A stretch of 31,521 nt of DNA from a virus, in the IMG/VR virus record IMGVR_UViG_3300034418_003720, positions 1 to 31,521 of that record; one strand, written 5' to 3'. The notes under the pieces were generated by a model. That model made no database searches. It worked only from the letters and a program-made list of their open reading frames with translations, and had not been told where the DNA came from. The position numbers were made by a program, and so were the translations under genes. Shown piece after piece: positions 1-31,521 of the stretch. The first letter of the stretch is position 1. Every line of letters begins with the position of its first letter.

Positions 1-449
1 GTTGACACTTGCAGCAGGAAGTACATACGGTTGTACTTCGTACCCCGAAGCCTCCAAGTCAGCCTGCACTTCCTCGAAAACCAACCCGTCCGACCAATTA
101 ACAAGTCCGAGAACATTCTCGCCCACAACCCATGTCGGTTGAATTTCTTGTACTGCTCTAAGCATCTCAGGCCAGAGGTGTCTGTCATCTTCTTTTCCAA
201 GTCGCTGACCTGCGTTTGAGTAAGGTTGACACGGAAACCCACCGGAGAGGATGTCGATTCGTCCTCTGTAAATATTGAAATCTGTTGTGATGATGTTTTC
301 ATGTGATATTGATTTTGGCCAGTAGTAATTTAGGACTTTTCGTCCGAACTCGTTCATTTCGCAATGGAATACATTCTCCCATCCCATCCATTCGGCAGCT
401 AGATCAAAGCCACCAACTAAATTCCAGAGAATAAAGAGCCATGCGTCAT
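1..449 (-). CDS. dcm: DNA cytosine-5 methyltransferase, N-terminal part, frameshifted and cut by window edge
   Basis: This is the catalytic half of a C5-cytosine methyltransferase, which methylates phage DNA, probably against host restriction. The ATG at 449 begins MTHGSLFSGI, the usual Dcm motif I start, but a TAG follows at 419-417. The rest of motif I (GGFDLAAEWMG) lies in the -1 frame, which stays open to position 1. Visible motifs are GGFPCQPYS with the catalytic Cys (motif IV) and GENVLGL (motif VI). The reading runs off the window in frame after PAASVN, exactly where the family continues with a PHRRDRVW-like stretch. The other half is at 31004-31521. The frameshift may be a sequencing error, a real lesion or recoding; no other stop was found in the 420 bases read. 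Confidence 0.85.
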
Positions 450-468
450 GACTCCCTCATCTCTGGAA
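422..468 (-). promoter_or_regulatory. Inverted repeat enclosing the dcm start codon
   Basis: TTCCAGAGA at 422-430 and TCTCTGGAA at 460-468 form a perfect 9-bp inverted repeat with a 29-base loop. The loop holds the dcm ATG (449-447). In the mRNA this hairpin could limit initiation of dcm. Its 3' foot lies directly before the point where the dcm reading frame breaks. The pairing is seen directly; the regulatory role is inference. Confidence 0.4.
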
Positions 469-471
469 AAC

Positions 472-573
472 TTATTTTTTGCGTTTAACATTTACTGTTT
501 TTTTACCTGTTAATTCTCGTCTTTTCTTGTCGTATCTTCCACCAATACCGCTAAACAATGAGCCGTGTTTCAT
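472..573 (-). CDS. 33-residue basic protein with a Dcm-like N-terminus
   Basis: A short ORF coupled by ATGA to the end of the methyltransferase gene upstream. It begins MKHGSLFSGIGG, nearly identical to the canonical start of Dcm enzymes and to the MTHGSLFSGI start of dcm itself, which begins 22 bases after this ORF ends. The remaining 21 residues (RYDKKRRELTGKKTVNVKRKK, one more than motif I needs) are Lys/Arg-rich and are not methyltransferase-like. It could be a remnant of a duplicated dcm start fused to another tail, or a real small basic protein. The two start regions differ at many bases, so a duplication would be old. The function is unknown. Confidence 0.5.
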   Translation of the reverse strand: MKHGSLFSGIGGRYDKKRRELTGKKTVNVKRKK

Positions 574-1241
574 TGAAATAGTTCTGTTTGCGTTACGTCT
601 TTCTTTCTGATTATCCCAAGTGCTGTTTCAAAGATTGTTCTGCCAGCTTCGTAGTCTACTAGGTTTCTTAGAACATCCCTATATCCACCAACATCAGCCC
701 GAACCTCTATGTCGTGAAATTTTTCAAGTACTTTATGTTCGTTCTTCATACTAGATAGTATACCGCCTAGCTTTCTTTCGTTCAAGTTACTAGGAAGATT
801 AAAATTCGTCCAATACAAATGTCTGCCTCGTTTCTTGGCGGGTATCAATGGTTCGTAATATGGCGTTACATTTTCAACACAATACTTACCATCATAGAAA
901 TGCTCTAAGAATAAAACCTCTTGATAAAGACTCATGTCAGGATATTTTGGTATGAATGTGTCTTTAGTCTTATGTGTTATAGTTAGTTTACTATGCGTAG
1001 GACAAGGAGGCGAACTCCAAATGAAATCAAACCCTTTGTAATGGTCTAACAAGTATTGGTGAGCATCAGCAATGACTACTGTATCATTCGGAAACCTCTC
1101 TTGGTACAACTTAGCCAACTCAGGGTCTAATTCAACCGCAGTTACTTTCATATTAATACCAGATTCCTCTGCCACCTCATCCCATTTGTAACGATTGCCA
1201 CCCAGGCAAGCGTAAAGGTTAAGAACTTTAAATTCTTTCAT
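570..1241 (-). CDS. Compact DNA cytosine-5 methyltransferase
   Basis: A protein of about 223 residues with C5-methyltransferase motifs. NLYACLGG near the N-terminus is a motif I variant that binds S-adenosylmethionine. WSSPPCPTHS carries the catalytic Pro-Cys (motif IV), YCVENV is motif VI, and RGRHLYWTNF resembles motif VIII. It is much shorter than Dcm and lacks an obvious target-recognition domain or GNA(I/V)PQV motif X. I chose the ATG at 1241 (MKEFKVLNLYACLGG) over the ATG at 1250; it overlaps the upstream stop by 14 bases. Adjacent dcm makes this a two-methyltransferase module, presumably for protection from restriction. The family call is firm; the target sequence is unknown. Confidence 0.8.
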   Translation of the reverse strand: MKEFKVLNLYACLGGNRYKWDEVAEESGINMKVTAVELDPELAKLYQERFPNDTVVIADAHQYLLDHYKGFDFIWSSPPCPTHSKLTITHKTKDTFIPKYPDMSLYQEVLFLEHFYDGKYCVENVTPYYEPLIPAKKRGRHLYWTNFNLPSNLNERKLGGILSSMKNEHKVLEKFHDIEVRADVGGYRDVLRNLVDYEAGRTIFETALGIIRKKDVTQTELFQ

Positions 1242-1557
1242 CTGAAACAAGTTTCCAAGAGTTAACTTTCATACCATAGTTACCGCGAACCATTGCATCA
1301 GTCTTGTAAATCAGACCTTTGCGTTTTAGATTCGAGAACGCTCTTCTGATGGAAGTCAGAGGAACATTTCTGTATTTGTTTGGATTGGTGTCTTGCAGAT
1401 ACTTGTGTATTTGCTCTGGAGTTAACGTGAGCTTGTCAAACACTCTGAACAGATGAAGTACTTCCTCGTCCTGAGTTAGTGCCTTAGACGTGGCCTCTTG
1501 AAGTTCTGAACTCTCAAGGTTAGTTGTGTTGTGGAATGATATTGATTTCTGTTTCAT
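1228..1557 (-). CDS. Winged-helix-like putative DNA-binding protein
   Basis: A 109-residue protein. Residues 35-85 read like a helix-turn-helix: TLTPEQIHKYL, then VPLTSIRRAFSNLKRKGLI, a typical recognition helix followed by a wing. The end (GNYGMKVNSWKLV) matches the wing of small phage winged-helix proteins in which a tyrosine or glycine precedes a W-K-L ending. The N-terminus is polar and probably flexible. It sits just upstream of the methyltransferase gene, with overlapping ends, so the two are probably co-translated. It could regulate the early genes; no target site can be assigned. Confidence 0.55.
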   Translation of the reverse strand: MKQKSISFHNTTNLESSELQEATSKALTQDEEVLHLFRVFDKLTLTPEQIHKYLQDTNPNKYRNVPLTSIRRAFSNLKRKGLIYKTDAMVRGNYGMKVNSWKLVSDERI

Positions 1558-1563
1558 GGTTTC

Positions 1564-1788
1564 TCAGTTATATGGTTTGTGTTGATCAGAGTTGCAATTC
1601 ATGCAGATACATTCGACATCTGCACCGTCAATGTTTGTCTCGTAGTATCCGGAGTTGTCGCACTCCGCGCATACATATTCGCAATGTTCGTAGCACTCCG
1701 AGCAGATTCCTTGATCCTCGCTGTCAAGTACGGGATAAGATCCGCAGCACTCTGATACTGTTTCGATTGGGTCCTTCTTTGATTTCAT
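1564..1788 (-). CDS. Cys-rich small zinc-binding protein
   Basis: A 74-residue acidic protein with ten cysteines and two histidines. CCGSYP at 14-19 is followed by CSECYEHCEYVCAEC at 29-43 and CICMNC at 60-65. The paired CxxC spacing predicts two or more zinc knuckles or ribbons. The start codon is coupled to the upstream gene by ATGA. The motifs resemble treble-clef or rubredoxin-like knuckles without matching a named family. It may bind nucleic acid or protein; the role is unknown. Confidence 0.6.
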   Translation of the reverse strand: MKSKKDPIETVSECCGSYPVLDSEDQGICSECYEHCEYVCAECDNSGYYETNIDGADVECICMNCNSDQHKPYN

Positions 1789-1964
1789 CGCTTTTGATTT
1801 TGTTGGTTTGCTTCAATAATTGCCTTCATTCCTAACAGGTAACCATTGATGAATACTTGCCTCAGTAGGTTGTTCTTGTCATTTCCAGACTCGTCAAGCT
1901 CTATCGGATGCTTCTGTAATGCTAACGCATCTAGAAATTCCTGTGATGTGATATTATACTTCAT
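1785..1964 (-). CDS. Hypothetical early protein, 59 aa
   Basis: Not recognised. The ATG at 1964 (MKYNITSQEFLDALALQ) is preferred over longer readings because it overlaps the upstream zinc-finger gene by only 11 bases, while earlier starts would run through that gene. The protein is predicted to be mostly helical, with an acidic patch (IELDESGNDKNN) between two amphipathic helices. It ends with an ATGA overlap onto the Cys-rich gene, so it belongs to the same early operon. Confidence 0.55.
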   Translation of the reverse strand: MKYNITSQEFLDALALQKHPIELDESGNDKNNLLRQVFINGYLLGMKAIIEANQQNQKR

Positions 1965-2142
1965 CTTCTTCCTCTTTTTCAATTTCGCCCGTTCCGTTGC
2001 AAGTTTCGCAATCCACATCATAACCGCAACCTCCGCAGCAGTCTCCTCTGTATGTGGTACATTGTCGTGATGTGTCATTATACCAAGTGCCTTCTCCGTT
2101 GCACTCTGGACATTCTATCATTTCGATATCTTTTGATTTCAT
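1954..2142 (-). CDS. DnaJ-type zinc-finger small protein
   Basis: A 62-residue protein with two CxxCxGxG repeats of the DnaJ cysteine-rich type: CPECNGEG at 11-18 and CETCNGTG at 45-52. Between them lie further cysteines (CCGGCG around 35-40), enough to ligate two zincs. The C-terminus is strongly acidic (EIEKEEEDEV). There is no J-domain, so it is not a co-chaperone by itself. Similar stand-alone CxxCxGxG proteins are common in phage early regions. The ATG at 2142 was chosen because upstream readings overlap the previous gene. The exact function is unknown. Confidence 0.65.
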   Translation of the reverse strand: MKSKDIEMIECPECNGEGTWYNDTSRQCTTYRGDCCGGCGYDVDCETCNGTGEIEKEEEDEV

Positions 2143-2152
2143 GGTCCTAGAT

Positions 2153-2377
2153 TTAAACTGTTTCTGATTCTCTTTGCAATTCAACCGCGTATTGTGCAGC
2201 ATCCATCTCATCGGATGCAATGGTTTCAAGGAGAGCGATTGTCATGTCTCCCAGAAATCCCATGTCGAACATCAGTTTTTGAACCTCTTGTCCGTTATAA
2301 TCAATTGAGTCAATGATTCCGTTATCGTGAGTGATGTCGAAAATCGTGTTTCTGAATTTTACCTGTACTGTTTTCAT
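2153..2377 (-). CDS. Hypothetical early protein, 74 aa
   Basis: Not recognised. It begins MKTVQVKFRNTIFDITHDNG, a likely beta-hairpin start, and continues as acidic amphipathic helices (MTIALLETIASDEMDAAQYA). The gene has the repeated early leader: TTAACCA lies 14 bases before the ATG (2392-2398 on the plus strand), followed by AATCAATAGAC directly before the start. That supports this ATG. The zinc-finger gene follows 10 bases downstream, so the two are probably in one transcript. Confidence 0.55.
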   Translation of the reverse strand: MKTVQVKFRNTIFDITHDNGIIDSIDYNGQEVQKLMFDMGFLGDMTIALLETIASDEMDAAQYAVELQRESETV

Positions 2378-2401
2378 GTCTATTGATTTTATGGTTAATG
2401 A

Positions 2402-2641
2402 TTACTCAGAAGTATTTGCCTTGCACCATGCAGCCTTTAAGTCGCAGTATCTCTTGGCTGCTTTATTGTAGTTCTCAATTGTTCCGTACTTCTCACGGAA
2501 CTCTTTCAAATATTCTTCTCCCTCTTCTTGGCTGAAGATCCATCTCTGACCGTCTAAGTTATCTAATGATGGAACTGTAACGAAATTAGACCGGTCTCTC
2601 TCTAGTCTTGTCTTTGGAAGTGATGTGAAATCTGTTGTCAT
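2402..2641 (-). CDS. Hypothetical early protein, 79 aa
   Basis: Not recognised. It is a charged protein with no membrane segment. The C-terminal half (EEGEEYLKEFREKYGTIENY) reads as a helical hairpin. The start at 2641 is supported by the repeated leader: CTAACCA is found 14 bases upstream (2656-2662 on the plus strand). It is the second gene after the promoter at 2873-2905 and belongs to the early operon. Confidence 0.55.
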   Translation of the reverse strand: MTTDFTSLPKTRLERDRSNFVTVPSLDNLDGQRWIFSQEEGEEYLKEFREKYGTIENYNKAAKRYCDLKAAWCKANTSE

Positions 2642-2693
2642 GGCTTTTTGTTTTTTGGTTAGTGAGGTGTAGGATGCCTCGCCCCGTTTTGGT

Positions 2694-2831
2694 TTAGTTG
2701 AAAGCTTTGTTTATTGCATTTATGTAGGCTTCCTTTACCTTTTTCTCGTAGAAAGCAATTAGCTCATTATTGCTTGGATTGTTTTCAGCCTTTAGTTGGT
2801 TGATGATTTGGATTGTTGTTTCGATTGTCAT
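2694..2831 (-). CDS. Hypothetical small early protein, 45 aa
   Basis: A short helical protein beginning MTIETTIQIINQLKAENN and ending in a basic helix. The frame stays open to 2951, but that extension covers the proposed promoter. I therefore place the start at 2831, where a CTAACCA leader lies 14 bases upstream (2846-2852 on the plus strand). It would be the first gene of the early operon. The function is unknown. Confidence 0.5.
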   Translation of the reverse strand: MTIETTIQIINQLKAENNPSNNELIAFYEKKVKEAYINAINKAFN

Positions 2832-2872
2832 GTTTTCTGTTGTTTTGGTTAGTGTTAATTCTTTCAACACTT

Positions 2873-2905
2873 CAAATATATATATTAATTCGTACGAAAT
2901 ACAAA
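2873..2905 (-). promoter_or_regulatory. Early promoter with palindromic operator candidate
   Basis: On the minus strand, TATATTTG (2880-2873) matches the Bacteroidota -7 element TAnnTTTG, and TTTG (2905-2902) lies 21 bases upstream as a -33 element. A 10-bp perfect palindrome, TTCGTACGAA (2889-2898), lies between them and could be an operator. The 18 bases at 2873-2890 are identical to 5836-5853 before the recombination operon. This is an AT-rich gap between the nuclease gene and the first early gene. Confidence 0.55.
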
Positions 2906-2943
2906 TATGTATAGAAAAAGTGTAATTATTTTTCTGTTTGAGT

Positions 2944-3231
2944 TCAATCACCTATCAATTTTAATGCGTCATCGACTGAATTAATGACGTTATAACGGCA
3001 TCCAACGCCCTCAACTAATGACTTACATACTAACTCACCTTCTGTTAGCTTACGTGCGCTCTGAGGCTTGTTTCCGTCCTTTATTTCTACAATGTGAATC
3101 TTACCGTTGAAGCACACCAACACATCAAACGCATTTTTTAGCTGACTTGTTATAATGCAAACAGCCCCACGTTTCCGCAGGGCTGCAACTATTTCTGATT
3201 GATTAGAGTCTACTTTCGCGGCTCTACGCAT
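2944..3231 (-). CDS. VRR-NUC / Holliday-junction-resolvase-like nuclease
   Basis: A 95-residue protein with the small PD-(D/E)xK nuclease pattern. MRRAAKVDSNQSEIV starts the first helix, AFDVLVCFNG supplies the metal-binding Asp, and HIVEIKDGNKPQSARKLT gives the ExK pair followed by the typical basic helix with a glutamine. The layout matches VRR-NUC and phage Holliday-junction resolvases. The ATG at 3231 overlaps the exonuclease stop by 8 bases; an ATG at 3252 would add seven residues. As the last gene of the recombination operon, it probably resolves or trims recombination or replication intermediates before packaging. Confidence 0.65.
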   Translation of the reverse strand: MRRAAKVDSNQSEIVAALRKRGAVCIITSQLKNAFDVLVCFNGKIHIVEIKDGNKPQSARKLTEGELVCKSLVEGVGCRYNVINSVDDALKLIGD

Positions 3232-4075
3232 TTTCAAGCTCTTTATCGACATTCTGGATATACTCGCCTAATTTGACAGACAGATTGTTCATGTAGGCTC
3301 TGCATCTGATGACCTGCTCCTCCAGTTGTCGCATTGCAAGTCTGTCTCTTTGAACAGGAAAGACTTTCACTCTCAATGCAGCAGGAATGTCTGAGAATGT
3401 CATGTTGCTTCTGATCTCTGCCTCAAGATCATCCGGAATGTCTGCCGTGAATCCTGATTTCCAACCAACTCTCCTCATCTCATCATTGATCAATTCCTCT
3501 GGAGTGTCAACAAGACAATAGATGAGTTCTGAATCTTCAAGGTCAAACAGTTCCATGTATCCTTGCAACTGCCACCAATAGTCTATGTTCGTCAATCGGT
3601 CATCGTGCATCGGAAAAGTTGACAAGCTCCAGGATGATTTGATGTCTCGAATCTTACCTTGAGTGTTGTCAGGCTCTCCAGTTATGAAAGCGTTTGACTT
3701 TCGATCCTTGTTCTTGATGAAAAGCGTATCAGTCAATTCAGAATAGAGCGTGATGGATTGCTCTTCAACCTGGATTCCTTTGTCCAGATACTTTGACCGG
3801 AGTTCTTCGCGCTTACCGAATACCTCCTCCTTGTGAAGTTGCTCAAGGTAGTTCTTGGTTGTTGCTGATAGAGTTGGACGTTGGTCACGTTTCTCAATCA
3901 GTTGTCCGAGAGTGATGATCTGCTTGTCTGTGATGTTGCCTCCTCGTTGCTTTGCAATCAAAGTCTCAAGGAGTTCTGATTGCTTGTCTGTGAGATTAGG
4001 CTTAACGCCTGTCATCAACTTGCCCAATGATGAGCATCGGAATTTGTAACCGGTAAAGTCTGTTCTAGTTTTCAT
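3224..4075 (-). CDS. YqaJ-type (lambda Exo-like) exonuclease
   Basis: A protein of about 283 residues. The middle carries the YqaJ nuclease core: GEPDN supplies an acidic metal ligand, RDIKSSWSLSTFP contains the D-x-K pair, and YWWQLQGYMELF is the conserved glutamine-containing helix of this fold. Earlier, KGIQVEEQSI supplies the usual glutamate helix. The family degrades the 5' strand of double-stranded ends to leave a 3' tail. The ATG at 4075, four bases after the recT stop, is chosen over 4093. Pairing with RecT forms a complete single-strand-annealing recombination system. Confidence 0.8.
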   Translation of the reverse strand: MKTRTDFTGYKFRCSSLGKLMTGVKPNLTDKQSELLETLIAKQRGGNITDKQIITLGQLIEKRDQRPTLSATTKNYLEQLHKEEVFGKREELRSKYLDKGIQVEEQSITLYSELTDTLFIKNKDRKSNAFITGEPDNTQGKIRDIKSSWSLSTFPMHDDRLTNIDYWWQLQGYMELFDLEDSELIYCLVDTPEELINDEMRRVGWKSGFTADIPDDLEAEIRSNMTFSDIPAALRVKVFPVQRDRLAMRQLEEQVIRCRAYMNNLSVKLGEYIQNVDKELENA

Positions 4076-4079
4076 GGTC

Positions 4080-4940
4080 TTACGCTTTAACATTTAATGA
4101 TTCTCTTTTTTCATCTATCGCTTGTTGTGCCTCCTCTGTGATTTCTTCTCCAGATAACGAATCCTCAAGCATATCAAGATCGTCAATTGATTTCACTTTT
4201 TCAAGAAATTTCACAACTCTTGCAGTCTCCTCCTCCGCGTTGTTCGCCTCAATATCAATGACATTATCGGCATATTGATACTTTCCATCTTCCGGAATTA
4301 CCGCTTGGTCTGCCAAGTGAGCCGTTTGCATCTCTATGGATAGTATTCCCCAATTGCTCAAAGTGTATTTGAGAACCGTCTTTTTGGCCATTGCATCAAA
4401 GTCTGTTTTCCAAGGTCCATTGGCGAAACTCTTTGAGAATCGCTTTGCGTGTTGCTCAACCTTTTCTCTGCTCCAGAATACCGTCTTTGTGAATCCGTTC
4501 AGTAACTCAAAGTGAGCAGCGTATCCGACAACCTTTCCTGTTCCATCAACCGAGAAGTCAGCGTCTATCTGTTCTGTCAACGCATTGAATGCGTTGTATT
4601 GATTCTCGTAGACCTCAATCGCATTGATTGATTTATAGCGTCCTGACCTCTGAGCCAGCTCGACAAACCCTTTATAACCAATTTGAAACTGTGCCTGACC
4701 TTTGAATGGTACAATCCAAGCTCGTCCGAGACTCTGATTTATCGGAAGGTCTAAACTCGCAGCAGTTGCAGCAGCGTTTAGAATTGTTGCAGGATCTGCC
4801 TTTGCAAGTAGATTGTTGTTGTTTACCGTCTGAAGAACTGAGGAGATGAATCCTGCTGACTTCTGTCCGAGCATTTTCTCAAACTTCTGTTGAACAGATT
4901 CTGAGTTGAAATACTGATTTACTGTTAATTGCGTACTCAT
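4080..4940 (-). CDS. recT: RecT-family single-strand annealing protein
   Basis: A 286-residue RecT recombinase. Diagnostic stretches are LNAAATAASLDLPINQSLGRA, IVPFKGQAQFQIGYKGFVELA (one of the best conserved RecT blocks) and WKTDFDAMAKKTVLKYTLS, and the C-terminal part is acidic. RecT coats single-stranded DNA and anneals it to complementary strands, working with the adjacent exonuclease. The gene starts at 4940, directly after a leader that is part of a 36-base direct repeat. Its length is normal for the family. This is one of the most certain calls in the window. Confidence 0.92.
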   Translation of the reverse strand: MSTQLTVNQYFNSESVQQKFEKMLGQKSAGFISSVLQTVNNNNLLAKADPATILNAAATAASLDLPINQSLGRAWIVPFKGQAQFQIGYKGFVELAQRSGRYKSINAIEVYENQYNAFNALTEQIDADFSVDGTGKVVGYAAHFELLNGFTKTVFWSREKVEQHAKRFSKSFANGPWKTDFDAMAKKTVLKYTLSNWGILSIEMQTAHLADQAVIPEDGKYQYADNVIDIEANNAEEETARVVKFLEKVKSIDDLDMLEDSLSGEEITEEAQQAIDEKRESLNVKA

Positions 4941-4975
4941 GTCTATTGATTTTGATTATTGATTACTGATTAAAT
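4940..4975 (-). repeat. Direct repeat copy 1, leader of recT
   Basis: These 36 bases are repeated exactly at 5310-5345. On the minus strand the copy ends AATCAATAGAC and runs into the recT start. It is AT-rich, with internal TGATTA repetition. It may be a duplicated translational leader or a target for homologous exchange. Confidence 0.7.
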
Positions 4976-5308
4976 TTCTACCCATTCAGAATGAACCTTA
5001 AGTATTTTGTAGCCGTTCCCCTTCAATAGTTCTATTGCTTCTTGTAGTCTATCGGATAGCTCACGCTTGTCTTCTGAATTTGATTGTTGAGCTTCATTCA
5101 TAACGGTCTTTTCCTCCGTAAACTTGACCCATGTTTTTGATTGAAAACTACCATTGCTTGCATACTGCTCAATGAACTTTGCGAGTCCTTTCTTCTTCAG
5201 TATCTCTTTTGGGAAGCCGTTCTTAATAGCTACCGTATTGAACTGGTTTGAAGTGAATACTCGCGGCATTTGAAGCATGGTTTTTTTTAGAATTTCTTCT
5301 CTGTTCAT
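4970..5308 (-). CDS. Hypothetical protein upstream of recT, 112 aa
   Basis: Not firmly recognised. The N-terminal 60 residues (MLQMPRVFTSNQFNTVAIKN, then GLAKFIEQYA) look like a small winged-helix unit of the kind that detects an unstructured partner or DNA. A glutamine/serine-rich linker follows, then a helix and a closing strand (YKILKVHSEWVEI). The start at 5308 lies two bases after the second copy of the 36-base leader repeat, and the stop lies inside the first copy. Its position before recT suggests an accessory role in recombination. Confidence 0.5.
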   Translation of the reverse strand: MNREEILKKTMLQMPRVFTSNQFNTVAIKNGFPKEILKKKGLAKFIEQYASNGSFQSKTWVKFTEEKTVMNEAQQSNSEDKRELSDRLQEAIELLKGNGYKILKVHSEWVEI

Positions 5309-5309
5309 T

Positions 5310-5345
5310 TGTCTATTGATTTTGATTATTGATTACTGATTAAAT
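5310..5345 (-). repeat. Direct repeat copy 2, leader of the gene upstream of recT
   Basis: Identical over 36 bases to 4940-4975. It lies between the 53-residue ORF and the 112-residue gene, and its 5' part covers the stop codon of the 53-residue ORF. The two copies are 370 bases apart and flank exactly one gene, so recombination between them would delete that gene cleanly. Confidence 0.7.
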
Positions 5346-5501
5346 GTTTCCGATGATATTCAACTTCAACTCGAACAACTCCTCCATTATTGGGTCATTG
5401 TCAAGTCCTGCAAGTGCCATGTAATTATATGCACCTTTCATCTGTTCGATATTGGTGCAACTATTGATAACGTCCATGACCTTTTTTCTGAGTGATTTCA
5501 T
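5340..5501 (-). CDS. Hypothetical small protein, 53 aa
   Basis: Not recognised. It begins MKSLRKKVMDVINSCTNIEQ and consists of two predicted helices, like small phage proteins whose helix pair has the pattern xxIEQMxGAxNYMxLAG. The ORF is preceded by a variant of the repeated leader (CTAACCA at 5533-5539 on the plus strand), but farther from the start (31 bases) than in the other genes. It lies between the HTH gene and the recT cluster, in the same direction. Confidence 0.5.
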   Translation of the reverse strand: MKSLRKKVMDVINSCTNIEQMKGAYNYMALAGLDNDPIMEELFELKLNIIGNI

Positions 5502-5573
5502 TTGCTTACTTTTGTGATGTCTATTCGTTTCATGGTTAGTTTGGGAGTTGCTTCATCGCGCTCCCTTTCTTTT

Positions 5574-5813
5574 TTAAACTGTGATTCCTTTCTCCTGGAG
5601 CAACCTGACGCATTCATCATATACTTTCAAGCGTCTGTTCCGGTATCTTGGCCGACCTCCTTCACGATAAGTCTGGAGAACATCGCAAACGGTTGAGTAT
5701 GGTATCTGTGCCTTTTCGCTGACTCCCTTGTTAATGTTCTGATGAACTTTTTTCCGCATTGATAACGGCATCAATTCTCTGATTCTGTTGATCGTTTCTT
5801 GGTTGTATTCCAT
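5574..5813 (-). CDS. Small helix-turn-helix putative regulator
   Basis: A 79-residue basic protein. Residues 25-50 (HQNINKGVSEKAQIPYSTVCDVLQ) fit a helix-turn-helix in which STVCDVLQ is the recognition helix. It is followed by the arginine-rich stretch REGGRPRYRNRR and a final helix (YDECVRLLQEKG). It is the first gene after the promoter at 5836, opposite a lone plus-strand ORF, a layout typical of a control region. It may regulate itself and the related promoter at 2873. The family is not identified. Confidence 0.5.
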   Translation of the reverse strand: MEYNQETINRIRELMPLSMRKKVHQNINKGVSEKAQIPYSTVCDVLQTYREGGRPRYRNRRLKVYDECVRLLQEKGITV

Positions 5814-5835
5814 GTCCTTAAATGATTTTGTCAGG

Positions 5836-5853
5836 CAAATATATATATTAATT
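5836..5853 (-). promoter_or_regulatory. Promoter of the recombination operon
   Basis: TATATTTG on the minus strand (5843-5836) fits the TAnnTTTG -7 element, 22 bases before the start of the HTH gene. All 18 bases are identical to the early promoter core at 2873-2890, and the bases beyond are also similar (a shared TACGA). No clear TTTG -33 element is present at the right distance, so this site may need an activator or be weak. Confidence 0.45.
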
Positions 5854-5906
5854 TGTTACGATTACGAATATCGAAACAATTATTTTCAGTTGGCTATCTT
5901 TACCAA

Positions 5907-6134
5907 ATGGAGAGCGTCCTCGAATCTGGACTATTTGGTATTGATAGAGATAGAACGCTTGTTGAGAAAGCCCTTATCAATCATGCTGTCAATCAAACGA
6001 ACCGCGTTCTCCTTCTGAGAATACTATCTGCCGTTGATGGTAGTTCGATGATTGACCTGCTGAATGAGTCATTCGAGATGGACCAGAAAAATCTAGCTGT
6101 CCAAGTTGATGAGCTGCCTAAATTCGTGATGTGA
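5907..6134 (+). CDS. Lone plus-strand hypothetical protein, 75 aa
   Basis: Not recognised. It starts MESVLESGLFGIDRDRTLVE and is mostly helical and acidic, with no membrane segment. The frame extends upstream to a TTG at 5853, but the ATG at 5907 gives the more natural start. TATCTTTA at 5895-5902 is a poor -7 match, so its promoter is unclear. It is divergent from the HTH gene and convergent with the phosphoesterase gene, 12 bases apart. It could be a regulator or a lone accessory gene. A chance ORF cannot be excluded. Confidence 0.45.
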   Translation: MESVLESGLFGIDRDRTLVEKALINHAVNQTNRVLLLRILSAVDGSSMIDLLNESFEMDQKNLAVQVDELPKFVM

Positions 6135-6146
6135 TTTCTGAAACAA

Positions 6147-7220
6147 TTAAACGTGATGAGTCAACCTTGCAACTTGACCATTATCAAAGGAATGAATGAA
6201 AGCCTCAATTGCTTTCTTTGCTCCTACGTAACCATTTCTGTGATGCCAAGAGTCGGAAGGGCTTGGAGTTCGTAAAAATTCAGCAGTCACTCCAATAAAG
6301 TCCTTTCCTGACATGAATTTGTGGGTCTGCTTATGATGTATGTGATGCAAATAGATGTACCTAAACGAACAATCATTCCACATCTGAGGATTTTCGGTTG
6401 CCATTATCAAAGGAGTCTGCTCCATCTTTGCTCCATCTCCATGTGATGTTGCAATCATATTGTTCCCGTAACGAGTATATTTCCTGTGAGCAATACTGAC
6501 ATCAAAGCTCACATTTTTACTCCATCGGTAGTAGGCTTCAATCGTTTGTGCGAGCATAAATCCACTTATGTAATCATGGTTCGATGGATTGAATATGATC
6601 TCCACATCTGAATAAGGTAGTATTCTTTCAATTGCTCGGATGTACATCTCTTTGGCCGCAATGAATGCCTCATGCCACATTCCAGAAGTGTCTTGAGGAG
6701 TTCCGGATGTTGTTGTTCTTCTTGGCGTGTCGATATGGAGACAGTCATTCCCTATAACGAATATCACTTTATCAATATTGAACCCGAAAGACTTTGAAAG
6801 GATGCCATCCATGCCATTGTCAACCTGTTTGACAGCTTTTTCAATGTCATAATTGCTCCCAGTTTCCGAGCTGACAGAGAGTTTCCCAACATGGACATCA
6901 GATGGATCAATAATCAGACAATGTGGATCTGTTACTTTCTGCCTCTTGATCTTCTTAAACTTTGGAGAGTACTGCTGCATCTCCTGGAGGATTGGTGCAA
7001 AGACATCCTCAACTGATTTCCCTTCATTCTTTGCGAAGATTGAGAACTTCTCTGATTTGTGCCAATAGTGCTTGACATCCTTCAGCGCAATTCCTGCTGC
7101 TTTGCATTGCTCAAATAGTTCTGGGAGATGACCTCTGTCCCTCCATGCCTCAAGAATCTCCTTCTCTTCTGCTGTTAGCCTGTACCGGTTGCTTGTTCCA
7201 CTTCCTCTTTTATATGCCAT
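6147..7220 (-). CDS. Calcineurin-like metallophosphoesterase
   Basis: A 357-residue protein with all five signature blocks of the two-metal phosphoesterase fold: DVH at 108-110, GND at 157-159 with a following His, NHD at 214-216, HGDG at 260-263 and HHIHH at 292-296. The N-terminal 90 residues are helical and charged, with a possible HTH (YRLTAEEKEILEAW). Phage members of this type are usually annotated as phosphoesterases or Mre11-like nucleases. It is the last gene of the late operon after the lysis genes, an unusual place for a DNA-metabolism enzyme. The substrate cannot be told from sequence. Confidence 0.8.
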   Translation of the reverse strand: MAYKRGSGTSNRYRLTAEEKEILEAWRDRGHLPELFEQCKAAGIALKDVKHYWHKSEKFSIFAKNEGKSVEDVFAPILQEMQQYSPKFKKIKRQKVTDPHCLIIDPSDVHVGKLSVSSETGSNYDIEKAVKQVDNGMDGILSKSFGFNIDKVIFVIGNDCLHIDTPRRTTTSGTPQDTSGMWHEAFIAAKEMYIRAIERILPYSDVEIIFNPSNHDYISGFMLAQTIEAYYRWSKNVSFDVSIAHRKYTRYGNNMIATSHGDGAKMEQTPLIMATENPQMWNDCSFRYIYLHHIHHKQTHKFMSGKDFIGVTAEFLRTPSPSDSWHHRNGYVGAKKAIEAFIHSFDNGQVARLTHHV

Positions 7221-7266
7221 TGTTCTCGTTCCTGTGTTTCATTGGCATTGGCAGACAATTGGAAAA

Positions 7267-7923
7267 CTACCTCTTGATTCTAATTACCTGACCCGCTCTG
7301 ATCGTTACAAAATGGCTTGTTCCTGCCATATATCCAACGGATACGTATGTTCCGGATTTGAATTTCAATCCAAGATCTGCTCCTGCATAGATTGATTGAG
7401 GAGTGTTTGCATAACTGATGCCTCCTCCTGCTTGGAATGAAGCGATCAACTGGAATCTATCCCGATTATCAATGAACTTGGTTTCAATCGGTCTCAGAAT
7501 CTTGTAATTGAACGACCTCTCTTTGATCTGATTTCTGAATATCACATCCGAAATAACTGCCTGTAACGAACTATCTCGTATCGTGTCGGTATATGTTACC
7601 GCCTGAGTGAGATAATGCGTGAGAATCGCTGCCGTGTCTATTGGTGCGTCATTGTAGATGAATCTTGTTTCTCCGTTGATGTAGATGGTATCAACAACTC
7701 TTGCAGATGGTAGCCATTTGATGACTTCCTTTTCGTTTATTTCGATTATCGTGTCAGGAGGAGGCAACTCAGATTTGATCACTCTTTCAATGGAATCGTA
7801 AATGTGATAAACGTCAATACCTCCAGAGGAATGGTTAAAATTACCGCAACCTCTGAAGAGTATCAACGAGACCACGAGACCAATCAAGGCCATGATCAAT
7901 ATCAACTTTGCATCAATTTTCAT
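7267..7923 (-). CDS. Membrane-anchored envelope protein of the lysis region, 218 aa
   Basis: The N-terminus has one membrane segment (residues 7-25, LILIMALIGLVVSLILF). A periplasmic region follows with repeated D-T-I strands (PPDTIIEINEKEVIKWLP, RVVDTIYING, YTDTIRDS). The C-terminal 50 residues (FQAGGGISYANTPQ, then YAGADLGLKFKSGTYVSVGY) resemble beta-barrel strands. Proteins of this layout recur next to endolysins in Bacteroidota phages (DUF6808-like, from memory). It overlaps the endolysin gene by 4 bases. A spanin-like role in outer-membrane disruption is plausible but unproven. Confidence 0.5.
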   Translation of the reverse strand: MKIDAKLILIMALIGLVVSLILFRGCGNFNHSSGGIDVYHIYDSIERVIKSELPPPDTIIEINEKEVIKWLPSARVVDTIYINGETRFIYNDAPIDTAAILTHYLTQAVTYTDTIRDSSLQAVISDVIFRNQIKERSFNYKILRPIETKFIDNRDRFQLIASFQAGGGISYANTPQSIYAGADLGLKFKSGTYVSVGYMAGTSHFVTIRAGQVIRIKR

Positions 7924-8393
7924 GCTCTAACGATTTGAATCATCTTGGTGTACGCATTCGGAGTCCAACACGTATCCCAATGAATCCAACTTGAAGCATC
8001 TCTAATATCCTCCATTCTTCTGATTCCGAGATCATAGTACTTGACCTCGTTTGCAATGATGAACTCATAGATCTTCTTGTTGTCAACTCTTGCTCCGGTA
8101 TCCTTGAAAGTGAAAATCTTGTCAGATGCAGAACCGCTTGAATGTAGGCTCAAAGGTCTGTAATATGGTTCTCCCTCAACTCTCAATCCTGAGTAATTTC
8201 TATCTCCTCCAAATGCCCATGTATTGATTGAGCAGATAATGTCTCTTCCGTAATGCTTTTCAAGGTCTTTAAGTAGCTGATAATCTGCCTTGATCAATGC
8301 CGTTGAAATGAACCTGACGGATTTATCTCCGTACTTCTCATAGACTGATTTCGGCACATACTCCTGGATGCTGAATCTTGGATTGAGTTTCAT
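7920..8393 (-). CDS. Endolysin, peptidase M15 type
   Basis: A 157-residue protein with the metallopeptidase M15 (D-Ala-D-Ala carboxypeptidase-like) zinc site: SLHSSGSASD gives His84 and Asp91, and WIHWDT gives His138 with Asp140. NYSGLR precedes the site, as in other members. There is no signal peptide, so a holin should release it. It cleaves peptidoglycan peptide cross-links at lysis. It sits between a coiled-coil membrane protein and an envelope protein, with a holin candidate upstream, which makes a compact lysis cassette. Confidence 0.75.
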   Translation of the reverse strand: MKLNPRFSIQEYVPKSVYEKYGDKSVRFISTALIKADYQLLKDLEKHYGRDIICSINTWAFGGDRNYSGLRVEGEPYYRPLSLHSSGSASDKIFTFKDTGARVDNKKIYEFIIANEVKYYDLGIRRMEDIRDASSWIHWDTCWTPNAYTKMIQIVRA

Positions 8394-8399
8394 ACAAGG

Positions 8400-8732
8400 T
8401 TAATTACTGTTTAGCCCTTTGCGCTTTTCTGAAGGTGTTCCAATAGCGTTGTGTATAGCCATTGTCAACTCATTTACTTTCAAGTTCAGTTGATTGACCT
8501 CTCCTTTCAAATCAGCATTTTCTTTCTGACATTCCACGCGCTCCTGTCTGCTCAATAGAAGTTCGCTCTTGGTAAATTCTGCGAACTCTTTATACTCAAC
8601 CTTAAGCATTTGTAATTCTTTCACGGCTTCTGATTTTGCGGCTTGTTTCTGTGTCCAGAATCCAATGAATGTCCCTCCAACACCTCCTCCGAGAACCTTT
8701 CCGAGTTCAACCATTACGTCTGAAACATCCAT
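8400..8732 (-). CDS. Coiled-coil protein with glycine-rich N-terminal hydrophobic segment
   Basis: About 110 residues. Residues 10-27 (GKVLGGGVGGTFIGFWTQ) form a short hydrophobic glycine-rich segment, followed by about 70 residues of heptad-like helix (ELQMLKVEYKEFAEF, then ENADLKGEVNQLNLKVNEL). I chose the ATG at 8732; a GTG at 8738 overlaps the holin stop and would add two residues. Membrane tether plus coiled coil next to holin and endolysin suggests a lysis accessory (inner spanin-like). There is no lipobox partner, so this remains inference. Confidence 0.45.
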   Translation of the reverse strand: MDVSDVMVELGKVLGGGVGGTFIGFWTQKQAAKSEAVKELQMLKVEYKEFAEFTKSELLLSRQERVECQKENADLKGEVNQLNLKVNELTMAIHNAIGTPSEKRKGLNSN

Positions 8733-8734
8733 TC

Positions 8735-8995
8735 TCACAACCTGTTTTGACTTTGATTAATTATGTCATTTTTATCTGACGAGCCTTGTGAGCTGCCGAA
8801 ATAGTATGCAATGATAGTTGCCACAATAGTTCCAAGAACAAATCCGAGAACCGTGTCCGCGTGTCTCAGGCTGTTCTCTGGAATGTCAATGAAGGTGATT
8901 CCGTAGATGTAACCTGCTGCAATAACGCTCCAGAATAATGCGAAAACAAGCCTCAAGAGGTTCTTGTCTTTGGCTATGTCGTGAAGGAGTTGCAT
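8735..8995 (-). CDS. Holin-like protein with two membrane segments
   Basis: An 86-residue protein with two hydrophobic helices, residues 13-35 (LLRLVFALFWSVIAAGYIYG) and 45-69 (ADTVLGFVLGTIVATIIAYY). A short polar tail rich in Ser and Asp follows. Size, topology and position one gene before the endolysin cluster fit a class II holin, which makes pores in the inner membrane so the M15 endolysin can reach the wall. It follows the secreted-protein gene directly with no gap. Family assignment is by architecture only. Confidence 0.6.
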   Translation of the reverse strand: MQLLHDIAKDKNLLRLVFALFWSVIAAGYIYGITFIDIPENSLRHADTVLGFVLGTIVATIIAYYFGSSQGSSDKNDIINQSQNRL

Positions 8996-9622
8996 TTAGA
9001 ACTCTATAACTTGGTATCTAACCCACAGCTGAGCAGTACCATCTCCTGTTGTTGCCGTAGTATTGGAATCAACTTTAATTGGTGTATTCTCAACACTACC
9101 TGCGTATCCTGCAACAGCATGAGTATTCTGAACGAATCCTCTTATTGTGCTTGTAGTTGCGTCTAAAACCTTGCATGAGAAGAAATCTTGTGATACCGAT
9201 GTTCCAACTCTAAGCGTATGTCCCGAAACATACGCTGTCGAAACATAAGTATATTTTACTGATGCGTTTAAAACCTGCAACATCTTTCCGCTTCCAGGAG
9301 CAGGAACAACCGTTTTAGGAGTTCCACTTAACGCAAGTATCTCGGCAGATGAAAGGCTGATGACTGTGTCCCTGACTTGTCCAAATGCAAGACTCTTGAA
9401 ACTCTCTCCATCATAACCAACAAAATGCCTTTTAGTAGTATCAAAGGCAATCGAACCATCATAAACGCTCGTTAACGTGTCGAGATTGGTTGCATCTGAA
9501 CGAACAAGAACATCTCTCCCATACATCTTGTAGTTGGAGTGTTCATTGTAGATGATGTGTCCATCCTGTGCCATTGCACCGAACGACAAAAGGACCATTA
9601 AAATTGAAATCAGTTTTCTCAT
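8996..9622 (-). CDS. Secreted protein with signal peptide, possible fibre-like domain
   Basis: The protein starts MRKLISILMVLLSFGAMAQDG, a clear signal peptide with cleavage after AMA. The remaining 187 residues are beta-rich and Thr/Ser-rich, and include SSAEILALSGTPKTVVPAPG and AYVSGHTLRVGTS, a style seen in phage spike or fibre C-terminal domains. A phage virion protein should not need export, so it may be sent to the periplasm or outer membrane of the infected cell, for example to block superinfection. It overlaps the upstream gene by 4 bases, inside the head-to-lysis operon. Confidence 0.6.
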   Translation of the reverse strand: MRKLISILMVLLSFGAMAQDGHIIYNEHSNYKMYGRDVLVRSDATNLDTLTSVYDGSIAFDTTKRHFVGYDGESFKSLAFGQVRDTVISLSSAEILALSGTPKTVVPAPGSGKMLQVLNASVKYTYVSTAYVSGHTLRVGTSVSQDFFSCKVLDATTSTIRGFVQNTHAVAGYAGSVENTPIKVDSNTTATTGDGTAQLWVRYQVIEF

Positions 9623-9933
9623 TTTGTCAATATTGAAACTTCAGCGTCTGTATATGCTTTCCCTGAGTTGATTATTACTTTGTTTGTTGGGTCTGATGGA
9701 TCTCTCCTCCAATTAACGCCTATTGATTTACCGTCAGAATCCACTACTTGAACAATTCGAGCGTTCTCTCCTGTTCCATGTGTAATAGTTAAGTCTGTGT
9801 CAATTGCAAGTGTGACTGTCTCATTATAAACCATTGGAAACGCATCAATAAAGGCAGAAAATTGAGCCTCTGTTGGAACATCTCCAGAGTTGAAATAGGA
9901 CTTGATCGCTGTTCGTGTGATTAATACGCTCAT
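9619..9933 (-). CDS. Hypothetical structural protein, 104 aa
   Basis: Not recognised with certainty. The N-terminal 35 residues (LITRTAIKSYFNSGDVPTEAQFSAFIDAF) look like a helical adaptor often found at the start of phage tail-fibre or connector accessory proteins. The rest is beta-rich (TVTLAIDTDLTITHGTG, ENARIVQVVDSDG). It is followed without a gap by the secreted protein and preceded by a head-tail connector. The two may be functionally paired, since the C-terminal theme continues in the next gene. Confidence 0.5.
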   Translation of the reverse strand: MSVLITRTAIKSYFNSGDVPTEAQFSAFIDAFPMVYNETVTLAIDTDLTITHGTGENARIVQVVDSDGKSIGVNWRRDPSDPTNKVIINSGKAYTDAEVSILTK

Positions 9934-9936
9934 TTG

Positions 9937-10632
9937 TTATAATCTGTCTTTGAATCGGTACATATCTTTGTCATAATCGCTGATGTAGTCCGTGTCTGTT
10001 TGTCTTTTTGTGATTCCGATTGCTCGAATCTGGAAACGGTGCTTTCTGCGTGATGGATCAACTGATTCATACGTTACAGAATCAAGCGTATTTTTTTGAT
10101 CGTCCAAATAGTTGAACATTCGCTGCCTCTTGCTCTCTCTTCTGTCTCTCCAATAGTTGAGATAGGCTTGGAGATTATTGCCCGTTAACGCTTGAGCCGT
10201 TTCATTGCTTATCTGCTGCAATCCTTGATGTGATACATTGACTCCTCCATTGACCGCGTATGCGTAAAACACATGATGAGCCAAATAAGGCTGCACAAAT
10301 GAAACCAAGAATGTTCCGAGCTTCAACTCTGACCAATCGGTATCGTTGGCCGTTGATGGAGCAGAGTTGCTATTGGTAGTCAATGACTTCCACATCTTCA
10401 GAAGTCCATTCTCTACATAGACAACCTTGTCATCTGCTGAGTAGCTGTTGGTTTTGCTCCAATCCTTTACATTCTCAACGCTCAATGTTTGCAATGCAGC
10501 GTATAATGCAGCAGGAAGTATCTCAATCAGCTTCTCAATTGCATCTGGAACAAACTGCTGAACCTTCTTCTCAATGACGTTAACGCTCATTGGAAGATCA
10601 GTCTTTTCAATTATGTAGTTCTTGTCGATCAT
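9937..10632 (-). CDS. Head-tail connector / adaptor protein
   Basis: A 231-residue protein directly after the portal gene, with which it overlaps by ATGA. The N-terminal and C-terminal parts are helical (KVQQFVPDAIEKLIEILPAAL and QAYLNYWRDRRESKRQRMFN), with an insert rich in Asn, Ser and Thr. This type, following the portal gene in Bacteroidota phages, resembles DUF6712 proteins (from memory) and is thought to act like the gp6/gp15 adaptors that close the portal ring. The role is inferred mainly from position. Confidence 0.55.
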   Translation of the reverse strand: MIDKNYIIEKTDLPMSVNVIEKKVQQFVPDAIEKLIEILPAALYAALQTLSVENVKDWSKTNSYSADDKVVYVENGLLKMWKSLTTNSNSAPSTANDTDWSELKLGTFLVSFVQPYLAHHVFYAYAVNGGVNVSHQGLQQISNETAQALTGNNLQAYLNYWRDRRESKRQRMFNYLDDQKNTLDSVTYESVDPSRRKHRFQIRAIGITKRQTDTDYISDYDKDMYRFKDRL

Positions 10633-11864
10633 GCTGCAACCTCTTCTGTTTGTTTAGGTTCATAACCTCCGAGTTGACGCTTCTCGTCATCTGTAAGAAC
10701 TCCAAGCAACCATTCCGGTAACTCTTCAATGATAACAAGAGGCTCAATTGACCAATCAAATTGTGGAAACACTTGCTCCAATGCTCTTGAAACAATTCTC
10801 TGCTTCCTGCCAACACTATTCCCGAACAACTTGAGTGCTGTCAGCATCTCCTGCGTGTTGCCGAGTTGTCCTTGCTGTGCGAATCCAGGAATCAATACAT
10901 GAGGAACATCCATCGAACGACAAACGCGCTTTCCGATTCTATCTGCTGCCTCCGTAGTTGCGTTCAATAGTTTCTCTTGAGAGAACGTGTCCAATTGTGG
11001 ACGTTGATCTGCAGAGTTGACGTTGATGTGCATAATTGGTGCAGCATCCTCTCCAGTAAATTGCTTGATGTTCTGATCAAAGTACCATTGCTCAGTACGT
11101 CCTGCCTCATCCTCATCCTCGTCATCAATCTCTCCTATGGTTGTCAGTATCGCATCTGGTCGGAATCCTTTCTTGACGTTTCTCCAATCTAGTTTGCCAA
11201 GTGCTGCATCTGCCTCAATCTCTTCCATTCCAGACCATGCTCCTGGTATCGGATATTCAGACTGACCTGCTTTCTTTGCGAACAGATAGATCACATCTCC
11301 TGTTTGGTATCCATACTCCTCAATCTGGCATCGTATTCTTGCAAGTCTGCTCGATGGTAGTTCGTATCTGTCAAACTCATCAAAATAGATTCTGTCTTTC
11401 TTTACATCAGATCCATCCTGCAATTTCTCGTTGATGTAAAACTGACCATCATCAGTTTTCCGAGTAGATTCAAACGGCAGAGAATAAATGTAATAAGGCT
11501 CTCCCATTGAGTTGAACTTGACATTCAAAGCAACACCGTCAAACACTCCTACAATGTCAGACAATTCTGCAACAAGGTCATCAGATGTTTGTTTCGGATT
11601 GAGTTTCAATGATGCAATTGCTCTATCCTTTACACCTTTTCCCTCAATGAACTCGTGCTTTCTGTTCCTGCAACTGGAAGCAGTTACGCTTGCCTCGATT
11701 GCTTTGAGTAGTTCATTTGGCAGAAGGTTTCCAACGCCATAGTCATAACGCTTCGCGCTCTTGTTATGAGTGATCTTTGCAACTCTATTGAATGTAGGTG
11801 CAATCTTGCTCGATAACGAGCCGACCCTCGTCTGTTTCTTTATCGGTTGAATTGGCTTGCTCAT
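10629..11864 (-). CDS. Portal protein
   Basis: A 411-residue protein. The region ASSCRNRKHEFIEGKG, the long helical stem near DEDEDEAGRTEQWYFDQ, and the stretch ERVCRSM-like GKRVCRSMDVPHVLIPGF followed by NTQEMLTALKLFGNSV match the clip, stem and crown pattern of phage portal proteins of this host group. The portal is the dodecameric ring through which TerL packages DNA. The start is coupled to the upstream gene by TGATG. Its position after the capsid and tail-tube genes, rather than after terL, is unusual. Confidence 0.75.
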   Translation of the reverse strand: MSKPIQPIKKQTRVGSLSSKIAPTFNRVAKITHNKSAKRYDYGVGNLLPNELLKAIEASVTASSCRNRKHEFIEGKGVKDRAIASLKLNPKQTSDDLVAELSDIVGVFDGVALNVKFNSMGEPYYIYSLPFESTRKTDDGQFYINEKLQDGSDVKKDRIYFDEFDRYELPSSRLARIRCQIEEYGYQTGDVIYLFAKKAGQSEYPIPGAWSGMEEIEADAALGKLDWRNVKKGFRPDAILTTIGEIDDEDEDEAGRTEQWYFDQNIKQFTGEDAAPIMHINVNSADQRPQLDTFSQEKLLNATTEAADRIGKRVCRSMDVPHVLIPGFAQQGQLGNTQEMLTALKLFGNSVGRKQRIVSRALEQVFPQFDWSIEPLVIIEELPEWLLGVLTDDEKRQLGGYEPKQTEEVAA

Positions 11865-12310
11865 CAGATAGACTCAGAGGATGGAGTTGAATCATCCTTT
11901 TTCTTTTTCGCCTTTGCTTTTGATTTTGGCTTAACCTCTGAATCTTCAACCTTGACAATGAGATCACCGAAAACGCCTTTTTCCATTAGCATCTCAGCCA
12001 TGTCATCAGTCAAATTCTCGGCAGTAATTACTCCTCTGTAACCTTTCACGGAGATTCTTTCGTTCTTACGTGATGGATTGAATTTGTATTTTTTACTTGG
12101 AGGATTCATGCTTTTCTCTTTTGGATTTATCAATCTGTACAGTTCAATGTAAGCTCTTATCTGTTCGTGTTCGCAAGTTAGACATATTTCAGAAGAAAAA
12201 ACCTCCCTATGCAATCGCACAAGGAGGTTCTTATCTGTTCTTCTATCAATGAACGGATACCTTACCGCATCAGCGATAACCTCCCTCTGTTCATTATACA
12301 ACTTGTGCAT
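11864..12310 (-). CDS. Hypothetical head-operon protein with Lys-rich tail, 148 aa
   Basis: The N-terminal half (YNEQREVIADAVRYPFIDRR and CEHEQIRAYIELYRLIN) is helical. From MNPPSKKYKFNPS at residue 68 it continues with a small beta domain (YRGVITAENLTDDMAEMLME) and a basic tail (KPKSKAKAKKKKDD). The pattern suggests two fused small genes, since the second half alone resembles short pre-portal proteins. It overlaps the tail-tube gene by 17 bases and the portal gene by TGATG. The ATG at 12310 is taken; a TTG lies just before it. The function is unknown. Confidence 0.5.
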   Translation of the reverse strand: MHKLYNEQREVIADAVRYPFIDRRTDKNLLVRLHREVFSSEICLTCEHEQIRAYIELYRLINPKEKSMNPPSKKYKFNPSRKNERISVKGYRGVITAENLTDDMAEMLMEKGVFGDLIVKVEDSEVKPKSKAKAKKKKDDSTPSSESI

Positions 12311-12872
12311 CAAGAGCAGCGATGTTGACTGCTAAAGTTGCTGACTCATCATAGATCAACGGACCATTGTCAAAGTCTCCGGAGAAGGTTGTCGGAATGC
12401 TTGTGTCATCGTTCAAAGCAACACCTGTATTCCAAGTTCCTGCACTCGCTTTCAATCCGTAAGAATCAAACTGTGAGTTCGCGCCTTTGTTGATACCGTA
12501 AACCTCAATAGTTCCTGCATTTGACTCAGCAACTACGAAAATATCCTCTGCATCCCAAAGAGCCTCAACAGATGCGCGTTCTGCTGCTGATTGAGCGAAT
12601 AGAACCGCGTTGAAATTCTGAGTTCTCATGTTGACATTATCTCCTGCCTCAAGAGATGTCTCTGCACCATGCTTCAGACGCTTTCCAATGATCTTCTTGA
12701 ATCCTGTTGTACCAGAGAATGTAAACGCTGTAACCTCTTGATCTGTTCCGTACGTTACGGAGTCAAGGTCTGCGATGTTTCCAACGTAGAAGCGTTTGTC
12801 GAAACCGCCTTTCTGCTTGAGAGCAGCACAAGATGGATCTAATGCTGTTAATGAATTTGAGCAACCTGCCAT
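12294..12872 (-). CDS. Major tail tube protein candidate
   Basis: A 192-residue beta-rich protein. Features in line with tail tube proteins are the hydrophobic strands VTAFTFSGTTGFKKIIGKRL, the central strand NAVLFAQSAAERASVEALWD, and the late GTWNTGVALNDDTSIPTTFSGDFDNGP, a motif I associate with tail tube proteins of this phage group. It follows the capsid gene after a hairpin. High expression would be expected. A capsid decoration protein is the main alternative. No second tail-tube candidate is apparent in the window. Confidence 0.55.
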   Translation of the reverse strand: MAGCSNSLTALDPSCAALKQKGGFDKRFYVGNIADLDSVTYGTDQEVTAFTFSGTTGFKKIIGKRLKHGAETSLEAGDNVNMRTQNFNAVLFAQSAAERASVEALWDAEDIFVVAESNAGTIEVYGINKGANSQFDSYGLKASAGTWNTGVALNDDTSIPTTFSGDFDNGPLIYDESATLAVNIAALDAQVV

Positions 12873-12896
12873 GTTTTCTTTTCTTTTAAGAGTAAA

Positions 12897-12920
12897 GGAG
12901 GAGAGCCGAAACCCTCCTCC
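12897..12920 (-). terminator. Hairpin between capsid and tail tube genes
   Basis: GGAGGAG (12897-12903) and CTCCTCC (12914-12920) form a GC-rich 7-bp stem with a 10-base loop in the 61-base gap. In the minus direction TTTA and A/T-rich sequence follow. It could be a partial terminator that keeps capsid mRNA in excess, or an mRNA stabiliser; the U-tract is short. Confidence 0.4.
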
Positions 12921-12933
12921 ATAAATTCAATTC

Positions 12934-13983
12934 TTATCCTCCGTAAAGAGTGATGTACTTCTGACCAACAACCCAAGTAGTCATGGTCTGAATGTTCTTG
13001 ATGTAACGCTGACGCGCTCCGTTAGCCATTTGGCCAATGTTCAAAGTTGATACATCAGAAGCAAGGTCCATCAGCACTTTCAAGTAGGAAGGAATCGCGA
13101 AGATTCTGAATCCTACCAATGGCACAAAGTTGATTTTGTGTCCGTTGTAGCTGATCACCTCGTTTGCTCCAGAGCCTTCTACCAAGAAGTTCAATTGCTG
13201 AGCTGCTCCAACTGCGTTGTTGGCTTGCTTGATCAACTGACGGTCTCCCAATGGTGCGAAGATTTCGCAAGTCTCACCGTTTCGGTTGTAGTTAACCGCT
13301 TTTGATGGAGCGATTGCGTACATCTTTCCGTACTCAGCAGCGATTGTTGCTGATGTTACAGTTGCGATTGATGGAACTTTGATGTAATCTCCCAATCCTG
13401 CTCCTGGAGTTGCTTTCGCTTGTGAAGCATTGTAAAGGATTGTTGCAGGAAGTGAGTTCACCAAGTTCGTAGGCATTGCAGCAGCTAGAGTCTGCGCTCC
13501 TGCTGAGATTGAACCTTGAGCAGCACCTGGAGTCAGACCTGCAATCAACGCCTTTTGAGCAGTTGTCGCACCGTCCCAGATCATATTCTCAACGTCCTCA
13601 CCGATTGCAGGTGCAACTTGAATCAATACCTTTCTGTCGAACTCGTCTGAAACGATGTTGAAAGCTCCTGCTTCCATTGATCGCTCAAAGCGTGTTCCTT
13701 TCAATGCATTCTCATCAATCACATCCTCGTATTGATAAGACACTAGAGAAACAGCAGTTTTGTTGACGTTCAGATCAACATCTCCCGTTGCAGTAACACC
13801 CGCTGTTGTTGCAGCAGTTGCAGTTACGTCAACGCTTGATTCGTAAACGTCAGCACCTGACTTGTGTCCCTCTTGAACATCAATGAGGTTGTTCTGAATT
13901 GTGAAAGATTCCGCATACAATTCCTCTTGAATTGCAGCTAGTTCAGTTTGGTTGGTAGTACTACCTGTAAAATTTACAGCCAT
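12934..13983 (-). CDS. Major capsid protein
   Basis: A 349-residue protein in the place and size range of HK97-fold capsid proteins, directly after a protease/scaffold gene and a 62-residue head gene. The N-terminal segment (TELAAIQEELYAESFTIQNN) is helical. The core holds long Ala/Thr-rich stretches (SISAGAQTLAAAMPTNLVNS), and a C-terminal region begins GFRIFAIPSYLKVLMDLA. The composition (many Ala, Gly, Thr, few Cys) is typical. It follows the previous gene with a one-base overlap at 13983. The identification rests on context and composition as well as sequence style. Confidence 0.75.
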   Translation of the reverse strand: MAVNFTGSTTNQTELAAIQEELYAESFTIQNNLIDVQEGHKSGADVYESSVDVTATAATTAGVTATGDVDLNVNKTAVSLVSYQYEDVIDENALKGTRFERSMEAGAFNIVSDEFDRKVLIQVAPAIGEDVENMIWDGATTAQKALIAGLTPGAAQGSISAGAQTLAAAMPTNLVNSLPATILYNASQAKATPGAGLGDYIKVPSIATVTSATIAAEYGKMYAIAPSKAVNYNRNGETCEIFAPLGDRQLIKQANNAVGAAQQLNFLVEGSGANEVISYNGHKINFVPLVGFRIFAIPSYLKVLMDLASDVSTLNIGQMANGARQRYIKNIQTMTTWVVGQKYITLYGG

Positions 13984-14171
13984 TATTTCTTGTTTTTAAA
14001 GTGTTTGAGTTCTGTTTTTAACCATTCGATTTGCTCTTCTGAGCAGACTCCTTTCAAGTATTCCGAAGAATCAACTCCTTCCGGTAATGCTTTCAAAAAG
14101 TCAGCGTAGCTTACTCCTTTATCAAAAGGATTCACTACTGATTTTGATGCAACTGCTTTCTTTTTTGCCAT
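13983..14171 (-). CDS. Small head-region protein, 62 aa
   Basis: A basic protein (MAKKKAVASKSVVNPFDKGV) with a C-terminal helix (SEEQIEWLKTELKHFKNKK). Similar 55-75 residue proteins with a GVCSEEQIEWLK-type motif lie between protease and capsid genes in other Bacteroidota phages, as I remember them. It is two bases from the protease gene and overlaps the capsid start by one base. It may be a scaffold cofactor or chaperone of capsid assembly; the exact role is unknown. Confidence 0.6.
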   Translation of the reverse strand: MAKKKAVASKSVVNPFDKGVSYADFLKALPEGVDSSEYLKGVCSEEQIEWLKTELKHFKNKK

Positions 14172-14173
14172 GA

Positions 14174-15412
14174 TTACAGTCTACTTTGATTGTAACGCTT
14201 CTTCTCAAGGTTGGTCATCTTGGCATACTCTGCCGCAGTAACCTCTTTTGATTTTACCTTTTTGTTCTTTGGATTTGATTCCGCCCCCGTATCTCCTGGA
14301 ACTAGGTTTTGAAGTGCCGAAAATGCAGGAGTCATGTTCTTTAATGTCTCCGCAATTTTGTTGATGCTTTCGCTCTGAGCATTTACAGTCTCAGTAAGCG
14401 TTGAAACCGTGTTCTTCAGTTCTTCAACTTCAGAGTTTTCAGTTTCTGTTTCCTCTTTGTCCTCTGGCATTGGCTCTTCAGCAGATGCAGGAGCGATAGA
14501 TGAAACCATTCCCTCAGAAACAGTAAGAACTCTACCGTCTGCAAGCAAATGATCTCCATCTGGAGCAGGAGTTTCCATTGTCTCGTCAACGAATACGGCA
14601 ACACCTTCTGCTAGTTCTCCATCGAAGTAAACTGAACCACCTTCTGACAGTTCAACAGATGCGTTGAGTGTTTCGGTCTCGTTGTTCTCGGTTTCTACCT
14701 CTTCCGAGTTCTTGAATTTTGCCAACGTGTCGTTGATCTTGTTAAGCGTTTCTGTGAGTAAGCTCATTTCTTTTTGATTTAGACTTGATTTATTTTTCAT
14801 TACCAATGCAGCCATTTTGTTGTTGAATGATACTGCTCGTTTGTTTTCGGTTGATGTCTCAGCCTTTGCTCCAAGTTTCCCAGTTGCAAATCCGAGTTCA
14901 ATTGCCTTGTCATTTGATAGGTTGGTTGATGCTTTCATCAACTCCGTAACCTCTGCTCTCTTATCCTCTCCAATTACTGAAACATAAAGGTCTAGTAACT
15001 TGGTTTCCTCTGCCTTGATCTCATTTGCGAAGTCTTGCAGATCTTCTCCAGTAAGCATCCAAGGCAATCCCATTGCATCGATCCATACCGGATGAATAAG
15101 GAAATCAGCATTTTCTGCAATCAACCTTTCATCGCCTGCAAGGAAGATCATCACAGCAGAAGAGTTGACCTTGTATCCTCTAGTGATTACGGTTTTACCG
15201 CAATTCTTGAGAAGGTCGTAAATGATACGAGCCTCAGAAGTTGAACCTCCATCAGACATGATGTCGATCTCAATTGAGGTTGCCTCTTTGTTCGCGTCAA
15301 GAAATTCAGTTACAGAGTTTGCGGAGAATACTGGTTGAGGATCTCCGAACATCTCAGCATAGATGTCATACTGAGCAATGTCTCTATCAATAACAAGTTT
15401 TGGTGCTTCCAC
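14174..15412 (-). CDS. ClpP-like prohead protease fused to scaffold region
   Basis: A 412-residue protein. Residues 1-200 are a Clp/S49-type serine protease: IEIDIMSDGGSTSEARIIYDLL, then NSSAVMIF with nucleophile Ser84 or Ser85, and NADFLIHPVW with catalytic His107. The rest is low-complexity, acidic and coiled-coil (EEVETENNETETLN, SESINKIAETLKN), as expected of an internal scaffold removed at maturation. A small beta repeat (VYFDGELAEGVAVFVDE) is typical of this phage group. The start is a GTG at 15412. It is the first gene of the head operon, with a promoter-like element directly before it. Confidence 0.8.
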   Translation of the reverse strand: MEAPKLVIDRDIAQYDIYAEMFGDPQPVFSANSVTEFLDANKEATSIEIDIMSDGGSTSEARIIYDLLKNCGKTVITRGYKVNSSAVMIFLAGDERLIAENADFLIHPVWIDAMGLPWMLTGEDLQDFANEIKAEETKLLDLYVSVIGEDKRAEVTELMKASTNLSNDKAIELGFATGKLGAKAETSTENKRAVSFNNKMAALVMKNKSSLNQKEMSLLTETLNKINDTLAKFKNSEEVETENNETETLNASVELSEGGSVYFDGELAEGVAVFVDETMETPAPDGDHLLADGRVLTVSEGMVSSIAPASAEEPMPEDKEETETENSEVEELKNTVSTLTETVNAQSESINKIAETLKNMTPAFSALQNLVPGDTGAESNPKNKKVKSKEVTAAEYAKMTNLEKKRYNQSRL

Positions 15413-15413
15413 G

Positions 15414-15448
15414 TTACAAAGCTATTATGGAAAAAGGTATATTTGTAA
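15414..15448. promoter_or_regulatory. Divergent promoter region with symmetrical TTTGTAA sites
   Basis: TAGCTTTG on the minus strand (15424-15417) serves the protease operon, and TATATTTG on the plus strand (15438-15445) serves the RHH gene; both fit TAnnTTTG. Each is followed by TAA, so TTACAAA (15414-15420) and TTTGTAA (15442-15448) form a 7-bp inverted repeat, 21 bases apart. The RHH protein might bind here and control both directions. No good -33 elements were found. Confidence 0.45.
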
Positions 15449-15474
15449 ATGCTTAACCCTTTGTGCTATCACAA

Positions 15475-15636
15475 ATGAGCGAAAAGAAACAGATTCGAGT
15501 CAGAAACTGGCCTCAAGTATCGAGCAGAATTGACCCAGATATCAAGAAGGATTTCGACAAAAAACTCAAGGAGAACGGAGATGACAAATCAGAGGTCATC
15601 AGACGCGCAATCAGAGAATATACCAGGAGGAGTTAA
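15475..15636 (+). CDS. Ribbon-helix-helix DNA-binding protein, 53 aa
   Basis: A plus-strand ORF with an ATG at 15475, 29 bases after a TATATTTG element. The protein reads RVRNWPQVSSRIDPDIKKDF, then KSEVIRRAIREYTRRS. The pattern (a strand with alternating charged residues, then D-x-x-I-K-K-D-F, then a D-K-S-E-V-I-R-R-A-I-x-x-Y helix) is the Arc/MetJ/CopG ribbon-helix-helix fold. Such dimers bind short operator pairs. It is the only plus-strand gene in the late half and ends tail-to-tail with the next gene, sharing three bases. It may control the protease operon or itself. Confidence 0.7.
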   Translation: MSEKKQIRVRNWPQVSSRIDPDIKKDFDKKLKENGDDKSEVIRRAIREYTRRS

Positions 15637-16052
15637 ACTGATAGCAGTTTCAAAGCGTATTCTCTAGGAGTTGGGCTTTCTTCGCTTGCTCTCATATCCA
15701 TCCATTTCTCCGTTGATTCTTCAAAGACCTTTGTCAATGAATCTCCACCGTTCAAAATCCAATCAATTACAACCTTCCTGTTGTCGTAAAAGAATGATTC
15801 AAAAGGAACACTTAAACCGGAAGCCTCTGCCGCACTTGTTAGCGTGTCAATGATTGCCTCCCTAGATTGTGGAGTATTCATTGCCTCGATTTCCTCCATG
15901 CGTAACTGAAGATGCTCTCCAGTTTGGAAGCTTTCCCAATTATCTGGCACACCATTCGGTGCTTTGCAAATGGCATAATGCGTGAGTTGCTGATAGAATA
16001 GCACTCCTTCTGGTTGATGGCTTTGCCCTATGATAAGTCCGTAGATGTTCAT
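15633..16052 (-). CDS. Hypothetical protein, 139 aa
   Basis: Not recognised. It begins MNIYGLIIGQSHQPEGVLFYQQ and has helical stretches (SREAIIDTLTSAAEASGLS, then GDSLTKVFEESTEKWMDMR). It is the last gene of the tail operon and overlaps the receptor-binding candidate by ATGA, which makes a partner role with that protein likely (for example chaperone or second fibre component). It is soluble, has no signal peptide, and is too short to be an adhesin itself. Confidence 0.5.
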   Translation of the reverse strand: MNIYGLIIGQSHQPEGVLFYQQLTHYAICKAPNGVPDNWESFQTGEHLQLRMEEIEAMNTPQSREAIIDTLTSAAEASGLSVPFESFFYDNRKVVIDWILNGGDSLTKVFEESTEKWMDMRASEESPTPREYALKLLSV

Positions 16053-17626
16053 AATTCAACTATTCCGTTAGGTGCTGTGAATGTTGTAGCCATTACCAAC
16101 GGACTGTCTGTTAACATACCGATTGCTATGGTTGGCGATGAGTTGTTGGTGCTAGGTACGCCCGTTGCCAATCTTCCGAAATCCCATCCATCTACAAACT
16201 TGCTTGGGGCTGCTGCTGTTGGGTCTGTACCTGCGTGCGAAGCATTGGAAAGCGCAAGCGATTCTGCTGCGGATAGTGTGCCATCATCCACAAATATGTC
16301 TCGAATATCCATTTGGCTGAGATTGTTGTTGGTAACCCTACTTGCGCCCACGGTTATTTCCTTGGACACTACTGGGAGTGCCGTTGTTCTAGCAGTCGAA
16401 TAAACTTCTACACCATCCTTATATACACGCAGATGCGTTGCTCCAACTTCAAATCTGAAGTGTTGGTATTGGTCTAAATTCATAGCAATGGATGTGTTGT
16501 AGACCTGACCGTTAAAACTTACCGCAAAATTGGTGGAGTGAACCCAGTGGGCAACAACTATGGCATTGTACTGCCTTTGAATTGATGAGCCTGACAAACA
16601 AGAACCGAAGCCGATAACACCTTTGTAAGATGCAGATAGACCAGATGGCTTTTTTATCATAAATGATAGCCCGTAGGTCTGCATAATGCCGGCACAATCA
16701 ACGTAACCATCTGCTGTATCAGAAACACCATCTAAAGATAGAGCTTTACCGCCAACATAGGCAGCATTTGTAGTTGTGAACGTGAAAGGAGTAGCATTTG
16801 CAACACCATCAGAACCATCTCTTGCACTTGCGTTAATAGTTACCGTTCCTTTAACGTCAATTACCCAAGTGTATGTTCCTCCTGCTTGGTTGATGACCTT
16901 TTCGCTGTCTCCATCAAATGAGATTGTGAAACCCGTTGGTACTATATTGCTTTCGTAAAGTTTGATGTAAACCGTGTCTCCAAATGCACCGCCCGTAACT
17001 GGCGTAGTATATCCCGCATCGGAGAAAACGCCAATAGATAATGATGGTAGTACGGCAACGTCAGGAACAACAATCTCACCGCCAGAAATGGTAGTTGCAA
17101 CCGTCCCTTGAGTGTCATATCTAACGGTAATATCCTTTGCAATCGTTGACGGTTGGTTAATTACTAAGTCTCCATTCGCGCTGATTGCCGTGTCAGGCAC
17201 AATCAAAGAACCCTCTGCCTCAACTGTTGTTGAGTAGCTTGAGTCTGAGTTTTCTACTGTTGCGTCTGCAATCCTCCAATGAACTCCTTGCTTTGAGCCA
17301 ACTTCAGTCATTCCACTACTCTGAAGAACAAGAATGTTATCAGTATCGCCTGACGGAATATCAGTCATGTCAACCCCGTTCAATTGAACCGTTGCGTCAG
17401 CGCAAGGCACACTCGTAATGTTTACAGTTTTATTTGGCACATCGAAAGTGCCCGTTTCAACACCGTCTAATTTTACCAATAACGGATAGGTGTCACCGCT
17501 TGGAATAGTATCAAAATCAACCCCGTTGACGTTTAACGTGGCATCATCACAAGTCCCCAGAACAACCAACGGATGAGTGATTTCAACCGTTGGTCTTGAT
17601 GTCAATTGTACGTCTATCGCTGCCAT
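16049..17626 (-). CDS. Receptor-binding or tail-fibre-like protein with LamG-like domain
   Basis: A 525-residue protein. The N-terminal part has repeated beta units: TCDDATLNVNGVDFDTIPSGD and PCADATVQLNGVDMTDIPSGD share the DAT-x-NGVD-IPSGD pattern, and a third (IADATVENSDSSYS) is a variant. Residues 230-280 (VPTGFTISFDGDS, YTWVIDVKGTVTINASA) look like an Ig-like module. From about 300 to 450 there is a concanavalin/LamG-like lectin domain (GGKALSLDGVSDT, YQHFRFEVGATHLRVYKDG). The make-up suggests host-surface binding. It follows the tape measure and a baseplate-like gene. Confidence 0.65.
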   Translation of the reverse strand: MAAIDVQLTSRPTVEITHPLVVLGTCDDATLNVNGVDFDTIPSGDTYPLLVKLDGVETGTFDVPNKTVNITSVPCADATVQLNGVDMTDIPSGDTDNILVLQSSGMTEVGSKQGVHWRIADATVENSDSSYSTTVEAEGSLIVPDTAISANGDLVINQPSTIAKDITVRYDTQGTVATTISGGEIVVPDVAVLPSLSIGVFSDAGYTTPVTGGAFGDTVYIKLYESNIVPTGFTISFDGDSEKVINQAGGTYTWVIDVKGTVTINASARDGSDGVANATPFTFTTTNAAYVGGKALSLDGVSDTADGYVDCAGIMQTYGLSFMIKKPSGLSASYKGVIGFGSCLSGSSIQRQYNAIVVAHWVHSTNFAVSFNGQVYNTSIAMNLDQYQHFRFEVGATHLRVYKDGVEVYSTARTTALPVVSKEITVGASRVTNNNLSQMDIRDIFVDDGTLSAAESLALSNASHAGTDPTAAAPSKFVDGWDFGRLATGVPSTNNSSPTIAIGMLTDSPLVMATTFTAPNGIVEL

Positions 17627-17994
17627 TATTCCTCTGCGTAATTGGTTTCTTCAATATTAAATAAGTGATAGACTCCCATCGGTTTGTAATCATCAACGAA
17701 ATCAGCATCAATGATCTTGATGAACCATTCAAGATAACACTTTCCGGATGGAAATTCCTTTGAATCCTTCTCCTCGATCTCTAAAGTGTATGCACCTGCT
17801 GCCGCTTCCTCTGTCAATGCTGTCCAATCAGATGGAGCTGTCTTTCTGTACCGCTTCAAAGAGTCTCCGTTCTCTGCTCTCAGAATGTAACGAACGTCTG
17901 CAATTGATGCGTGAGGAATTGCTGCTCCGTTTACGTCCTTATGAGTTACGGTAACGCGCTCTGCCATTCCTTGATAAAGTGTTGTTGCTGCCAT
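17626..17994 (-). CDS. Probable baseplate/tail-tip protein, 122 aa
   Basis: Beta-rich, with an N-terminal region (MAATTLYQGMAERVTVTHKDV) that resembles the Ig-like N-termini of BppU-type baseplate proteins. It continues with YRKTAPSDWTALTEEAAAGAYTLEIEEKDS and ends in an acidic tail. It is between the tape measure (2-base gap) and the receptor-binding protein (one-base overlap), a common position for such adaptors. It probably joins the tail tip to the fibre. No catalytic motif is seen. Confidence 0.5.
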   Translation of the reverse strand: MAATTLYQGMAERVTVTHKDVNGAAIPHASIADVRYILRAENGDSLKRYRKTAPSDWTALTEEAAAGAYTLEIEEKDSKEFPSGKCYLEWFIKIIDADFVDDYKPMGVYHLFNIEETNYAEE

Positions 17995-17996
17995 GA

Positions 17997-20609
17997 TTAA
18001 AGATCTGCTGATTGTTGAACTCTTACTGTTTGTTGATTGATTCTATTAATGTCTGAAACTCTGACAACTGGCTGCATTTCTGCAATTCTGTCTCCTAGTT
18101 GTGCTATCTGAGACTCCAATACTGCGTTCTGATTGCTGCTTGCTGACCTTGCTGCAAATGTTGGAGATGCAATTCCACCGCTTGCCATGTACGCTCCTGG
18201 AACAAGTGCTTTGCCTCCTCCGAGTTGATTGAGAATAGATGCTTGCTGTCTGAGATGTGGGTCTTGATATACTCCTTTGGTTAGAATGATCTCATTTCCT
18301 TCCATCTCATAGCCTCCATGTCCTGCAACCGTGAACGGAATACCTCCTTGAGCGTGTGATGGTCCTTGTGCAACTCCACCATCAGCGAATTTCTCTTGCT
18401 TCATTTTGGAGACATTCGCAAAACCAAATGCCAAAGCTGCTGCTGCTGCAATCGGTCCGAGATAAGGACCAATAATCGGAGTTGCTGATGCTGATGAGTA
18501 GGCAGATATGGCCGCCTGTAAAGTTTGAACAATTGCTGCTGCAACCTGTAACTCGTGAGCCTCTTTTTTGGCTCTCTTTGTCATTGCATTTATCTCAGCG
18601 TCTGTCTTTCCTGCTGCTTTCGCTTGTGCTTCAATTGCGCTGATATTGTCCTCTGCCTGTTGTTTCAGCCCATCAACAATATTGCTGATCACACCAAGAC
18701 CTCCCTGTGCTGCTCCGAGTGCTTCTCTCTCTTGAGACTTTCTCGTATCTGCAAGTTTGACCGCATTCTGCTCCAGAAGTTCAGTCTTTTTATTGTCGAG
18801 TTCTACTATCTGCGCATCAACCTCTAGTTTATCTTGTACGAGTTGCGCTCTTCTCTCCTCATCAACAACACCAAGAGCCTCCGTTGATGCTTGATATTGC
18901 ATTATCTGCAAATCCAATTCCTGCTGCTTTGCCTCTGCTAGATCACGCTCAATCTGGAGGATAGTTGCAGCTCTTACTTGCTCATCCTGTATGGATATTT
19001 GAGCCTTTAGTTTTGCTTCCGTTGCGTAATCTTCGAGCGTCTTTAGTCTATCGTTGAGAATTGCATCCTGCTCATCTCTGTGAATTTCTTTCAACTCTTG
19101 AGATAGGTATGTTTGAATAGACTTCTCTGTCTCTCCTGCTGCTCTTAACTCATTAGCCTTATTGAACGCGTCCTCCTTCCTCTTCTGAATATCTGATAGC
19201 TGTTCGCGTCTGAAATCTTCCCGAATCTTTGCTCTTTTTGCCTCTGCTTCTTCCTCTGCTTTGATCTGTGCCTCTGTGAGTTTTCGCTTCTCTGCTTCAA
19301 TAGCTTTATATTTGGCAAGGTCTTGCTGTCTTATCGTGTTCAGTTTATTCTGCAAGGTTGTCTGCATCTCAAATGACTCCATTCGAATAGCCGCCAATGC
19401 TTTCTCTGCCTCTGCTTGTCGGTCTAAGTCTTCGGCCAATGATTCCCCTTGCTCATTCTGTGCCTTGATAATATCAAAACGCTCCTGTGCTAAACGTACT
19501 TGTTCATCCATCAAACGCTTTTCAATTTCAATAGCTTTAACGGCTGCAGCCTCTCTTTCTTGAAGTGTTTTAGTTGTGTCTTCAGCGTCCTTGTTCAGCT
19601 CCTTGATAGTTGCCCGTGAATTTGCGCGTTCAACACTTAGTTTTCGTTCAGCGTCTGTTAATTCTTGAAGTCTCTTGGTCAATTCTTTAGCCTCTCTTGT
19701 TTCATTGGCAAGCTCCTCACCGATACCTGAAACAGACTCCTTCGCTAGGTCTGCCGCCTTTGCGAAGTTTCCAAGCCTAAGTTGGTTCAATGCTGCCCCG
19801 AACTTTGCAAACCTATCAACTACAACAGATACAGCCGCGCCAACCTGAGACATTACACGAGCCAAAGCCTCAGAACCTTCTTTGGTTTTGGTTAGGAACG
19901 ATACAACTGAGCCAAGAACAACTAAGAAAGCACCAAGACCAGTAGCTATCAATGCCAACTTTAAAGCGCCAAGACCAGTAACTGTTGCTCCTATTGATGC
20001 GTTCTGTGCTTTTGTAGCTGTAATGGTCTGCTTAACGCCATCGGAAAACGTTTCTAGCTGACTGATTACATTGCCGAGATTGACGCCCATTACATTAATC
20101 TTCCCTGCAACACTTTTCACAGCCTCCTCATAATTACCAACGTTCCTGCGATTGTCACCTACTGCCTTTTCATTGGCCTTCAGTTTATCGGTAATGGTCT
20201 TGATGGTTGCGCCAAGCTCTTTACCCTGACTGCTATTCTCACGCTCTGATTCAGATAGACTGTTGTATTGCTTAGTCAGAAGAGAAAGCCTTGCTCTGAG
20301 TTGTTCGTTTGAGCCTTTAGCCGCATCAACAACCGTTTTGTTGTTGGCGTATTCCTTATTTGAGTCTCTAAGCGATTTAGAGACCTCAGTCATTTGAATT
20401 TTCAACGCTGACTGCCTCTTTGCGTTTTCGTCTGCGCTGATTGCTCCAATCTTGTAAAGTGCGTTAGCTTCCTTCTGTTGGGTCTTTAGGTCGTTGAGTG
20501 CTTGAGTATAGGCTGCTGACTGTTTCTGAGCCTCTGCCATAGCAGCAGAAGCAGCACGAATGTCCTCCGCTTTGATGTCAATATCAACTACAATTGTTTT
20601 CTCAGCCAT
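17997..20609 (-). CDS. Tail tape measure protein
   Basis: An 870-residue protein, by far the longest coiled-coil protein here. Residues 1-200 and 300-650 are heptad-rich. There are hydrophobic segments at about 205-245 (LKLALIATGLGAFLVVLG) and about 705-730 (PYLGPIAAAAALAFGFANV). The C-terminal FADGGVAQGPSHAQGGIPF and YEMEGNEIILTKGVY stretches are characteristic of tape measure C-termini. It fixes tail length; at about 1.5 angstrom per residue a tail of roughly 130 nm is expected. No sheath gene was seen, so a flexible siphovirus tail is likely. Confidence 0.88.
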   Translation of the reverse strand: MAEKTIVVDIDIKAEDIRAASAAMAEAQKQSAAYTQALNDLKTQQKEANALYKIGAISADENAKRQSALKIQMTEVSKSLRDSNKEYANNKTVVDAAKGSNEQLRARLSLLTKQYNSLSESERENSSQGKELGATIKTITDKLKANEKAVGDNRRNVGNYEEAVKSVAGKINVMGVNLGNVISQLETFSDGVKQTITATKAQNASIGATVTGLGALKLALIATGLGAFLVVLGSVVSFLTKTKEGSEALARVMSQVGAAVSVVVDRFAKFGAALNQLRLGNFAKAADLAKESVSGIGEELANETREAKELTKRLQELTDAERKLSVERANSRATIKELNKDAEDTTKTLQEREAAAVKAIEIEKRLMDEQVRLAQERFDIIKAQNEQGESLAEDLDRQAEAEKALAAIRMESFEMQTTLQNKLNTIRQQDLAKYKAIEAEKRKLTEAQIKAEEEAEAKRAKIREDFRREQLSDIQKRKEDAFNKANELRAAGETEKSIQTYLSQELKEIHRDEQDAILNDRLKTLEDYATEAKLKAQISIQDEQVRAATILQIERDLAEAKQQELDLQIMQYQASTEALGVVDEERRAQLVQDKLEVDAQIVELDNKKTELLEQNAVKLADTRKSQEREALGAAQGGLGVISNIVDGLKQQAEDNISAIEAQAKAAGKTDAEINAMTKRAKKEAHELQVAAAIVQTLQAAISAYSSASATPIIGPYLGPIAAAAALAFGFANVSKMKQEKFADGGVAQGPSHAQGGIPFTVAGHGGYEMEGNEIILTKGVYQDPHLRQQASILNQLGGGKALVPGAYMASGGIASPTFAARSASSNQNAVLESQIAQLGDRIAEMQPVVRVSDINRINQQTVRVQQSADL

Positions 20610-23041
20610 TATGGTAATTTAACGAGTTCAACATCTGTCGAATCCACTTGGTTAGTTTTGAATTGGTCAATGTAGGAGAGATAGAACAAGCAACCGAATT
20701 GACTCAAGTATTTTGGTTTGGTGAAGTCTATTGATTGAATATCTGACGCTTTAAGCCTTATCAATGCCTTGACCATTTGAGGAGACTCAATGATCTGTTG
20801 CAATGTGGTCCAGTATGCAGCCACAAGTACATCCCATGTTATATTATCATAAGCAACCTCTGAGACTTGAGTCTCCGTTGACTCTCCATAAAGAGTAATC
20901 GCATTTGCAGCATCCGTTGAGACTGTTACAATTCCCACTCTTGGAGCAGCCTCTTTATTGTCTGATGCATTTAGAATGCGAACATTTCCAGTTGTTATTG
21001 ATGATGGAGAACTTATAACTGGATAAATATACTCCAGGTCATACGTGTATGTTGGCCTTCTCTTTAAAGTGATGCATCTGTTCGATTTTATTTCATCAAT
21101 CAAAGCTGACGAACCATTTGTTGGTTCTCCGTCAATCGTTGTGCTTCCGTCAGTATCATAAAACAGAACCTCGTCTCCTTCTGAAGCATCTCCAACAGAC
21201 ATTACATTCACATGAGTAATATCGAACTTGTCAACCATCACTCCAACCGCACAGTCTGCGCTTGATACTGGGTCTCCATTAAAGTCTCCTTCCAACTGAA
21301 ACTCTGTTCCGGAGTGAACGCTTGAAATAATGAACACTCTTTCATTGACCCAAAAATCTGTATTAGGATAAAATCCTCCCTCATAAAGAGCATCTGAGAC
21401 ATTATACAAATACACTCCCAAACCTGCGAACAACTGACCTGCTCCAGATGAAACTGTAACAAGTCCTGTATTTGTGATGTGCGTAATTGTCAAAGCAGGT
21501 CGGTAATAGATGTTTGAATATATCCCCTTTGCCTCATTCAAATCTATCAATGCTTTGGTTATGGTATCATTCATCGTAATACCTCTTGCCACAAGTGAAA
21601 AAGGAGCTTGATAAATCTTTTTGATACCCTCTGATTTATGGCTATTTGTTAGCGTTGATTTTCCTAGATCTGGAGTGTCTTTGAGATAGGTATCGTCCGT
21701 GTTGATGTCGTACTCCAGAACATTCTCAGCCTTGAAATCTCCATATTCAAAAGTGATCATCTCATCCTCCGAACTATCCAATATCTCCGTCCAATCTTCT
21801 GGAGAGTTCAATGGAACAGAGTCAAATGGAGTTATCGTAACAACCTTAGTAGCAGCGTTCGCAGAAATCAAAGCATTGAAAGCGTTAGCAACATATTTCA
21901 GAACATCAGTCTGTAATAGGTCAGGCAGATTGACCGCGACATTCCACTCAGAACCGCGAAGTACTTTCTTATCAACTGACAAACATTCAAGAGACCCTCC
22001 ATCAATGGTAAAGGTCATGTTGTTTATTGCAATGCATTTTATATACAAATCCTCTCCTTGATCATGCCATTCAAACTCGGTAGATACCGTGTATGTTCCT
22101 GCCGTTGCAGGAGTGTCGAGAATGATTGTTACTGGATCTCCGTTGAACTCAACATTGGTTGAACTTATCGCAATAACAATGGAGCTTGATGGAGCGTGAG
22201 TCCCTAGTGTATAGGTTACTGATATTGCAAACTGGCTTGAGTTGATCTTATCTCCTGCGTTGTAATTATTAGACCCTAGATCAACATGGTTTCCATAATC
22301 AAAATCTATTGAGTCAAATGGAACAGTAACATACCCTGCTGTTGTTGTTGCCGTTGTTCCAAATAATACCTTGAATAGTTTGTCAGTTTCCCACTCATCA
22401 GAATGAAGTACTTCCTTGTTCGAGAATGGCATCACCATTCCTTGATACCGAGTATCTGAATCCAGTTCATTGTTCAGAGTGTATCCCGTATCAGTAAACA
22501 TCTGATCAACCGCTTTCTTCATAAATAAAGCAGGATAGAAGTATCTGCCATGTGGATTCTGTTCTTCATCCTTCAACCATCCATAATCAACATCCGGATA
22601 AATGAATCCGTCCGAGTAAGTGTTGAATCTATTTGACTGAACATTCGATTGAGTGTGATCATGGTCAAGACTTCTGAGATTCAAGTCCTCCAGTTTCTTG
22701 TCCTTGAGAAGATTTATCCAATCAGAGTTACCTCCTTTTACTACAACCTCAAGATCTGCTCCAACAGATGACAGTTGAGCGAAACCATAGACAACCTGCA
22801 CTCCATCAACCTCAATCCATGCCGTGAGTCGTTGCCATCGTTTTGCATCATTGATTGTGAGAGAGTCAGGATGTCCGAAGATCTCAAGGTTTGTCGCTGT
22901 CTTTGGTAGCTTGAAAGTGTTCGAGTAGTAACCTTGTCTTGATTCAATGTCTGTCAGCCTATTAACTCCATAGGAAAGCGCAATAACCTCTCTTTTGGAG
23001 AGTTCACATTCTTTGTAATCTATGAATAACCTAGCGTTCAT
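20609..23041 (-). CDS. Large baseplate / tail-associated protein, 810 aa
   Basis: An 810-residue protein upstream of the tape measure, overlapping it by one base. Recognisable parts are FIDYKECELSKREVIALSY at the start, FNTYSDGFIYPDVDYGWL around 150, and a long beta-rich middle and C-terminus (VPLNSPEDWTEILDSSEDE, TLKRRPTYTYDLEYIYP). I associate the YSDGFIYPDVDYGWL block with tail-tip proteins of Bacteroidota phages. There is no obvious lytic or protease motif. It probably forms the distal hub of the tail. Confidence 0.6.
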   Translation of the reverse strand: MNARLFIDYKECELSKREVIALSYGVNRLTDIESRQGYYSNTFKLPKTATNLEIFGHPDSLTINDAKRWQRLTAWIEVDGVQVVYGFAQLSSVGADLEVVVKGGNSDWINLLKDKKLEDLNLRSLDHDHTQSNVQSNRFNTYSDGFIYPDVDYGWLKDEEQNPHGRYFYPALFMKKAVDQMFTDTGYTLNNELDSDTRYQGMVMPFSNKEVLHSDEWETDKLFKVLFGTTATTTAGYVTVPFDSIDFDYGNHVDLGSNNYNAGDKINSSQFAISVTYTLGTHAPSSSIVIAISSTNVEFNGDPVTIILDTPATAGTYTVSTEFEWHDQGEDLYIKCIAINNMTFTIDGGSLECLSVDKKVLRGSEWNVAVNLPDLLQTDVLKYVANAFNALISANAATKVVTITPFDSVPLNSPEDWTEILDSSEDEMITFEYGDFKAENVLEYDINTDDTYLKDTPDLGKSTLTNSHKSEGIKKIYQAPFSLVARGITMNDTITKALIDLNEAKGIYSNIYYRPALTITHITNTGLVTVSSGAGQLFAGLGVYLYNVSDALYEGGFYPNTDFWVNERVFIISSVHSGTEFQLEGDFNGDPVSSADCAVGVMVDKFDITHVNVMSVGDASEGDEVLFYDTDGSTTIDGEPTNGSSALIDEIKSNRCITLKRRPTYTYDLEYIYPVISSPSSITTGNVRILNASDNKEAAPRVGIVTVSTDAANAITLYGESTETQVSEVAYDNITWDVLVAAYWTTLQQIIESPQMVKALIRLKASDIQSIDFTKPKYLSQFGCLFYLSYIDQFKTNQVDSTDVELVKLP

Positions 23042-23725
23042 CTATTGCGTCTGTATTACGTCCTCAACTGCATATCTGAACTCGAAATCATAACGAGCGT
23101 ATGAATCTCCTGTCTTTACTTTCTTGAATGTCTCAGGATTGATGATTATCGGAGTGAAGTCATTTCCTGCTCCCCACAAATACACTTGAATAGACTTGAA
23201 AGCATCTGCAATAAAATCAGCATGAGCAGAAGAAACATTGCCTGTTGAGATGATCGTTCCTTGATGTACCTCATCTTTTCTGTGAAAGCGTTTCTCTCCA
23301 TCAGAATTGACAAACATTGAGGATGTTCCTTTATCTTGAAACGCCTGTTGATTGCCGACAAAGAGATATGATTCCCAACCTCCAGATGGATCCAACCAAA
23401 CAAGGTTTGCCGTGTAGCATCCGTCTGTGTTCCAAACCGCTTGAGTCTGTTCCTGTACGTCAATAGTAACAACTCCACTATCAACAAGAGTTGCCGTTGA
23501 TGCTAAGTACTTCTCCACTCCAAAAGTGAATGTTCCTGACGTTGTGATAGGAGGAAGGAATGAGAATGTTGGATAGTTGTTTACAGAGCCTACAATGAAA
23601 GGCTCTTTCGTAAACCATGTAGGAACTGTTCCTGTGTACTTGAAATAGTGAAGACCATCGAAAGTCTCGAACTTGTCCTTCACATAGCCCATGTCCCACA
23701 CTTTATAGAATTTGTTCAAGCTCAT
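23042..23725 (-). CDS. Tail protein, 227 aa
   Basis: A beta-rich protein with many aromatic residues (VWDMGYVKDKFETFDGLHYF, TANLVWLDPSGGWESYLF). It contains no membrane segment or enzyme signature. It is one of three consecutive genes upstream of the tape measure with virtually no spacing, which fits a distal-tail or hub component. Proteins with the LVWLDPSGGWESYLF style occur in tail modules of this phage group, by memory only. Confidence 0.5.
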   Translation of the reverse strand: MSLNKFYKVWDMGYVKDKFETFDGLHYFKYTGTVPTWFTKEPFIVGSVNNYPTFSFLPPITTSGTFTFGVEKYLASTATLVDSGVVTIDVQEQTQAVWNTDGCYTANLVWLDPSGGWESYLFVGNQQAFQDKGTSSMFVNSDGEKRFHRKDEVHQGTIISTGNVSSAHADFIADAFKSIQVYLWGAGNDFTPIIINPETFKKVKTGDSYARYDFEFRYAVEDVIQTQ

Positions 23726-23726
23726 A

Positions 23727-24482
23727 TTATCCTACTGTAAATGTTGTTCCTACTGCATCGAATCCGAGACCTCCTGGAGACCCAGTTCCGTTGATACCTA
23801 TGATGTTGAAAACGTGCTTTCCATAGATGCTCGTGTCAGGCCATAGCATCGAATAAATGCAAGTTCCATTCGCAAAGTGTATCGGATGTCTGGCATTGAG
23901 AATCGAGTAATATGATGCGTAGTTCTGCAAGACTGCTTGATCGAATGTCCCGTTGAGAGCATAGAATGTGTTCTGTGGGTATCCGGAAACAATCAAGCGA
24001 AATGGACAACTCATTCTAAAGTCTGCGCCTATTCTTGGAGCTTCAATCTTTTTGAATATGCTCTTTAAATATCCAGAGACATCTATTGAAACGAATCCTT
24101 CCAATCCAGGAACAGCAACAATGTCTGCTATTTGTCGAAATGGATAGTCTGAGTAACCCTCGTGAGTTGATGGATAACCTGCCCAAAGTTGAGCCGATAC
24201 ATTGCTCAATGGAGTAACAAATGTAGTTCCCGATGAACTATAAGGAGCAGAAATCGTGACCGTTCCTGACACTTCTCTCACGGTCCAGTTTCCTGCGTAA
24301 GTTCCAGAAGGAATGTAAACTCTTTGACCAACTGAAAACTGTGTCAGATAAGACACTCCAACATTCAAACGAGCATATCCTCCGTTATCGGTAATGCTCA
24401 GAACGAATATTGAGTTGAACGTAACCCGATACTCAATAGGTCTGTGAACTGAGTTCCATGTGTTTGGTGTGATTAGTGCCAT
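23727..24482 (-). CDS. Tail protein with small beta module, 251 aa
   Basis: The region around residues 28-92 reads VLSITDNGGYARLNVGVSY and RVYIPSGTYAGNWTVREVSG, which resembles a small beta module found repeatedly in phage tail proteins (strand, G-x-x-V-Y-I-x-S-G, x-Y-x-G-x-W-x-V). The remainder contains FEGFVSIDVSGYLKSIF-like sequence and a Gly-rich end. It overlaps the neck protein by one base. A minor tail or baseplate component is likely; there is no enzymatic signature. Confidence 0.5.
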   Translation of the reverse strand: MALITPNTWNSVHRPIEYRVTFNSIFVLSITDNGGYARLNVGVSYLTQFSVGQRVYIPSGTYAGNWTVREVSGTVTISAPYSSSGTTFVTPLSNVSAQLWAGYPSTHEGYSDYPFRQIADIVAVPGLEGFVSIDVSGYLKSIFKKIEAPRIGADFRMSCPFRLIVSGYPQNTFYALNGTFDQAVLQNYASYYSILNARHPIHFANGTCIYSMLWPDTSIYGKHVFNIIGINGTGSPGGLGFDAVGTTFTVG

Positions 24483-24976
24483 TACGCAACCTTTAGATCA
24501 AATGATTCAACAATTTTGTCTGTGAGTTCCGTTACAGATTTGGAAGCAAGTAACTCAATGAAGTTATCGAACTTGTCCTCACTCAGAGCATCCTCCAATA
24601 GTCCTGAGTTTGCGCCTTTGTGCGTTCTGTATATCATGTTTCCCTCTTTCATCTGCTTACGTATGATCAATGCTGCAAGCGTTCCGTTTGGAATTGTTGC
24701 TTGAACGGGTTTCTCATCAATCCATCTACTGATTGCTCCAATTGTAGCTGTTGACTCTCCTGGACGAACTCCCCAAATTAACCCAGTTATGTAGTCGTTT
24801 GCAAGAATCTGAAATCCGTTCTCCGTGTACTTTATCTCAACAGAATCATGTAAACGTCCAGAACTATTGACCGCGCCAAACTTGGTTACCTTCTTTGTCT
24901 TGATAGCCTTTTGAATCTCTGTCTTTAGGAGTTCGGCAAAGTTGCGGAGGATGATATTTTCAGTAGGACTCAACAT
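24482..24976 (-). CDS. Neck / tail completion protein, HK97 gp10-like
   Basis: About 164 residues. It starts with an amphipathic helix (NIILRNFAELLKTEIQKAIK), followed by a beta sheet (GRLHDSVEIKYTENGFQILA) and the region YITGLIWGVRPGESTATIG. The closing part (DNFIELLASKSVTELTDKIV) is helical. The order (helix, then S-G-R-L-x-D-S-V, then strands) fits the gp10-like neck family, which connects head and tail. I use the ATG at 24976, which overlaps the upstream stop, over a GTG at 24985. Confidence 0.55.
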   Translation of the reverse strand: MLSPTENIILRNFAELLKTEIQKAIKTKKVTKFGAVNSSGRLHDSVEIKYTENGFQILANDYITGLIWGVRPGESTATIGAISRWIDEKPVQATIPNGTLAALIIRKQMKEGNMIYRTHKGANSGLLEDALSEDKFDNFIELLASKSVTELTDKIVESFDLKVA

Positions 24977-25188
24977 CTTTCCCACTCTTTAAAGTCCTCC
25001 TCATTCAACTCAATTATACCGGTAATTGAAACGCACCTATTTTCTATATTCCAAATTTCAGCAATTGCAGTAGTCACCTCAATTCGATTGATGTATTCGC
25101 CTTTATGAGTGTTAACGGTTACATTTCCGTTTCCAGTTAACTCTTTGCCGTTTAGATTATAGAAGGCTATGAAATATCTTTCTAGCAT
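24970..25188 (-). CDS. Hypothetical small tail-module protein, 72 aa
   Basis: Not recognised. It begins MLERYFIAFYNLNGKELTGN and is largely beta strand (NVTVNTHKGEYINRIEVTT), ending in an acidic helix with a single Cys. It overlaps both neighbours by 7 bases. It lies between a tail-terminator candidate and a neck protein, so a small head-tail joining role is possible. Confidence 0.45.
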   Translation of the reverse strand: MLERYFIAFYNLNGKELTGNGNVTVNTHKGEYINRIEVTTAIAEIWNIENRCVSITGIIELNEEDFKEWERC

Positions 25189-25598
25189 CCTGCTTGAGTT
25201 TTGATGACCATCTGCAAAGAATAACCGCTTACACCTTCCAAGATTTGATATTGAGGCTCAGTTCGAATCTGCGTGAACTCAACGTCATTCTCATAATCAG
25301 TCTTGATCTGCTCAATGAACAGATTGACCAACTCGTCCATGTCTGAAATGATGGTTTCTCTTTCCTCAGAGTCTTGTTCGCCTGAGTCAGCTTTAACGAA
25401 TGCGAACAACAGCGTTGATGTTCGCTTGTAATCATCGTTAGGCTCTCTATCTTGAGTGAATGGATACAGATGTATTCTCGGATATGGTAGATCTTGAGCG
25501 TTCGCTGCATCAGAGTTCCGTCCATGTATAAACGTGCCTGTTGGATTGACCGCGATTGCCGTATCCCTTACCATATTTAGAACTTCGGAGAATGTCAT
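25182..25598 (-). CDS. Tail terminator-like protein, 138 aa
   Basis: An alpha/beta protein: a first helix (FSEVLNMVRDTAIAVNPTG), strands with LPYPRIHLYPFTQDREP, a helix with EERETIISDMDELVNLFIEQI, and strand endings (TEPQYQILEGVSGYSLQMVIKT). This order matches small tail terminator (gpU-like) proteins, which cap the tail tube, in size and alternation. The P-R-I-H-L-x-P block is one I associate with such proteins in Bacteroidota phages. The call rests on architecture and context. Confidence 0.45.
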   Translation of the reverse strand: MTFSEVLNMVRDTAIAVNPTGTFIHGRNSDAANAQDLPYPRIHLYPFTQDREPNDDYKRTSTLLFAFVKADSGEQDSEERETIISDMDELVNLFIEQIKTDYENDVEFTQIRTEPQYQILEGVSGYSLQMVIKTQAGC

Positions 25599-25753
25599 TT
25601 GTTCGCTAGTATGTATTCAGCTTTAAAACTCTTCCAATAAGATCCAGACATTGTTTTGCCATAGATTTGTAGCTCTTCAGAAATCACCATGTATGGCGTA
25701 TCATCGTCCATTGCTTCAATCTCATCGAATAAGTATTTCACGTGATCGCTCAT
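25595..25753 (-). CDS. Hypothetical small protein, 52 aa
   Basis: MSDHVKYLFDEIEAMDDDTP, then YMVISEELQIYGKTMSGSYW, then a closing basic helix. It is linked by ATGA at both ends, to the SEC-C gene upstream and the tail terminator-like gene downstream. That double coupling supports it as a real gene rather than a chance ORF. The function is unknown. Confidence 0.55.
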   Translation of the reverse strand: MSDHVKYLFDEIEAMDDDTPYMVISEELQIYGKTMSGSYWKSFKAEYILANK

Positions 25754-25929
25754 ATCTTCCGTCTGTAAATCCGCTCAACTCTCGCTCCTTTGCCTTGCTT
25801 CTTTATGCAGCAATGCTTGAACTTGATTCCAGAGCCACAGGCACAAGACTCGTTTCTCTGCGCTTTCTGAATGACTTTGCGCTCCAGGACATCAACCATA
25901 TTGAAATCTTTTAACGTGTGGTTACTCAT
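25750..25929 (-). CDS. SEC-C motif zinc-binding protein, 59 aa
   Basis: A basic protein with the SEC-C zinc motif near its middle: CACGSGIKFKHCC at 29-41, the C-x-C-x8-C-C pattern, plus preceding RNES. The same motif ends SecA and various small proteins and binds zinc. The protein has no other known domain. It is chained by ATGA to the frameshifted gene upstream and the 52-residue gene downstream. That chain supports the -1 frame of the upstream gene, since only that frame ends at the shared ATGA. The function here is unknown. Confidence 0.65.
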   Translation of the reverse strand: MSNHTLKDFNMVDVLERKVIQKAQRNESCACGSGIKFKHCCIKKQGKGARVERIYRRKI

Positions 25930-26644
25930 GGCTTGTTGTTTTGATTGACGAACTCATTGTACTTCCTGAGATTCTCGGCATATTCACTCGTTGTCTTGTC
26001 AAGTAGTAACTTGGTATAGATGACGTTTGCCTCTTTCTGAAGTATCTCATCATACTTCGTTGGATCTCCTTTTGCAAGTGCGTCAAGTGTCGCAAACCAT
26101 GAGAAGCTCTGAATCTTCTCAATACCTGCCGCGATCTCGTTGTCATCTGCCGTTGCGTTGTAAAGGTCGCTCCATCGCTCGGACCACTCATTGAACTGCC
26201 GAAAAAAAAATCCCAGTATGCAAGAGCCTCCGGAACTCTCATTCCTTTGATGTCAACTCCTGAGTATGATTTGATGATCAGTTGTGCAGCAGCTATCTGA
26301 GGCAACTCCAATTCCGTAACTCTCTTAAACTCTTGCTCAGCATCAATCAGTTTCTGCCATGTATCTGTATCAATTTGAACTTTCACAAAGTCAACAGGTA
26401 GACTCTCCATCTTGATCTCATCATTCCAGAAGAATGAGCATTGAGTTTCGATGAATTTGAAATCAGTCTCAGACATTGCATCTAGTATTTTTCTCGGAAT
26501 ACCCGTCAACGCTTCAAGAACTGCTGTGAGTTCTCCGTCTGCTTGTAGTGCTTCGATGTAGTCTGTCCATTGAACGTCCTCCCATGATTGAGGAATCCTC
26601 TTCTGATGAGGCTTGTCGTTGATGTTGACTGTTATCGAGTACAT
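25926..26644 (-). CDS. Tail assembly chaperone-like protein made through a -1 frameshift
   Basis: The zero-frame protein begins MYSITVNINDKPHQKRIPQS and proceeds through WEDVQWTDYIEALQADGEL and LTGIPRKILDAM, a pattern seen in tail chaperone-like proteins. At residue 148 it meets T9 (26210-26202). In the -1 frame the protein continues RQFNEWSERWSDLYNATADD and ends NEFVNQNNKP at a TGA in an ATGA overlap with the SEC-C gene, 239 residues in all. The zero frame stays open to 25922 but reads Ser/Arg/Thr-rich and unnatural. It is either a programmed shift or a missing T in the homopolymer. Confidence 0.6.
26202..26210 (-). other. Homopolymer T9, possible -1 frameshift site
   Basis: On the minus strand the zero frame reads GAT TTT TTT TTC. 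This contains T TTT TTT and T TTT TTC, both of the X XXY YYZ form that permits slippage by one base. Ten Ts would give the fused frame without slippage, so a sequencing artefact must be excluded. Confidence 0.6.
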
Positions 26645-26660
26645 ACTACTGTAATTAGTT

Positions 26661-26671
26661 TTACAAAGTAA
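26661..26671 (-). promoter_or_regulatory. Possible late promoter of the tail operon
   Basis: TTACTTTGTAA on the minus strand lies in the 38-base gap between terL and the tail-chaperone-like gene, 17 bases before its ATG. It matches the elements near 28395 and 15417 in CTTTGTAA. TTTG lies about 16 bases upstream. It departs from TAnnTTTG at one position, so it is weak evidence on its own. Confidence 0.3.
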
Positions 26672-26682
26672 CGAAATATAAA

Positions 26683-27897
26683 TCAGCCAAATGTACGCGC
26701 TCTAATCTTTTTAGGCTTGTCAATCTTCAGCATCATCTCCAGATAACGCGCTGCATCAATCAAATGATTCCAAGCATCAATTGGCTTATTAATCTCGTTT
26801 CCATCTTTATCCTTTGCCCATGTGTAATTTTCAAGCTCCTTCTTGAGATTGGTTGAGCGTTTGGTTATCAAGAACGGTTTCTCCTGCATCAATCCGATAC
26901 CGTACATGATCGAGTCTGCTCCTTTGGTTACAGGTTTAACTGTCAATCCACTCTTGCAGAGTTCGTCAATACTCTTAGGATCTGCACTATCAGCGTAACC
27001 AACATCACGTTTTGATATGTCGTTTGACTTGATCAGAGAAGCATGATCTCCGTTGCTCAATCCTGTTTGATAGATTACCTCGTCATAAATTCGTTGACCG
27101 TTGTACTCATATCCGATGACCGTTGTCGTTGGGTCGTTCGTATAACCAAAGTCAACACCATATCCAACTCTCTTTGCATCTGGAGGAATGGAGTCGATGA
27201 TTGACCAATTGGAAAAGACAACGCCTTGCAGACTTCCTATGTTGCCGAGTCCGTAAACCTCAAAGAGATTTGCCCAGTAAGAATTGACAGGCTCAAGTGC
27301 TTCCTTTCTGTTTGGGTCGTATGGTACACCATATCCAAGAACATGGTAATTCAGAATCTCGTTGCGCTCGTTATCATCCAACATCTCGTTGTCCTCATAA
27401 GTGAGTTGGAGGAAGTCGCAATCTTCACGGCCAATGACATCCTGGTCAATGAAAAATGGTGCATCCGGATTGTAATCACAAATGACCTGCTTTGCTCTTG
27501 ATGCAACTTGTCGATATGACTCAGCATCGCATTTATTTACCTCGTTGAAATAGGCAATGTCAGAACGCAATCCCTTACCAACATCTGATTTATCCAATCC
27601 GATAAACTTGATAAATGAGCCGTTTGGAAACCTGTATAGTGTTCCTGCTAGGAACTTTGAATCATTGTAAATGCCGAATGACTTCATAATCTTTACAAAG
27701 TCCTTGATTACGGTCAATCGCATCTTTGTCAGCTCAGACGAGATGATCAGAATCTCCTTGTCTGGTTTGGATGCTGCGTGATTGATGAGCAGAATAAGAA
27801 TTGAGAATGTCTTGGATGAACCTTGACCTCCTCTGATTACCTTGATTCGCTTCTTGAGGCTTGCAATCTTACGGAGTGCTGTTGTCTGAGAAATCAT
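26683..27897 (-). CDS. terL: Terminase large subunit
   Basis: A 404-residue packaging motor. The ATPase part has Walker A RGGQGSSKT at 22-30 and Walker B with catalytic Glu in IAYFNE at 114-119. The nuclease part has Asp249 in YGVDFGYTNDPTTTV, Asp303 in YADSADPKS, and Asp374/Asp381 in the DAWNHLIDAARYLEMM ending. It resembles the PBSX/phage T4-like headful or cos terminases of Gram-positive and Bacteroidota phages. The start overlaps terS by ATGA. It translocates DNA through the portal and cuts the concatemer. Confidence 0.93.
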   Translation of the reverse strand: MISQTTALRKIASLKKRIKVIRGGQGSSKTFSILILLINHAASKPDKEILIISSELTKMRLTVIKDFVKIMKSFGIYNDSKFLAGTLYRFPNGSFIKFIGLDKSDVGKGLRSDIAYFNEVNKCDAESYRQVASRAKQVICDYNPDAPFFIDQDVIGREDCDFLQLTYEDNEMLDDNERNEILNYHVLGYGVPYDPNRKEALEPVNSYWANLFEVYGLGNIGSLQGVVFSNWSIIDSIPPDAKRVGYGVDFGYTNDPTTTVIGYEYNGQRIYDEVIYQTGLSNGDHASLIKSNDISKRDVGYADSADPKSIDELCKSGLTVKPVTKGADSIMYGIGLMQEKPFLITKRSTNLKKELENYTWAKDKDGNEINKPIDAWNHLIDAARYLEMMLKIDKPKKIRARTFG

Positions 27898-28322
27898 TCA
27901 CCATCTGCCAAAGGATCAATATTCAGAATGTTGATGTTCGCGTTCGTATTCACTTCTGATTGTTCCTTGAGGTTGTTCAATCGCTGAGTGATTGATGGAT
28001 TGTACACTCCAAGAAGTCCACCTGTGATCTGATCGTTTCGGATTTCGGTCTTAATACGCGAACAGATAGTACCGAACTCATCGTAGTAACCCTCCTTATT
28101 ATCGAAGTAATGATTAACACATCCGTGATTATTGTAGCAATAGATTTCAAAGCCCTCCATTGTCATGGGCAGCTTGTATTTGTCTGTCACTCTTTCACCT
28201 TCCTTTCCGACATATTGAACCTTCAGCCATTTCTCAGCCTCAATTTCAATGTGCTTTTTGTAGCCTTCCCAAGCCTTTTCCAGTTCGTCAGGTGTTTTGA
28301 ATATTCTTGATGGATGCGGCAT
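27894..28322 (-). CDS. terS: Terminase small subunit
   Basis: A 142-residue protein upstream of terL with a four-base overlap. It begins MPHPSRIFKTPDELEKAWEG, a helical DNA-binding start, has TMEGFEIYCYNNHGCVNHYF in the middle, and GGLLGVYNPSITQRLNNLKE near the end. The last motif is common to terminase small subunits of this phage group. Its role is to recognise the packaging site and load TerL. A possible promoter lies about 75 bases upstream. Confidence 0.75.
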   Translation of the reverse strand: MPHPSRIFKTPDELEKAWEGYKKHIEIEAEKWLKVQYVGKEGERVTDKYKLPMTMEGFEIYCYNNHGCVNHYFDNKEGYYDEFGTICSRIKTEIRNDQITGGLLGVYNPSITQRLNNLKEQSEVNTNANINILNIDPLADGE

Positions 28323-28394
28323 GATTTCAGTCCTTCAGTATCTCCGCCCAGATAGGGTCTGTTGAAATTAAGTGTTCCGTGATTGTCATCATTA

Positions 28395-28402
28395 CAAAGT
28401 TA
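28395..28402 (-). promoter_or_regulatory. Possible late promoter for terS-terL
   Basis: TAACTTTG on the minus strand fits TAnnTTTG and is followed by TAA. It lies in the 154-base gap between the hypothetical gene at 28477 and terS, about 73 bases before the terS ATG. It shares CTTTGTAA with the sites near 26661 and 15417. No clear -33 element was found. Apart from this and two tiny ORFs, nothing else is visible in the gap. Confidence 0.4.
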
Positions 28403-28480
28403 TCAATCAATCCTTTCATAGAACGAGAACCACATGATCACATCAATACAGACAACGGCTATTTTAGTGAATATTTTCAT
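28403..28480 (-). CDS. Possible 25-residue membrane microprotein
   Basis: MKIFTKIAVVCIDVIMWFSF, then YERID. It is a single hydrophobic segment with a basic start and a charged end. The start is coupled by ATGA to the upstream 144-residue gene and the stop is followed by the terS promoter candidate. It could be a real membrane peptide or a chance reading; there is no homology evidence. Confidence 0.35.
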   Translation of the reverse strand: MKIFTKIAVVCIDVIMWFSFYERID

Positions 28481-28911
28481 ATCACTCCGTCTTTAAATTC
28501 AATTTCTCTTGGTAGGTCTTCGATGCGGGTTATTGACTTTCCAAATACTTGAACCTTACCACTATACCAAAACGATATAGAATCTTTTTCGTTTGCTAGT
28601 ATAATATAATCAGACCCGAGTTTAACAACCTCCCAATCACCTTTGAAGATTACTCGGTCTTTGGCTGCTTTGTATTCTTTTGATATTTCCCAATTTTCCA
28701 CATTCTCACCATTCACAAATGATACCTTTTGAGTTAAAGGAAACGGATTACCCTCCTCATCGCATGGAATAAAGTCTCCCAACTCAGGTTCTCGGTTGGT
28801 TAGTTTGGCGAAGTAAATAATATCTATCAATAATTGTTCTGAAACACCATCGTTTTCAATCTTATTGTTATAATAACAATCAATAACATACTCGTGTAGT
28901 GTCTTTCTCAT
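28477..28911 (-). CDS. Hypothetical protein, 144 aa
   Basis: Not recognised. A longer reading to 29118 exists, but its extra N-terminus overlaps other genes and reads as Cys/Arg-rich shadow, so I start at the ATG at 28911 (MRKTLHEYVIDCYYNNKIEN), coupled by ATGA to the preceding gene. The protein is acidic, with a helical first third and beta strands from GNPFPLTQKVSFVNG on (WEVVKLGSDYIILANEKDS). It is mostly AT-rich compared with neighbours. The role is unknown; it lies in the replication operon. Confidence 0.5.
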   Translation of the reverse strand: MRKTLHEYVIDCYYNNKIENDGVSEQLLIDIIYFAKLTNREPELGDFIPCDEEGNPFPLTQKVSFVNGENVENWEISKEYKAAKDRVIFKGDWEVVKLGSDYIILANEKDSISFWYSGKVQVFGKSITRIEDLPREIEFKDGVI

Positions 28912-29063
28912 TTCAAGTCTTTTAGAATCCTTAGAATTTTTACAAGGAAGTACTCTCCTGTTTCTCCTTCTGGAATAGCAGCAACCTTGTCCTTGATTTC
29001 TTGGATAAGGTCTGCGCGTCCTTTGTTTTTTCCAAGCAGGAAATAAATCTCGTTCTGTTTCAT
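28908..29063 (-). CDS. Small helical protein, 51 aa
   Basis: MKQNEIYFLLGKNKGRADLI, then QEIKDKVAAIPEGETGEYFL, then VKILRILKDLK. It is a charged helical protein with a Gly-rich turn. Both ends are ATGA overlaps with the DnaA-like gene and the 144-residue gene, which argues that it is translated. The function is unknown. Confidence 0.6.
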   Translation of the reverse strand: MKQNEIYFLLGKNKGRADLIQEIKDKVAAIPEGETGEYFLVKILRILKDLK

Positions 29064-29497
29064 GCCGCTTCCGTTTGTTCAAAAGTACGGTTGTAATGTC
29101 GCATGAACATCTCATCATTTGTCTCCAACCGGATTGATGAACGAGTTACCATTGCGTTTCCTGTTGACCTATCCTTTCCGAAGAACAAACCAACTACTGT
29201 TGGTAGTCTTGAGTATCCGTCAAAGTCCTCAACAATCCTCCTCACAACTGCATCTCTCATAGGAACTCTCTCTCCTTGTCTGCTCTGATTGTTCTCATCG
29301 GTGATCTCATATCCGATAATGGCACAGAGTCTGAACATCTCATTCTGGATCGCTGCTTCAATTGTCAGGTCTTTATCCGTGATGTAAATTTGATCGACCT
29401 TCTTTGCAAGTTTGGTCATCTCTTCTTGATCTGTTCCTATCAGACTACCGTAGTACTCCAGGATTTCGATCACTCTTTTTTTCTCTTCGATTGTCAT
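29060..29497 (-). CDS. DnaA domain IV-like DNA-binding protein
   Basis: A 145-residue protein. Residues 72-140 resemble the C-terminal DNA-binding domain of DnaA: RVPMRDAVVRRIVEDFDGYS, then LPTVVGLFFGKDRSTGNAMV, which corresponds to the DnaA signature around L-P-x-I-G-x-x-F-G-x-R-D-H-S-T-V. The N-terminal part is helical and charged and does not contain an ATPase. It lies two genes from the replisome-organiser gene with its origin-like repeats, so a role in origin binding is attractive. Its start has the repeated leader CTAACCA (29514-29520 on the plus strand). Confidence 0.6.
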   Translation of the reverse strand: MTIEEKKRVIEILEYYGSLIGTDQEEMTKLAKKVDQIYITDKDLTIEAAIQNEMFRLCAIIGYEITDENNQSRQGERVPMRDAVVRRIVEDFDGYSRLPTVVGLFFGKDRSTGNAMVTRSSIRLETNDEMFMRHYNRTFEQTEAA

Positions 29498-29499
29498 GT

Positions 29500-29580
29500 C
29501 TATTTGTTTTTATTGGTTAGTAATTCTTTGAGTATTGGTGCAAGCGTTAATGCTGTGCAGATTATTGCAAGTGTTATCAT
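29500..29580 (-). CDS. Possible 26-residue membrane microprotein
   Basis: MITLAIICTALTLAPILKEL, then LTNKNK. It is a hydrophobic segment with a basic tail. It is coupled by ATGA to the end of the 193-residue gene, and its stop lies two bases before the next ATG. The same layout recurs at 28403-28480, so this may be a small membrane peptide. It could equally be a coincidental reading of a leader. Confidence 0.4.
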   Translation of the reverse strand: MITLAIICTALTLAPILKELLTNKNK

Positions 29581-30158
29581 GCTGATTTAGTTTTCTGTGA
29601 GTTGATAATGTTTCTCAGGAGATACTCCTCAACTGCTCGTCTTTGAGGACTCTCCATATTTGCGCCAAATCCAACTGATGCCACCTTTTTTACAGGTCTG
29701 ATCAATCCGTTTTTGATGAGGTAATTGTAAACTCCTACGTATGGACCGCAGAATGGAAGTCCTTTATCCTTTTTGATGAATGTCAACATCAGATCCCAAG
29801 CATCCTCTGGAGATAATAGTTCTTTTTGATGCTCTGGTAACTGATTGAAGTTGTATCCGGAAGGTCTTGCATTTGTGTCTCTCTTTGCCTCTTTGTATGC
29901 GGTTAGAACTTGTCCAACTGATGCTCTGCTCAGATACTTTCCAAAGGTTGATGGATTGATTCTCTTTCCGTCAAGGAACAGCGTATGAGTTGCGGCCATT
30001 TCGAACGCTTCTATGACTTGTTGACCTTTGAACCGATACTGCTTATTGATGAAATTCTCGATGTCATCAACAAGTAAAGCTCCGTGGTCAGACTTAGGAA
30101 ATTCTTCGCAACCGATTATTTTCGGCAGCCCCAGTATTGTCATTTTCAAATTGTACAT
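29577..30158 (-). CDS. Putative replication accessory protein, 193 aa
   Basis: Not firmly recognised. The region NPSTFGKYLSRASVGQVLTA, followed by YKEAKRDTNARPSGYNFNQL, is one I associate with Bacteroidota phage replication modules. The end (YLIKNGLIRPVKKVASVGF, then RRAVEEYLLRNIINSQK) is helical and basic. Two in-frame ATGs, at 30158 and 30143, are possible; both overlap the upstream gene (by 65 or 50 bases). Its place directly after the replisome-organiser gene suggests a helicase-loader or primosome partner. Confidence 0.5.
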   Translation of the reverse strand: MYNLKMTILGLPKIIGCEEFPKSDHGALLVDDIENFINKQYRFKGQQVIEAFEMAATHTLFLDGKRINPSTFGKYLSRASVGQVLTAYKEAKRDTNARPSGYNFNQLPEHQKELLSPEDAWDLMLTFIKKDKGLPFCGPYVGVYNYLIKNGLIRPVKKVASVGFGANMESPQRRAVEEYLLRNIINSQKTKSA

Positions 30159-30825
30159 TTCTCATGTGTTTTAAAATTGCTATATCCATTTCCTCCGCGT
30201 CCTGTTTTGAAACGGTTGTTTCTGTCTCATCAACAGGTCTCAGATTCAACCACCCTTTTTCTAGGCTTTGTCGAACTTGATTGATTGACTTTTTCAGAGG
30301 TTGTGTTGTGAGCTTCATTTGCAGAGCCTCAATTGATGTCAATGAATATGGTTTCCCTTTCTCCTTGCACATCCTTAACCATTTTGAGAAAACATCATTC
30401 AATTCTTGGTCATCGAAATATAACCGCGAAGCGTTTTTATTATCTTCTTTAGAAGATACAGTTACAGTATCATTAACAGTATCAGTTACATTATCAGTAA
30501 CAGTTACAGTTGGATTTGTTGAACGGTGTTCAACACTTTCAACACTTGTTGATTTTGTTGCTTTTTGTTTCCTCTTTTCAGCACTTGCTTGTCCTGCTAA
30601 ACTCCGTTTCTCTTTGATTTCCTCGTACTTGTTAAGGTCTCTCTTTAACTGTCTTTGAATGTGTTTCCAACTTCCGAGAATAACTCTGTCATCCATTACC
30701 GGATTCATGTCATTCACATACTCCAGAAGATGTTGAAACAGTCTGCCTTTCTCCTCATCAGTTAAATGATCAACCTCGTGTATTAGGTCGCAGTATAGTA
30801 TAAATGATTTCTTACCTGTTGCCAT
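30094..30825 (-). CDS. Replisome organiser-like protein (DUF6291-like)
   Basis: A 243-residue protein. The first 90 residues (KSFILYCDLIHEVDHLTDEEKGRLFQHLLEYV) match the DUF6291-type helical DNA-binding domain common in phage replication initiators (from memory). A low-complexity linker follows (NPTVTVTDNVTDTVNDTVTV) and then a C-terminal helical part (FSKWLRMCKEKGKPYSLTS). The layout (DNA-binding domain, disordered linker, helicase-loader contact) is like lambda O or other replisome organisers. The linker DNA holds the repeats described for 30441-30552. The start overlaps the stop of the 37-residue ORF by TAATG. Confidence 0.65.
   Translation of the reverse strand: MATGKKSFILYCDLIHEVDHLTDEEKGRLFQHLLEYVNDMNPVMDDRVILGSWKHIQRQLKRDLNKYEEIKEKRSLAGQASAEKRKQKATKSTSVESVEHRSTNPTVTVTDNVTDTVNDTVTVSSKEDNKNASRLYFDDQELNDVFSKWLRMCKEKGKPYSLTSIEALQMKLTTQPLKKSINQVRQSLEKGWLNLRPVDETETTVSKQDAEEMDIAILKHMRNVQFENDNTGAAENNRLRRIS
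30441..30552. repeat. Origin-like cluster: iterons and inverted repeats
   Basis: Four tandem 12-base units (30464-30475, 30476-30487, 30488-30499, 30500-30511; consensus ACAGTATCAGTW) follow half a unit. Inverted repeats flank them: TATCTTCT/AGAAGATA (30441-30448, 30451-30458; 2-base loop), TGTTGAAC/GTTCAACA (30517-30524, 30528-30535; 3-base loop), and TCAAC/GTTGA (30539-30543, 30548-30552). An AT-rich stretch lies beside the first. This resembles the iterons of phage origins inside initiator genes, such as lambda O. The origin role is inference. Confidence 0.5.
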
Positions 30826-30938
30826 TAGTAGTATAAATCAATATCGAAAGAGGCCATGCTGACAACATGGAACAAGTGAGCCGACACACTAGCTGCGACC
30901 TCGTTACTTCCTCTTACGAATGATTGAATGTTTTTCAT
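30825..30938 (-). CDS. Hypothetical small protein at operon head, 37 aa
   Basis: MKNIQSFVRGSNEVAASVSA, then HLFHVVSMASFDIDLYY. It is coupled to the replisome-organiser gene by TAATG. It lies downstream of the promoter at 30980. It is too short for domain recognition but fits a leader peptide or small early protein. The stop-start coupling is its main support. Confidence 0.5.
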   Translation of the reverse strand: MKNIQSFVRGSNEVAASVSAHLFHVVSMASFDIDLYY

Positions 30939-30979
30939 TGTGTGCCATTTTCAATAAGCTCTTTGTCATCAGAGCATCA

Positions 30980-31008
30980 CAAATATAACCTTTATTCGGT
31001 ATTTCAAA
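30980..31008 (-). promoter_or_regulatory. Promoter of the replication operon
   Basis: On the minus strand TATATTTG (30987-30980) fits TAnnTTTG, and TTTG (31008-31005) lies 17 bases upstream as a -33 element; it overlaps the dcm stop codon (31006-31004). The transcript would start near 30973 and reach the 37-residue ORF at 30938. The same -7 element precedes the recombination and early operons. Confidence 0.55.
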
Positions 31009-31521
31009 GGTTTTTATTGGTCAGATTTTCGTACTCCTGGATTGATTGGAATATCTGATAAACAACCTGAGGAACTATTGCGTTTCCATAGGCTTTGATG
31101 CTTTCTCTTCTCCATTTTGGAAAGGTAATTCCGTCCAATCTGGAGGAAATCCCATCATCTCCGCCACAAATTGGGGATTGAGTTGGAAATTCATTCCATC
31201 GATTTGCCTCATCTTGTTTCCCGAACCTTCCCACTCCGTCAATGTTCCTCCCGATTTCTCGTTGCCTGCTGATGGTGTCGGAAGAATCCCCATTGCCAGA
31301 TAATTCTCCAGGTACATTGCTCTTTTCATTCCTCCGTACTTCTCCTTCCGTTTCAACGTCTTCTCTTCGTCTGTTGCTCTGCTCTGCGCCATCGGTGTTG
31401 GGAGTAGTCCGTTCATTTGTCTCCATTGAATATTTGCTTCCAGGTGTGAAATCGCTTTTTTGTGTCCTTGCCGTTTCGCTCTCGTTTCGTAACCTTCCTC
31501 TCCTCCCACTTTTGGAGTTGG
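31004..31521 (-). CDS. dcm: DNA cytosine-5 methyltransferase, C-terminal part
   Basis: This is the other half of dcm, cut by the window edge and read from offset 2 at 31521. It starts NSKSGRRGRLRNESETA, which is how Dcm continues after the PHRRDRVW-like stretch missing here. It carries FPTQSPICGGDDGISSRLDG, the conserved region after the target-recognition domain, and IKAYGNAIVPQVVYQIFQSI, which is motif X. About 171 residues are visible. A second, overlapping minus-strand frame (31075-31521) encodes a different family-like sequence. Together with 1-449 it should make one full enzyme apart from the early frameshift. Confidence 0.85.
   Translation of the reverse strand, partial: NSKSGRRGRLRNESETARTQKSDFTPGSKYSMETNERTTPNTDGAEQSNRRREDVETEGEVRRNEKSNVPGELSGNGDSSDTISRQREIGRNIDGVGRFGKQDEANRWNEFPTQSPICGGDDGISSRLDGITFPKWRRESIKAYGNAIVPQVVYQIFQSIQEYENLTNKNL

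Follow-up and report, generated by a model that had tools for sequence, protein, structure and literature searches.

Immediately downstream of the large terminase gene, a viral record of 31,521 nt (IMG/VR record IMGVR_UViG_3300034418_003720; the whole of this stretch is hereafter the window) carries a gene that appears to continue in two different frames beyond a run of nine T's. Is this run a site of programmed recoding and, if so, at what level does the shift occur and what might the products do? A sequence-only reading had proposed a -1 frameshift at T9 in a tail-chaperone-like gene, with the -1 frame continuing as a normal domain up to an ATGA overlap with a SEC-C gene. The layout of the locus (Table 1) agrees with this proposal, the -1 domain comprising 92 residues and the N-terminal part 147.

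Table 1. Positions of the two-frame gene, its parts and its neighbours in the window.
Feature	Coordinates	Strand	Remarks
Zero-frame ORF	26644..25922	-	240 aa; starts right after the large terminase gene
N-terminal part, zero frame	26204..26644	-	147 aa before the slip at the T tract; TAC-like N-domain; homologous to the wider family by profile comparison (E 1.7e-8)
T9 slip site (candidate), GGGA-T9-CGG	26202..26210	-	Zero frame GAT TTT TTT TTC; T9 conserved in L002, L003, L006, L007, L017 and L018
C-terminal part, -1 frame	25926..26204	-	92 codons plus TGA (25928-25926); dN/dS mostly 0.05-0.18 in computable pairs; C-part profile homology, E 2.8e-7
Zero-frame tail past the tract	25922..26203	-	93 codons plus stop (25924-25922); open, sequence unconstrained
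SEC-C zinc-motif protein	25750..25929	-	59 aa; Pfam PF02810, 1.1e-7
Terminase large subunit	26683..27897	-	Immediately upstream; Pfam Terminase_3C 6.3e-14, Terminase_3 8.5e-10
Probable tape measure protein	17997..20609	-	~5.3 kb downstream (~5 kb in the sequence-only reading); phrog_20660 tape measure, 4.4e-6

The -1 frame opens 42 nt before T9, is open across the tract and is devoid of ATG codons; its stop shares the ATGA overlap with the SEC-C start (25929), and the zero-frame stop follows closely, 4 nt past the -1 stop. No other A or T run in the window reaches nine, and T9 provides two overlapping in-phase heptamers, T TTT TTT and T TTT TTC. A small SEC-C protein overlapping the end of the recoded gene is also present in relatives (L006, 5278-5455; L007, from 4201). 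From 28322 down to 9937 the order of genes is terminase, chaperone-like gene, tail genes, tape measure, a ClpP-like protease (PF00574, 1.2e-11), and candidate capsid and portal, the tail genes thus preceding the head genes. Both ends of the window (1-387 and 31075-31521) fall inside one cytosine-C5 methyltransferase-like ORF that reads in frame once the ends are joined: the record is therefore probably a nearly complete, circularly permuted genome.

Comparison with relatives shows that all the close ones identified share T9 and the -1 frame. Two further IMG/VR contigs (L002 and L003) have the same T9 with substitutions in the flanks, and four loci whose N-parts are progressively less similar to that of the window (L006, 81% identity; L007, 80%; L017, 62%; L018, 45%) have T9 in the same phase, followed by homologous -1 parts. 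An alignment scan led to L009 (31% identical over part of N), which carries T10, again with a -1 continuation; L009 was considered as a continuous T10 homologue and rejected, because it too requires a -1 shift. Through L009 we reached two cultured phages of Nonlabens, P12024S and P12024L (P12024S/L), in which the homologous gene follows the terminase and contains T9. When the window and L009 families were compared as profiles, N and C separately, both comparisons were significant (E 1.7e-8 and 2.8e-7, respectively). A scan with N-parts – blind to the T tract – returned 40 loci, and 40/40 proved to have T9 or T10 plus an open -1 frame.

Further copies reside in Bacteroidota genomes (Spirosoma arboris and others), in phage-like gene neighbourhoods, and T9 persists in bacterial genome loci of 56-63% GC. 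Seven such genome loci (L115, L116 and L126-L130) came to light later and played no part in building the C-part HMM; each carries T9, in phase 2, and a -1 frame that is matched by this HMM (E 4e-5 to 3e-23). Clustering at 60% identity gives 32 lineages, Bacteroidota genomes included, and on the evidence of these homologues the family extends across phages and prophages from many Bacteroidota, with little sequence in common otherwise. In tblastn searches of phage records, the N-part of the window, the L018 fusion, L065 and L063 found no match, and L009 and L050 matched only P12024S/L. The pattern TAYTGGGAT9C, used as a probe, also matched ten unrelated loci, which were rejected; a group of unrelated viral contigs (L011, L012, L014-L016, L019-L021 and L023) shares the conserved sequence TATCTA[CT]TGGGAT9CTGTGTCGTA, which is not homologous to the recoded gene. 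A literature search, its scope excluding subscription journals, produced no paper on poly-T recoding in tail genes of Bacteroidota phages.

Homopolymers are prone to error and a tenth T would join the two frames, but the prospect that the actual genome has T10 and one continuous ORF – an outcome against which the sequence-only reading had cautioned – is vanishingly small, and assembly error can be regarded as refuted by conservation: T9 is repeated in assemblies that are independent of one another and differ in their flanks, in relatives of 45-81% identity, in the cultured phages P12024S/L, and in bacterial genomes with a locus GC of up to 63%.

Which of the two frames is shaped by selection as protein can be seen from substitutions in the overlap. 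In most pairs for which it was computable, dN/dS of the -1 frame is 0.05-0.18 (0.32 in the near-identical pair of the window and L003, which differ at four positions), that of the zero frame is 0.84-1.63, and the differences sit on third positions of the -1 frame. The constrained protein is therefore the -1 part, which is under purifying selection. Sister loci L072 and L073 demonstrate that run length can differ between close neighbors, but that a frameshift mutation was fixed in one lineage of a decaying gene is scarcely credible given purifying selection on the -1 part and the conservation of the same shift across all lineages; for the window clade the dN/dS values refute decay.

The zero frame behaves differently. 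Past the slip site it is open for a mean of 51 codons, whereas shuffling codons while preserving the -1 protein gives an expectation of 28 (41 lineages; Wilcoxon p 4e-8, an optimistic value given that lineages are related), and in 6/6 members of the window clade it reaches, or nearly reaches, the end of the -1 part without a stop. The suggestion that two almost equally long products are possible holds for this clade, the opening of the zero frame being beyond chance. Residues of the zero-frame tail are not conserved as protein: because the frame nevertheless stays open, we infer selection for continued translation – either coupling to the next gene or avoidance of early release – and not for sequence. 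Early closing of the +1 frame is only weakly significant (p 0.024) and carries no weight in the argument. At L024, L053, L056, L058 and L061, both frames look constrained over the first 10 codons after the run (synonymous divergence of the -1 frame is reduced, and the zero frame has pN 0.14 vs pS 0.43), a signature that could reflect local dual coding or an RNA signal just past the slip site.

Homologues with an uninterrupted frame and no tract had been named in the sequence-only reading as grounds for abandoning the shift. Such homologues do exist: 23 more distant sequences, forming one clade in the tree, encode N and C in one continuous frame devoid of the T tract. They are missed by the C-part HMM; homology was settled by full-length profile comparison, in which the continuous-clade profile and the fused-family profile align over 253 columns across the junction (E 1.4e-35). 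Another continuous member, L072, the sister of T9-bearing L073, reads N and C in one frame through T7. Since a sister clade encodes both parts in one continuous frame, the N-C fusion is, on profile evidence, one protein – a single ancestral two-domain protein – and since the tract-free homologues belong to a distant clade, with the tract kept by all close relatives, they clarify the fusion and do not refute the shift. Within Spirosoma's family a homologue is found in 34/200 genomes (~1 in 6), mostly in the continuous form and in several cases as multiple copies (L131-L151, L085-L091); five continuous loci that were read more widely lie upstream of an ORF of 1000-1330 residues.

The continuous clade also bears on the possibility that N and C are two separate proteins, the -1 part being translated alone from an internal start. 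This is how genes 38 and 39 of P12024S/L (phrog_32199 and phrog_38404) are annotated: their N and C parts are homologous to those described here and they share T9 and the -1 overlap directly after the terminase, but they are listed as two separate hypothetical proteins, the recoding being unrecognised. Some -1 parts do have an ATG (P12024S_39 starts at one internal to its -1 part), and in PHROGs N and C form separate families. Set against this are the lack of any ATG in the -1 ORF of the window, its absence both before the run and from the first 25 codons in 31/41 lineages, the single ORF of the continuous clade, and N and C parts that everywhere overlap at the T tract; separate translation is thus very improbable. 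At L073 and L088, moreover, the -1-frame stop directly abuts the run, and the shift must therefore fall inside the run. With tract and -1 frame conserved (including the 40 loci found blind to the tract and the seven held-out loci), the -1 frame under selection, and N and C in a single ORF in relatives, the proposed -1 shift at T9 is strongly supported: recoding to an N-C fusion is, as far as comparative data can tell, almost certain.

We propose that -1 recoding is programmed at the T9 tract. The 147-residue N-part would in most products be followed by the zero-frame tail, and in a fraction be joined to the 92-residue -1 domain; if lambda G/GT and P2 E/E+E' are a guide, the two forms, N and the N-C fusion, would probably work jointly in tail assembly, as chaperones connecting the tape measure with the tail tube protein. 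The production of both forms, their ratio, the chaperone role and the level of the slip are inferred.

As to function, the neighbours of the gene are homologues of terminase, tail and tape-measure genes, and in prophages it lies among tail genes, in varied order. Chaperones of the lambda G/GT type bind tape measure and tail tube proteins, do not occur in virions and are required for tails. Tail chaperones typically show such a two-form -1 layout, with ~150 + 90 residues, and the family has what would be needed for N and N-C forms of the lambda G/GT type: a conserved -1 overlap and a conserved slip site. PF10109 (Phage_TAC_7, the family of P2 E and Mu 41) gives weak matches to 5/18 N-parts (best E 0.0014), all below the curated cut-off of 25 bits (17.5 bits for L009, no match for the window); phrog_166, a 'tail protein', is matched by 8/18 N-parts. 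For the N and C parts of the window, nothing above threshold was found in Pfam, PHROGs or NCBIfam, and hhalign of P2 gpE against the family returned a probability of 5%, that is, no detectable homology. Nor does the gene lie between the major tail protein and tape measure genes; in the window it directly follows terL.

This location beside the terminase and at a distance from the tape measure, together with the lack of any family above threshold, would suit a protein that is recoded as described but is no tail assembly chaperone – a head-tail joining or packaging accessory protein, for example. We consider such a function unlikely in view of the two-form layout of ~150 + 90 residues, the weak matches to PF10109 and the tail PHROG, and the tail-gene neighbours in prophages. 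The tail-chaperone label of the sequence-only reading thus stands as plausible, its basis being sub-threshold PF10109 matches plus architecture; what did not hold up is any closer assignment, given scores below the PF10109 cut-off, no detectable homology to P2 gpE and a place beside the terminase. The gene is built like a tail assembly chaperone pair but reaches the threshold of no named chaperone family. A tail-chaperone-like role is likely, and the joint proposition of -1 recoding and such a role, the level of the slip left open, is probable.

Known systems provide points of comparison. Like P2 E/E+E' (T6G; PF10109), the gene would specify a short N-protein and a -1 fusion at a T-run near the end of N, among phage tail genes, and PF10109 is the sole chaperone family matched here, if weakly. 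Unlike the P2 gene, it has T9/T10 in place of T6-T7, longer N and C parts, the terminase and not the tape measure as its neighbour, and a zero frame open for 16-103 codons past the slip; direct sequence homology was not found. Lambda G/GT and the conserved TAC frameshift of tailed phages share with it -1 recoding that yields an N form and an N-C form (PMC5009743), but the lambda slip is ribosomal, gene order differs, and Pfam gave no lambda G match here.

At which level, then, does the slip occur? RNA-polymerase slippage on runs of 9A or 9T is known in bacteria, nine being the length of A/T run that has been studied; examples are Thermus dnaX (A9) and Shigella mxiE, with its U run (PMC1088944, PMC5009743). 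These genes and spa13 resemble the present case in having an A or T homopolymer inside a coding region, and in mxiE and spa13 a one-base insertion joins two frames, as proposed here; unlike the present gene they are cellular or virulence-plasmid genes, and slippage at T9 is a candidate put forward from sequence (PMC5009743, PMC1088944). As dnaX shows, homologues can use either polymerase or ribosome slippage (PMC5009743, PMC1088944).

Run lengths across the 32 lineages are informative in this regard: T9 occurs in all three phases (0, 1 and 2), several lineages have T10 and two have T7 (L077/L078 and L082, both in phase 2 and at two separate places on the tree); T8 and T11 never occur. An in-frame T TTT TTT needs a minimum of 7 T's in phase 2, 8 in phase 1 and 9 in phase 0. 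Wherever the frame is interrupted, the lineage has this heptamer in phase, which is automatic for any T9. In the 14 phase-2 lineages both free end positions – the first T, a third position of a zero-frame codon, and the ninth, the third position of the -1 Phe codon, each free under one or other single-heptamer model – are always T (joint P 5e-7 and 5e-5, based on local codon use with lineages treated as independent, and hence overstated in significance). A run of at least nine is kept whatever the codon phase, as is expected of transcriptional slippage sites, save for T7 in two lineages. A search for downstream RNA structure (60-nt windows, 39 lineages, stem-loops only) showed no enrichment (mean z 0.10). 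Given the run-length pattern and the lack of downstream structure, RNA-polymerase slippage appears at least as likely as ribosomal slippage.

A purely ribosomal slip of the lambda G/GT and P2 E/E+E' kind, with tRNA-Phe slipping in tandem on T TTT TTT / T TTT TTC, is nonetheless a serious contender that falls somewhat short of an even chance, and it concerns only the level of the slip, not recoding itself. It has precedent, in that all studied tail-chaperone recoding is ribosomal (PMC5009743) and the slip site of P2 is T6G, with T7G/T7C in P2 relatives (PMC3931495); the heptamer is exactly in phase in the T7 lineages L077, L078 and L082, and synonymous divergence is somewhat lower in the first 10 codons past the run. 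Length alone does not exclude the ribosome, the extra T's of T9 making two overlapping in-phase heptamers. Harder to reconcile with ribosomal slippage are the retention of T9/T10 whatever the phase, although T7 or T8 would suffice (T8 being never seen), and the missing stem-loop signal. In Bacteroidia ribosomes, furthermore, the anti-SD is occluded, so SD-stimulated slippage should be poor, although prfB frameshifting persists in Bacteroidia (PMC8710568); the upstream GGAGG of the window is absent at L007. The description of T TTT TTT C as a classical slippery site needs a small correction, the in-phase heptamers being T TTT TTT and T TTT TTC; the ribosomal slip that it implies is one candidate, and a T9-10 run kept whatever its phase is matched at least as well by polymerase slippage.

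For lineages with T9 or T10 the balance tips slightly towards an extra U inserted by RNA polymerase on the T9 template. The T7 lineages (L082; L077/L078) need either ribosomal slippage or slippage on a short run, and for these we lean towards ribosomal -1 slippage on T TTT TTT, which possibly operates in the window as well. A fuller scenario may be offered tentatively, its chances being rather less than even: a Bacteroidota-wide chaperone family would set the ratio of its two forms via polymerase slippage on T9/T10, a T7 ribosomal site or a continuous frame having taken over in some lineages, with the zero frame kept open by selection and both products of the window clade ending at the start of the next gene.

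Taken together, these comparisons point to a real poly-T recoding site, widely conserved and unannotated, within a family of probable tail chaperones in Bacteroidota phages. Databases list the N and C halves as unrelated genes; the recoded family identified here, in phages and prophages of Bacteroidota, would explain the paired 'hypothetical' ORFs found after terminase. With T9 in three phases, T10, T7 and continuous forms, it also offers a natural comparison of transcriptional and ribosomal control of what may be a phage tail chaperone – and does so in hosts whose ribosomes barely use Shine-Dalgarno pairing.
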